In this document: positions 1 to 51,944 of the stretch, piece by piece | How positions within the stretch are numbered: position 1 is the stretch's first letter | Layout: each line of letters starts with the position of its first letter | DNA from: a virus | DNA: 51,944 bases | Strand: one strand, 5' to 3' | Virus record (IMG/VR): IMGVR_UViG_3300042988_000794 | Location: 1-51,944 of that record | Translations under genes and position numbers: made by a program | The notes under the pieces: model-generated | What the model was told of the DNA's origin: nothing | Database searches by the model: none | The model's input: the letters and a program-made list of their open reading frames with translations, nothing else

Positions 1-3000
1 TATCTTATCTTTAGGATTTCTAACATATATACCCTCAATACGAATAAGATCGCTTCCAGAATTTGACTCTATCTGCAAAAACTCCGAATTCAAACTATAC
101 GTTCTTATATTTCTATCAAGAATACCAAGTGGGACGAAAAACTTAACAACATAAGTGTCTGTTAAACTTGGGTGTGCTGTGAATTTGGTTTTATCTGGAG
201 CATATCTTATAGACTCAGCACTAACATCCATGGAAAACAACCCATACAATTGAACAGATTTGTATATATCAGTTGCATTTGCTGCTATAAGTCTGTCTAT
301 ATCATCACAGTTTCTAAATCTAACGCCAACAACACGAGCCCCATATGAAGTATTGATAGTTATGGGTTGGAAAATTGGATTTTTGTATAAGGTTCCATCG
401 GTATACCTTATATCATTACCCATAAACTCAAAATTACCAGAATGTGGGCAAACTTCTTGAAAGACACCCTTCAACCCAAGAGGTATTTTGGCACTGTTGT
501 ATTGTGCTATTTTGTTTGATGTTTTAAATGTTAAGGCGTTTATTCTGGTTAGTGTTGATATTTGATCACCGGGCTCTAAATCATATGTGTCAAGTATGAC
601 AGATTCATTATACCTAAACAACCCAGGTATTGATTTTTCATTACTATCAACTACATCATAACTTCCGTAATAATTTCTGTAGAGATTGTTATTATGCCAC
701 CTCATCTCCGGAACAAACCACTTACGCTGCTTTCCAAAAGGAATTATTATTTTGTCCGACACTTCTTTAGGGGTGCTGAAATTTTCCTTCATCCACGATT
801 CATCGAATGTTATCGTATACCGTGTGGATACTTCCTCAGTGATATTTACACCATCGCCATAAATGAAATTTAAAGATTTAGTATCAACATCGTAATCTGT
901 TTTTGTCGGGTCAAAATTATCAACTATACCACTGGAGTAAAAAACATCAGATTCTTTACTATAGTTATTAAATCTCATCTGCTTATTTTTAAGACCCAAG
1001 AACTTAGGCATCAAGTTAAATTCTTTTTCCGTAGTAGTGTATAACGTCTCATCAGCATCAAGAATATTAATATAGAAATCTTTCAATTCTATTATAGACG
1101 ACCTAACCCCAAAACCATAATGCCCAGCGGAATCAATATAAGTATACTTCTTATCTATGACATCGTTGCCCTCGGCATCATGTGTTAAAATTTGAGAAGC
1201 GTCTTGGTCTAAGTTTACATTCTCAAATAGTATAATGGGTTCTTGGCAAGTTAGTGAATTATAAACATTACCACCCACATCCGAATCGAAATTGTTTTGA
1301 ATTTGTGTTTCTATTTCATTCTTATATAGATATGCCGATATCAAAGAACCAGATGTCTTTACTTCCAACTCATATATGACATCGTATTCCAATTCAGTTG
1401 GACAAGAAGCATTATCAGATTTTATTATTTGGGAATCATATATTGGGAGATTCTTATCACCGGAAATATTTAACTTTTGATAAACGACATTTGCGCCGTT
1501 GTATATAACTTTTACCAAGGTGCATGTTCCACGGGCACCATTAACGATTATTTTATAATATTCGTCAACAGTTGCATACAAATCAACATTAGATTTAACA
1601 CCCCTAAACAAAATAAATACTTCATTTTCAGGGTATTTGAAGTTTTCAAATTTATTAGGATCCTCTATTTTCCTAATAACAAATTTAGACTTCATATCAA
1701 AGTCTTTTACTTTTCTTTCTTTGGTCATTAAAATGCTATCAAAAGTGGAATCTTCTGCACCGTAATAAACAACGGACAATCTTGATCCATTTTCAACTGT
1801 ATCTGGTTTTATTTGTAATACACTACTCTTCCTGATATCACTCCGTGGCGGCGTATTTGGAACTATATCATATACATCAGGTTCCAGTTTATATTCACTT
1901 TCATCAACGAGTATCCTACCATTAGAATTTCTAACATCAAAAATATACGAACCGTGCTTATCAAGTTCTATCTCATGCCACCCGACTTTATCACCTGAAT
2001 AAACAGTAGAAACAACATCTGAAGGATATGAAACCTTTTGTATATCGTGATAATTATCAATTATTATTGAACTAAGGTTTTTCTTTATATAACCTTTATC
2101 AGTCGTACAATTTCCTATTACTCTTATATTATCCCAAACAAAACCATGCTTGTTATTTTCAAAATCAAAACCTATAAAATTTTCGTCTATCTCGCCTATC
2201 GGTGTTTGTCCCCAATTTCGTGTCCAAAGTTCTATGGACTTGGCGTTTATCGTAAACAACGATAGGAACTTCTCTATGTTCTGTGGAGAACCCTTCTTTC
2301 GGAACAACTCTGAAGAAAATATTAAAAATCTACGAAACGATGCTATTTCTTCTTTGCTGGCCTTACCAAGTTTTATTCTATCGTATATGTCATAAGTTTC
2401 AAAGTCATGAATTTTCATATCATAACCTATCTTCTTAGCATAATTACTATCATGTCCCAATGTTAGGGACAGATATTCAAAAAACTTCGGGTTTATCGTA
2501 TCAGCATCCCATAAGTCAAACAGTCCACCGATGTCACTATGTATCTTCTCGAAGAAGTTTGCAGATGCTTTGTAGAAATCAAGAGTTGCGTTGTTTTTTG
2601 TCAATTCCCAAGTTGGGTTGTAGTAAAGTAAATCTTTTAATATTTTAGAATTTACAGTAACATCTAAGTAAGAAGAATCAACGAAGTAAAATTTACGACC
2701 GTCTCCTGTTAAAAATGGCTCACTCCATACTGAAAGTTTTACTTGGTAAACTCCACTTTTGATAAACTTATGATTTATGATGGGGTCTGAATAAAATTTA
2801 CCATCACTGGTTTCCCACTGTATCTTTGATATAGTGTAACATGTATAAGACGATTTATCAATTTCACCGTCTTGAACGTCACCGACGATAATACAACTAT
2901 CAGATGGACTTCCAACTGTTGACTTGCTTATTAATTCAACAATTTCTCCGGCATATGACCCATCCCCAACAACATCTATGATAGATTTGAACATTGACAT
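1..3000 (-). CDS. Baseplate/tail protein with P2 gpI-like domain, partial (C-terminus beyond window)
   Basis: An open frame of 1000 codons reads from an ATG at 3000 to the left edge without a stop, so the C-terminus is missing. The start overlaps the stop of the gp6-like gene by one base (TAATG), showing translational coupling. Residues about 160-255 resemble the phage tail protein I family (P2 gpI): a segment about a protein of given length and position (LWDADTINPKFFEYLSL) followed by ELFRKKGSPQNIEKFLSLF, the family's conserved arm before a short helix. In P2-like tails gpI sits at the baseplate periphery next to gpJ, the counterpart of gp6, and this order is kept here. The rest, beyond residue about 260, is beta-rich and unrecognised. 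It is far longer than P2 gpI (about 180 aa), so it probably carries extra wedge or fibre-docking domains, analogous in position to T4 gp7. Family assignment is fairly sure; the role of the long extension is inference. Confidence 0.65.
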   Translation of the reverse strand, partial: MSMFKSIIDVVGDGSYAGEIVELISKSTVGSPSDSCIIVGDVQDGEIDKSSYTCYTISKIQWETSDGKFYSDPIINHKFIKSGVYQVKLSVWSEPFLTGDGRKFYFVDSSYLDVTVNSKILKDLLYYNPTWELTKNNATLDFYKASANFFEKIHSDIGGLFDLWDADTINPKFFEYLSLTLGHDSNYAKKIGYDMKIHDFETYDIYDRIKLGKASKEEIASFRRFLIFSSELFRKKGSPQNIEKFLSLFTINAKSIELWTRNWGQTPIGEIDENFIGFDFENNKHGFVWDNIRVIGNCTTDKGYIKKNLSSIIIDNYHDIQKVSYPSDVVSTVYSGDKVGWHEIELDKHGSYIFDVRNSNGRILVDESEYKLEPDVYDIVPNTPPRSDIRKSSVLQIKPDTVENGSRLSVVYYGAEDSTFDSILMTKERKVKDFDMKSKFVIRKIEDPNKFENFKYPENEVFILFRGVKSNVDLYATVDEYYKIIVNGARGTCTLVKVIYNGANVVYQKLNISGDKNLPIYDSQIIKSDNASCPTELEYDVIYELEVKTSGSLISAYLYKNEIETQIQNNFDSDVGGNVYNSLTCQEPIILFENVNLDQDASQILTHDAEGNDVIDKKYTYIDSAGHYGFGVRSSIIELKDFYINILDADETLYTTTEKEFNLMPKFLGLKNKQMRFNNYSKESDVFYSSGIVDNFDPTKTDYDVDTKSLNFIYGDGVNITEEVSTRYTITFDESWMKENFSTPKEVSDKIIIPFGKQRKWFVPEMRWHNNNLYRNYYGSYDVVDSNEKSIPGLFRYNESVILDTYDLEPGDQISTLTRINALTFKTSNKIAQYNSAKIPLGLKGVFQEVCPHSGNFEFMGNDIRYTDGTLYKNPIFQPITINTSYGARVVGVRFRNCDDIDRLIAANATDIYKSVQLYGLFSMDVSAESIRYAPDKTKFTAHPSLTDTYVVKFFVPLGILDRNIRTYSLNSEFLQIESNSGSDLIRIEGIYVRNPKDKI

Positions 3001-6000
3001 TAGTCTTCCCTCTTTATTATAACATCACCGATTTTAGGAAATTCATAAGACCCAAACTGAATATCCAAACTATAATTCCATTCCCGAGTTCCATCGGTCT
3101 TCATCGTATCAAATAATGGTTGAAAAACCTTAATGAGCGACGGGTCTTTGGCAACAAGAGTCATGAGTTTATTTCTTCTGGATATATCTATATCAGTGCT
3201 TGATTGTCTAATATTAATATCATAATCATTAGCATTGAAATTGTTGTTTGGGTCTTTATTCAACATCACTTCCACTGATTCAACATAGTCAACCTTTAGC
3301 AATGATACCATATCAGAGTGACTTATCTTTCCGCCAAGGGTATGATTCTTTGGATTGAAAAAATCTTGAACATTCTTTCTCATTTGAGTTTCCACCTGTT
3401 CAGCGGAACCAAATCGTGTCTTTTTATATCTTATTGCCACATCAACCGGAACCCACTTCGCTTCAAGGATTTCATGTTGTGCCCCAAGCATCTTAAATGT
3501 AGACCCATTTAGAGAATTTATCATGGCATCTTTGAGATTCCTGGATATAACATTACTACCGTCTTTATTCAATCCTATGATGAATATATGATTAAACCAG
3601 TAATTTTGATTTCCAGTTATCAATCCTTCACTCTTCGCTTGTTCGTATGATAAAACTTTTGATTCTTGTAGATAATTATTAAAGGTTTCTTTTACATATC
3701 TTTCATAATCATTAAGGGATACATTTCTGTCCTGTCTTATGAAGGAATTGGTTAAATTCTGTCGTATCTCATCTACAGATTCTACTTCATTCCCACCGAA
3801 GGCGTTCTTGTTTTGTATTATTCTAAGATCACCATCCCGCAGTTTTGTTTTTTCAGAATCTATTATACTGGTTATAGTTTTCCCACCTTCAAAATATGCG
3901 GAGGATTTTAGACCAAGAAGAGATACGAAGTTCTTCTCAAATGATATATTAGTAGTATCATTACCCAATATATATTGAGATACAATGATATTATCAGACA
4001 AAACATTCTTAGATATATCACCATCTTTACCTATAGACTTTAACCCCAATATAAATGCTTCTTTGTTCAGAATACTTTCGCCCCAAACTTCACCATCACC
4101 AAATTCTATGATAACTTTTTTATCAGGGTTTACTTTTACAAAGAATACGAGGTTTCCCGGACTAACATCTTCGTCAAATCCAGTTCCAGCACGCTTCCAC
4201 TCATCCCATGTTCCTCTTTCATTCTTAACAAAAACACGAATTCCGTTGGTAGAAATAGTTAAATCATCAACTATAAATCTAACATCCGTTTGAAACTGTC
4301 TGGAAGGATCTAAAGACATCTTCATACCGTTGTTGGAAGAATCTACAACAGTATTTGAATTTATATAAGTGAAACAAACATTTCCCTGAATTAAGTTTGG
4401 AATTTCAAAAGTTTCAGGAACATTGGAAAAGTATAAACCTGGAATCTGCAATTCATTAGAAGATTGACCAGCGAAATCTATTTCTCCGTGCTTTTGGAAT
4501 AGATAATCTTCACTGGAGTCTACGTACCAATCAACGGTTACGATTTCCTTTGTTTGCTCCGCTTTTATAAAGAATCCGTTTGATGTTTTGTTACTGTAGA
4601 AAACGTTCACATTTTTATTTGGTATTAACTGAATAGCATAATTACGCTCATTCATCGGAACATCAAGAGTAATCTCTACACCATTTTCAGCGTCGGATGG
4701 GTTTACAACTATTGTACCACGCTGTCTATAAGCGGATTCCACTTCAACTGGAACCATATCACCACCGAAATAGTTAAATATACTCCAACTTATCTTACCA
4801 GTGAATTCTTTCTCGGTTCTTATTTTAAACCCATATGGGGTTGGATCTTCATACCAAACTTGGATATTTTCATTTGGCGTCAATTGAACCATGTAATTAG
4901 ATGATGAACCTTGTAAATTCAAAGCAGACGGTATAGATTCGTTGAATTCAACCTGAACTTCTTTAAAGTTACCCTCTATAGTTCTCGTGGCGGTCCAAGC
5001 AACATACCCCTCAAATTGAGATTCCGGTTCTATGTAAATGTCAAAACCTTTATCGGTTTTATTTGCATACCATGTTCTAACATTTCCTTCGGGAGTTATG
5101 TTGGTTATATACGATACAATATCTTCATTTTCAGATTTAACAAATGGCGAGTCAAATATTATCCTTTGTAACCGTTCGCCCCTTTGAAAATATAATCTTC
5201 CAGCTTTCTGCTCAGATGTTTTTATCTTTGACTTCTCAACAAACTTCATGTCACCAAATCTCTTACCAGAGGTTGATTCCAATGTCCTTGTGTTTGTTTG
5301 AGGATCGGTATACTTTGTGTTTATTTTGGCAATTGTTATTTGATTGGATATTGGTTCTTGAGAAGTTATCAACAATTGGGCGCCATAATTTGTTTCAGGT
5401 GATAACTCGTCCGTTATTACTAAATGAACATTATATTCTTCAACACCAGTATCCCAAAAATCAACTGGTATTTTCTGACTATATATTACTCCAGAATTGA
5501 ATGTAAATATTTTACCATTTACCAATACTGATAAAGGAGCCGAATTTCCATCCTTATTAACAACTAATTTCATTCTTTCTACAGAATTATCTCTACCAGG
5601 AATAGGGTCATATTCAATACGGCAACTTTCCAGATTTCTCAATCCAGTAACACCGACATAGAATCTATTATGTGACCGCATCTCATCTATCTTTAAACTA
5701 TAAAACGCTTCAGTGGAATCTGTTGGTTCCAAAGTAAAGGTACATATAACATCATCCTGTTTATCGTTTATAACATTGGATGATTCCGCTATTGTCAAAT
5801 ATGGTGACGATGTTGATGTATCAAGATTAAATACAAGAGCATACGATGTATTTGGGACAAGAGTAGAACCGTATTCTTGGGTACGAATGGTCTTGTTAAA
5901 AGGTTGTCCAACGCTTTGGTTGTCTGACTTATTTGTTAACGGATAGTTTTCAGTATCAAACCCACGATAATTATCCGATGAATTCTTTTTTATTATTGAT

Positions 6001-6608
6001 AATGGTTTTGTTAAAGACAATGGTAATGTTATAAAGGTCGGATCCAATCCTATGGTATTAGCATCCAATCGGAAGAATGACTTTGGAGCGGTAAATGGTA
6101 GGACATAACCCCGATACCGTATGTCTTCCGCCTGTAATTCTCTTATACCAAACCCTTTAACAATATAAACAACTGGAAGTGGGTTTGTGAAACTAAAAGA
6201 AGAACCATCTGGTGAATCCACAGTTGACGGGAATATTGAATAAGCGGGTATCTCTATATACTGCGAAACTTTACCATAAACATATCCTGGATTCAGTGAA
6301 CCAATAACATCAACGGTTGACGATGTTTTTCCACGGGCCGAATATCTGAGAGTATTTCCGATTTTATTGAGAGATTTATAAAGTTTAGCAGTATCTTTGA
6401 ATATTTCATTAGCAGCGGCGTGTGTATAAAATGAATTTTGTGAACCCTGCATAGCAAGGAGTTCCATGAGAACTCTAATATTAGAACCTTGAACTTCAAA
6501 ATCTTTGAAGGTATTGGTTTCTCTGAGGAAGTTTTCATACTCAGTTAATTTCTCAGCGAAATCAAATGTTGTATAATCCAAACTTCTTTTTTCTTTTGAT
6601 TGTTGCAT
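3000..6608 (-). CDS. Baseplate wedge protein, T4 gp6 / baseplate J-like, enlarged
   Basis: 1202 aa. The N-terminal 110 residues (TTFDFAEKLTEY, ...EVQGSNIRVLMELLAMQGSQN, ...NEIFKDTAKLYKSLNKIGN) are typical of the T4 gp6 wedge subunit. Near residues 836-843 FGDGEVWG and at 935-972 NAFGGNEVESVDEIRQNL and RNVSLNDYERYV are baseplate-J/gp6 signatures. gp6 dimers form the inner iris of the baseplate and link wedges to the hub. The protein is almost twice T4 gp6 (660 aa). The excess includes three related beta segments at residues about 497-540, 573-612 and 659-697, each with a pattern like NxxVxxWYxNKTxxGFxI ending in a W-containing strand, which look like tandem small beta-domains inserted in the middle. 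It lies directly after gp25 (1-nt gap) and before the gpI-like gene, the usual wedge order. Function is confident; the purpose of the repeats is not known. Confidence 0.88.
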   Translation of the reverse strand: MQQSKEKRSLDYTTFDFAEKLTEYENFLRETNTFKDFEVQGSNIRVLMELLAMQGSQNSFYTHAAANEIFKDTAKLYKSLNKIGNTLRYSARGKTSSTVDVIGSLNPGYVYGKVSQYIEIPAYSIFPSTVDSPDGSSFSFTNPLPVVYIVKGFGIRELQAEDIRYRGYVLPFTAPKSFFRLDANTIGLDPTFITLPLSLTKPLSIIKKNSSDNYRGFDTENYPLTNKSDNQSVGQPFNKTIRTQEYGSTLVPNTSYALVFNLDTSTSSPYLTIAESSNVINDKQDDVICTFTLEPTDSTEAFYSLKIDEMRSHNRFYVGVTGLRNLESCRIEYDPIPGRDNSVERMKLVVNKDGNSAPLSVLVNGKIFTFNSGVIYSQKIPVDFWDTGVEEYNVHLVITDELSPETNYGAQLLITSQEPISNQITIAKINTKYTDPQTNTRTLESTSGKRFGDMKFVEKSKIKTSEQKAGRLYFQRGERLQRIIFDSPFVKSENEDIVSYITNITPEGNVRTWYANKTDKGFDIYIEPESQFEGYVAWTATRTIEGNFKEVQVEFNESIPSALNLQGSSSNYMVQLTPNENIQVWYEDPTPYGFKIRTEKEFTGKISWSIFNYFGGDMVPVEVESAYRQRGTIVVNPSDAENGVEITLDVPMNERNYAIQLIPNKNVNVFYSNKTSNGFFIKAEQTKEIVTVDWYVDSSEDYLFQKHGEIDFAGQSSNELQIPGLYFSNVPETFEIPNLIQGNVCFTYINSNTVVDSSNNGMKMSLDPSRQFQTDVRFIVDDLTISTNGIRVFVKNERGTWDEWKRAGTGFDEDVSPGNLVFFVKVNPDKKVIIEFGDGEVWGESILNKEAFILGLKSIGKDGDISKNVLSDNIIVSQYILGNDTTNISFEKNFVSLLGLKSSAYFEGGKTITSIIDSEKTKLRDGDLRIIQNKNAFGGNEVESVDEIRQNLTNSFIRQDRNVSLNDYERYVKETFNNYLQESKVLSYEQAKSEGLITGNQNYWFNHIFIIGLNKDGSNVISRNLKDAMINSLNGSTFKMLGAQHEILEAKWVPVDVAIRYKKTRFGSAEQVETQMRKNVQDFFNPKNHTLGGKISHSDMVSLLKVDYVESVEVMLNKDPNNNFNANDYDINIRQSSTDIDISRRNKLMTLVAKDPSLIKVFQPLFDTMKTDGTREWNYSLDIQFGSYEFPKIGDVIIKRED

Positions 6609-6609
6609 T

Positions 6610-7002
6610 TTATAGCGCCTGTAGTCTAAAGTTTATGGTATCTCTCGTTTGTGTCGCACGTATACTATATGTAACTCGTATCTCATATGAAGAAGTATCA
6701 TCGTCCATTATAACATCAATAGCAGAAGGTATTATTCTCGGTTCATATCCTATATTCATTTCTATATCTTTTCCTATCCGCATAGCGGTATTCTCATTAT
6801 AAGGCTCAAAAAGATAAAGATTCAAATTACATCCAAACTCAGGATTTAACGGACGCGATCCTTTTACAGTATTTATGATGTTAAAAATAGACTGACGAAT
6901 GGCTTCCTCGTCCCCCTTCATTGATATATCTTTATCAACACCCAAATCCATATTGAATGGTAAGTCATTGTAAAGAAATTGTCTCTTTAGTGAACGGGGC
7001 AT
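6610..7002 (-). CDS. Baseplate wedge protein, T4 gp25-like
   Basis: 130 aa, close to T4 gp25 (132 aa). The sequence has the family layout: an N-terminal Phe-rich arm (RQFLYNDLPFNMDLGVDKD), a helix EAIRQSIFNIINTVKGSRPLNPEFGCNL, where the R/K-G-x-R-x-x-P-x-F-G-x-x-L motif is diagnostic, then LYLFEPYNENTAMRIGKDIE and a beta hairpin TYSIRATQTRDTINF. gp25-like proteins are the core wedge subunit binding gp6 and nucleating the sheath in all contractile tails. The gene starts a wedge operon (gp25, gp6, gpI-like) and is preceded by an exact T4-late-type TATAAATA box with a GAAGGA ribosome site between box and ATG. Confidence 0.9.
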   Translation of the reverse strand: MPRSLKRQFLYNDLPFNMDLGVDKDISMKGDEEAIRQSIFNIINTVKGSRPLNPEFGCNLNLYLFEPYNENTAMRIGKDIEMNIGYEPRIIPSAIDVIMDDDTSSYEIRVTYSIRATQTRDTINFRLQAL

Positions 7003-7020
7003 AAATAATCCTTCATAGAT

Positions 7021-7028
7021 TATTTATA
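7021..7028 (-). promoter_or_regulatory. T4-type late promoter box TATAAATA
   Basis: Reading the minus strand, TATAAATA lies 18 nt upstream of the gp25-like ATG, in the 40-nt gap after the gp5-like gene. The T4 late consensus is TATAAATA with transcription starting a few bases downstream; a short leader would still carry the GAAGGA site. It would allow the wedge genes to be transcribed separately from gp5. The box is an exact match by eye; function is inferred from position only. Confidence 0.55.
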
Positions 7029-7042
7029 CGTTTGTCTCTTTA

Positions 7043-8674
7043 TCAACCTTCAAGATCGAAGAAAGTAAAGGTCGATGGTGGGGGTGTGTTAATAGGAGGC
7101 AAAGACTGCCCACTGAATACTTCAGTATATGCAGGTGGGTTTGGCGTTTCTAAGGTAGTAACCGCTCCCGTAACAAATACAAGAGGTGTTGGTGGAACTG
7201 GTGGAGCGGGTGACAAAGGAGTTCCGGGATATGGTGCCGAGAATCCAGCAATTGGACCTGGGAAGCAACCTGGATGGCGAGCGTTTACCACCTGCGCATT
7301 ACAAGTTTTATCGCCACCAAACCCACCAGCATCTATTCTAAATTTAGAACCACCGTCAACATGGAAACCTCCAGGTTTGGAGGTAACGCTATATTGCATA
7401 CACTTGAAAGAAGTTGTTGTAGCATTTGTAACATTCATTGAAGTACCGGTCTTTATATTGAACTCGGTACCAGCCTCAAATGATATAGACTTCGCTGCTT
7501 TAAATGCTATTTCATCATCACATGTGACCGATGTTTTCTTAACAGCATGTATATTCAAAGTAGCATCTGTCTTCATGAAAATATCTTTATTGGCATGTAT
7601 TTGTATCTGGTCCGTAGCATGTACATTGGTTTTACCCTTTGTATCAATGTTACAATCGCCCTTTTCGACGATAATACTTACATTTCCCTCACGACATACA
7701 ATGCCGACATTCTTTTTCACACTTACCTGACAATCACCATCAATCTGTACAGATTTAGATTTTTTGACAAATACTTCAAAATCACCACCTATATGCAATT
7801 CATAATTATTTCCGACCAAATGCTCAAAATCATTAGCAGTTCCTTTTTGACCGCTATTCTTAAACTCATTATTACCAACCATTACTTTACGCTGACCATT
7901 ATGCTCAATATATTCAATGGTTCCTTTATGAATGATATAGTGTTTCTCTAAACCTTTCTTATTAACGACGATATGTGTTACCCCACCTGGACTGGTGTAA
8001 CTCGTTATATGATAATTTTCTATATCATCTATATTAAATATCTCTAATTTTGGTTTTTCATTGATTAATTTTAACTTAGCATTTTGAGTTGGAATATCGG
8101 TTCCCTTATGCTCAATGCTGTCCAAAATCTTTTGGAACTCGTCACGCCAGTAGTTAACATTATCACGCTTAATCTTTATGTCGCTAACTATTTTATTCTT
8201 TTGACTAACCCAATCGTCTTTTTTAGGAGCAGCAGCCCAGTAGTGAGGGCGGGTGTGGTCGCCGTTTTCAAAGAAAACCCAAACCATAGAACCTTTACGC
8301 GGAACCCCACCGAAATAACCACCCGTTCCTTCTTTTTTCATGACGGTATCTACGAAATCTTCCGTCAAAGAAGTTGTATTCCTTGGCGGTGGGGAAAATG
8401 TGCTTCCCTCTGGAGAGTATCTTTTTGGACTCCCATCCTCTTTACAATCTAAATTTTTACCACCGGAGTAGTTAAGAGCGAGACAAGGCTCCGCCCATGG
8501 AAGATGATCAACTGGCGTTTCTTTATCATCAAGTGAATGCATTCCAAGTATTCTTACCCTAACACGACCAATATCAATTGGGTCGGCGTTATCCTCTACG
8601 ATAGCACGATAATTTCCTTGGAATGTAAAAACATCACTTCCAATATCACTGATGTCTGCGCCAATTGGTGTCAT
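7043..8674 (-). CDS. Baseplate hub spike, T4 gp5/VgrG-like, without lysozyme domain
   Basis: 543 aa. Residues about 18-150 form a gp5-type OB domain (YRAIVEDNADPIDIGRVRVR, LPWAEPCL, ...GGVPRKGSMVWVFFENGDHTRPHYWA). Residues about 230-450 are short repeating beta strands (IHANKDIFMKT, FKAAKSISFEAG, FNIKTG) typical of the gp5/VgrG triple beta-helix needle. The last 75 residues are Pro/Gly-rich and end in a short hydrophobic tip (TFTFFDLEG). T4 gp5 carries a lysozyme domain between OB and needle; here that interval (150-230) is a short charged, coiled-coil-like linker with no lysozyme motif, so peptidoglycan cleavage must be done elsewhere. It is followed by gp25 and preceded by a small unknown gene. 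The tip could bind a PAAR-like protein or itself be the point. Confidence 0.82.
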   Translation of the reverse strand: MTPIGADISDIGSDVFTFQGNYRAIVEDNADPIDIGRVRVRILGMHSLDDKETPVDHLPWAEPCLALNYSGGKNLDCKEDGSPKRYSPEGSTFSPPPRNTTSLTEDFVDTVMKKEGTGGYFGGVPRKGSMVWVFFENGDHTRPHYWAAAPKKDDWVSQKNKIVSDIKIKRDNVNYWRDEFQKILDSIEHKGTDIPTQNAKLKLINEKPKLEIFNIDDIENYHITSYTSPGGVTHIVVNKKGLEKHYIIHKGTIEYIEHNGQRKVMVGNNEFKNSGQKGTANDFEHLVGNNYELHIGGDFEVFVKKSKSVQIDGDCQVSVKKNVGIVCREGNVSIIVEKGDCNIDTKGKTNVHATDQIQIHANKDIFMKTDATLNIHAVKKTSVTCDDEIAFKAAKSISFEAGTEFNIKTGTSMNVTNATTTSFKCMQYSVTSKPGGFHVDGGSKFRIDAGGFGGDKTCNAQVVNARHPGCFPGPIAGFSAPYPGTPLSPAPPVPPTPLVFVTGAVTTLETPNPPAYTEVFSGQSLPPINTPPPSTFTFFDLEG

Positions 8675-8686
8675 TAAATCACCCTA

Positions 8687-9244
8687 TTAGTAGAAAAATA
8701 CATTCCAAACTGCTTGACCTTCGGCATTCTTACTCTCCATAACAGATAAACCCCTATACATCCATGTTTCCGATTTCCCATACTCTATGAGATTTCTATA
8801 TTCAGCGGGAGTCGCTGGTATTTCAACAATATGTCCCGACATAACTTTAATATTTGGGTTTACACTTTCGGTGCGTGGTTGTTGGTTTATTTTACTACCC
8901 TCGGGTGGAACATTATTCTCGGGGCGAGGGCCGCTTTTAGCTTCTACGGAAACTACATTATTATGCGAAGGTGTTACCTGCTGTGTTTGATTTGGGATAG
9001 AAACATCTATAAAAAGAGACGGTATTTTTTCACGCCACTTAGAGAAAAATTGTTTGAATACATCTGTTTCTTTATGAGCGTTAATGTATTCATATATTTT
9101 TTTACGGCACCCACATTTTGGATTATCCTGAAACGATACAACATCTGCCTTTATATCGGGTGCTATACTAAGTAAATCTTCTCTATATTTATCATCAGTT
9201 CTTATCTTGTCAAGAAAAAGTGGAACGTTGAGAACTTCTGGCAT
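8687..9244 (-). CDS. Unknown protein preceding the hub spike
   Basis: 185 aa, ATG at 9244 with an AAGGAG site. I do not recognise the family. Residues 1-75 are helical and charged with a KCGCRKKIYEYI segment, whose paired cysteines might bind metal. A Pro/Asn-rich linker (about 85-130) follows, then a C-terminal compact segment (SGHIVEIPATPAEYRNLIEYG...WMYRGLSVM) ending in aromatic WNVFFY. It is 12 nt upstream of gp5 and 10 nt downstream of the membrane-protein gene, so it is co-transcribed with the baseplate genes. A structural or assembly role is plausible from position alone. Confidence 0.6.
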   Translation of the reverse strand: MPEVLNVPLFLDKIRTDDKYREDLLSIAPDIKADVVSFQDNPKCGCRKKIYEYINAHKETDVFKQFFSKWREKIPSLFIDVSIPNQTQQVTPSHNNVVSVEAKSGPRPENNVPPEGSKINQQPRTESVNPNIKVMSGHIVEIPATPAEYRNLIEYGKSETWMYRGLSVMESKNAEGQAVWNVFFY

Positions 9245-9254
9245 TTTAATCTCC

Positions 9255-9548
9255 TTATATTATTTCTTTATCTACTAATATACAAGTTACAAAGTGTGTA
9301 ACCAATCCGCAAAATATATTCGAAACCACATAATACGCCCCAATTTCATAAAAAGGATCACATATTAGTATCGAACACACAACACCAAACCAAAACGACA
9401 TGCATTTCGGACATAACCAAGGTTTTCTTAACATCGGATAATCTGCCATTTTATTCCGCAATGGTCTGAAAATATCCGAGTCGGACCACATCTTTGTTAA
9501 TGATATGGATGCGACTAACATAAAGAAAAGCATTAGTAACGGTATCAT
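9255..9548 (-). CDS. Small membrane protein with CPKCxxFWxG motif (DUF1360-like)
   Basis: 97 aa with an N-terminal hydrophobic segment (residues 1-17), a central LRKPWLCPKCMSFWFGVV motif leading into a second segment, and a third near the C-terminus. The CPxCxxFWxG arrangement is typical of small phage/bacterial membrane proteins of the DUF1360 type. A second copy with CPMCLGFWVG occurs at 23452-23805 in this window, so the family is duplicated. No good ribosome site precedes the ATG at 9548; the alternative is the internal Met at residue 6. It is the first gene after a strong terminator. Function unknown; the paired cysteines may hold a metal or a disulfide. Confidence 0.6.
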   Translation of the reverse strand: MIPLLMLFFMLVASISLTKMWSDSDIFRPLRNKMADYPMLRKPWLCPKCMSFWFGVVCSILICDPFYEIGAYYVVSNIFCGLVTHFVTCILVDKEII

Positions 9549-9573
9549 GATTCTTATTATACTCTGTCTTAGA

Positions 9574-9581
9574 TATTTATC
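9574..9581 (-). promoter_or_regulatory. Possible late promoter box GATAAATA
   Basis: On the minus strand GATAAATA begins at the last bases of the terminator T-run and sits 25 nt upstream of the ATG at 9548. It differs from the T4 late consensus at the first base only. A terminator followed directly by such a box is also seen at 32554-32590 with an exact match, which is why I list it. A TATAAT at 9555-9560 nearer the ATG is an alternative. Confidence 0.35.
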
Positions 9582-9613
9582 AAAAAAAGAAACCCGAGGG
9601 TTACTCGGGTTTC
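9582..9613 (-). terminator. Rho-independent terminator
   Basis: A perfect 10-bp stem, GAAACCCGAG pairing with CTCGGGTTTC (9589-9598 with 9604-9613), encloses a 5-nt loop. On the minus strand it is followed by seven T residues (9582-9588). It lies 26 nt after the stop of the 84-aa gene and so ends that transcript before the baseplate operon. On the plus strand no T-run follows, so it is directional. Confidence 0.9.
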
Positions 9614-9639
9614 TTAGTAGTTATATTATAACTTTATTA

Positions 9640-9894
9640 TCACATAACAGTCTGGACGGTGAACTTCTTGTCATCCACCTTTACCTTCGTGCAGCGGACA
9701 AGATCACCACCGTAGCGAAGAGATGCCTTCTGAGCGGCATCATAAGTGGCAAACCTCTGAGCAGCAGAGCGACGGGCCTTGGTCCAGCGATATGCGGGCT
9801 GATTCATATTGGTTCGACTGCGGCGGTGAGTAAGATACTCTCCACCTGTGATACGGTTGCGGACGATGAAGTATTCGGTTGCGGTAACATTCAT
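9640..9894 (-). CDS. Small basic protein of unknown function
   Basis: 84 aa when started at the ATG at 9894, which has an AAGGAG site 6 nt upstream; a longer frame reaching 10002 has no such site and would cross the divergent promoter region. The protein is basic and aromatic (EYFIVRNRITGGEYL, YRWTKARRSAAQRF, TYDAAQKASLRYG), probably a small alpha/beta fold that may bind nucleic acid. It is a single-gene unit with its own promoter and a strong terminator, and its GC content (about half) is higher than the surrounding structural genes. Such isolated, strongly terminated small genes in phages are often early host-takeover genes; that is inference. Confidence 0.6.
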   Translation of the reverse strand: MNVTATEYFIVRNRITGGEYLTHRRSRTNMNQPAYRWTKARRSAAQRFATYDAAQKASLRYGGDLVRCTKVKVDDKKFTVQTVM

Positions 9895-9946
9895 ATGTTT
9901 TTCTCCTTGTGAGATATAGGGGAGAATCCCCTTGGTTGATAAGTAT

Positions 9947-9974
9947 AGTATAAGCGGGTTTCTAAATATTACAA
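9947..9974 (-). promoter_or_regulatory. Sigma70-like promoter for the 84-aa gene
   Basis: On the minus strand TTGTAA (9969-9974) and TATACT (9947-9952) are separated by 16 bp, 53 nt upstream of the ATG at 9894. The leader contains a small AGGGG/CCCCT hairpin around 9918-9933 just before the ribosome site. The -35 box overlaps the ribosome site region of the divergent FkbM gene, so the two divergent genes share a 90-nt control region. Confidence 0.45.
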
Positions 9975-9984
9975 TGGAGGAATC

Positions 9985-10638
9985 ATGGCATACTATGATC
10001 ACATATCATGTTCAAGTGAATGGCAGAAAAAACATAACTACGACAATATTGTGCGTGATGATGCGTATTGCGTGAATGGAATACCGGAACCTTCATGGGT
10101 TCTTGATGTAGGGGCAAACTTCGGTGTTTTTTCGGCAAGATGTCGTCAGTTATTCGGTAAAAATCCTTTTATTCTGGCGATAGAGGGCGATTCTGATACT
10201 TATAAGCATTTGCTAATAAATTCATTACGGTACGGGTTTGATACCATTTTGGCGCCTATTGGTTCGCTGGACGGTAAATCTGTGAAAACATATGGTAAAA
10301 ACAATACAAACAATCCTGGAAGTTGGCAAGTAAAAGAACAAGAAGGACCGTGTAACGGTGGGTGTACCAGGACACTGGAAAGTTTAATTATAGAATACGG
10401 TGTGAATCTTAGCAAGCGTGGGATACTAAAAATTGACTGTGAAGGGTGTGAAAGATATATTATATTGAACCTGGATTTAATGCGCTGCATGTGGCAGATA
10501 TCCATGGAGTATCATTTATTTGACGAGGAAATAAAAGATATAGCCTTATGGTTTCATAACGAGATACAGAAAACACACGATGTTATTAGACAGGGAAATG
10601 GTAAGATATACGAGTGCGTGTATCGTAAAAGAACTTGA
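9985..10638 (+). CDS. FkbM-family SAM-dependent methyltransferase
   Basis: 217 aa, ATG with a GGAGGA site just upstream. SAM motif I is VLDVGANFGVFS (39-50), with an acidic residue after the second strand (AIEGDSD, about 66-71) and the family's LKIDCEGCE motif (148-156). FkbM enzymes are O-methyltransferases acting on sugars or polyketides. It is one of only two plus-strand genes and lies next to the secreted host-type gene, opposite to the neighbouring structural genes. With sugar-modifying genes converging from the other side (APS kinase, GT25), a role in capping or modifying a glycan is plausible. Substrate cannot be told from sequence. Confidence 0.82.
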   Translation: MAYYDHISCSSEWQKKHNYDNIVRDDAYCVNGIPEPSWVLDVGANFGVFSARCRQLFGKNPFILAIEGDSDTYKHLLINSLRYGFDTILAPIGSLDGKSVKTYGKNNTNNPGSWQVKEQEGPCNGGCTRTLESLIIEYGVNLSKRGILKIDCEGCERYIILNLDLMRCMWQISMEYHLFDEEIKDIALWFHNEIQKTHDVIRQGNGKIYECVYRKRT

Positions 10639-10673
10639 ATAGAAGTTATAAGTTTATAATACCGGATTACATA

Positions 10674-10700
10674 TTGACTTGGGTTGGGAATCAATATACT
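10674..10700 (+). promoter_or_regulatory. Possible sigma70 promoter for the secreted protein
   Basis: TTGACT (10674-10679) and TATACT (10695-10700) with a 15-bp spacer lie 28 nt before the ATG at 10729; an AAGGA site follows the -10. The spacer is shorter than ideal, which lowers confidence. Confidence 0.35.
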
Positions 10701-10728
10701 AGAAGCATAACCTACAAGGAAACCCTTT

Positions 10729-11328
10729 ATGAATCGTGTGACTGCTACTATCCTGTCCCTTGCCCTGGCTGCTTCGGCTGGCTGGGCTGCCGATCCTCCT
10801 GAGAAGAAGGATGTCCCCCTGCCTCCAGCCGTGGTGAATGCCGAGAATGCTGCCCTAGCTGCCGCAGACAAGGCTCGCAGCGTCTATATCAAGGCTATAG
10901 AAGCCGAGGTAAAGAAGCTACAGGCGGCTCTGGAGAAGGAGAAGCAGGCTGCTACCAAGGCAGGAAATCTTGAGCTTGCGCTGGCTATCAAGGCGAAGCA
11001 GGAAGCGATGACTGTGGATGCTGTAGTGGCGAAGGGGGCGGAGAGCGGTGGGGATTTGCTTGGGGAGGGGAAGGTGGATGTGGCTAAGGTGATTGTGGGG
11101 AAGTGGGGAAGTGATGGTGTTGTTAGATGGGAATTCTTTTCGGATGGAACAGGAAAGCATTTCAATGATAAATTAGTATTTCAAATTAAATATTCCAAAA
11201 TAGATGGTTCTGACGATTCATATAGCATCATACAAGGAGTTAGTAAACGCGAAATTGTTATTACAGGAAAACAGTCCGCTAAGGAAATACTCGGTGGAAC
11301 GACACGAATTCTAGAACCAATGAAGTGA
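10729..11328 (+). CDS. Exported host-type protein with chimeric base composition
   Basis: 199 aa. A clear signal peptide (MNRVTATILSLALAASAGWA, cleavage near AWA-A/D) is followed by a Pro/Lys linker and an Ala/Lys/Glu helix (about 38-90) of the type 'AxxAGNLELALAIKAKQEAM'. Then comes a C-terminal small beta domain starting VGKWGSDGVVRWEFFSDGTG. I associate this architecture (signal, 'GNLxxAxAIKA' helix, 'GxW..G..W.F..DGT' domain) with many paralogous secreted proteins of Planctomycetes and Verrucomicrobia. The first 370 nt are about 58-63% GC by direct counting of sampled lines, while 11161-11280 is only 23-37%, close to phage DNA. The gene converges on the APS kinase gene with a 2-nt gap. 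It is probably a recently captured or recombined host gene; role in infection unknown. Confidence 0.75.
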   Translation: MNRVTATILSLALAASAGWAADPPEKKDVPLPPAVVNAENAALAAADKARSVYIKAIEAEVKKLQAALEKEKQAATKAGNLELALAIKAKQEAMTVDAVVAKGAESGGDLLGEGKVDVAKVIVGKWGSDGVVRWEFFSDGTGKHFNDKLVFQIKYSKIDGSDDSYSIIQGVSKREIVITGKQSAKEILGGTTRILEPMK

Positions 11329-11330
11329 AA

Positions 11331-11852
11331 TCATATATTGTAATCTGTAAATTCTTCGGGGAATGCTTTCAACATACACTTTATTGATTCGTCAATTGTC
11401 ATAATTTCAGTATCAATTGTCAAATCCACGGAAGTTGGTATATCAAATACAGAACCAATTCCGGTAAAATTTTGTATTTCCCCGTTAATTGCCTTTTTAT
11501 ATAACCCCTTAACATCACGGCGAATGCATTCTTCTACGGAACAATTTAGATAACAAAGTAATAAAGAGTCGCCAAGTATATCACGCAACATATTTCTCTG
11601 AGAATCTAATGGGGTTATAAATGAGCATATGGTAGAAACTCCGCTACGATTTGCCAACAAACATATTTCGGCACATCTTCTTATATTCTCCATTCTATCA
11701 CCTGGGGAAAAGCCAAGATCCTTACTTATACCATTTCTAAATTCATCACCATCCAATAACATGTATTCCGTGAGATAGTTTTTTTTGATGTAATTAGCAA
11801 TAGTGGTTTTTCCAGATCCCGATAAACCCATAATCCATATGTTAGTAGGCAT
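11331..11852 (-). CDS. cysC: Adenylylsulfate (APS) kinase
   Basis: 173 aa. It phosphorylates APS with ATP to give PAPS, the sulfate donor. P-loop GLSGSGKT at residues 9-16; LDGDEFRNGISKDLGFS and DRMENIRR (33-59) form the APS-binding region; FITPLDSQRNMLRDIL and VKGLYKKA (114-121), then FTGIGSVFDIP, all match the CysC family. Length is slightly below the usual 200 aa but no motif is missing. It directly follows the GT25 gene (stop and start adjacent) and is the last gene of the run that contains a sulfotransferase, so the PAPS is probably made for sulfation rather than for sulfur assimilation. APS must come from the host ATP sulfurylase, as none is seen here. Confidence 0.92.
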   Translation of the reverse strand: MPTNIWIMGLSGSGKTTIANYIKKNYLTEYMLLDGDEFRNGISKDLGFSPGDRMENIRRCAEICLLANRSGVSTICSFITPLDSQRNMLRDILGDSLLLCYLNCSVEECIRRDVKGLYKKAINGEIQNFTGIGSVFDIPTSVDLTIDTEIMTIDESIKCMLKAFPEEFTDYNI

Positions 11853-12509
11853 TTAATTAACTCCTTTTATTTTGTGATCGAAAGATTTGTTATCAATATT
11901 TTTAAAAACACCATTATGTTTTCCATCTTTTCTGAATTTATTAATTATATTTGACATAAACGAGCAATTCTGAGCTACTAGATTGGACTTGGTAACAAAC
12001 ATATTGCATGTTTTCACCATACCGGCATACATATCATCAACAGGTTTATTTTTTTTAGTAATATTATCTAATACTCGTTTCTTAAAATATGTATTTATTA
12101 TAAAAAAATGAGCGCCAAAAGTATTTCCCCTCAACCACAAATTATTATCATTTTCTCTTACAATTCCTTCTTTCGGGCGATACCCTGAATAATATAGAAA
12201 CACCATATCCCATTTTAGTTTCTTTAAAGCGTCTTCGTATTCGATACTATGTTTATCAAATTCTTCAGTGAAAAAAGCATCATCTTCAATAATAACGGCA
12301 TGTTTATCATTTGATAGTGACTGATTAATTGCTTTTATGTGACTTTCTGTACATCCTAATACTGGTCTATGTGGGCGATATGATCCTGATACTCTGGTAT
12401 ATGGTATATCATATTTTTTAAGTTGAGAATCAATGAATTTCATTCTGTCAACATCTTTATCAAGATTAATAACATATAAACTACATTCGTTTTTCAAAAA
12501 TTTTATCAT
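11853..12509 (-). CDS. Glycosyltransferase family 25 (LPS-type)
   Basis: 218 aa. LYVINLDKDVDRM (11-23), GCTESHIKAI (52-61) and VIIEDDAFF (72-80, with the EDD metal/nucleotide site) are the GT25 hallmarks; WDMVFLYYSGYRP follows as in LPS galactosyl-/glucosyltransferases. GT25 enzymes add a hexose to lipooligosaccharide or other acceptors in the cytoplasm. It overlaps the fucosyltransferase stop by 4 nt (ATGA) and abuts cysC. Donor and acceptor are not predictable. Confidence 0.85.
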   Translation of the reverse strand: MIKFLKNECSLYVINLDKDVDRMKFIDSQLKKYDIPYTRVSGSYRPHRPVLGCTESHIKAINQSLSNDKHAVIIEDDAFFTEEFDKHSIEYEDALKKLKWDMVFLYYSGYRPKEGIVRENDNNLWLRGNTFGAHFFIINTYFKKRVLDNITKKNKPVDDMYAGMVKTCNMFVTKSNLVAQNCSFMSNIINKFRKDGKHNGVFKNIDNKSFDHKIKGVN

Positions 12510-13309
12510 AATATATTTACCTTATTCCAAGTAACATGAATGTTTGCTGTATTTGGATTAATCAAAAGACTGAAACAAGATAAATTTGATCTGGTATGAA
12601 CTATACTACCACATTCAGCTAAAAGATAGCAATCTAGCATTGCCCCCCATAACTTTTCATCTTCAGTAAAATTCTTGCTCATATGAATAGCTATATCTGT
12701 TCCTCTTCGAATTCTTTTAATATCTTGTTTGATTATTGGTACTCCAAGATTGGCTTTTTCAATATACTCAACAAAATCTACTTCATCGGTTGCCAGAAAT
12801 ATCTTATTATAATTACCTAGTTGCGATTTAACTCCCGATAAAAATAAATCATAGTCAATATGCTTTCTCCCATAATACTCTTTATACTTGTCAGTTCCCC
12901 TATAATGTAAGCCGAGGGTTCTATTATCAATCCCAAGTTGCCGAACCTCATCTTTTAAACGACCACTGAAAATACTGTTTTTTATAAAATACTTATTTAA
13001 AGTATCTGAATACATTCGGCGGTTTGAGTTAATTAATTCAGTTGCTCCAGTAGTATTTGAATACCATCTAGTAGGAGCATCATCTGGAACTTTAGGATTA
13101 ACAAAAAATATGTCCCATATATTACTTCCATCTGCTTTATATAGTAAGCTGTCCAACTCGACATGAGCCTTGACGCTGCCGCGATTGCGATGTGCAATAT
13201 TAAATCTTTTTAAGATTCCTTGTAAGAAACAAAAAAGCCCAGATTTTAAAAATCCCGGTGTACCGTCTGGATTTTTTTTCTTCCGAATATTTATTTCAAA
13301 CGGTGTCAT
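12506..13309 (-). CDS. GT23-type alpha-1,6-fucosyltransferase-like (NodZ/FUT8-like)
   Basis: 267 aa from the ATG at 13309; an upstream in-frame TTG at 13318 is a less likely start. The GDP-fucose-binding signature of GT23/O-FucT enzymes is present: LGLHYRGTDK (about 132-141; NodZ/FUT8 have H-V-R-R-x-D/N), followed by KIFLATDE and a C-terminal LDCYLLAECGSIVHTRSNLS block equivalent to FUT8's 'LDIHFLSQADFLVCTFSS'. The first Arg of the HxRR pair is kept and the second is Gly. These enzymes move fucose from GDP-fucose to a GlcNAc-type acceptor. It lies between the sulfotransferase gene (14-nt overlap) and the GT25 gene (4-nt overlap). Fucose specificity is inference; other GDP-sugars are possible. 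Confidence 0.7.
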   Translation of the reverse strand: MTPFEINIRKKKNPDGTPGFLKSGLFCFLQGILKRFNIAHRNRGSVKAHVELDSLLYKADGSNIWDIFFVNPKVPDDAPTRWYSNTTGATELINSNRRMYSDTLNKYFIKNSIFSGRLKDEVRQLGIDNRTLGLHYRGTDKYKEYYGRKHIDYDLFLSGVKSQLGNYNKIFLATDEVDFVEYIEKANLGVPIIKQDIKRIRRGTDIAIHMSKNFTEDEKLWGAMLDCYLLAECGSIVHTRSNLSCFSLLINPNTANIHVTWNKVNIL

Positions 13310-13889
13310 ATATTTCAAAGTCCGTCTTATATATTTTATGAATTTTACTTTTCTGTTCCTCTGTTAAGTCACTAACCTTGAATATCTGTTTAGAGACATT
13401 GAATTTATCTATTTCCAAAGGAAAGTCCATGTTATATCTTTCGTTAATCTTTACAACAATATCTGAAAGTGGCTTGTCATATCTATGTATATAATCATGA
13501 TTGAGTAATCTTATATGTTTAGTCTGATCGCGAAATATAAGATGGTTTCTTCTAATATCTGGTAAGTTTATAATCAAATCCATATCCAATGCGACATTCT
13601 TCTTGGTTTCATGTAGTCCATCTATAAAAGTCTTTTTCGTATCTGGAAAGGTATGTAAGTGATTGATTGCGCTTACATATCTCTCGTATGGGTGGCGAAG
13701 TATAGTAAATATAAAATTATCTGGTGATTCAAATCTTTTATTATCTTTTTGTAAATTGTGGCGAGTATTCTTAAAATCTATATCCGAGTAATTTCCAGCA
13801 TCATGAAATTTATCAAGATTATTTCTTAGATGGCGGGCAATTGCCCTACCACCAGTTTTTGGAATATGGTTAAATAGAATTATATTCAT
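13296..13889 (-). CDS. PAPS-dependent sulfotransferase
   Basis: 197 aa. The 5'-phosphosulfate-binding loop is HIPKTGGRAI (8-17) and the 3'-phosphate-binding motif is FTILRHPYERYVSAI (61-75, Arg65 and Ser73), both as in the carbohydrate sulfotransferase family. The remainder is alpha-helical and shorter than average, but the two PAPS sites and the intervening region are complete. It transfers sulfate from PAPS to a hydroxyl or amine, usually of a sugar. Encoded four genes upstream of the APS kinase in the same transcript, it provides the consumer for the PAPS. ATG at 13889 with an AAGGAAA site. Confidence 0.88.
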   Translation of the reverse strand: MNIILFNHIPKTGGRAIARHLRNNLDKFHDAGNYSDIDFKNTRHNLQKDNKRFESPDNFIFTILRHPYERYVSAINHLHTFPDTKKTFIDGLHETKKNVALDMDLIINLPDIRRNHLIFRDQTKHIRLLNHDYIHRYDKPLSDIVVKINERYNMDFPLEIDKFNVSKQIFKVSDLTEEQKSKIHKIYKTDFEIYDTV

Positions 13890-13901
13890 AGAATATTTTC
13901 C

Positions 13902-15041
13902 TTATATTGAGTGTACCATTATTCGTGAATATATCATTCTTCTTAGTTGAAGAAACTTTATCATGAGTGGCGAATTTAAAGTAAAGATTTCATTGTTATT
14001 GAATGAAACTTCGATATTACTTTGTTTTTCGTTTTTCAAAATATTTCTTTTATTAAAAAACAGCCAATTCTTTATGTCATCATCATTATTATTAGTGACC
14101 AATATATGATCTCTAAAAATAGGAAAATTTTTAGTTGTATTAGGCATATTCATAATTGGGCGCACACCTATTATTTTCGAAGACTCCCAGCCATTTGGCA
14201 TATCTTCAAAATAAGTATCGAATCCGCTAAAAACATTAACATCATCAAAATTACCCCAATGTATTTCCGGAAACTTTTTGAATTTGCATTTACTTATATT
14301 ATTACCAATTTCTGTTCCATGGGAAATAAGTGGTTTGTCGCAAATATTAATTAGCTGATTTATAAGTGGTCTAATATTTTTATAAAAAAACAATAATTTA
14401 TTATTAAGTCTTTGATTATTTTTTAATAATACCTTTTCCATATCAACCCATTGACCCCAATCGGGGAATCTTAATAATTCCCATCTATCCGAAATAATTA
14501 AATTTGAATGTAGAGTTTTATCGTCCGGTGTAGAATGACTATATGTTTCTTCGACTAGGTGGGGAAAATAGTATCTAACATATGAGTCGTGGTTTGGATA
14601 TTTTTTTGCAAAATCATGTAAAACACACGATAAAAAGTAGTTAATATAATATTCATTTTGTTGAATATTAGTTAGTTGTAAATTATTTTCTTTAAACAGA
14701 ATGAAAGAAACAAATGAAGTCATTAAACCATGAAACACCCCATGTAGATTATCTTTTTCAAAATTAATAAAATCTTCGTTTGTAGGTTTTGTTTGCCTAT
14801 GTTCTCTATTATTAATTAATATAGTATTAATAATTCCAGTATGATGTGGATATTTTAAACCATATCCTCTATTTTTATTTAGTGAGGAAAAATTATTTTT
14901 AAGGTTTTTTGCATATTCCGTTTCATGTGCATCTTGTCCATAATTTATAGTATTTTTACCTTGGCATCGTAATAATATATACAATGATGTATCAATAAAA
15001 TCAAATAAATCTTTTTCTAACTCTAAAAATGTTGTATTCAT
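13902..15041 (-). CDS. Unknown protein with possible HD-type metal centre
   Basis: 379 aa, very AT-rich and Asn-rich. I do not recognise the family. Around residues 100-150 the pattern H100, H104, then CVLHDFAKKYPNHD (HD at 142-143) in a helical setting looks like an HD-superfamily phosphohydrolase core, and His66/His67 could contribute. The C-terminal third (WGNFDDVNVFSGFDTYF, ...IIGVRPIMNMP, ...FPIFRDHILVT) is different and may bind a substrate. It overlaps the large GT gene by 4 nt and precedes the sulfotransferase by 12 nt, so it belongs to the sugar cassette. A phosphatase or hydrolase on a sugar or nucleotide intermediate is a guess. Confidence 0.45.
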   Translation of the reverse strand: MNTTFLELEKDLFDFIDTSLYILLRCQGKNTINYGQDAHETEYAKNLKNNFSSLNKNRGYGLKYPHHTGIINTILINNREHRQTKPTNEDFINFEKDNLHGVFHGLMTSFVSFILFKENNLQLTNIQQNEYYINYFLSCVLHDFAKKYPNHDSYVRYYFPHLVEETYSHSTPDDKTLHSNLIISDRWELLRFPDWGQWVDMEKVLLKNNQRLNNKLLFFYKNIRPLINQLINICDKPLISHGTEIGNNISKCKFKKFPEIHWGNFDDVNVFSGFDTYFEDMPNGWESSKIIGVRPIMNMPNTTKNFPIFRDHILVTNNNDDDIKNWLFFNKRNILKNEKQSNIEVSFNNNEIFTLNSPLMIKFLQLRRMIYSRIMVHSI

Positions 15042-17980
15042 TTAAACTCCCTTTTACCTATAACGGACCCACCATATCCACATCTAACCAATGGTCTTTT
15101 TCCAAGTCCATCAACAACATATTTATGTGAAAATGATGTATAGTCTGTATGATAATATAACTTCTTCATGTATGATAAATGATTCTCCCCACTATGCCCT
15201 TCAATATATAATACTTTTCCAAGTCTATTTGCAATTGATATCAACGCATCTTTCTCGGAAAAATTAGAGGTATTCAATATTGAAAGTAAAAACACGGTAT
15301 CTACTTTTTCTATGGTTCTGAACCAATCGAAATCGTCTATATCTTGTAATCTAGCATCAATATTCGAAATATTGTTTTCCGTACAATACTTCTTGATAAA
15401 ATCTACACTTTCTTTATTGTATTCCAATCCGATGCATTTCTTTGCTCCAACTCCAACCGCAGATATCATCATACCACCCATCGAACATCCAATATCCAAT
15501 ATTGTTTTGTCTCTGATGTCTTCCACATCAAATTCTTTAATTCTTTCTTCGCAATTTCTTTTACCGACTGTATTACCTACCTTATGGTAATTGTTATATT
15601 CTTTGTTGGTAACTTCTTTTAGTTTCAGTTCACCGGACTCAAAAACCAAATTTGTATGTTTAGAATAAGACTCAAGATAAACATTACCATCTACCACTAT
15701 TGTCTTTTGCATATATTTGTTCCAACTTTCACGGTCGAGAACAAAATCGTTATCTTCTGACTTATTTCTACGATGAGTGTCAATAAGATAAATGTTACCT
15801 GAATTACATTTAATATTACTCAGGTACAAATCAATCTTACGGAATCTATTATCGTCAGAAACCAACTTGGTAAATGATTCTATACTTTTCAAGAATACTT
15901 CCCGTGATACAGATTTATCATTCTTAATAAATTGTTCTTCTATTATATGGATGTCTCTATCATTACACTTGATAATGTTATCTGAAATTCTTTTCGGAAG
16001 TTTTATAAAATCCTGTTGGATGTCTATTAGTTGCTTATAATAATCTTCTGTGAAATGATGATATATCTTTACCGCAACAGAACCGACTTTAAATGCTCGG
16101 CAGGATGTGCCGTAACCTATGTATTCATACTTTCTATGTTCTTTCTTATAGTTTATGCAGTAATATTTGTTGGCATCAATAAAGAATAGCAATCCATTAT
16201 TTTCACAGAATTTCCTAACCATTACGTCGTCTGCCTCGGTTCCTCTATTAGTCTGGATAAAACCACCAACCGATAGATAATTTTTATCTAACAAGTTTAA
16301 TAATTTTGTAGAACATAAAATCTTCTTATATTTATTTTTTGTCTTCTTTATCTCTGTAATATCCGATTCGACGGAAATATCAATATCATTAATCTCTCTA
16401 TCCCACCATCTTTCCACTTTGTAGGTATCGTAATTCAGAACATTATCCCAAAACGCCTCTTTGCTCCTATACACCCACATAGGTATTCTATATCCGGCGG
16501 CAATAAAGCATGGTCCTGTTTGTGGCGTTATCAATAAATCTAACTTTCTAACGGTTTCGACTATCCAATTTATGTCACCCTTACCCTGTCTCCAATCCTC
16601 AACCCCATTTGGAACATACCTATTATCCATGTTTCCAATTGCAACAATCTTATGGTATGGATACTTATTGCGAGCCTCTGCAACCATTTCATCAACTATA
16701 TGGTTAGGTATATCTCCCTGTGTGTTTGCGTGTGTTACCAATCCAATTAACTTTTCGCCTGTTATTCTCCCACCCTTCATGTGTATATCAAAAGACTTTG
16801 GATTTGTTAGTGTTGGGTCCATCCACTTGTAGAATCTCTTGACGCCATTCATATTATCCCACTCTTCACGCTTTGGATCCCTACCGGCGTCTATAGCATT
16901 TGGTATAGACTCTCTAGGAACCCAATCAACTCCATCAAAATAATCCAATATACCCTTTCGAGTTTCTTGGAACCAAACCTTCTGCCTCTTTCCGGTTTTA
17001 ACATACATAAGATGGGCGGCTGCAACAAAACCAATAACATCTCCTAGAAGATTATGTCCGCTCCAAAACCCACCTTCAAATGATCCGATTTTATTACTTT
17101 GATACCAACTAATCATAGCTTTCTTACTTCTCATAGCATGCACAATGCATGGGTTGACAGGCTTCTTCTCCCCGCTCATATAGTCTTCAAACACCCATTC
17201 GTCTCCAGTTGGAATTTTATCCTTCCAATTTCCCGTCCAGTCAGTAACCCACAACCAATTAGTATTCTCAAATACTCTATCTTCTGGCTTCTGAAGTGTA
17301 TGTCCAATGTAAGCCAAAGGCGGTTCCTCGGTGAAGCCCTTGTAACCTCTGCGATGTCCCTCTTCGAAAAACTTTACTCCAAGACGATAAAACTCGTCAA
17401 CAACACCACGCTCAACAATCCAGAATCCAGCGTTAGTGTTCCATACCTGACCTTTACGAACACCCATGTCATTCAACAGCGGACCCCACCTGTCTATTGG
17501 ACAACTCCACCAATCTTTACGCTTACTACGCTTAGGATCGCAATCGTTTTCCATTTGAACAAAGACTCTATTAGTATCAGACATCAAACGTGTCAAGTCA
17601 CCAGGATCGCGAACAAAGAAGTTATCAGCATCAAAGAAAACATAATAGTCGTAGTTGAGCTTGCTTACTTCATTCTTCAAGAAATGAAACTTGAACATGT
17701 AGAGCTTCTTGTCGAAGTTTCCACATGGATGAACCGTAGCGTCTTCTATTTCAGGTAAGTCAGTCCAGATGTGGAAGTCAGCAGTTACACCACAATTACG
17801 AGCAGACTTGACAGTGGCTTTAGCCATCTCTCCATGTTTACCATCGGCAACCGTCCAATAACAAAATGTCTTTTTACCGTTTGTATTGTATGGTTGTAGC
17901 TGTGAGATTACTGGCGAAGTATCTCTCTGCGGTATGCTTGAAAAAGTCTTGGTATCGCCCGTAAGTATCTTGAATGTCAT
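15038..17980 (-). CDS. Four-domain protein: GT-A, GT-B-like, kinase-like and methyltransferase
   Basis: 980 aa. Domain 1 (about 35-330): GT-A glycosyltransferase-like, FCYWTVADGKHGEMAKATV, then YYVFFDADNFFVRDPGDL with a DAD metal site (D117/D119). Domain 2 (about 405-520): GT9/GT-B-like C-terminal half, KLIGLVTHANTQGDIP ... LLITPQTGPCFIAAGYRIPM, the nucleotide-sugar site. Domain 3 (about 615-740): a small kinase-like fold, with glycine-rich loop GYGTSCRAF, VAVK lysine (K638), KIDLYLSNI (D717...N722) and YLID (D734), so the catalytic residues appear kept. Domain 4 (about 810-975): SAM methyltransferase, ILDIGCSMGGMMI. The coding DNA changes from about 48% GC (17761-17820) to about 25% GC (15361-15420), suggesting fusion of parts of different origin. 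It overlaps the next gene by 4 nt and starts the sugar cassette. Domain calls 1, 2 and 4 are good; domain 3 is moderate. Confidence 0.75.
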   Translation of the reverse strand: MTFKILTGDTKTFSSIPQRDTSPVISQLQPYNTNGKKTFCYWTVADGKHGEMAKATVKSARNCGVTADFHIWTDLPEIEDATVHPCGNFDKKLYMFKFHFLKNEVSKLNYDYYVFFDADNFFVRDPGDLTRLMSDTNRVFVQMENDCDPKRSKRKDWWSCPIDRWGPLLNDMGVRKGQVWNTNAGFWIVERGVVDEFYRLGVKFFEEGHRRGYKGFTEEPPLAYIGHTLQKPEDRVFENTNWLWVTDWTGNWKDKIPTGDEWVFEDYMSGEKKPVNPCIVHAMRSKKAMISWYQSNKIGSFEGGFWSGHNLLGDVIGFVAAAHLMYVKTGKRQKVWFQETRKGILDYFDGVDWVPRESIPNAIDAGRDPKREEWDNMNGVKRFYKWMDPTLTNPKSFDIHMKGGRITGEKLIGLVTHANTQGDIPNHIVDEMVAEARNKYPYHKIVAIGNMDNRYVPNGVEDWRQGKGDINWIVETVRKLDLLITPQTGPCFIAAGYRIPMWVYRSKEAFWDNVLNYDTYKVERWWDREINDIDISVESDITEIKKTKNKYKKILCSTKLLNLLDKNYLSVGGFIQTNRGTEADDVMVRKFCENNGLLFFIDANKYYCINYKKEHRKYEYIGYGTSCRAFKVGSVAVKIYHHFTEDYYKQLIDIQQDFIKLPKRISDNIIKCNDRDIHIIEEQFIKNDKSVSREVFLKSIESFTKLVSDDNRFRKIDLYLSNIKCNSGNIYLIDTHRRNKSEDNDFVLDRESWNKYMQKTIVVDGNVYLESYSKHTNLVFESGELKLKEVTNKEYNNYHKVGNTVGKRNCEERIKEFDVEDIRDKTILDIGCSMGGMMISAVGVGAKKCIGLEYNKESVDFIKKYCTENNISNIDARLQDIDDFDWFRTIEKVDTVFLLSILNTSNFSEKDALISIANRLGKVLYIEGHSGENHLSYMKKLYYHTDYTSFSHKYVVDGLGKRPLVRCGYGGSVIGKREFK

Positions 17981-17987
17981 GATACTC

Positions 17988-18857
17988 CTATTCTACCATC
18001 AAATCAAAATCCTGTTCGCACTTTTTTGAATTCTTAGCGTCACAGTGTCCGGCAGTCTTGAACTTGCACCAGTCGCATAGTTTAGTAGGCTTCTTGATCC
18101 ACTTTTCCTTACTTTCAATCTTTATACCATTCGTCTTCAAAAGCTCAATAGCTTTCTTCACACGCTTCTCAGCCCTGGCGGAATCAAACTCTTCAAGCTT
18201 CTGATGCTCAATAGCAGCTTCCCCCACTACGCCGTTTTCCAGGCAGATGTTGACAACTTCTCCCACTACCTCTCTCCCAGCAAGCCACGGCTTTTGAACG
18301 CTCTCAATGAGGAACAAATAGAAGCCAATCTGCTCGCTGTGATCCTTTACCTTCTTACCACTCTTGAAGTCCATGACAAAGACTTTTCCAGCCAACTCAT
18401 ATAGTCCGTCAAGCTTGCCCTGCAAGTGAATCTTGGTTCCATCAACATCTGCGAAATCGTAAATGTCAAAACACTTCTCATGAACGAAATTCTCAGCCAG
18501 CGGATACCGCTTCGTCAGGTAGTAATGCAGATTCTTCAATGCCTGCGGAATCTTGCTCTTATACTCATCATCCAGCTTATCCCAATACTTAGCCCGTAGC
18601 TTCTCATTCGTCTGGAAGCACTTAGCCAAGCCCTTGATTTCCTCACCGCCACCACCCTTGTAGTTTTCGGCAATCAAATGCATTATCTTGCCGAAGGTAT
18701 TAGCAGGCTTCTCGTCCTTTACCTTTATCTTCTCAATATACTGCAAGAAGTATTGACGAGGGCATTTCTCCAGCGTGTCAATAGAAGAGGGTGAAAGTGT
18801 TATTCCGGGTTTTTGCGGTTTATATTCCCCCTCACTAATAGTGTATTTTTCACTCAT
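17988..18857 (-). CDS. RecB/Cas4-type PD-(D/E)XK nuclease with Fe-S cysteines
   Basis: 289 aa. LSPSSIDTLEKCPRQYFLQYI (Cys32), FGKIMHLIAEN (His60), QGKLDGLYE (Asp150), VFVMDFKSGKK (Asp163-x-Lys165), EQIGFYLF (Gln176) and a C-terminal CDWCKFKTAGHC (Cys261, 264, 272) give the complete set for an AddB/Cas4-type nuclease: H-D-DxK-Q active site and a four-cysteine iron-sulfur cluster. Such phage proteins act as single-strand or end-dependent DNA exonucleases in recombination or replication. Its GC content is above that of the phage structural genes. It overlaps the 54-aa gene by 8 nt upstream, and lies 7 nt before the large GT gene. Confidence 0.85.
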   Translation of the reverse strand: MSEKYTISEGEYKPQKPGITLSPSSIDTLEKCPRQYFLQYIEKIKVKDEKPANTFGKIMHLIAENYKGGGGEEIKGLAKCFQTNEKLRAKYWDKLDDEYKSKIPQALKNLHYYLTKRYPLAENFVHEKCFDIYDFADVDGTKIHLQGKLDGLYELAGKVFVMDFKSGKKVKDHSEQIGFYLFLIESVQKPWLAGREVVGEVVNICLENGVVGEAAIEHQKLEEFDSARAEKRVKKAIELLKTNGIKIESKEKWIKKPTKLCDWCKFKTAGHCDAKNSKKCEQDFDLMVE

Positions 18858-19014
18858 TTATGATGCTCTTCTCACCGCGGGAGAATTCCTCTTTAAACGA
18901 CTCAAGACACAATCTCGCTTCCTCAGACGGATTATACTTACCAGACTGAATAGCAGCGGTCCAAGCAGCCAACCAAACTTTTTGCTCAACGGTTAAATCG
19001 TTTTTACTGCTCAC
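18850..19014 (-). CDS. Small 54-aa protein, GTG start
   Basis: A short frame from GTG at 19014 to TGA at 18850-18852, with GAGGTG as ribosome site inside the end of the previous gene. The product (starts VSSKNDLTVEQKVWLAAW, continues TAAIQSGKYNPSEEARLCL, ends in a charged tail) is helical and soluble. Its stop overlaps the nuclease ATG by 8 nt, so it is translationally coupled to the nuclease and may be its partner. No family recognised. GC and codon use match the nuclease gene. Confidence 0.65.
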   Translation of the reverse strand: MSSKNDLTVEQKVWLAAWTAAIQSGKYNPSEEARLCLESFKEEFSRGEKSIINE

Positions 19015-19017
19015 TTT

Positions 19018-19269
19018 TCACCTCACCAAATAAATGTTAATATCTTTTTGAGTTATTATATCCAAAATATCCTCGGAAAAATCACCAACGGACATAATAA
19101 TAGTATCGTCTGAGAACTCCCCATATTGGTCATATTCGTCAGATTCAGCTTCAACCATATCACATGACAGTAACTTACCTATTATCTTGGATATGGAAGA
19201 TGCGCTTCTGTCAGTTGCATAAACACCTATAAGCATAGATTCCGTATCATCGGTGTAGTATTGTAGCAT
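19018..19269 (-). CDS. Small acidic protein of unknown function
   Basis: 83 aa, acidic, with an alpha/beta pattern: ESMLIGVYATDRSASSISKI, then an acidic ESDEYDQYGEFSDDT stretch, then IIMSVGDFSEDILDIIT and DINIYLV. It looks like a small single-domain fold of the kind seen in phage 'host takeover' regions. It is 3 nt from its neighbour on one side and precedes the 54-aa gene. I do not recognise it. Confidence 0.55.
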   Translation of the reverse strand: MLQYYTDDTESMLIGVYATDRSASSISKIIGKLLSCDMVEAESDEYDQYGEFSDDTIIMSVGDFSEDILDIITQKDINIYLVR

Positions 19270-19271
19270 TT

Positions 19272-19658
19272 TTATTCTCCGAATATATTTTTACTGTTGT
19301 TTTCGTTTGCTTGATTATATTCTATATCTTTTCTTTCCGATATGTATTCACCGATTAAATCCACGATAAAAGAAATATCATTAGACATTATAGACTTTTT
19401 ATATACCTTTTTAGTATAGTCTGTATAATCGACTTTTTCCATGACTGGTTCGTAATCAACAACCACTATCTTTTCGTTTTTATAGTAGAAAAGTTCACAG
19501 TCTATACTATCAAGAATAGATAAATTTGGATGTAAGAAATGTCTGGCCCCAGGTGAGAATATATTTACATTTGAACTTGGTTTAGGTCTACTATGGTTGC
19601 TGAAAAAATGCCTATTGTCTTTTTTATTGTTTCTTGGGGGGAAACTTCTGGTGTTCAT
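19272..19658 (-). CDS. Unknown protein
   Basis: 128 aa. A basic, Asn/Arg/Pro-rich N-terminus (residues 1-40) is followed by an alpha/beta segment (CELFYYKNEKIVVVDYEPVM) and an acidic, Asn-rich tail. It overlaps the 87-aa gene by 4 nt and lies 3 nt before the 83-aa gene, within one operon. No family recognised and no motif seen. Confidence 0.5.
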   Translation of the reverse strand: MNTRSFPPRNNKKDNRHFFSNHSRPKPSSNVNIFSPGARHFLHPNLSILDSIDCELFYYKNEKIVVVDYEPVMEKVDYTDYTKKVYKKSIMSNDISFIVDLIGEYISERKDIEYNQANENNSKNIFGE

Positions 19659-19918
19659 ACATTCCTTTCAACAAACTTTGTTATATCGTCCTGGTCAGCG
19701 AATTCTATATCCGTATCTAATTCAAACCACCCATTCCAAAATCTATCTGGTGAAACGCAGAATATTCCCTGCTTTCCATTTGGACATATACAAAGTGGGC
19801 GACCGTAATCATCATACTCTTGTAGTAACATACTATTACCATACCGTGATAAAATCTTTTTTACTCTATCATTTTTTCCTATGAGATTTACGGGGTGGAA
19901 CCTGTTAAGATGTAGCAT
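19655..19918 (-). CDS. Unknown small protein
   Basis: 87 aa with a beta-rich middle (MLLQEYDDYGRPLCICPNG, KQGIFCVSPDRFWNGWF) and an acidic end. Three cysteines are present (two in CIC) but no complete metal motif. It starts at an ATG preceded by an extended -10 promoter candidate and is followed by the overlapping 128-aa gene. No family recognised. Confidence 0.5.
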   Translation of the reverse strand: MLHLNRFHPVNLIGKNDRVKKILSRYGNSMLLQEYDDYGRPLCICPNGKQGIFCVSPDRFWNGWFELDTDIEFADQDDITKFVERNV

Positions 19919-19925
19919 GATTTAT

Positions 19926-19934
19926 ATTATATCA
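19926..19934 (-). promoter_or_regulatory. Extended -10 promoter candidate TGATATAAT
   Basis: On the minus strand TGATATAAT lies 7 nt upstream of the ATG at 19918. No convincing -35 is seen, but the TGn extension can substitute. The same core (TGTGATATAAT) precedes the nucleotidyltransferase gene at 22071-22847. So close to the start codon, the transcript would be nearly leaderless, which is a weakness. Confidence 0.3.
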
Positions 19935-19969
19935 ACAATCAATAATTTGAAAAGTATTTTTTCAAAACA

Positions 19970-20158
19970 TCAACGATTTCTATCCCTACGATACTCAAAA
20001 CATAAGTAATAATCGTTTCTTGGTGAAAATTGGTTAGACACTCTTTCCTCCACGATGGTTTGCCAACCTTCACCGTCATCAATGGTAAATTCACATATAC
20101 TCGGCGTTTTTATGTAGGATTCGTCGTGTTTAAAAACATTAACAATAACTTTTCCCAT
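19970..20158 (-). CDS. Small protein of unknown function
   Basis: 62 aa: MGKVIVNVFKHDESYIKTP, a central acidic turn (FTIDDGEGWQTIVEERV) and an aromatic/basic end (YYLCFEYRRDRNR). It is probably a small beta-sheet protein. ATG at 20158 with AAGGAG upstream. A GATAAATA box lies 27 nt upstream at 20186-20193 but overlaps the end of the previous gene. No family recognised. Confidence 0.5.
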   Translation of the reverse strand: MGKVIVNVFKHDESYIKTPSICEFTIDDGEGWQTIVEERVSNQFSPRNDYYLCFEYRRDRNR

Positions 20159-20184
20159 ATACTACTCCTTTTGTATGTTTATGT

Positions 20185-20379
20185 CTATTTATCCTGATCT
20201 AATTTTCCCATCCACACCAGCATTTCGACATGCTTTTTGAGAAGGAATAGATTAGCTTTTTCTGATAAATTTGGGAAATGGGATTGTATTTCTTTTAATA
20301 CTTCGCCGCTATCATTGGTTATAGCAGCCATAAACGCACCATTTCGCATTTTAGTTACTTTTACTGGATAATTATTCAT
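20185..20379 (-). CDS. Small protein of unknown function
   Basis: 64 aa, basic N-terminus and helical C-terminal half (SEKANLFLLKKHVEMLVWMG). The start overlaps the phosphoribosyltransferase stop by 8 nt, implying coupled translation. No recognised family. Confidence 0.5.
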   Translation of the reverse strand: MNNYPVKVTKMRNGAFMAAITNDSGEVLKEIQSHFPNLSEKANLFLLKKHVEMLVWMGKLDQDK

Positions 20380-20827
20380 CGTTGTCCCATGGATATACTA
20401 TCCACCCATTTGGTTTTTCGGAACCGTAAAAATCAGGGGTTAAACCGCTATCATTTTTCTTATTCCAATGGATGACGGCTATATGGTAGTCAACGCCCCT
20501 CACTAACTTATAAGTATCAATGATATATTTTAAAGTTTTTCCAGAATCTATCAAATCATCACAAAATATAAAAGGTCTTTCATCCATATCAAGGTCAAAT
20601 AAATCAACAATTGGTTCGTCACGCAACTTTTCACCGTTGTAAAATGATACTTTGATGGACCTATGCTTGACTCCTATATACTCCGAAACAGGAAGAGAAA
20701 GATTCAATCCGCCACGCTGGATGCCAACTACGGATTTATATTTTACCCCACCATCATAAACTTCTTTACAAATACCTCGTATTTGCTCATTAATAATATC
20801 CCATTCTATTTTTATTTTTTCACTCAT
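20372..20827 (-). CDS. Phosphoribosyltransferase (type I, purine/xanthine-like)
   Basis: 151 aa. The PRPP-binding motif is PFIFCDDLIDSGKTLKYII (about 85-103; Asp90, Asp91, Ser95, Lys97, Thr98), preceded by VVGIQRGGLNLSLPVSEYIG, the family's first conserved loop (R-G-G). The C-terminal DFYGSEKPNGWIVYPWD, a Trp close to the end, resembles xanthine-guanine phosphoribosyltransferases (E. coli Gpt ends similarly). It would salvage a purine base with PRPP to a nucleotide. Together with the phage GMP reductase at 32622-33602 this suggests control of the guanine pool. It overlaps its neighbours by 4 and 8 nt. Substrate is inferred. Confidence 0.78.
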   Translation of the reverse strand: MSEKIKIEWDIINEQIRGICKEVYDGGVKYKSVVGIQRGGLNLSLPVSEYIGVKHRSIKVSFYNGEKLRDEPIVDLFDLDMDERPFIFCDDLIDSGKTLKYIIDTYKLVRGVDYHIAVIHWNKKNDSGLTPDFYGSEKPNGWIVYPWDNDE

Positions 20828-21267
20828 ATAGGTTCCGTGTAAATATACTTAAGTTCATAATCAACAACTTCTTTTGAAGCGTTTACTCTACCCTTACCAC
20901 ATGGCATATATTTCAAACCACCAGATTCAGCAAGTTGTGCAACCGCATTGCCAACACCACCGTCTCTGGTTCCAACATGCGGATATTTACGAGCGTCAAA
21001 CGGTTGAGCAAGCGAAAACTGTCGTGAAAAGAATGTAACCTCGGAAGTCAACTCTCCAGAATTTTCAATAACAGCGGAACCCTTGACAAGCATACCAACT
21101 GCTCTGGACATATCAACATCGTCAGTCAACCCAACCCTGTTAACAATAAATACTGGTTCTGGATTACTGTTAATCCTTAATAGGATTTCCTCACATATTG
21201 CCCGTGGAAACACTCTTCCCGACTCTTTATTTGGTTTTTCAGCGACAATCTTTAAGCTTATTCTCAT
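20824..21267 (-). CDS. Unknown protein
   Basis: 147 aa from the second of two tandem ATGs (21267), chosen because AGAGGA is then 5 nt upstream; a start at 21270 or a longer one at 21291 is possible. The sequence is alpha/beta: SLKIVAEKPNKESGRVFP, VFIVNRVGLTDDVDMSRAVG, then a Gly-rich HVGTRDGGVGNAVAQLAESGG. No family recognised. It overlaps the small membrane-protein gene by 29 nt and the phosphoribosyltransferase by 4 nt, so it is part of the same operon. Confidence 0.5.
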   Translation of the reverse strand: MRISLKIVAEKPNKESGRVFPRAICEEILLRINSNPEPVFIVNRVGLTDDVDMSRAVGMLVKGSAVIENSGELTSEVTFFSRQFSLAQPFDARKYPHVGTRDGGVGNAVAQLAESGGLKYMPCGKGRVNASKEVVDYELKYIYTEPI

Positions 21268-21472
21268 CATCTTCCTCTTTAATATGAACACACTTCAATT
21301 CATCAACATTTACCGCATTATGTGACAAGTATTTTCCACGAATACACCATATCGTATTGATATAAATGTCTCTTGCACACGAAAGAGTATGCATTATTAC
21401 TCCAGTTATCAAGAATGACAAAAAGAAAGTTAACCATGGATTTGCCGCCGCAAATGTTAGAAGAATATCCAT
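21239..21472 (-). CDS. Small membrane protein
   Basis: 77 aa with one strong transmembrane segment (about residues 11-30, PWLTFFLSFLITGVIMHTL) and a charged cytoplasmic tail (EEDDENKLKD). ATG at 21472 with AAGGAAAC. The 101-nt gap upstream (21473-21573) is AT-rich with an imperfect palindrome, GAATATATTC, and may hold a promoter, but I cannot define one. Function unknown. Confidence 0.5.
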   Translation of the reverse strand: MDILLTFAAANPWLTFFLSFLITGVIMHTLSCARDIYINTIWCIRGKYLSHNAVNVDELKCVHIKEEDDENKLKDCR

Positions 21473-21573
21473 TTATGTTTCCTTATATGAATATATTCTA
21501 AGTATATTCGTAACTATACAATGTACCATTTTATGGAGTATCGGAATCGTCCAGTATCACAATAAAATTATTA

Positions 21574-22053
21574 TTATTTTCTATCCACTGGGGGGCGAAA
21601 ATTGGCATCATTATCGGGCGATACCTCCATCGGACGACCCGCTTCATCAAACTGAATCCCATATACATCTTCTTGTAAAGTCATAACAGCGGACTTCAAC
21701 ATACCCATTCTTTTTTCAGTTTGATTCTTTACTGTTTCAATCATCTCAAGGGCATCACTCAATTGCTCTTTAAGAGTTGTTATTTGCTGTTGCAGAGTCG
21801 TTACTTCAGCAGAAGATACTTTCTGTTCTTCGTTTTCTTTTTGAATATTTTCCAACTTATGTTGTAGTTGAAAAAGAGATGCAATTGAAGCACCTTTCGC
21901 CGTTACTGGCGTATTGTCGGCAACTCTTTCCAAGAATATATACTTGAGTTCTCTATCCGATTCAATAACATCTCCAGGGACAAGCATAATACGCTTGCCA
22001 CCAACCATAAGGCTTTGTCTGAAATCAGAATTATTTTTATACTTATATCCCAT
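21574..22053 (-). CDS. Coiled-coil protein of unknown function
   Basis: 159 aa. A short beta N-terminus (FRQSLMVGGKRIMLVPGDVI, then LERVADNTPVTAKG) precedes a Gln/Glu-rich coiled coil (about 60-120: HKLENIQKENEEQKVSSAEV onward) and an acidic tail. The N-terminal layout resembles small proteins in phage structural or tail-assembly regions that bind via a beta module and oligomerise by coiled coil. It lies 17 nt after the nucleotidyltransferase. No family recognised. Confidence 0.5.
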   Translation of the reverse strand: MGYKYKNNSDFRQSLMVGGKRIMLVPGDVIESDRELKYIFLERVADNTPVTAKGASIASLFQLQHKLENIQKENEEQKVSSAEVTTLQQQITTLKEQLSDALEMIETVKNQTEKRMGMLKSAVMTLQEDVYGIQFDEAGRPMEVSPDNDANFRPPVDRK

Positions 22054-22070
22054 ATATTACCCTTTTTATA

Positions 22071-22847
22071 TCACATGTTGAAAACAAATTTAAAATCTTT
22101 ATTTTTTAAATATTCTTGAGCGGTCATCATACTCTTAGGAGTACCGAGGTCATGCCAAAAGTTTTTCACGAAAGAAGACCGTAGGGATTTTGAAGAAATA
22201 AGTGTATTATGAATATCAACTATTTCCAACTCTTTTCTATCCGAAACAACCAGTGTATCCGCTATATCATACACGCACTTATCAAATAGATAAAGACCGG
22301 TTGATGCATAATTCGATTTTGGGACTTTTGGTTTCTCTTCAATGTCAATAACTTCGTTATTATCCATATTGATATGAGCAACACCAAATCTCTCAGGGTC
22401 GTCAACTTTTTTAAGAAATATGTGCCCCTTATAGTCACTATTCTTAAATTGCGATATCTCATATTCAAAAGAATCTTCAAAAAAGTTATCACCAAGTATA
22501 ACTGCAAACTTTTCATCGCCAGTAAAAACCTTGGCCAACTTAAGAGCACCTGCAATCCCAACTGGTCGTAGAGGGTCGTGCATATTCTGTATTTTATATG
22601 TTATGTCAACAGAATCTCCAAACTTTCTACCATCTCCAACCATATCAACCATCATACCCGCTGCTTCATCGGAAGTTATTATTAGTATTTCATTTATTCC
22701 TGATTTTATAAGCGTATTTAGCGCAAAATAAATCATTGGAATAGAACCAATACCGTCTATATAAACGGGCATTAAATGTTTATTAATAACTTTAGAAGCT
22801 GGCATCATTCGTTTGGCAAATCCGCCTGCTAATATAACCCCTCGCAT
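22071..22847 (-). CDS. Sugar-1-phosphate nucleotidyltransferase (RmlA-like)
   Basis: 258 aa. GVILAGGFAKRMMPASKVINK (nucleotide-binding loop and the activating Arg/Lys), MPVYIDGIGSIPMIYFALNTL, VILGDNFFED (metal site), RFGVAHINMDNN, EEKPKVPKSNYASTGLYLFD and FWHDLGTP place it in the glucose-1-phosphate thymidylyl-/uridylyltransferase family. It makes an NDP-sugar from NTP and a hexose-1-phosphate. The loop is FAKRM instead of the usual G-T-R-L, so the nucleotide preference may differ. It is about 4 kb upstream of the glycosyltransferase cassette on the same strand and would supply donor sugar. An extended -10 promoter precedes it. Confidence 0.85.
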   Translation of the reverse strand: MRGVILAGGFAKRMMPASKVINKHLMPVYIDGIGSIPMIYFALNTLIKSGINEILIITSDEAAGMMVDMVGDGRKFGDSVDITYKIQNMHDPLRPVGIAGALKLAKVFTGDEKFAVILGDNFFEDSFEYEISQFKNSDYKGHIFLKKVDDPERFGVAHINMDNNEVIDIEEKPKVPKSNYASTGLYLFDKCVYDIADTLVVSDRKELEIVDIHNTLISSKSLRSSFVKNFWHDLGTPKSMMTAQEYLKNKDFKFVFNM

Positions 22848-22868
22848 AATACTTCCCCTTTGAGAAGC

Positions 22869-22898
22869 ATTATATCACAGTCACAGTTGATTCTTCAA
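22869..22898 (-). promoter_or_regulatory. Sigma70 promoter with extended -10 for nucleotidyltransferase gene
   Basis: On the minus strand TTGAAG (22893-22898), an 18-bp spacer and TATAAT (22869-22874) preceded by TGTGA, that is TGn before the -10. It overlaps the last codons of the 68-aa gene and lies 22 nt before the ATG at 22847, leaving room for the GGGGAAG ribosome site. Confidence 0.55.
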
Positions 22899-23087
22899 GT
22901 TATTTAGGTATTCAACATGCCAACGCATGAAATCATCACTCTTGCTAATAGTATATGAGGCGGCAGTCCTCGCATTTGCAATACGAACACGCCCAGCGGT
23001 TCTCCCATAATTCTTTTTAAGACTCTCTTCAATTTTTAGAATCTCGCTCATCAAACCATCAATCCCACTACGAGGCATAGTGCTCAT
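22881..23087 (-). CDS. Small basic protein of unknown function
   Basis: 68 aa, helical and basic (LMSEILKIEESLKKNYG, TAGRVRIANARTAASYTIS, MRWHVEYLNNLKN). ATG at 23087 with AAGGAA 5 nt upstream. It has its own promoter candidate with a perfect TTGACA. No family recognised; small helical basic phage proteins can be nucleic-acid or RNA polymerase binders, but there is no evidence here. Confidence 0.5.
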   Translation of the reverse strand: MSTMPRSGIDGLMSEILKIEESLKKNYGRTAGRVRIANARTAASYTISKSDDFMRWHVEYLNNLKNQL

Positions 23088-23118
23088 AAAATTCCTTTCG
23101 TATTAATTTTGAAAATGT

Positions 23119-23145
23119 ATTATGTACAGATAATTATTTTGTCAA
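23119..23145 (-). promoter_or_regulatory. Sigma70 promoter, TTGACA / CATAAT
   Basis: On the minus strand a perfect TTGACA (23140-23145) overlaps the stop of the preceding gene. CATAAT (23119-23124) follows after 15 bp, or TAATAC after 17 bp. It lies in a 54-nt gap before the 68-aa gene with a 31-nt leader. Confidence 0.5.
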
Positions 23146-23465
23146 GGGGTGTCCCACCCGCCCAAATTTTCTGTTGATTCGGGGTCAAATATCTTATTAA
23201 TACAGTCAAACCCATACTGACTCATAATCTCTATAACGCTTTTGGATTGCTCTTTTGGACAAACTATTACTATTTTAGCGGACATTGGATCAGCGTCAAC
23301 CCATTTAATTCCTATTTTAGAACAATCTGATTTTGCAGCGACAAGTCTCTGGTTAAATTTCTCAGGGTCGTTATCCCTACCCCATGAAAATTCCAACACT
23401 CCCCTTGAATATTTTTCACCATATAAACACATTTTTATACGGTTTTCAACTTCATCTATATTCAT
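23142..23465 (-). CDS. Unknown protein
   Basis: 107 aa from the ATG at 23465; in-frame ATGs at 23477 and 23498 are less likely because AGGA lies 11 nt before the chosen start. The protein is alpha/beta: DEVENRIKMCLYGEKYSRG, a Trp in EFSWGRDND, KWVDADPMSAKIVIVCPKEQ and an acidic/Pro end (GGWDTP). The start overlaps the membrane-protein gene by 14 nt. No recognised family. Confidence 0.5.
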   Translation of the reverse strand: MNIDEVENRIKMCLYGEKYSRGVLEFSWGRDNDPEKFNQRLVAAKSDCSKIGIKWVDADPMSAKIVIVCPKEQSKSVIEIMSQYGFDCINKIFDPESTENLGGWDTP

Positions 23466-23805
23466 TTTTATTTTCATCCTGTATTTTAATAGGTTCACTA
23501 ATAATCACATTTATAGTTCTTGATGGATCATAACCAGCGCCAAAAAACTGAATTATACAATGTATCATCCAAGTGGTTGCTGAATAAAATGGTCCGTTGA
23601 GAGGATTCCACCATGCAAACGGCCCATAAAATAAACCCAACCCAATACCGACCCAAAACCCCAAACACATTGGGCATGTTATTAATGTATGTAAAAATTC
23701 ACTTTTATCCTTTAAATATTCTCTAAAAGAATTGAATATAGAACCGTTTGATAATATATTACATATACCATATACACAAATTATGGTTAATATGATATGT
23801 AGCAT
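23452..23805 (-). CDS. Membrane protein with CPMCxxFWxG motif (DUF1360-like), second copy
   Basis: 117 aa from the ATG at 23805 just after the fibre stop; a longer frame into the fibre gene is rejected because the fibre frame is clearly coding. It has an N-terminal hydrophobic segment (LHIILTIICVYGICNIL), then LITCPMCLGFWVGIGLGLFYG, and TTWMIHCIIQFFG. The motif CPxCxxFWxG matches that of the protein at 9255-9548, and both adjoin tail genes. GAGAG precedes the start. Function unknown. Confidence 0.6.
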   Translation of the reverse strand: MLHIILTIICVYGICNILSNGSIFNSFREYLKDKSEFLHTLITCPMCLGFWVGIGLGLFYGPFAWWNPLNGPFYSATTWMIHCIIQFFGAGYDPSRTINVIISEPIKIQDENKNEYR

Positions 23806-23806
23806 A

Positions 23807-26481
<2,675 letters not shown>

Positions 26482-26514
26482 TATTATATAATATTATTAT
26501 ATATCTATGAAAAT

Positions 26515-26892
26515 TTAAATGGATGGCATTACCCATCCAGAGGGTCTATACGAAGAATTTATTATTAGAAAAATTTCCGTAAATGTGTATGGAGGGGGTC
26601 CGAGGTGATCATATGACATGTCAACCGGAAGTCCCGCTTCTATTGCTACCTTTTTCACCATTATATACTCATACATTATGGAATCTTTCCACTGTTCCAC
26701 CTTTAATATATAAGGTAATGCTGCTTCCAGGTCAACCAACCCCAATCCAAGGTCAATGGACCGCTGTGATTGCGTTTTCCAGTCAAGTAACTGTGTGAAT
26801 GCTGGTGGATCGTAATATTTATTTAAGAAATCCCACGAAGACTTTAAAGCCTTATCACGATAATACTGTATATAAGTCGGTTCTATTGGCAT
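26515..26892 (-). CDS. Unknown protein between tail spikes
   Basis: 125 aa, helical first half (YIQYYRDKALKSSWDFLNKY, SIDLGLGLVDLEAALPYILK), then a Pro/Gly-rich middle (SYDHLGPPPYTFTEIFLI) and a short end. No family recognised. It is 7 nt after the 1300-aa spike gene and likely co-translated. Its position between two adhesins suggests a fibre-associated chaperone or connector; that is inference. Confidence 0.5.
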   Translation of the reverse strand: MPIEPTYIQYYRDKALKSSWDFLNKYYDPPAFTQLLDWKTQSQRSIDLGLGLVDLEAALPYILKVEQWKDSIMYEYIMVKKVAIEAGLPVDMSYDHLGPPPYTFTEIFLIINSSYRPSGWVMPSI

Positions 26893-26899
26893 TTTCCCC

Positions 26900-29800
26900 T
26901 CACCATGGTCTTCTAAAAGTTATATTTTGGTTTCCGGTCATATCTTTATTTCTAACAATATTTAATCTCTTACCACCGCTGGCATTTATATCTTTAATAT
27001 TCTTATATGGTCTAAAATTATACTTACCATAAACATTTATATTCAAACCGTTATTAGGTTTCATATCACTATTATTAGTATAACTTCCAGATATATTTAT
27101 CAAATATCCAGGTGTGAATGTTGAAACATTTGTATCACTATGCATACTGAGAGTATCCAATTCCAGCGGAGTCATAAAGTTATCAGTATACCCTATCAAC
27201 CATTCCCCACCCATACCATTAACTTCAATATTTCTAACACCTGGGGTATTATTAAGCATATCATAATCCATACATGATAACTTATAATAGGAGTTTGAAT
27301 TATCGTCAGTAATATATCGGATTCTAAAACCATTACTTTCTGGTATATATCCGTAATACCTATAAGTATCAAAAGATGATACCGATAACCAATAAGTTCT
27401 ATTATCTATAAACTGAAAGGACGGTTCCTCATAAGAAGATATCAATGTTCGTATTTTTTTATCGTATAAACTATCTTCGAAAACTTCTATTATCGGGTTT
27501 GCACCCGATAGAGATTCTACGAGAATAGTATCACCTATAACACCATCAACTTGGTAATATCTCTTACCATCACCCTGTGGAGTATTTGCCCCGAAGAAAC
27601 CTTCTTCTGAAAAGTTTTTGTGTATTATTCGTGGATTATTCTTAGACCAATTCCCATTTATGGATATTTTATTAGCATATGGGATTGTTTTTGCGTTTAC
27701 ATCCGGTCCAAGTCCTATATGTGGGAAATTGATGACATTTCTCCCACCATTCGCATCCTCGCTTATATTACTTCTTAACCATATATTATAATTAGAGTTA
27801 CCATAATTATAAAAATATACTCCAATTCCACTGACAGGGACACTATCAAATACAGTAAAGTCACTGTATCCATCTTCACGCATAGTATCTACATATATCT
27901 TAGAGTTCTCGGATATAAGCGTATGTGACACCGACGATGGACCGTCGTAATTCCACATGTCACATGTTCTTGTTATTATTTTAGAGTTTTTAAGTGTATA
28001 TGTGTGAATGCCGTTGAATGAAGTATATATACCAATTCCAGTGTTACCAACACCAAGATTACAATTTTCAAATGTAATATCCATCTTCCCACCGGAATTG
28101 GATGTTGTGCTTGGATACATTCTAAAACTTCTATCGCAGTTTATGTTACCATTAAATGTAACCTTCAGCGGGGACCTATAACTAATGGTGGACATTTTTC
28201 CAACATTTATATTACCACCAACTGTAATATTCGATCCAACGGAAGATGTCGTTTGACGATAGTCATCAAATCCACCCAGCGTCAAAGTCCCACTATCACG
28301 CAAATCAATTTTTATAGTGTCTCCGTTGGGAACACTTCCACTACGCTGATATATTCTTAAATTACCGCTACCATAAATATAACTTTTTTTACCAGAAGTG
28401 TTTATATAGGGTATAGTTTCACCAATAAAACCAAATATACTACTTTGTTCAAGGATGACATTGTTTCCATTGGTGTTTATTGAATTGAAATACAATTCAG
28501 ATGATGGATTTGTATTATTAATACGAATATCACGACGAACGTCAATCGGATTTTGTGAGTTTATAATAAATTTACCATTACCATTTATTCCAATGGTAGG
28601 CGAGTTAATAACAACATCTCCACCGCTTATAACGGAGGTTACAGTTGGACTTCCATTTGGATACAATTGGAATGGAGCATCGCCGCTAATAGTCACGGAC
28701 TTAAAATAACAATCGCTTGGGGACGCATATCCAAATGTAAACGAAGGTGTTTTTGAGTTGTTTGAAGATATGAATCTAATGTTTATATTATTGATTGGTG
28801 TTTGTTTACTGGTAGAATATCTAAAATCACAGTCAATAACATCTATATCGGTATTTAATTCTTTACTAGAGAAGTATGAAAATCTTCTACTATTCAGATT
28901 AGATCTCAATGTCAATTTAGGATACGATTCAGACCCAGATATTGGGAACCCGTTAAAAGCGAAATATGCATTAAGTCCATTAAAATTGGTATTGTTTGAC
29001 AGTATAACATTATCAACCCCGGACATAGCATAAAATTCGCTGTCTATCCAGAAGTGCCCGCCAGTATCACCACCAATTCTCTCTATTTCATTCGTGGTCG
29101 TTGTATGTTTAATAAATGTTATAGGATATGAAGTTGTGTTGTACGGAACTCCTAAGGCACACTGACTGCTACCGGAATCAGCATCAACTACTAATTTACC
29201 GCGTATGGTTATTCTTCCAGTATGCGATGACCAGTTTCCCAGGCCAAATCCCGTATTAGAACCATTCACCTCAATAGGCGCTACAAATATAATTCTATCA
29301 CGAAGACCCGATCCCGAGACATTTTCTGGAAACAAGTCAAACTTACCACTTCCCATTAAGTATAAACAACCACTGATACCATCCCCAGCACCAGATATAA
29401 CATTGTAATAATAACCGTCTTCATTGTTATTAGCAAAATTCATTCTAAGAGTATATCTACCACCCCACACATATATATTCTTAGAGTTCCAGTTTGGTCT
29501 ATAACTAAACGGTCCGTTGGTGGATTGGAATCTATGTATAACAGTCCCGGCAGAACCATCTGAGTTAAAAATGAAATCTTTCCCGGACCAAGATGTATCT
29601 ATTGGAAAGTTAAAGTTAACAACCGCACCAGTACCAATATCCAATAAAAATGGATCCTGTATTTGTATATTAGAGTTACTTCCCAATGTACAACTTCTGC
29701 CGAGACGGAATCTACTACCATTGGATTTAAATGTGAATTTTGTATCGGTATTTGATATATAGGTATTATCATCAAAAACTATACTATTGGCAGATACGTT

Positions 29801-30802
29801 TGGGCATGAAAATGACACGGTTGATGGATATTGTATGGATTTTATAGTATCAACTTCCACAGATTGTCTAAAGTTACAATCTCTAAAACCAATATCATAC
29901 ATTCCTTTAGCAGCCATGGCGTGTCTTTTTATAATTGACTCACCGAGGACAACATTGTAATGAGTTAGTTCGTCAATTCTACCTTTGAAAAAATAACCAC
30001 GGTTTATAAACCCACCCTGGACCCTGGACTTGTTATTTACAGCACCAACACCACCGCGACCATAAAGACCGAAGAAATTTTCAATACTGGTTGGTATAGT
30101 GGAAGTATTTGATTGCTGTGTCGATAAATCACCATCAACATATAACTTATGATAAGGTTCGGCGCCGTTATATGAAACATTTATGTAATAGGTTTTCCCA
30201 ACTGCGATTTGATCGTTGTGACGTATGAAAGATTCTTTTGTTTGATTTCCATTGAAAACACCACTGAATAAATATCCACCGCTTATATAAACCGACATCC
30301 CAGAGAAAAAGTCACCATGCTCATATAAAAAGTTTATTCCCGTATAATTCAAGGAATCGGCATTAAACATCATCTCCACTGTCTTTGATTCAAAATCCCC
30401 ATAATCTATGAGATTACTACTTGGTATCTGCACATATCCACTTCCACTTATGGACATTGAAAAGTTACCTGGAGGTTGACCACTCACGAGTGGAGGATTC
30501 ATATAGGATATATCACCAGTATATATGCCATTTAATAACGGTGCGCTTCCGTAATTAACACATGTCGTTCCCGAGGACTCATTAAATTTATACCATAAGA
30601 CAGGTGAATCTAACGATATAACATTTTCAAAAGTGCTACCGCTGATGGCATAAGTATCAGATTTAGTAAAAACTATTTCATCGGTTGTGAGAATACTACC
30701 AGATCCAGTTACGGGAACCAATCCAGTGGCAGAATAAGTATAGTTATATCTATTACTACCGTTACCATCACCAGTTAAATTTCTCCAATAGATAGTTGTC
30801 AT
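26900..30802 (-). CDS. Large tail spike with LamG-type lectin domain and beta-helix-like body
   Basis: 1300 aa. Residues about 65-300 form a LamG/concanavalin-like domain (SPVLWYKFNESSGTTCVNYG, then FSMSISGSGYVQIPSSNLID, ...YFFKGRIDELTHYNVVLGE). From about 330 to 1290 the protein is Asn/Ser/Gly-rich with many short strands (LRSNLNSRRFSYFSS, ...GNNVILEQSSIFGFIGE) typical of right-handed beta-helix spikes. The ending is basic and aromatic (NITFRRPW). Beta-helix spikes bind or cleave surface polysaccharide; no catalytic pair can be picked out by eye. The start overlaps nothing, and AGGGAAG precedes the ATG. It follows the repeat fibre gene by 13 nt. Confidence 0.75.
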   Translation of the reverse strand: MTTIYWRNLTGDGNGSNRYNYTYSATGLVPVTGSGSILTTDEIVFTKSDTYAISGSTFENVISLDSPVLWYKFNESSGTTCVNYGSAPLLNGIYTGDISYMNPPLVSGQPPGNFSMSISGSGYVQIPSSNLIDYGDFESKTVEMMFNADSLNYTGINFLYEHGDFFSGMSVYISGGYLFSGVFNGNQTKESFIRHNDQIAVGKTYYINVSYNGAEPYHKLYVDGDLSTQQSNTSTIPTSIENFFGLYGRGGVGAVNNKSRVQGGFINRGYFFKGRIDELTHYNVVLGESIIKRHAMAAKGMYDIGFRDCNFRQSVEVDTIKSIQYPSTVSFSCPNVSANSIVFDDNTYISNTDTKFTFKSNGSRFRLGRSCTLGSNSNIQIQDPFLLDIGTGAVVNFNFPIDTSWSGKDFIFNSDGSAGTVIHRFQSTNGPFSYRPNWNSKNIYVWGGRYTLRMNFANNNEDGYYYNVISGAGDGISGCLYLMGSGKFDLFPENVSGSGLRDRIIFVAPIEVNGSNTGFGLGNWSSHTGRITIRGKLVVDADSGSSQCALGVPYNTTSYPITFIKHTTTTNEIERIGGDTGGHFWIDSEFYAMSGVDNVILSNNTNFNGLNAYFAFNGFPISGSESYPKLTLRSNLNSRRFSYFSSKELNTDIDVIDCDFRYSTSKQTPINNINIRFISSNNSKTPSFTFGYASPSDCYFKSVTISGDAPFQLYPNGSPTVTSVISGGDVVINSPTIGINGNGKFIINSQNPIDVRRDIRINNTNPSSELYFNSINTNGNNVILEQSSIFGFIGETIPYINTSGKKSYIYGSGNLRIYQRSGSVPNGDTIKIDLRDSGTLTLGGFDDYRQTTSSVGSNITVGGNINVGKMSTISYRSPLKVTFNGNINCDRSFRMYPSTTSNSGGKMDITFENCNLGVGNTGIGIYTSFNGIHTYTLKNSKIITRTCDMWNYDGPSSVSHTLISENSKIYVDTMREDGYSDFTVFDSVPVSGIGVYFYNYGNSNYNIWLRSNISEDANGGRNVINFPHIGLGPDVNAKTIPYANKISINGNWSKNNPRIIHKNFSEEGFFGANTPQGDGKRYYQVDGVIGDTILVESLSGANPIIEVFEDSLYDKKIRTLISSYEEPSFQFIDNRTYWLSVSSFDTYRYYGYIPESNGFRIRYITDDNSNSYYKLSCMDYDMLNNTPGVRNIEVNGMGGEWLIGYTDNFMTPLELDTLSMHSDTNVSTFTPGYLINISGSYTNNSDMKPNNGLNINVYGKYNFRPYKNIKDINASGGKRLNIVRNKDMTGNQNITFRRPW

Positions 30803-30815
30803 CTATTCTTCCCTA

Positions 30816-32183
30816 TTACCATGCTATCTTCATAGATATAACCGACGCATCGTTGATAAGACTTCCACCAGTCCGTATCAATCGCATTATAACCATATCT
30901 CCCGGTTTTATATTATGATATTGTGGACTTGTCAATGTAATATCAACATCATTCACAGTGTTTACGGATGTGAAAGTATGTGAAAATGAATAAGTATTGT
31001 TACCAAGAGATGTCGTCCAATTGTCACCATCTGATAAATCGTCTATTTTCATATCAAATGTAGCACTACCTATACCATCGGATATCATTTTCAACTTAAT
31101 TGTTATATTGCTACCGACTATAAACCCATCAATTATAGGAAAGTTAAAGAATGCGACATTGTAACCGCTTCCAAAATCAACGGAGTCAAACATAAGTCCA
31201 CCCGCAGTTGTGCGACTTGATAATTCGGCGCCCGATACAGATGGTAGAAGAGCGGATGCAATAGGTATTAATTTCTCTGTAACATCTGGACCGGAACCTA
31301 TGTCGGCAGAAAGTCCTATTGTAAATGTTCCAACTGGATACTCCGATACAACTATATTAGCAGTACCGACAACATTTATAGAATTTATCTGTTGTTGCAA
31401 GTTACCACTTATCTGTGCTATAACAGTATTTGAAATAATATTATTATACTGTTCCTCGGAAAGATGATAATGTTGACCACTTATACCACCTTGCAATCCC
31501 AACAAATCGTTATGATTATATATTGGTGGCGTATAAGAGTTAGAACCAGATAAGCTGATAATTTGCTGTTGTAAGTTTCCACTTATCTGTGCTAATGTGG
31601 AATTTAAAACCATGTTAGCGTATTGTGATGCGCTTAAGTGATAATGTTGACCACTTATACCACCTTGCAAACCTAACAAATCTTCGTGAAACTGAACAGG
31701 CGATTCAGCAACTTCAATATTATAACTAAGTCCACTTTGGGTGACAGTTATCGTACCGCTTGAACTTGTTATAGTTGTTCCCTCTTCAACTATATCGTTT
31801 ATCTGAGTTTGTAAATCGTCAACCGAATCCAGTATATCATCCAATTTAACGCCAGAATAATCAAGTTTCTGTATTTGTGATGCAGCGTTTTTATGAACTA
31901 TTACAATCTCACCCTCATGTGTGTTTACAACCATGCTTGGTTTTGGTGTATCTAATAATTCCGTGAAAGAATCATAACTACCAGATAAAGAAACCAACGA
32001 TTCGGATAAGAAGGTCAATTGTTGTTTTAATTTACTATCAAAAACAACTTTTCCATTTACAACAGTGATAACATCACCCTCAACGCCACCTGAAATTGGT
32101 AAAGTGTAACCATTTCCACTAATAGCGGAACCAACGGTTACACTACCATAAACATCCAAATTACCGTTTAATATTTTAGACAT
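30816..32183 (-). CDS. Tail fibre with tandem LLGLQGG repeats
   Basis: 455 aa from the ATG at 32183; an in-frame GTG at 32189 is too close to the ribosome site AGGGA. Two tandem copies (about residues 165-215 and 225-275) of the pattern N/H-x-DLLGLQGGISGQHYHLSxxQY, then ...AQISGNLQQQI, are the shaft repeat found in T4-type long-tail-fibre distal proteins. The N-terminus (MSKILNGNLDVYGSVTV) and beta-rich C-terminal 200 residues (NITIKLKMISDGIGSATFDM) suggest trimeric assembly and receptor or partner binding. The start overlaps the preceding gene by 8 nt. Confidence 0.75.
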   Translation of the reverse strand: MSKILNGNLDVYGSVTVGSAISGNGYTLPISGGVEGDVITVVNGKVVFDSKLKQQLTFLSESLVSLSGSYDSFTELLDTPKPSMVVNTHEGEIVIVHKNAASQIQKLDYSGVKLDDILDSVDDLQTQINDIVEEGTTITSSSGTITVTQSGLSYNIEVAESPVQFHEDLLGLQGGISGQHYHLSASQYANMVLNSTLAQISGNLQQQIISLSGSNSYTPPIYNHNDLLGLQGGISGQHYHLSEEQYNNIISNTVIAQISGNLQQQINSINVVGTANIVVSEYPVGTFTIGLSADIGSGPDVTEKLIPIASALLPSVSGAELSSRTTAGGLMFDSVDFGSGYNVAFFNFPIIDGFIVGSNITIKLKMISDGIGSATFDMKIDDLSDGDNWTTSLGNNTYSFSHTFTSVNTVNDVDITLTSPQYHNIKPGDMVIMRLIRTGGSLINDASVISMKIAW

Positions 32184-32538
32184 TTCCACTTCCCTTATAA
32201 GATAGTATAATTTCCGAAGTTATTTGGTTAACTAATTTTTCACGGGATTCCGAATCATCGCCAAAAAAACCAGAATCTTTATCTGTATTTGGATTTTTTG
32301 GTTTGTCAGGGTCCTCACCATATTTATCTATAAGAATTTTCCTAAACATCTTCATGGCATGTTGACCGTTGGGGGAGGATAGGAAATCGTTTAAACCACC
32401 TTCCATACCAAAGTGGTGTGATAATTTTTGCAAAACAGAAGATTGAACACCCATATAGTGCTTCATGTTAAAAAGTTCATATAACTTCTTAACCCCAATC
32501 ATCTTCATACGAACGGATTCCTTAAATGGTAATGTCAT
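32176..32538 (-). CDS. Unknown protein upstream of fibre genes
   Basis: 120 aa from the ATG at 32538 (AGAGG at -8); a TTG at 32544 would extend it by two residues. Helical: VRMKMIGVKKLYELFNMK, SVLQKLSHHFGMEGGLNDFL, AMKMFRKILIDKYG, then an Asp-rich linker and EKLVNQITSEIILSYKG. It is the first gene after a terminator and an exact TATAAATA box, and leads into the fibre genes. Family not recognised; it could be a fibre-assembly factor. Confidence 0.5.
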   Translation of the reverse strand: MTLPFKESVRMKMIGVKKLYELFNMKHYMGVQSSVLQKLSHHFGMEGGLNDFLSSPNGQHAMKMFRKILIDKYGEDPDKPKNPNTDKDSGFFGDDSESREKLVNQITSEIILSYKGSGNV

Positions 32539-32553
32539 GAACAACCTCTACCA

Positions 32554-32561
32554 TATTTATA
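32554..32561 (-). promoter_or_regulatory. T4-type late promoter box TATAAATA
   Basis: Exact TATAAATA on the minus strand, 15 nt before the ATG at 32538. It begins immediately downstream of the T-run of the terminator following GMP reductase, so the adhesin operon starts a new transcript. Exact match; function inferred from position. Confidence 0.55.
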
Positions 32562-32590
32562 TAAAAACCTCCAAGAATACTCCTGGAGGT
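32562..32590 (-). terminator. Rho-independent terminator after GMP reductase
   Basis: A 7-bp perfect stem (ACCTCCA with TGGAGGT; 32567-32573 and 32584-32590) encloses a 10-nt loop and is followed on the minus strand by TTTTTAT. It lies 31 nt past the GMP reductase stop. Shorter than the terminator at 9582-9613 but with a good T-run. Confidence 0.75.
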
Positions 32591-32621
32591 AATTATTTTG
32601 ACTTTAATTTTTATATTTGTG

Positions 32622-33602
32622 TTAATTTATTGATATTAACTCGCAAGACAGAAGTGCGGAAAGGTCTTTTCCACCTGCATAGGAGATACTTGACCTTAAA
32701 TCTTCTTGCAACTCTATTAATAAATCTTCCATATCACCCTTATAATCAAGGAATAACTTTTTTCCCTCAACATGGGTATATTTACCCTTGTTATGCTCTG
32801 AAGCGGACCCATAGTAAACACATTTCTTATGCCCATCAATTTCTATTATCTCACCCGCTGACTGGTTGTACCCGCAGAAAATAGAACCCGCCATGACCAT
32901 AGTAGCACCGCATGCTATTGCCTTGGCAATATCCCCATGTTCACGAATTCCACCATCAGCAATAACAGGCTTCTTAGCAGCAGATACACACTCTTGTAAA
33001 CATGATATAGTGGGTCTTGTGAATCCCGTCTTAACCTTTGTGGTACATGCCAAACCGGGACCTATGAAGAGTTTGCAACAATCGGCGCCCCATCTCTCTA
33101 TTTCCTGGACCGCTTCCGCTACTGCCATATTCCCAACAATCAGAAATGTTTTTGGTAGGCGATCCTTTATATACTTTATCATCTTCTCTGCCTTCGGGGA
33201 CCAAGCAGATGCGATATCAAGTGTTATGTAATCAGGTTTACGGTTTGCGGATACTATGGAATTAATTTGTTTGTATGAATCGTCATTCACACCTATGCTT
33301 ATAGATGTATAGTACCCATAGGACTCCATCTCATCAATAAACTTAACAGGATCGGTACCAAAACGATGCATGACATAGAACCAACCCTTGGATGCCAAAT
33401 ATTTACAGGTTTCTATATTAACAACGGACGCCATGTTGGCGGGACATACTGGCATCTTAAAACTTCTTGGACCAAATTCAACAGAAGTATCACACTGACT
33501 TCGACTCCCAACTATTCCTTTTTTCCTGGAAAGAAGGTAAACATCACCGTAATTATATTCTCTGCGAACGCTTATAGATTTACTTGTATGAGATTTTTCC
33601 AC
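32622..33602 (-). CDS. guaC: GMP reductase / IMP dehydrogenase family enzyme
   Basis: 326 aa from GTG at 33602 with AAGGAG 7 nt upstream. MPVCPANMASV (49-59), YVMHRFG, DIASAW, IVGNMAVAEAV, WGADCCKLFIGPGLACTTKV (catalytic Cys186), VIADGGIREHGDIAKAIACG, YGSASEHN and VEGKK all fit GMP reductase, which converts GMP to IMP using NADPH. No CBS domains are present, and the length fits GuaC (about 345 aa) rather than IMP dehydrogenase. In a phage it would shift degraded host GMP into IMP and then adenine nucleotides, fitting an AT-rich genome. It ends its transcript at a terminator. The loop has Leu for the usual Ser (GPGLACTT). Confidence 0.9.
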   Translation of the reverse strand: MEKSHTSKSISVRREYNYGDVYLLSRKKGIVGSRSQCDTSVEFGPRSFKMPVCPANMASVVNIETCKYLASKGWFYVMHRFGTDPVKFIDEMESYGYYTSISIGVNDDSYKQINSIVSANRKPDYITLDIASAWSPKAEKMIKYIKDRLPKTFLIVGNMAVAEAVQEIERWGADCCKLFIGPGLACTTKVKTGFTRPTISCLQECVSAAKKPVIADGGIREHGDIAKAIACGATMVMAGSIFCGYNQSAGEIIEIDGHKKCVYYGSASEHNKGKYTHVEGKKLFLDYKGDMEDLLIELQEDLRSSISYAGGKDLSALLSCELISIN

Positions 33603-33644
33603 TTCACTTCTCCTTATATCAACGATTTTATATCCGACATTTAG

Positions 33645-34337
33645 TTATTCAATAAACTTCTTCCACCCGCGACGATCCTGCTCATGTTTTGTTATTGGGT
33701 GTAGAGAAGAAACAAATCTATTTTTTCCGCCGTCTATATTGTGAATAACCTGAAATGCCAATTTCTCAATAGGTATTGATAAGTTTTTATAGTCAATTAT
33801 TATTTCTATATCCTCACCAACTCTAACATTAACCCCGTCACCAGACCACTTTAAAAAATTCTGAGGAGTTCTTGATATAACTCTATATCCATCTGGGGTT
33901 ACGTTTGACCACAACCCCCCCTCATGCTTATAAAAAGTTACTTCATTTTGATTCGAAATTATTACTTGATAGAATATTTCTATATTATCGGTATTTACAA
34001 AATATAATTCAACTCCGGATTTCTCCCACGGTTTAACACCAACTGCCGAATTATCTAAAAGATTAGTTTTGAAATTAAATGTTAATTTATCATCATCACT
34101 GTAACACCTAACAATAATATCACTATCCCCTACACTTTTTCCGAGAGGTATCATCGGGGGTAATATAAACCCACCGATGATACTGTTATTTGATTGAACC
34201 GGTAAACTTGTGATTGTATCTTTATCAGTATTAATATCTTCTTTTTTTAAAAATATATCGTATATTAAACTCATAGACGCTAGAAGAAGGGACACTGAAA
34301 CGAGTAAAAATACAGAAAATTTAGTGTAGAATTTCAT
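33645..34337 (-). CDS. Membrane-anchored protein with CBM9/DOMON-like domain
   Basis: 230 aa. An N-terminal signal anchor (about 8-29, SVFLLVSVSLLLASMSLIYD) is followed by an extracytoplasmic beta sandwich (about 65-220) with VKPWEKSGVELYFVNTDN, FYQVIISNQNEVTFY and WSGDGVNVRVGEDIEIIID, which resembles carbohydrate-binding module family 9: D/E-x-VE-x-Y-F then a Tyr/Gln strand. The end is basic/aromatic (HEQDRRGWKKF). It overlaps the long coiled-coil gene by 4 nt. It probably faces the periplasm. The CBM9 call is a pattern judgement, not proven. Confidence 0.5.
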   Translation of the reverse strand: MKFYTKFSVFLLVSVSLLLASMSLIYDIFLKKEDINTDKDTITSLPVQSNNSIIGGFILPPMIPLGKSVGDSDIIVRCYSDDDKLTFNFKTNLLDNSAVGVKPWEKSGVELYFVNTDNIEIFYQVIISNQNEVTFYKHEGGLWSNVTPDGYRVISRTPQNFLKWSGDGVNVRVGEDIEIIIDYKNLSIPIEKLAFQVIHNIDGGKNRFVSSLHPITKHEQDRRGWKKFIE

Positions 34338-36535
34338 TGTTCTTTATATGGTAGTTTACTAATAATAGATGAAGTTTTCTCCTTTAAGGAATCATAGTCG
34401 TCCAATAGTTTGCGATATTTATCTTCCATGTCTTTAAATTTACTGTTTGAAATTATATTTCCATCGTAAAAATTTCTATACTCATCAATAAATTTTCTAT
34501 ATTCTGTTATTTTGTTGGAGGAATTTCTAACTTTCTTAACATTTTCTTCAAATTCAGTTTTCTTATCAGTCATTAAGGTTCTTATATTGCGATTATTCCT
34601 ATCAATAGTTTCAACGTCCATTTCCATTTGTTTTTTCAACTGTTCGACCCTATCCACATTTTTAGAATGAACAATTTGAGATGATTTTATTTTCTCATCT
34701 TTTTCATCTTTTAGAGTTTGAAACATTGAATTATATTTAATGATTTCATTATTAATCAAAGAAATCTGTCTATCACGCTCCGATATCATATTTTGAATCT
34801 TCGTTCCTATCGAATTAAATTCTTTATCACATATTGATAATTCATTTTCCATTTCACGATTTAGATTATCTACCTTTGCTTTATTTTCAACTAAATTAGA
34901 ATTAAGAAGCGATATCAATCTATCACGATCATTTTTCAAATTTCTCATCTCTACTATAACTTTTAATTTTGCAGAATTTATTGCCGAAATACTATCCTCT
35001 TTTTCTTTAAGTAAGGTATCCATCTGCTTTTTGTTTTCGTTAAACTTTTGGTTTATGACAGCGATTTTACCATTAATACTTTCCAACCCATCAGCCCCAA
35101 ATATCAAAGTGTATAATTTAATTTTAATATCAGATAAAGTGGATTGATGCTCCTGGTTATTTTTACCCTGCTCAATAAGATTTAGTATTTGTCTCTCTTC
35201 TTCCTTTAGAGCATTAACAACCATAATTTTCTCGGACAAAATTCTTTCCAATTCCACCTTCTTATTGGAGTATGTTTCCGAAATTAATATTTTTTCTTTA
35301 TCTATTTCTTTAATTTTAAGATCATACTCAGAATTTAAATTTTCTACTGACTGTGAATATTTATTTTCTACAGACCTTAAATCTTTTTCTTTCTTGTCAT
35401 ATTCGGTGTTTGCATTTATTATATCATTTAGTATTTTGTCTGCCAAAACCTTTAATTCTTGTATCTTATTATTGTATTCTGATTTTATTTTTTGTGTTTT
35501 AATATCAAATTCTTTTTTGGAATTTTCACGAATAACTTTCACATTATCATCATGTGTTAAATTTAAAGCATTTATAACTTCTTTCCGCATCTTAATATAA
35601 TTATTAACATCTGCCACCTGACTTTTATAAGTATCTTGTATAGCATCTACATTTGCATTATGCGTTTTTTGACTCTCATTTAAAGATTTAAACGATTCCT
35701 CATAATAATCTTTAATAATTTTATCTTTTTTAGATTTGTTTTCATCTAACTTTTGTGTGTATTCTTTCAAAAACGCATCATATGAGGTTTCTAATTTAGA
35801 TATTTCATTTTTTACGGTTTCCTGATAAGATTCTATTATTTTTTTTAAATTATCTTCAAAAGTATCATGTAGATACCCCCCAGCAACTCGCGGATTTCTA
35901 CAAACACCTGGACTTCTCATATGTTTGACATAAACATCTATTTTTTTATGGACTAGGGACATATAATCGTTTAAATATTTTCTATATTCTCCACCATCTT
36001 GGGAATATGTCCAATTTCTCTCATTTAACTGTTTTAAAAATTCATCGTATTTTTTTCTATCTATATCATAATTATATTCGAAAGAATCCATTATTGGATA
36101 ATATAAGTCGCTATCTAACTTTTTTATACTGTTAAAGAAGTTATATTTAACACCGTCCGTCAAATAATTATCATTGATACTTTCTAACAGTTTAGAACAT
36201 CCTATTTTAAAAGTTTCCGCTTTTATAGAATCAATGTCATTTAAGTTGAAAAGTCCAGTTTTAGTATAGAAAATCATTTTTTCGTTGATGATTTCTGGAA
36301 TTTTTAGAGCATTGGTATTTGCTGGGGCAGCGGCACTTGGGGCAGCGGCACTTGGGGCAGCGGCACTTGGGGCAGCGGCACTTGGGGCAGCGGCACTTGG
36401 GGCAGCGGCACTATCTACCTTGGTAGCAATATTTTGTGACTTTGTTTTATTTCCATCAGTGTCTCTATAGACATGGGTGATTATACCAACTGATGCTATT
36501 ATAAGAAATGTTGCTACTATAGTTTTAATCTTCAT
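34334..36535 (-). CDS. Large membrane-tethered coiled-coil protein with SAAAP linker
   Basis: 733 aa. A single N-terminal transmembrane segment (about 6-22, IVATFLIIASVGIITHV) is followed by six SAAAP repeats (about 42-73), a mixed globular region (about 80-230) with two Cys in SPGVCRN and GCSKLL, then a Lys/Glu-rich coiled coil of about 430 residues and a short C-terminal helical end. It has the form of a long rod reaching from the membrane. It is followed by the CBM9-like protein (4-nt overlap). Role unknown; possible envelope remodelling, superinfection exclusion or lysis control, none proven. The Ala-rich repeat is encoded by GC-rich DNA in an AT-rich gene. Confidence 0.65.
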   Translation of the reverse strand: MKIKTIVATFLIIASVGIITHVYRDTDGNKTKSQNIATKVDSAAAPSAAAPSAAAPSAAAPSAAAPSAAAPANTNALKIPEIINEKMIFYTKTGLFNLNDIDSIKAETFKIGCSKLLESINDNYLTDGVKYNFFNSIKKLDSDLYYPIMDSFEYNYDIDRKKYDEFLKQLNERNWTYSQDGGEYRKYLNDYMSLVHKKIDVYVKHMRSPGVCRNPRVAGGYLHDTFEDNLKKIIESYQETVKNEISKLETSYDAFLKEYTQKLDENKSKKDKIIKDYYEESFKSLNESQKTHNANVDAIQDTYKSQVADVNNYIKMRKEVINALNLTHDDNVKVIRENSKKEFDIKTQKIKSEYNNKIQELKVLADKILNDIINANTEYDKKEKDLRSVENKYSQSVENLNSEYDLKIKEIDKEKILISETYSNKKVELERILSEKIMVVNALKEEERQILNLIEQGKNNQEHQSTLSDIKIKLYTLIFGADGLESINGKIAVINQKFNENKKQMDTLLKEKEDSISAINSAKLKVIVEMRNLKNDRDRLISLLNSNLVENKAKVDNLNREMENELSICDKEFNSIGTKIQNMISERDRQISLINNEIIKYNSMFQTLKDEKDEKIKSSQIVHSKNVDRVEQLKKQMEMDVETIDRNNRNIRTLMTDKKTEFEENVKKVRNSSNKITEYRKFIDEYRNFYDGNIISNSKFKDMEDKYRKLLDDYDSLKEKTSSIISKLPYKEQ
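36324..36413 (-). repeat. Six tandem 15-bp repeats coding SAAAP
   Basis: On the plus strand the unit is GGGGCAGCGGCACTT, repeated five times exactly with a sixth copy differing at its last base. It encodes an Ala/Pro/Ser linker on the minus strand. The near-perfect identity means recent expansion by slippage, so copy number is likely to vary between isolates. Confidence 0.92.
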
Positions 36536-36578
36536 ATTATCTCCTATTTCAGAGATTATACATTTAACTAAAAGTTTT

Positions 36579-37118
36579 TCAAATCATTAACATTATTAAT
36601 ACTTGAACAATACCTATTAATCCACCCAAATAAAAACCCAATATTTCTATGGTTTTAAATTCGTTATTTGCAACTTTATAAACCATATCTTCAAGTTTAT
36701 CTAAGTCAAAATTTTGTATTTTTTCTTTTACCATATTTCTTATAAACATATCTGTCTTTTGGGAAATCTGACTATCATTTCCCATTTCCTTCAAATACTC
36801 ATTAACAACTTCCCCAACAAAATCACCCAATATCGGGATGTTTATGAAATTTGTTATTGTTTCCGATATCTTATTACGACCACCAGCACCATTCATCTTT
36901 TTTGTTATATTTTCATAATTAACAAGTTCGGTTGATACTATATCGGCAATTCTTTCCGCAAGTTCTTCTTTTTTCTTCGGAATGAGTCCTTGCATACACA
37001 TGAATGGTTTTCTTGGGTAAAATAGCATTTTTATAGCAACAACATTTGTCACCCAACCTATAAACGCTGATATAAGAGGGATTGCCACACATTTGGCAAT
37101 TAGTACATAATCTATCAT
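36579..37118 (-). CDS. DUF445 (UPF0754-type) membrane protein
   Basis: 179 aa. The N-terminal membrane segment and motif AFIGWVTNVVAIKMLFYPRKP, then GLIPKKKEELAERIADIVS, and the C-terminal EILGFYLGGLIGIVQVLI are the family hallmarks of DUF445, here in a compact form with one transmembrane helix at each end. Bacterial members have a role that is not well defined; in this phage it is flanked by other membrane-anchored coiled-coil proteins with 4-nt overlap, suggesting a shared envelope complex. Confident on family, not on function. Confidence 0.85.
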   Translation of the reverse strand: MIDYVLIAKCVAIPLISAFIGWVTNVVAIKMLFYPRKPFMCMQGLIPKKKEELAERIADIVSTELVNYENITKKMNGAGGRNKISETITNFINIPILGDFVGEVVNEYLKEMGNDSQISQKTDMFIRNMVKEKIQNFDLDKLEDMVYKVANNEFKTIEILGFYLGGLIGIVQVLIMLMI

Positions 37119-37594
37119 AGTGTCATCTGTTCTTTAATAATATTTCTTTTTAAATTGGTAGAATTGATATCTTCCATTATTTGTTTAAAAACAAATTCTT
37201 CAAATGAATTCAACAACTCATTAAATTCTTCGATATATGCATTTGCCCGTATAACGGTTTCGGTATTTTTAGATTTTATGACTATTAATAAACTTTCAAC
37301 ATACCGACAAAAAGATTCGTCCATGAATGTAAAAGTTTTAACAACTCTATCATCTTTTTTATCGTCTTGGATTGATGCCGATATAACCATTTTATATCTC
37401 TCTGTTATGAAAAACCATCTTTCAACAGTATCGGCGTGTTGTTTTGGTATATCACCACCAACAAACTTCTGAACAGATTCTATATTCTGAAATCTAGAAT
37501 CCTCTTGTATTTTAGCGGCATCATTGCTAAACGCTCTTCTGAACGCCGATTCCAAGTAGTCACTCCACCTAATGAGAGGGTTTCTTTCAGTCAT
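37115..37594 (-). CDS. Unknown helical protein
   Basis: 159 aa, soluble, helical, with a Trp-rich start (NPLIRWSDYLESAFRRAF) and a charged end (VFKQIMEDINSTNLKRN). No transmembrane segment and no recognised family. It overlaps the DUF445 gene (4 nt) and the upstream coiled-coil gene (8 nt), so it is translated with them and is likely a cytoplasmic partner of that set. Confidence 0.5.
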   Translation of the reverse strand: MTERNPLIRWSDYLESAFRRAFSNDAAKIQEDSRFQNIESVQKFVGGDIPKQHADTVERWFFITERYKMVISASIQDDKKDDRVVKTFTFMDESFCRYVESLLIVIKSKNTETVIRANAYIEEFNELLNSFEEFVFKQIMEDINSTNLKRNIIKEQMTL

Positions 37595-38120
37595 CGCTAT
37601 TTTTTTCCTTAATTGAATCTATGAACGACTTCATTGAAAGATACCTAACATTATTCTTATCACTTGTAGAAATTTTTGAATTCATATCGTCAATGGAGGA
37701 AGACAGTATAAGTATCCTAATCTCACGTAACTGCTCTTTCTGCTGCTCCAATTTTATCCTCGCAACATTATAATCTTCTTGAATCTTATTTTTGGTCAAA
37801 TCTAAAAACTCAATATCTTTATCTTTTAAACCACTCTTAGATAATCTTTCTTTCTCTATGTCACATTCTACAGACATTGCCTTCAAAGACGAAATTACCT
37901 TTATAAGCTTATGGATAGATCTCTCAGTTTTAATAAGTTCAAACTTCAATTCACTATGAGCATCGGATGTTCCAATATATTTTCTACTTCTTAGGAACTT
38001 CTCACGAACCCAAAATAATCCATCATCAATTTTATCTTTATTATTCTTGTATAACTTTTGCGGAATCTCAAGAATAACACCAGCCGCACCTAGAAGAGCA
38101 ATTGATATAAATGTTAACAT
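37587..38120 (-). CDS. Membrane-anchored coiled-coil protein
   Basis: 177 aa. One N-terminal transmembrane helix (about 2-19, LTFISIALLGAAGVILEI), then a basic region and a long coiled coil (about 60-145). Its start shares one base with the stop of the previous gene (TAATG). The design is the same as that of its neighbour at 38120-38791, but sequence similarity by eye is low. Function unknown. Confidence 0.55.
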   Translation of the reverse strand: MLTFISIALLGAAGVILEIPQKLYKNNKDKIDDGLFWVREKFLRSRKYIGTSDAHSELKFELIKTERSIHKLIKVISSLKAMSVECDIEKERLSKSGLKDKDIEFLDLTKNKIQEDYNVARIKLEQQKEQLREIRILILSSSIDDMNSKISTSDKNNVRYLSMKSFIDSIKEKNSDD

Positions 38121-38791
38121 TAATTTCCTTTTTGTTGCTCTTTAAACTTACGGTATTTCTCTTTCATCTCAAACCTATTAACAATATTATTATTAACAGA
38201 CAAATCACTATGACCAGTATATCTTGAAACAACATCGGTTGTCATGGTCCCATGACCCATAACCGATATCTTATCTAGGTTTTTCTGATATTCTTCTATT
38301 TCATTGTTATGTTTGAATACTATTTGTGCTATCTGTGCCTGTGCCAATCTCTCTTTAAGGGTCGTTCTCTCATATAACTTTAGAGATTCTTCTCTGTTTT
38401 TGATAAGTGATTCTTTTTGTGTTATACCTTGCAAAGAAATAGTATGCTGGGACCTTTTTATGCCCAATTCTTGTTTATAGGACTCTCGCTCTTCCGTCGA
38501 TAAAGATTCATCATTACACGCGAAATCTAAAAATTCTATTTCGTCTTCCAACTTTTTAAGAAGAGATTTATCAACTGATAAACTTGCTTTATCGTTTCTC
38601 AGAGTTTGTTTCTCAGATTCATACTCCGCCCTTATGTTATCTTCGGCACTCCCCAATATCATACTCTGACCGAATTTTGTTCGTGTGAATCGGTTTTTCA
38701 CAGTATTCGTAACCGCTCTAACTGGAGCGGTGTTTCTCGCAAACCAAGCCGCCAAAGCACCACCACCGACTAAAAGCGTCTCAAGTATCAT
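38120..38791 (-). CDS. Membrane-anchored coiled-coil protein
   Basis: 223 aa. Hydrophobic N-terminus (MILETLLVGGGALAAWFARN), a basic segment (RFTRTKFGQSM), then about 100 residues of charged coiled coil (DKASLSVDKSLLKKLEDEIE onward), a short loop (GHGTMTTDVVSRYTGHSDLS) and a basic helical end. It overlaps the synthetase-like gene by 4 nt and the next gene by 1 nt, and is the first of the membrane/coiled-coil set. No family recognised. Confidence 0.55.
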   Translation of the reverse strand: MILETLLVGGGALAAWFARNTAPVRAVTNTVKNRFTRTKFGQSMILGSAEDNIRAEYESEKQTLRNDKASLSVDKSLLKKLEDEIEFLDFACNDESLSTEERESYKQELGIKRSQHTISLQGITQKESLIKNREESLKLYERTTLKERLAQAQIAQIVFKHNNEIEEYQKNLDKISVMGHGTMTTDVVSRYTGHSDLSVNNNIVNRFEMKEKYRKFKEQQKGN

Positions 38792-39480
38792 ATCTCCCCC
38801 TTTATTTTATTTTCTATTATATCTATTATATCGTATAAATATTTTTTTTCAAAATTTAAAATATTAAATCTATTGCCACTTCCATCACTTTTACTAATCT
38901 TTATATCATTATCTTTTATTAAATTAAAATTAATAACTTTATAGTTGCATTTAAGATAATCAAGTATCATAAATTGCATTTTACTTATGTCTCTATATTC
39001 ACCACTATTAATATCCCACTCCATCCCCCTACATATAACACTCTCCGACCAAATAGCATCTTCGTAGAAGAAAAACGGAATAAATTCTAGAAAAGATAAT
39101 GTATCTCTCGGAATCTCTTTTTTCATATCCGTAAGAATATACTTTTTATCAAACTTTATACCAATATCATCAAATAAAGCAGTCGTCTTATTTACATACT
39201 CCGAAACCAAATTACTCGGTCTTAACATTTCATATATACCACACCCAGGCTTATGAGAAGTTATATCATTTTCCCATCTACTATCCTTATTTGGATATTT
39301 TGTATGATTATTAGCATTAACAACATAGGTGTCATCATATCTTAGATGAAATTCCAATTTGTTTCTTTTTGCATATTCTCTAGTGTAGAGAAGACCGTAT
39401 AAATGACCTATATGAAATATAGGTTCCGGATTTACTGATAGAGCAAATCGTGCTCTTTTACTTTTTATCAAATAATTCAT
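38788..39480 (-). CDS. Truncated glutamyl-tRNA-synthetase-like (class I) protein
   Basis: 230 aa. RFALSVNPEPIFHIGHLYGL (11-30) contains an exact HIGH motif (23-26) in the GluRS/GlnRS context (RFAPSPTG..HIGH), followed by EFHLRYDDT in place of the family's 'ILRIEDTD'. VICRGMEWDINSGEYRDI corresponds to the 'VIRGEDhxxNTPRQ' block, and KISKSDG (194-200) is the KMSKS loop. The protein ends 30 residues later, so there is no anticodon-binding domain, as in GluQ-RS (YadB), but the zinc cysteines of YadB are not obvious. It would activate glutamate or another amino acid with ATP. Its acceptor is unknown. It follows a glycosyltransferase-like gene (23-nt overlap), without a good ribosome site. Family fairly sure; substrate unknown. 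Confidence 0.72.
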   Translation of the reverse strand: MNYLIKSKRARFALSVNPEPIFHIGHLYGLLYTREYAKRNKLEFHLRYDDTYVVNANNHTKYPNKDSRWENDITSHKPGCGIYEMLRPSNLVSEYVNKTTALFDDIGIKFDKKYILTDMKKEIPRDTLSFLEFIPFFFYEDAIWSESVICRGMEWDINSGEYRDISKMQFMILDYLKCNYKVINFNLIKDNDIKISKSDGSGNRFNILNFEKKYLYDIIDIIENKIKGEI

Positions 39481-40342
39481 TTTGAAAGGGAGTATTAAAT
39501 AATAGCGGCATATCGACAGTCCACTGAGTAGAGTAAATGGGACTGAATTCTTCGTTATTTCTGTATTGTTTTACTTTATAGAATAAAAAATTATACTGCC
39601 TAAAGCACAAATCATTCATAAAATTTGGAGAATTATATTTATTGATATACCAAGTTAAACAATCGTTATATGAATTTAAATCGTTAAATATGGAATAATA
39701 ATCAACAGTTATATGGTGAGTTTTTTTAACATCACCCTTATGCTCACACATATCATAAAAACTGCGAAGTTTCATATATCTAGGGTTATGTGACAAATAA
39801 TAAGAAATATCACCAAGTCCAGAGTCAACCTTAACACTGTCTGAAATCCGTTTACCAGACCATGTTTTAGTGTCCATTATATTTAAATGACTCAGCATGT
39901 TAATAACATTTACATAATAGAGATAGTTTTCTCCGGTATACCAGCGATAATATCCATGTTGTTGGTCCCAAATTTTGCCGACAAAGGTTGTATATTCATC
40001 TTTAATACTTTCAACTGTTGAAATAAAGTCACCATTAACAAAACAATCGCTATGTAATATATATAAATTATCTATACCATTATCCAAACAGTAATTTACA
40101 GCATTCGATTGACCGCTATCCTCATATTGGCCACCTTCTATAACTACTATCTCATATCTATCTTTAAATATATCCCTAATAACATTAAAAAATTTATTCT
40201 CATCGACTTTATTATATCTATTATCATTACTTGATATTATTATCGTTCCATTACCACTTATATTTTTATATAAATGATACAAACAACGAAGGAGCATGAG
40301 TTGCGTCCCGCTGATATAGTTTATAAGTATAGCATTAGTCAT
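39458..40342 (-). CDS. GT-A glycosyltransferase-like protein
   Basis: 294 aa. N-terminal ILINYISGTQLMLLRCLYHLY, strands IIISSNDNRYNK and EIVVIEGGQYED, SGQSNAVNYCLD, then DNLYILHSDCFVNGDFIS (about 92-109) with an H-S-D-C where GT-A enzymes have a DxD after the hydrophobic strand. The layout (Rossmann half, then acidic strand end, then helical C-terminus) suggests a family 2-like nucleotide-sugar transferase or a degenerate relative. It overlaps both neighbours (8 and 23 nt). Moderate confidence. Confidence 0.5.
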   Translation of the reverse strand: MTNAILINYISGTQLMLLRCLYHLYKNISGNGTIIISSNDNRYNKVDENKFFNVIRDIFKDRYEIVVIEGGQYEDSGQSNAVNYCLDNGIDNLYILHSDCFVNGDFISTVESIKDEYTTFVGKIWDQQHGYYRWYTGENYLYYVNVINMLSHLNIMDTKTWSGKRISDSVKVDSGLGDISYYLSHNPRYMKLRSFYDMCEHKGDVKKTHHITVDYYSIFNDLNSYNDCLTWYINKYNSPNFMNDLCFRQYNFLFYKVKQYRNNEEFSPIYSTQWTVDMPLLFNTPFQNELFDKK

Positions 40343-41219
40343 TGAATAATAATTGTATAGATTTTTCTATTTCTTGGAATGTCGGATGTCTATTGTTAAA
40401 AAAATGGTGTTCATTTGCTATTATACCATCGAATCCATTTTCTTTCAATCTAATGCCGTTACCGCTGACCAAACCTAATGCACCCTCAACCCCACCTAAT
40501 ATCTTTGATCCATATTTTTGCTTCATAGTTTTACACCAATTAGACCCATCTGAGGTGTTGTTCATTAATAATATGTCACACTTTAACTTTTTAACATATT
40601 CTTCAAAAATACCACTGGAATGTATGTTTGAACAATTAAAGGATTTATCAATTCTAAAAGATATCGGTATTACATATTTATTATCAAATCTATCTAAGAA
40701 ATCAAATCTACTCATGAAATTTTGAAATATTATATCTTGATACTTTAACCACTCATCGGTATCTTTTTTATTAAAAACATTCATACAGTATGGTAATGAT
40801 ATATTATTCTGCCCTAAAAAAATCTTACTGTATTTGTCTGTAAACGGATTAATATGGAATTCGGAACCATCTGTTACTTTTTCATGCTTTATCATTACAT
40901 ACCAAGGTATATCAGTAACTATATATTCATCTATTAAATTTTTATATTCGTCGAAATCTTCACATACTTTTTCTTCGAATATTTTTTCCATACCAAATGA
41001 AAATTGGTTTGTATCGGTGAATACTTCATTATTTTTGGTTTCATTAAGGATATGTGGGAAAAGAGAAGTTACTCTAAATCCAAAATCTTTACATTTTTTA
41101 TAGAAATCTTTATCTTTCTTTTTCCAAATGCTAATATTGGTAACTTTGAATTTTTTTAACAATTCTAATTCACGGTTATCAATTTCATTAACTCCCCACA
41201 CATGAATATGGAATAGCAT
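40335..41219 (-). CDS. Unknown protein, possible TIM-barrel-like
   Basis: 294 aa with alternating strands and helices (MLFHIHVWGVNEID, FKVTNISIWKKKDKDFY, FGFRVTSLFPHIL, YVIPISFRID, CDILLMNNTSDG, KILGGVEGALGLVSGNGIRL, GFDGIIANEHHFF), which suggests a beta/alpha barrel. I do not recognise a family or a catalytic motif. It overlaps the GT-like gene by 8 nt and starts 20 nt after a TATAAATG box. Grouped with the GT-like and GluRS-like genes it may act on the same substrate. Confidence 0.45.
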   Translation of the reverse strand: MLFHIHVWGVNEIDNRELELLKKFKVTNISIWKKKDKDFYKKCKDFGFRVTSLFPHILNETKNNEVFTDTNQFSFGMEKIFEEKVCEDFDEYKNLIDEYIVTDIPWYVMIKHEKVTDGSEFHINPFTDKYSKIFLGQNNISLPYCMNVFNKKDTDEWLKYQDIIFQNFMSRFDFLDRFDNKYVIPISFRIDKSFNCSNIHSSGIFEEYVKKLKCDILLMNNTSDGSNWCKTMKQKYGSKILGGVEGALGLVSGNGIRLKENGFDGIIANEHHFFNNRHPTFQEIEKSIQLLFND

Positions 41220-41239
41220 TATTTTATGCCTTTACTACA

Positions 41240-41247
41240 CATTTATA
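41240..41247 (-). promoter_or_regulatory. Weak late promoter candidate TATAAATG
   Basis: TATAAATG on the minus strand overlaps the stop of the polyserine gene and lies 20 nt before the next ATG. One mismatch to the late consensus. Similar boxes occur inside coding regions, so this is tentative. Confidence 0.25.
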
Positions 41248-43660
41248 TCCATTCAACATATGAATATTGACATACATTCGTTACCGGATCCAGAGGACCA
41301 GTTCTACAGTAACCGTACCACTCTTTTCCAGAAGGATTTGGAACTCCAATATAATCAACCATATCATCACCGCGGTCACAATTACAATCACCGTTAGATC
41401 CACTACTGTTCCAATCTGTTGCTAAAGGTCCCCCTAGTTCGGGAGGGGTGCATGGTGGACCACCTACCGAACTGCTTGAAGAACTGCTGCTACTGCTACT
41501 GCTGCTGCTTGAAGAACTACTGCTGCTACTGCTGCTAGAGGAACTACTGCTGCTAGAGGAACTGCTGCTACTGCTGCTTGAAGAACTACTGCTGCTAGAA
41601 GAACTACTGCTAGAGGAACTGCTGCTGCTAGAAGAACTACTGCTACTGCTGCTACTGCTGCTAGAAGAACTACTGCTGCTAGAGGAACTGCTGCTAGAAG
41701 AACTACTGCTACTGCTGCTAGAGGAACTGCTGCTAGAAGAACTACTGCTGCTAGAAGAACTACTGCTAGAGGAACTGCTGCTGCTTGAAGAACTACTGCT
41801 ACTGCTGCTACTGCTGCTAGAAGAACTACTGCTACTGCTGCTAGAAGAACTACTGCTGCTAGAGGAACTGCTGCTTGAAGAACTACTGCTGCTGCTACTG
41901 CTGCTGCTTGAAGAACTACTGCTGCTACTGCTGCTAGAGGAACTACTGCTGCTAGAGGAACTGCTGCTTGAAGAACTACTGCTGCTACTGCTGCTAGAAG
42001 AACTACTGCTGCTAGAGGAACTGCTGCTTGAAGAACTACTGCTACTGCTGCTAGAGGAACTGCTGCTAGAAGAACTACTGCTACTGCTGCTACTGCTGCT
42101 AGAAGAACTACTGCTGCTGCTAGAAGAACTGTTATGTTGACTTGATGAAGAACTGCTGCTACTTGAACTACTGCTAGAGGAGCTACTGGATGAACTGCTG
42201 CTACTAGAACTGCTACTGCTACTAGAACTGCTACTGCTGCTTGAACTGCTACTTGAACTACTGCTAGAGGAACTGCTGCTAGAAGAAGAACTACTTGAAG
42301 ATGACGAACTAGATGGGGTAACTCCTGGTATCTGATCCGGGAAATCACAAAAACAGCACGATTCATCGGATTCAAAAACTAAATTACCATGTTCATTTAT
42401 GCCAATATTAAAACAATCCCCAGGTTTTACGCGCCTAATCCAATGTATATAGTGCGCCTTTCCATATATTTTATTATACCATCTCGTGGTTGTTCTGGTA
42501 TACCACCCAACATCTTTAAATCTCGGATGATCCGAAAATGATGAAACTTCCTTATAGTAATCGTTATATAAAGCGTCATCCTCACCAATATACTTAGCAC
42601 CTGAAGAGTTTTCACTCAGCACATCTTCCAATAAATGGACCTTCCACTTATCCTCACCAACTTCAACAACAGTCCCCTCCCACGATATAATGTTGTCAGG
42701 GGTGTAAACATCCATCGGACCGCGCACATTGTCAACCGGAAATCTCCAAGCAATAAGTTTGATATCCTTGGTATATTCCGCTTTTATTTCCTTACCCTCT
42801 TTTACGTCTTTTGGAATATCCGCTTCAGGTGAATAATAACTTCCATCTATAGCAAAACTGGAAACTTTACAATCCTTATTCGTATAGTCGGTATTCTTAT
42901 CAATACTTGTCGATAAATTATAGGAAAAGAATATAGTTCCAAATGACCATTTATATCTATCACCCAAATCCCAATCAAACTTATTATCATTTGTATAACC
43001 AATACTAACATTATTTCCAATGTTGTATATATTAAATTTTCCGTTATACCATGTATCTACATTTAAACTATCCTGGTGGAGAACGGGGACACCAACCCCC
43101 GTTGTCTTCATCATCATATTCAAACCATTTATTTTTATAAACTTATCGTCAAATATATTCTGCTCAACGAATAGAACTTGATACTTATTATCAGCGTCGT
43201 TTGGCAACCTCGGGGGCGCTGGGGAGTATGGTACTCTTTCCGGACCAGGGGATTTTGTTACTATACCAGAGTCAGGTCTTCTACTATTAACCACATTTGC
43301 AAAAAGAAATATTTTGCTACACTCTTTAACTTCATCGCTATAAAAGTGTGAAGGGTCTATTATATATGGATTTGAGTATATGAATTCCTGTGTTGGATTT
43401 AGTGGGTTGCCAAGAAATATCGGCGCTATTACACCAGTTGCCAATGTTGGATGGTCTGAAACCGGAACATTGTATCGTGTTGTTGTTTTTATACCTTCAT
43501 TAATTGGAATATCATCACTCGGTAACGCTTTGGCATTCTTAAATTCCAAATCTACCTGGGGGTAAGGTAAAACGGTTTTAATCGGGGTGGAACTTACTCC
43601 CCCCGATCCATACTTTGTAACCCTTTCTATCTTACGTGTTCCTCTTCCCCGTAGTGACAT
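41243..43660 (-). CDS. Structural-type protein with 282-codon polyserine tract
   Basis: 805 aa. Residues 1-449 are a folded, aromatic-rich domain with no recognised family (segments such as YNLSTSIDKNTDYTNKDCK, VEVGEDKWKVHLLED, RVKPGDCFNIGINEHGNLVF), rather like the body of a virion decoration or fibre protein. Residues 450-731 are serine except for one QHN. Residues 732-805 form a Cys-rich C-terminal domain (PPCTPPELGG, GDCNCDRGDD, GYCRTGPL, VTNVCQYSY). Two domains joined by a very long serine linker may be extracellular or virion-exposed, and serine is a common O-glycosylation site. It follows the 117-aa gene by 8 nt in the structural transcript. Function not known. Confidence 0.7.
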   Translation of the reverse strand: MSLRGRGTRKIERVTKYGSGGVSSTPIKTVLPYPQVDLEFKNAKALPSDDIPINEGIKTTTRYNVPVSDHPTLATGVIAPIFLGNPLNPTQEFIYSNPYIIDPSHFYSDEVKECSKIFLFANVVNSRRPDSGIVTKSPGPERVPYSPAPPRLPNDADNKYQVLFVEQNIFDDKFIKINGLNMMMKTTGVGVPVLHQDSLNVDTWYNGKFNIYNIGNNVSIGYTNDNKFDWDLGDRYKWSFGTIFFSYNLSTSIDKNTDYTNKDCKVSSFAIDGSYYSPEADIPKDVKEGKEIKAEYTKDIKLIAWRFPVDNVRGPMDVYTPDNIISWEGTVVEVGEDKWKVHLLEDVLSENSSGAKYIGEDDALYNDYYKEVSSFSDHPRFKDVGWYTRTTTRWYNKIYGKAHYIHWIRRVKPGDCFNIGINEHGNLVFESDESCCFCDFPDQIPGVTPSSSSSSSSSSSSSSSSSSSSSSSSSSSSSSSSSSSSSSSSSSSSSSSSSSSSSSSSSSQHNSSSSSSSSSSSSSSSSSSSSSSSSSSSSSSSSSSSSSSSSSSSSSSSSSSSSSSSSSSSSSSSSSSSSSSSSSSSSSSSSSSSSSSSSSSSSSSSSSSSSSSSSSSSSSSSSSSSSSSSSSSSSSSSSSSSSSSSSSSSSSSSSSSSSSSSSSSSSSSSSSSSSSSSSSSSSSSSSSSSSSSSSSSSSSSSSSSSSSSSSSSSSSSSSSSSSSSSSSSSSSVGGPPCTPPELGGPLATDWNSSGSNGDCNCDRGDDMVDYIGVPNPSGKEWYGYCRTGPLDPVTNVCQYSYVEWI
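41468..42313 (-). repeat. Polyserine-coding tract (846 bp)
   Basis: 282 codons, 279 of them serine, interrupted once by QHN near 42130. The codons switch between AGC/AGT and TCT/TCC/TCA in short blocks such as AGC-AGC-AGT-AGT-TCT-TCT, rather than a single repeated triplet. Because two codon families are mixed, selection or recombination of larger units must act, not simple triplet slippage. Other frames (Leu/Glu on plus, Ala/Val on minus) also stay open and are shadows. Confidence 0.93.
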
Positions 43661-43668
43661 TTATTTCC

Positions 43669-44022
43669 TTATTTCGGAGCGGTATCGGTTGTTGTTTCTG
43701 TATTCATTAAGTGATTTTCTAACTTATCCTGTGGTATATTTATCTTGAAGAAAAATGGAATATCCTCTATATTTGATAAATCCAATCCCAAATCAACACT
43801 AACAACCTCATCATCACCCAATCTCTGCTTGACCAAATCGGTTACTTTAACGCGTAGATAATGTATAGAATCGGCGGTAAATTGTTTTGTTTGTTGAACA
43901 TACTCTGATAGAACTTCTTGAATACAGCGTTCAACTATCTTTCTGGTAACTGGATTTAGCACCTTGGAAGTGTCCACTGGTTGGGAAGCATTTTCATTTT
44001 GCGTTGTTTCATTTTCACTCAT
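43669..44022 (-). CDS. Unknown protein in structural operon
   Basis: 117 aa from the ATG at 44022, chosen for its AAGGAG site; a longer frame to 44052 lacks one. Disordered N-terminus (SENETTQNENASQPVDTS), helical middle (TRKIVERCIQEVLSEYVQQT, then VKVTDLVKQRLG) and a beta end (SVDLGLDLSNIEDIPFFFKI). No family recognised. It lies between the acidic protein and the polyserine protein. Confidence 0.5.
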   Translation of the reverse strand: MSENETTQNENASQPVDTSKVLNPVTRKIVERCIQEVLSEYVQQTKQFTADSIHYLRVKVTDLVKQRLGDDEVVSVDLGLDLSNIEDIPFFFKINIPQDKLENHLMNTETTTDTAPK

Positions 44023-44058
44023 TATTTTCTCCTTGAATAATATTATATACAATAATCA

Positions 44059-45204
44059 TTATAGTCCCCCGCCAGATTCCATAGAATCGTCCATACCATC
44101 TTCACCGATGTCACCGCCTTCATCTCCCCCACCGGAAGATTCTTCATTACCGGAATCATCCCCACCACCGCCATCGTCGGTTGGAGCGGATTCCTCTGTA
44201 AAATTAGGATCGTTAACAACACAATATACAGATATACGAGAAGAACCCTCTCCACCCTCCGAATAATCGTTTATAAAGGTTCTAAAAAGCGGACTTTTCT
44301 TATTTTCCTGTGAATCTATATTGTCATTTATGAATTTATCTATGGAACTTGGTAGGGGAGCATATAACTTGTTAAAAGCAATAATGCCTTTTTTTCCATC
44401 TGGTTGAAAATAGGATATAGGTATTAAATTCGGTCTAATACGCTTTTCCTCGGAGAAATTTATTTTTATGTTCTGCAAGAAATTTATTGATTTTTTATTA
44501 TCAACCCAATCCTCGCCAAAACTTTTATTCATAAACTTCTCTATCTTATCAATAGCATTAGACATATCTTTTTTATGAGATATGTTTCTATTGACGCCGT
44601 TCTCGTCTTTATAAAACATAGGAACGTTTGAATTATAGATTATTATTTTTCTTTCACGGGATGCTATTTGTGGAAACTCCTGGCGAAGTTCTTTATTCTT
44701 TTGGAGATATAACTGGTATTGGTCTGGAGTTAATCTGGATTCGAGTTTATCGGACCTAACACCTATTTTCTTCTCATCATCGGTCATCAGAGTAATAGGG
44801 TCTATACCAGCGTATTTGAATTTAAACCTCGCCAAACGAACATTAGGTTCGGATGTTAATGAATAATCCACTTTAGGATCACCTATATCCGAGAAAAGTT
44901 GTCGTATTTTTTCCTGGTCGGATACTACCTGTTGATTGGAGTTGGGCATACTGCCACTATCCCCACCACCGTCTTCATTATCTCCACTGTTATCAGTTTC
45001 AGATTCACCGTCACCGGCCCCCTCGGCAGCAGCATCTAAATCTTCTTGACTAAATATATCATCACCTTCACCATCGTCACCATCGTCACCATCATCAGAT
45101 GTTTTATCGGATTCATTTGATTCATCTTTCCCATCCGATTCTTCCGTGAGAATACCAAGACGGTACTTAATGTTAGTTTCTATATACTTGGTTAAGTCAT
45201 CCAT
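44059..45204 (-). CDS. Acidic protein of unknown function
   Basis: 381 aa. Residues 20-95 are an Asp/Glu/Ser/Gly-rich disordered stretch and the last 45 residues are Asp/Gly-rich. Between them is a folded region (about 95-330) with DQEKIRQLFSDIGDPKVDYS, RKIIIYNSNVPMFYKDE and IIAFNKLYAPLPSS. It could be a neck, scaffold or decoration protein, but I recognise no family. It is the first gene after an exact late-type box, with a 50-nt leader region containing a small hairpin (AAAGG/CCTTT) around an AGGAG. Confidence 0.5.
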   Translation of the reverse strand: MDDLTKYIETNIKYRLGILTEESDGKDESNESDKTSDDGDDGDDGEGDDIFSQEDLDAAAEGAGDGESETDNSGDNEDGGGDSGSMPNSNQQVVSDQEKIRQLFSDIGDPKVDYSLTSEPNVRLARFKFKYAGIDPITLMTDDEKKIGVRSDKLESRLTPDQYQLYLQKNKELRQEFPQIASRERKIIIYNSNVPMFYKDENGVNRNISHKKDMSNAIDKIEKFMNKSFGEDWVDNKKSINFLQNIKINFSEEKRIRPNLIPISYFQPDGKKGIIAFNKLYAPLPSSIDKFINDNIDSQENKKSPLFRTFINDYSEGGEGSSRISVYCVVNDPNFTEESAPTDDGGGGDDSGNEESSGGGDEGGDIGEDGMDDSMESGGGL

Positions 45205-45237
45205 ATTGTTTGTTTCCTAAGATAAAGGTATCTCCTT

Positions 45238-45245
45238 TATTTATA
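45238..45245 (-). promoter_or_regulatory. T4-type late promoter box TATAAATA
   Basis: Exact TATAAATA on the minus strand, 33 nt before the ATG of the acidic protein, in the 50-nt gap after the tube-like gene. Downstream the leader AAAGGAGATACCTTT can form a hairpin covering an AGGAG sequence, which may affect translation or RNA stability. Position fits a new late transcript. Confidence 0.55.
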
Positions 45246-45254
45246 AGAAACCAA

Positions 45255-45899
45255 TTATATCCTCTTTATAACTTTATAATCATCGCTCGGTGTTATTGTG
45301 GAGTATATCCAAGTAACGGGAATAATAACTTTCTGAGCATCTTGGTAATTTAAATCAACCTGACCCATATTCTGAGGGTGTAAATCTCTAAATTCAAACT
45401 CCATAACTTTTTCATGATGGTTGTTTAATAGCAATAATTTACCACTTATATAAAAGTTTTTATAATAATCCATGGTAGTAAGTTTATTGAATTCTTCAGG
45501 ATTACTGGCAGCGTAGAACCAATATAGTAACATTCTATATATAAACCAATTTTCATCACCCATAACATTGGTATTAAGAGTACCAAATTCTAATTTACCA
45601 GTTATAGCCTTTAAAGCGGCAAATGAAGTGTCAATTGTAGCAGTATATAGATTTAAATCTGGAAGAGTAACTGATTGTAGAAAAAGTGCAAAGTTTTGTG
45701 TATCCTGATTAGATTCACGTATATAATCTATTCCACTTTTACTTATAGATTCAATAGTACCATCTAATTTAAATTTTTTATCATTTCCAAACTTTGACAT
45801 TAAAAATGAAGAAGGTATTCTCTCCAAAACAAATATAAAATTATTATTATGTGCTTCGTTTAGAAATATTTCATTGTTGTTTACTACATGACAGGGCAT
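45255..45899 (-). CDS. Tail tube-like / baseplate tube protein
   Basis: 214 aa, ATG with AAGGAGAT upstream. NNFIFVLERIPSSFLMS, then SVTLPDLNLYTATIDT, KLEFGTLNTNVMGDENWFIYRMLLYW and a C-terminal DAQKVIIPVTWIYSTITPSD follow the pattern of tube-fold proteins in T4-like marine phages (FxLxRIP, TLPG, FGTL...DENW). Such proteins belong to the tail tube or the baseplate tube cap. Its position among hub genes favours a tube-initiator role. Whether it is the main tube protein (gp19) or a cap protein cannot be decided here. Confidence 0.5.
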   Translation of the reverse strand: MPCHVVNNNEIFLNEAHNNNFIFVLERIPSSFLMSKFGNDKKFKLDGTIESISKSGIDYIRESNQDTQNFALFLQSVTLPDLNLYTATIDTSFAALKAITGKLEFGTLNTNVMGDENWFIYRMLLYWFYAASNPEEFNKLTTMDYYKNFYISGKLLLLNNHHEKVMEFEFRDLHPQNMGQVDLNYQDAQKVIIPVTWIYSTITPSDDYKVIKRI

Positions 45900-45901
45900 T
45901 A

Positions 45902-46381
45902 TTATCTCCTTGGATTAACTCTGAAGTAATAAACTGCTACATCAGAGCAATCGGTATACCCAGGGGATCCAGATGTCCCAGACGTCCCAGAGGTAGCGGG
46001 CGATCCAGAGGTCCCCGAAGTGGCGGGTGAACCAGAGGTCCCAGAGGTAGCGGGAGATGCCGATGCACCGGTTGTAGATATTGAATAACAATCATCAACA
46101 ACGGTTGTCATGGTTATTTCCGTTTTAAATATACCAATTCCACCGCAATCGCAATTTGTTTTATATCTATATGAATACCAACCAACTTTGTCAGCAATCG
46201 GACACATATCACCATCAACCACCATTACACCATTTTCATTGAATATTTGAATTTTTGCCGAATCCGCCCACCGGTAATCATTTACCTGCGATTGGACTGT
46301 CATATCGGTATACGGTTTATTTGATGCTATTATAGTGATAACATCCCCGCAATAAAAATCAACTGTTGCTACTGCTGCCAT
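45902..46381 (-). CDS. Small beta-domain protein with SGTSG repeats
   Basis: 159 aa. The first 110 residues look like an immunoglobulin-like beta sandwich (VDFYCGDVITIIASN, AKIQIFNENGVMVVDGDM, WYSYRYKTNCDCGGIGIF), with Cys pairs. Then three copies of SPATSGTSG and a short YYFRVNPRR end. Similar Ser/Thr/Gly repeats occur in phage surface proteins. It lies 2 nt from its neighbour, AAGGGA before the ATG. A virion-displayed accessory protein is plausible. Confidence 0.55.
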   Translation of the reverse strand: MAAVATVDFYCGDVITIIASNKPYTDMTVQSQVNDYRWADSAKIQIFNENGVMVVDGDMCPIADKVGWYSYRYKTNCDCGGIGIFKTEITMTTVVDDCYSISTTGASASPATSGTSGSPATSGTSGSPATSGTSGTSGSPGYTDCSDVAVYYFRVNPRR

Positions 46382-46382
46382 T

Positions 46383-46616
46383 TTATCCCTTCCTAAAAAA
46401 TACTTCTATTTCCGTACACTTTGAAAACATAACTTCTTTTATCCTCGGGCAATACTTTTGCAAATCGGGGGAACCGGTTGGTGATGGTGTTGTTGGGTTT
46501 CCAGATATTGATACACATTCACCCCTATCGTATTTGTTTCTCCAAATATCAATTCTATTATACGATTCCTCATTCCAAGCATCCCAATCAATTGTTCTAC
46601 CAGATGTATTTGGCAT
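46383..46616 (-). CDS. Small protein of unknown function in hub operon
   Basis: 77 aa with Trp/Cys-containing N-terminal half (DWDAWNEESYNRIDIWRNKY) and a short Pro/Ser linker (GNPTTPSPTGSPD). The ATG has AAGGGAT upstream. It follows the hub gene by 15 nt and precedes the beta-domain protein by 1 nt. No family recognised. Confidence 0.5.
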   Translation of the reverse strand: MPNTSGRTIDWDAWNEESYNRIDIWRNKYDRGECVSISGNPTTPSPTGSPDLQKYCPRIKEVMFSKCTEIEVFFRKG

Positions 46617-46631
46617 AAATTATCCCTTCTA

Positions 46632-48053
46632 CTATTTAGACGGCGGTTGTAGATGATCCATACTGGTTAGGTCTGGGTTATATGCCAAACTCTCAAATCC
46701 ATCTTTGACACATATTACATAAGAAGCGGCAGCAGCACCGATTCCAGCAAGACAATCTACCTGACTCCATATTAACCACTTACCAGACATCATCCTATCT
46801 ATATTTGTGTCCTTCATAGGCGATTTAAAAACTATATCGGCAATCTGACCTGGACGGCGCAACTCATTAAGAGTCATGTCTAATTGACATGATATGGCAG
46901 ATTGAATTGTGGCATATGCATATTCATTCTGCTTCATAGACAATAAACGCTTTGGTTCGTTGAAGGAATGGTGACGAAATCTGGACCACTGATTTCCATA
47001 ATTCATAGAATGAAGAGAATATTGACCAAGACCAGAGTAATTATTTTTAAATGTATCGTAATCTAAACCAACATACTTGTTATCATTTATATAGTCAAAA
47101 GTAAAGAATGTTTCACCAGATAAATTTCCGAAAGAGGATTTTATTCTATTGAAATAATTAAATCTGGTTTCACGAATAGTATTAGTTATATCATACTTGT
47201 CAGTCTGTCCTTCATTTATATCCCTAACAGGTTCGGTAGAACCTTGTGGCGACCTATTTGTATGTTGTGCGAATTGACTTGAAAACACATGATATTCTTT
47301 TGTTTTCATCAGTGTGTATATAGACTTACAAACAAGTGTAGGTTTATTTCCAAATTTTTTAGGAGGATCTATGTAGCAGACATAATAAGGCATTCCATCT
47401 TTATTGACTGCAAATTTCCTTAGATAATTTAAAGTTTTTAAAGGTGTCCAATTCGGTATAAAGAAATTTATCTTGTCGGATTCTGTATCGGCGGTCTGTT
47501 CAATATCTATCTCATACCAGTTTCTTATGTTTGGTATAAGGTTTATAGTATCATTCATTAAATCATATATGCTTTTAGATCTTTTTGGATATGCTGATTT
47601 AGATCCACCATCCCAACTATATGATTTATAAACAGAATTAGCGGAGAGAAAATAATGAATTGGTGCTTCTACAAGACTAATCTGTAATAGATTGCTACCA
47701 CGATCCCATTCTTTTGGATTTTTTACTTCCCTTATATCGTTTATGAAAAAATGTAATATCTTTTCGGGAACGCCATCTGGGTGAATGGAATTCTTATATC
47801 TAATGGATATTATTTCATTTCCAGTCAATGGCATATATTCTCTTGATGCGAATCTATCATGGCATATCATTTTAGCGGTTTTAAAATACATGTCCACTGA
47901 TTCATAAATCTCAAATTTAATTACAGTATCACCAATGGTTTTTTCAAAGAAATCTGTGGAACTATACGATGAAGTAAAGTCACTGACTCTTGCAATCCCA
48001 ACGGTATACCCGCAATTATTTACCGCCTCAAATGGTGAAACATTACTAGACAT
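46632..48053 (-). CDS. Baseplate hub protein, T4 gp27 / gpD-like
   Basis: 473 aa. ISLVEAPIHYFLSANSVYKS, NFFIPNWTPLKTLNYLRKFA and MPYYVCYIDPPKKFGN, then a beta barrel half ending in GQIADIVFKSPMKDTN and LIWSQVDCLAGIG, are typical of the tail-hub family that includes T4 gp27, Mu gp44 and P2 gpD: a trimeric ring joining the tube to the spike. Encoded a few genes from the tape measure and upstream of gp53, as expected. The start overlaps the gp53-like stop by 8 nt. Confidence 0.68.
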   Translation of the reverse strand: MSSNVSPFEAVNNCGYTVGIARVSDFTSSYSSTDFFEKTIGDTVIKFEIYESVDMYFKTAKMICHDRFASREYMPLTGNEIISIRYKNSIHPDGVPEKILHFFINDIREVKNPKEWDRGSNLLQISLVEAPIHYFLSANSVYKSYSWDGGSKSAYPKRSKSIYDLMNDTINLIPNIRNWYEIDIEQTADTESDKINFFIPNWTPLKTLNYLRKFAVNKDGMPYYVCYIDPPKKFGNKPTLVCKSIYTLMKTKEYHVFSSQFAQHTNRSPQGSTEPVRDINEGQTDKYDITNTIRETRFNYFNRIKSSFGNLSGETFFTFDYINDNKYVGLDYDTFKNNYSGLGQYSLHSMNYGNQWSRFRHHSFNEPKRLLSMKQNEYAYATIQSAISCQLDMTLNELRRPGQIADIVFKSPMKDTNIDRMMSGKWLIWSQVDCLAGIGAAAASYVICVKDGFESLAYNPDLTSMDHLQPPSK

Positions 48054-48477
48054 TATCGCCCTCTGTCAAGTTTATTTTATCGAAAACAGATTTATAAAAT
48101 ATCATATCTTTCTTTATTTGTGGGAGGTATATATCTTTTATTATTTTAATTGTTTTATTTTTACTTGGGCCGCCTGGATGTTCGCCATTTAAAACCGAAT
48201 CCAAGAAAGTTGAAGGATCCGGGTAATCGTTTACAAGAGGAACCAACCACCATAACTCTATTGTTCCATAATATCTTTCGGAAATGGAGTATAAAGTGTC
48301 TTTTGGTGAAACTGGATGGTAGATAAAACAATTACCAGAAGAATCATCTGGGAAAACAACAGTTCTATAATTTCTCCAGATATCTAATATTGGCGAAGAT
48401 ACTTCCGTCTTATCATAGTATATTTTAGGAAATAGATTTGTAAAACTATTCGCAGAAAGTATTTGCTCATATGGCAT
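48046..48477 (-). CDS. Baseplate wedge protein, T4 gp53-like with LysM-type segment
   Basis: 143 aa. The FPKIYYDKTEVSSPILDIWRN start and the LysM-like VSPKDTLYSISERYYGTIELWWLVPLVND (about 57-85) match T4 gp53, the wedge-clamping protein whose LysM-like domain is typical; the conserved xDTLxxIAxxxYG..LWW pattern is clear. The ATG at 48477 has AAAGGAA upstream. It is followed by the gp27-like hub (8-nt overlap). Confidence 0.82.
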   Translation of the reverse strand: MPYEQILSANSFTNLFPKIYYDKTEVSSPILDIWRNYRTVVFPDDSSGNCFIYHPVSPKDTLYSISERYYGTIELWWLVPLVNDYPDPSTFLDSVLNGEHPGGPSKNKTIKIIKDIYLPQIKKDMIFYKSVFDKINLTEGDNV

Positions 48478-48495
48478 ACATTATTCCTTTACCTA

Positions 48496-49674
48496 TCATA
48501 CACGGGTTTTTAGAACATTGACGATGCCACTGGACACCCCGCCGCCGCCACGAGCGGCGAGGAGCGGCGATTGCTCAAACATTGCTATCCAATCGTCAGC
48601 ATACATTTTTTCAATTACCTTTATCTCCAACTCACATCTCGCCACCATTGGTATTGTTACATCCAACAGTTGTCTCTCTTGGTCTGTTATTTTTTGGGTA
48701 GGTGGTACGAGTGAGTATGCTTTAACCCAGGGACCTTCAAAAGAGTAACTAAAATTTGTTATGGCGCATACATTATACTGGAAAAATCCAGAAGAATGGG
48801 TAACTCTAACATAACTCGGAGGTTCTGATATAGCAACTCTCATTCCCGGATATGATGAAAGCATTTTTATAGCCTCTTCTTGTAACCCCCCACCAGCACC
48901 ACCTCCACCTCCACCACCCCCACCAGCGGCGGACGCTAAATCACCAACGCCAAGATTTGAAGCGTCTTTTCCACCGATAATACCAGTTGCCCTCTTAGGA
49001 TGTGACCACGCCGTTATGGTTAAAAGTGGGGCATAAACATCCTCCACCCACTGTTCTATTGGATTTTTATTTCCATTAGTCGGAGTTCCAGCACTAAATA
49101 AAATAAATGGCAACTTAAAAGAAACTTTATCGGTCTTTTGATAAGTATCTTGCTTATCCAATGTTACCTTTTTTCTAGATTGTGGGGTTCCCATACCAGC
49201 AGCAGCTCCGGCATTTTGAGCGGTGTTTACCAAACCACTCGCAGTATCAACAAGACTAGCCACGGTATCTAATATTCTGGATACAATACCATCACCCTCA
49301 CCCCACTCATGAGCGAAATTGAATTTCAACCAATCAGTCGTGGATGGTGCTATTCTAATGGTATAGAGATTCTTTTGTATTTCTTTCTGCTCTATTTCCA
49401 TCTTTACTATCCCACCCTCAGTCTTGGGTTTGATAGATACCGGTTTATTTCCAATAAATTCCAATATAACTTCTTCTACAACATTTTCATATTCTGTTGG
49501 CTCTGGCGTTGCGACCTTTATACCTTTAAACTGTGGACCTTTTAAGAAGGAAGATGTTTCCGTTATTTTCTTAGACCCTGTGCGATTTATACCAAAAGCA
49601 TTACACGCCGCTATACTTGGGACCATTAAATCCGCTTTGAGCGATTTGGCGGTGCTAAAAGTGTTCTCACTCAT
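48496..49674 (-). CDS. Putative baseplate tube-cap protein (gp48/gp54-like)
   Basis: 392 aa. The fold seems beta-rich at both ends: VVEEVILEFIGNKPVSIKP and RVTHSSGFFQYNVCAITNFS, then KAYSLVPPTQKITDQERQLL and VARCELEIKVIEKMYADDW. In the middle is a flexible part with a run of nine glycines (about 48895-48925). By position (between tape measure and gp53) and overall pattern I suggest a gp48/gp54-type tube cap, but the sequence support is weak. The start overlaps the tape-measure stop by 4 nt (ATGA). Confidence 0.4.
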   Translation of the reverse strand: MSENTFSTAKSLKADLMVPSIAACNAFGINRTGSKKITETSSFLKGPQFKGIKVATPEPTEYENVVEEVILEFIGNKPVSIKPKTEGGIVKMEIEQKEIQKNLYTIRIAPSTTDWLKFNFAHEWGEGDGIVSRILDTVASLVDTASGLVNTAQNAGAAAGMGTPQSRKKVTLDKQDTYQKTDKVSFKLPFILFSAGTPTNGNKNPIEQWVEDVYAPLLTITAWSHPKRATGIIGGKDASNLGVGDLASAAGGGGGGGGGAGGGLQEEAIKMLSSYPGMRVAISEPPSYVRVTHSSGFFQYNVCAITNFSYSFEGPWVKAYSLVPPTQKITDQERQLLDVTIPMVARCELEIKVIEKMYADDWIAMFEQSPLLAARGGGGVSSGIVNVLKTRV

Positions 49675-51944
49675 ATTCTACTCCCATTAAAGTTTGACCT
49701 ACTTATGAATTTGAGCATTTCAAATTGCGTATCGTTTGCGGGTTGCACACTACCGCCACCATCACCACCAATATTTCCTATAGATTTACCTACTTCATCT
49801 ATCTTACTTGATAAAGTTTCAATACCTTTATGAATTGATTCAATTCCATTTTGCAACGAACGAGCAAATTCCGGAACTTCCATTTTCTCAGACGATCCCG
49901 AAACGAAGTCTTTAACATCCTTGAAGGTTGGATTAACAATTGGTCCCTTTGAAACATCCAATGTGGTTATTTGTGCTTTATCTTTACCAACAACACTTAA
50001 CATTGGCATATCACCAATCTCACCGCTTATCAAACTGACAAAAGCAGCATTATCAACCGCCGACACCGATTTTCCACCAGATCCACCTCCAGATGGAGAT
50101 GTCATTTTTGATAACATGTCTGCGAATATCCCACCACCCAACCACTGTGGTAAATTGGAAAGACCTGATATTATGGAATATACTACTGAATATATCGCAT
50201 CCATAACAGATTGCATTATGGGTAAGTATGGTTTAAAGTTATCCCATAAAAATGTTATAAGCGGTTTGAAGAATGGTAAAAATGTATCAAAGAAACTATT
50301 AAGAACCCCCATGAGCGTATTATTACCGCTACCACTGAGGGGAAGAACTGCCTCAGGTCCCGCTTCACCTATAACCGCCTGGGTGGGACCGGTTACAATA
50401 CCACCATCAGCAAACCAATTAAATGGATTCAACGCTTTACCAAGACCACCTACGACATCCTTAACACCACCGAGTAACTTTCCAGGTATATCGGTTATAA
50501 AATTAAACACCTTCTGTAAGCTTGCCCATATGCCATCAATAACCAATTTAACACTATCCCATCCTATCTTAAATATACCAATAATCCAATCATATACTTC
50601 AGATATTATTTTGGAATAGTAATCCCATGCGACTTTGAAAGAATCCCACAACCAAGAAATTGGTATCATCAGACTATTGCCCAAATCTTGCAAAATTATT
50701 AAAACACTAATAATTTTCTCAACTAAGAAATTAACAATTCTATCAAACATATTGGAAACTATAACCATTGCCCCACTAAAATCACCACTGAAAATAGCTT
50801 TTATCAAACTTATCGCATCTTTAAAATTGTCCCATATAACGGATATACCATCTTTGATGAATGAATATGTCCACTTAAACGCTTCTATGAAGAATCTCAT
50901 AAAAGGCATGAGAATATCAAATAGGAATTTAAATACAGGTCCTATTATGGGGAGTTTGGATAAAAAGTCCCCGAAGTGTTGAAATATATTAAATATAGTT
51001 TCAAACGTTGATGATATATAACTAACAATCCTATCCATAAGTCTTGATACTATCTTCATAGCACCTGTAAAGTCCCCACTGAAAATAGCATCAATAAAAT
51101 CATAAACATCTACGAGCACACCCCATACGAATTTAACAGTGTCCCATATCCAAAAAACAACCTCTTTAAGAATATTCCACACCATTACTATATAATTAAC
51201 AACATGCTCCTTAATAAAATCCCAAAACTGTTTTATATATTTACCAAAGTGTTTCCACACTAAGAATAACGTTATAACAGTTAATATAACTATTCCCAAA
51301 ACCATAAGAATAACCGGTAAGACGGTCATAAAGAAAGTAACAGCAAGACTTACTAATGTCGGTATTATAGTTTTCCACATTAAACTAATTATTCTACCCA
51401 CTGTGGTAAATATTGTTTTAATGAACCCTAATGGGTTAGAAACAAAGTTTACCAGTGATTTAAATCTTTTCTTTATATTTTGATCAAATGATAAGAGTTT
51501 ATTTTCTACTCCTAATAACTTTTGACCAATACGAAATTCGGAAAGTTTTTGGTGTCTTTGAATATCGGATACACAATCACCCACATGATCCGGCAAATTA
51601 TCCATCTTGGTTAATATTTCAAACTGTTCATCTGATAGTTTGTTAAGCAATTCCATCGTGTCTTCTTTTGATAGACTTTGATTGGAAATTTTTGAAATCA
51701 TTGAATTGACAATATTATTATTCTTTAACATCTCATCAATAAAATGATCACCATCGTCATTCTTATTGTTTAAAGAAAATATATGATTTTTAATACTTAA
51801 CAACTCTACATAACCCATATAAACATACTTAAAGATTTCGTCTAAAATAGAATTTACCATTTCCGATATAGGATTCATCTTTGACAAATCTACAGGTGGG
51901 GCAGAAAAATTGACTACTGGAGTTGGAACATTAACTATAGGTTC
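49671..51944 (-). CDS. Tail tape-measure protein, C-terminal part (N-terminus beyond window)
   Basis: The frame is open to the right edge; an in-frame TTG at 51887 is not a real start. The visible 757 residues contain long hydrophobic helical stretches (FVSNPLGFIKTIFTTVGRII, PTLVSLAVTFFMTVLPVILM, then FLSKLPIIGPVFKFLFDILM), repeated segments with Trp (IWDTVKFVWGVLVDVYDFID and IWDNFKDAISLIKAIFSGDF: both followed by SGDFxGAM), and the tape-measure hallmark FADGGIVTGPTQAVIGEAGP, EAVLPLSG near residue 530. The protein sets tail length and exits into the host envelope. The C-terminal 120 residues are Ser/Gly-rich and may touch the hub. Confidence 0.85.
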   Translation of the reverse strand, partial: EPIVNVPTPVVNFSAPPVDLSKMNPISEMVNSILDEIFKYVYMGYVELLSIKNHIFSLNNKNDDGDHFIDEMLKNNNIVNSMISKISNQSLSKEDTMELLNKLSDEQFEILTKMDNLPDHVGDCVSDIQRHQKLSEFRIGQKLLGVENKLLSFDQNIKKRFKSLVNFVSNPLGFIKTIFTTVGRIISLMWKTIIPTLVSLAVTFFMTVLPVILMVLGIVILTVITLFLVWKHFGKYIKQFWDFIKEHVVNYIVMVWNILKEVVFWIWDTVKFVWGVLVDVYDFIDAIFSGDFTGAMKIVSRLMDRIVSYISSTFETIFNIFQHFGDFLSKLPIIGPVFKFLFDILMPFMRFFIEAFKWTYSFIKDGISVIWDNFKDAISLIKAIFSGDFSGAMVIVSNMFDRIVNFLVEKIISVLIILQDLGNSLMIPISWLWDSFKVAWDYYSKIISEVYDWIIGIFKIGWDSVKLVIDGIWASLQKVFNFITDIPGKLLGGVKDVVGGLGKALNPFNWFADGGIVTGPTQAVIGEAGPEAVLPLSGSGNNTLMGVLNSFFDTFLPFFKPLITFLWDNFKPYLPIMQSVMDAIYSVVYSIISGLSNLPQWLGGGIFADMLSKMTSPSGGGSGGKSVSAVDNAAFVSLISGEIGDMPMLSVVGKDKAQITTLDVSKGPIVNPTFKDVKDFVSGSSEKMEVPEFARSLQNGIESIHKGIETLSSKIDEVGKSIGNIGGDGGGSVQPANDTQFEMLKFISRSNFNGSRI

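Follow-up and report, generated by a model that had tools for sequence, protein, structure and literature searches.

Gene content of the window

The window, by which we mean the whole stretch of DNA analysed here, is a virus record of 51,944 bases, possibly a fragment. It carries T4-like tail genes, including one for a 1202-aa protein whose matches are T4-like baseplate wedge subunits. An open reading frame (ORF) on its minus strand encodes a small protein resembling the catalytic core of glutamyl-tRNA synthetase (GluRS), referred to below as mini-GluRS, in the following setting:

36579..38791, minus strand: four overlapping genes of 223, 177, 159 and 179 aa, the last with DUF445 (ORFs; Pfam)
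38788..39480, minus strand: mini-GluRS-like protein, 230 aa (ORF; Pfam; family profile, E 6e-7; spacing of 100, defined below)
39458..40342, minus strand: GT-A-like gene, 294 aa (motif reading only: ILHSDCF, DxD-like)
40335..41219, minus strand: GH42-like partner, 294 aa (BLASTP, shuffles, profile)
41243..43660, minus strand: protein whose serine homopolymer runs to well over 200 residues, 805 aa (ORF)

The mini-GluRS ORF is intact from ATG to stop, and the plus-strand reading of 38788-39480 is riddled with stop codons. The product carries the HIGH (H23-I24-G25-H26) and KISKS (K194-I195-S196-K197-S198) motifs at the residues given in the initial annotation, and it ends at residue 230 with no anticodon-binding domain, as had also been stated. 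Profile PF19269, which represents that domain, had no match in the window and detected the domain in 11 of 14 control genomes; on this empty search we rejected a GluRS whose C-terminal part is encoded separately in the window. No tRNA was detected in the window, consistent with the earlier remark that the gene does not lie beside tRNA genes, and Rfam gave no match there.

In the direction of reading, the gene for the poly-Ser protein is followed by the GH42-like, GT-A-like and mini-GluRS genes, the last three of which overlap. The overlaps with mini-GluRS reported initially are real: its start is covered by 23 nt of the GT-A-like gene, and the first downstream gene shares 4 nt with it, the four downstream genes being apparently co-transcribed. 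The GH42-like and GT-A-like genes overlap by 8 nt. The poly-Ser gene lies 23 nt upstream of this cassette on the same strand; the N-terminal part of its product had no Pfam match, and the protein might, we infer, possibly be a substrate of O-glycosylation. The adjacency and overlap of the GT-A-like gene thus hold as annotated, but its identification as a glycosyltransferase found no database or profile support: family searches gave no convincing match and the GT2 profile built from the relatives described below gave none. Since that profile comparison yielded nothing, we do not claim common ancestry of this gene and the GT2-type genes of the relatives.

Several other genes of the window are of note:

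9985-10638, plus strand: FkbM methyltransferase
10729-11328, plus strand: alanine-rich, secreted-looking protein, whose style suggested a planctomycete-type gene of the putative host
11331-11852, minus strand: adenylylsulfate kinase (TIGR00455, 155 bits, above the cut-off)
13296-13889, minus strand: Sulfotransfer_2 family protein, less than 2 kb from the adenylylsulfate kinase gene
22071-22847, minus strand: RmlA-like sugar nucleotidylyltransferase, under the equivalog cut-off
32622-33602, minus strand: GMP reductase, above its cut-off

The adenylylsulfate kinase and Sulfotransfer_2 genes, which are accompanied by GT25 and fucosyltransferase-like genes, possibly represent a phage sulfation route for glycans.

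A family of stand-alone GluRS-like proteins in uncultured phages

Taken alone, the window protein matches the class I E/Q catalytic domain PF00749 over residues 11-53 with 25 bits (cut-off 23.4; E 1e-5). The same match scores 20.8 bits in a six-frame genome search, slightly below the cut-off, so the sequence evidence from this protein by itself is thin. A search of PDB sequences gave E values of about 1, PHROG had no match for it, and the NCBIfam scan returned for it just a weak GluRS match (E 0.022), TIGR03838 (queuosine_YadB) not being matched.

Single-protein searches with the whole window protein and with parts of it found no relatives, and the family came to light with degenerate DNA patterns derived from the motifs. 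The first such pattern (HxGH, 19 residues, LRx[DE]DT) led to L006, a phage contig of 5.1 kb on which portal- and terminase-like genes accompany the gene for a stand-alone relative of 241 aa that matches PF00749 at 4e-22. Later alignment-based and pattern searches added L057, L139 and others. Altogether, 14 distinct stand-alone relatives of about 226-252 aa were found on other IMG/VR contigs (L006, L057, L139, L140, L142, L143, L144, L146, L147, L149, L150, L152, L153 and L154, with L147 and L150 represented by partial sequences), after removal of the duplicates L056 (L006), L145 (L057), L151 (L139), L141 and L148 (L140) and L155 (L152). A survey of 50,697 phage records contained no family member, only matches of the GluRS, GlnRS or GluQ-RS type and one ORF of a huge phage. 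The family pattern had no match in 392 genomes of Planctomycetota, the sole phylum sampled, and in a scan of genome contigs the checked loci were longer GluRS or GlnRS genes, contig-edge fragments aside.

Among close pairs of relatives, dN/dS ranges from 0.05 to 0.17, and these proteins are under strong purifying selection. The window member is very divergent, with 20-27% identity to the others; its length (230 aa) and its spacing of 100 fit the definition of the family (stand-alone, about 226-252 aa, spacing 98-106). When the family profile was run against the 212 ORFs of the window, the mini-GluRS ORF scored E 6e-7 and the runner-up 0.66. By sequence comparison, the kinship of the window protein with the synthetases is firm once the relatives are included. 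The GluRS-like catalytic core proposed initially is thus upheld by PF00749, the family profile and a GluRS/GlnRS-type N-terminus. Lack of a close class I synthetase match had been named as grounds for dropping that proposal; Pfam gave a match to the class I E/Q domain, and the family-profile and fold searches gave matches to GluRS.

Loss of both tRNA-binding domains

A profile built from 12 members had 44 matches among PDB sequences, all of them to GluRS, GlnRS or GluQ-RS. The best GluRS scored E 3.3e-23, no GlnRS did better than 3e-15, and YadB came last at 1e-9. The match to GluRS falls into two blocks (3-101 and 129-207) that flank CP1, the acceptor-stem domain, and the GluRS segment of approximately 90 residues between them is reduced to about 27 residues in the phage family. 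Measured from the second Asp of the [DE]D motif to the Arg of [IV]RG, the number of intervening residues is 98-106 in the 12 members and 143-169 in 28 homologues from cells (two GluQ-RS, with 143 and 168, and 26 GluRS and GlnRS, with 153-169). The family has lost both the anticodon-binding domain and CP1.

CP1, whose absence from the window protein the initial annotation had missed, is gone there as well: the spacing is 100 (D50 to R151), and the protein therefore has the deletion that defines the family. As read from the alignment, this shared deletion is independent of the N-terminal similarity of the window protein to the family. The default alignment left the middle of the protein ambiguous (SESVI versus SEKVI); we chose to fit its CRG onto the VIRG of GluRS because the 42-sequence alignment gives this fit and because the resulting spacing matches the family.

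The residues of Thermus thermophilus GluRS (1g59) at positions Arg5, Glu41, Arg205, Tyr187 and Asn191 are those that hold glutamate. The first three correspond to R, D/E and R in 12 of the 12 aligned members, and the 42-sequence alignment retains them in the window protein too (R11, D49 and R151, where D49/D50 form the [DE]D motif and R151 takes the position of Arg205), in a region for which the model of the window protein has low confidence. The Tyr187 position is not kept in the family, and that of Asn191 is occupied by Lys (Arg in L153) or, in the window, by Phe. Because these two positions have changed, the enzyme may bind something other than plain glutamate.

Structures were modelled for one relative and for the window protein. 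The AlphaFold2 model of the L057 protein (pLDDT 88.5, pTM 0.86) has GluRS as its top fold matches (E 2.2e-13, TMq up to 0.73), with the GluQ-RS fold 4a91 in rank 24. The model of the window protein, made from 13 sequences, has a pLDDT of 64.1, with residues 127-171 below 50, and its best fold matches are likewise GluRS (E 1.3e-3 and above, about 115 residues aligned). At the level of the family, the modelling supports a placement of HIGH and KISKS within the active site.

Relationship to GluQ-RS and other synthetase-derived enzymes

GluQ-RS (YadB) glutamylates queuosine-34 of tRNA-Asp. It is a known stand-alone paralogue of the GluRS core that lacks the anticodon domain (PMC9437257), features it shares with the phage family, whereas it retains CP1 (spacing 143-168 versus 98-106), appears to belong to another clade and has a different gene context. 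In a FastTree phylogeny of 42 sequences, the phage family forms one clade (0.98) outside GluQ-RS, with modest backbone support, and the window protein is its long-branch sister (0.67). GluQ-RS, named initially as a similar truncated relative, is not supported as the nearest one by the profile scores (3e-23 for GluRS versus 1e-9 for YadB), by the tree, in which the family falls outside it, or by its retention of CP1; membership in GluQ-RS was rejected on CP1, the profile scores and NCBIfam.

GluRS itself (PF00749, GltX) has the same Rossmann core, the HIGH and KMSKS motifs and, by alignment, the Arg5, Glu41 and Arg205 positions, and provides the top sequence and fold matches; the phage family differs from it by lacking CP1 and the anticodon domain, by its altered Tyr187 and Asn191 positions and by its location among sugar genes. 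The 634-kb uncultured phage LR745206.1 encodes a 285-aa GluRS-like ORF (L055, 4995-5852) in which most of CP1 is gone and the spacing is 90. Like the family proteins, it is a GluRS core from a phage in which the middle segment is short, but it has canonical APSPTG and KLSKR motifs, groups with Escherichia coli GluRS in the tree and has no sugar cassette seen alongside. It apparently represents a second, independent loss of CP1 in a phage.

For the mechanism that we propose below, the closest parallel is MshC, the mycothiol cysteine ligase, an enzyme that derives from CysRS and selects cysteine via zinc. MshC activates cysteine as an adenylate and then, independently of tRNA, joins it to GlcN-Ins (PMC2922099; PMC9736012). 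A class I synthetase core, tRNA-free activation of an amino acid and an amino-sugar acceptor would thus be common to both, whereas the best matches of the phage family are GluRS and GlnRS, and we claim no membership by sequence. For synthetase-like proteins of non-ribosomal systems, gene context has led to the prediction that they attach amino acids to other groups, in one case to a cell-surface sugar (PMC2922099); they come from other synthetase families and from cellular genomes, and phages are unmentioned in that paper.

No description of a GluRS-like phage family was found in the literature searched, which is weak evidence as most subscription journals and preprints lay outside its coverage. 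We regard both the domain deletion and the genetic context of this synthetase-derived enzyme as new.

Sugar-related genes beside mini-GluRS

The neighbours of mini-GluRS in the relatives were classified with small HMMs, each built from two to four relatives, so that the counts include the source loci. A GT2-type gene lies beside or near mini-GluRS in 9 of the 14 distinct loci, a gene for a GH42-like TIM-barrel protein also in 9, and one or both of them in 11; the neighbours in L144 and L154 showed no link to GH or GT profiles. The most complete arrangement is that of L149, where Pfam reads GT4, GT2 (4e-12), mini-GluRS, two GH42-like genes, an ABC ATPase (2e-30), a BPD_transp_2 permease (4e-30) and Peripla_BP_4 (3e-33). 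Read by eye, L057 and L142 have the same layout except for GT4, which the available stretch does not show; in L140, L143 and L152 the genes are GT2, mini-GluRS, permease, binding lipoprotein and GH42-like, and in L153 mini-GluRS is followed by the permease. The sugar transporter found in several loci is a CUT2-type ABC system. A search of all 14 loci for tRNAs found none.

In L149, L142 and L057, and also in L140, L143, L152 and L153, the sugar ABC transporter genes adjoin capsid or tail-connector genes. In L147, an upstream gene encodes a major head protein, according to a weak PHROG match.

In the GH42-like proteins, E150 is invariant in 11 of 11 relatives. The L139 protein (4571-5617, plus strand) has Gln where Glu is expected near the C-terminal GL motif. 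Because the second expected Glu is not invariant, some of these proteins may not be ordinary hydrolases. A pattern for the GH42-like C-terminus had its sole real match in L006, hits L156-L158 being without a GH match.

The window partner (40335..41219) aligns with the partner in L006, whose gene overlaps the L006 mini-GluRS by 4 nt, at a BLASTP E of 4e-7, over the C-terminal 73 or so residues alone. The alignment score is 80 against a maximum of 67 among 2000 shuffles, and among the 212 window ORFs this one ranks top against the GH profile (E 0.0047). These weak matches suggest that it is a distant relative of the GH42-like TIM-barrel proteins, in which case the arrangement in the window is similar to that in the relatives. 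A shared neighbourhood is an association and says nothing of the identity of an acceptor.

Possible functions of the phage enzyme

If the mini-GluRS acted on tRNA in the manner of GluQ-RS, it would glutamylate queuosine or another anticodon base, and the glycosyltransferase might act on queuosine too. Such a stand-alone GluRS-core paralogue already exists (PMC9437257) and the catalytic fold is shared (4a91), but GluQ-RS keeps CP1 (143 and 168), YadB comes last in the profile search (1e-9), the phage family falls, with modest support, outside the GluQ-RS clade, no queuosine genes were recognised in the window, and the gene is surrounded by those for sugar handling and a sugar transporter; we consider this reading improbable. 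That the protein is a minimal GluRS, still charging a host or phage tRNA or a tRNA-like RNA and so sustaining translation, seems distinctly improbable, with CP1 and the anticodon domain both missing, no tRNA in the window or the 14 loci and no separately encoded C-terminal GluRS domain in the window, even though the catalytic motifs are intact, some bacterial GluRS function without the zinc-binding part of CP1 (PMC4381286) and a GluRS-like ORF poor in CP1 occurs in a huge phage (L055).

HUP-fold enzymes include cytidylyl- and adenylyltransferases, and the core could have taken on the adenylation of a compound that is not an amino acid, such as a sugar acid or a sugar, as an activated donor for the glycosyltransferase. 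The sugar neighbourhood and the altered Tyr187 and Asn191 positions, the latter now Lys or Arg, would fit such a role; conservation of the residues aligned with R5, E41 and R205 of the amino-acid pocket and retention of a KMSKS-type loop make it unlikely. The divergence of the window member and the mixed function of phage cargo islands would agree with a catalytically silent GluRS mimic, a binding protein for host control or anti-defence with sugar genes as mere cargo-region neighbours, but strong purifying selection, the retained catalytic residues and a neighbour pattern that recurs across independent loci speak against it, and we consider the mimic improbable. As for a chance occurrence of HIGH and KISKS in an ORF that is no relative of synthetases, the E of about 1 in the solo PDB search and the absence of a PHROG match count in its favour; the Pfam match (25 bits), GluRS as top fold matches even for a poor model and the GH42-like partner two genes away count against it, and it was rejected as very improbable on the family-profile score (6e-7) and the identical CP1-deletion spacing.

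We favour tRNA-independent activation of glutamate or a similar compound, with the aminoacyl group passed to a sugar acceptor; by analogy with MshC this has, in our view, a little under an even chance for the substrate and acceptor that we infer. By alignment, ATP and amino-acid sites are kept and both tRNA-binding domains are lost; the simplest reading is therefore that the adenylate would be offered to something small or exposed, and the recurring GT, GH42-like and sugar-import genes suggest a sugar. The mini-GluRS would spend ATP to turn L-glutamate, or a close dicarboxylate amino acid, into its adenylate and would then pass the acyl group on to an acceptor that is small or bound to a glycan. 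The likeliest acceptor would be a sugar made, imported or transferred by the neighbour enzymes, reacting through an amino or hydroxyl group. For the phage in the window, the end product would probably be an aminoacylated sugar decoration of the virion or of a host-surface component. Of the earlier suggestion of a transfer step in decoration, the catalytic core and a likely non-tRNA or non-standard acceptor stand, and the link to sugars is seen in 11 of the 14 loci.

Implications

Non-translation paralogues of the synthetases are few, and for GluRS a 2022 review lists GluQ-RS as the sole one (PMC9437257). By sequence, the window protein belongs, as a divergent member, to a phage family of catalytic cores derived from GluRS that has apparently not been described before. 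Such a family, devoid of tRNA-binding parts, strongly selected and placed among sugar genes, would extend these paralogues by a new acceptor chemistry and give phages another way of decorating glycans. More tentatively, the GluRS-derived ligase, the GT2-type and GH42-like genes and, sometimes, the sugar importer may form a cassette that is mobile among uncultured phages and joins an amino acid to a sugar of virion or host glycans. If true, GluRS would for the first time have given rise to a ligase of amino acids to sugars, and phages would have put a translation enzyme to a second use without tRNA. The role of truncated viral synthetases becomes testable with a few small purified proteins.
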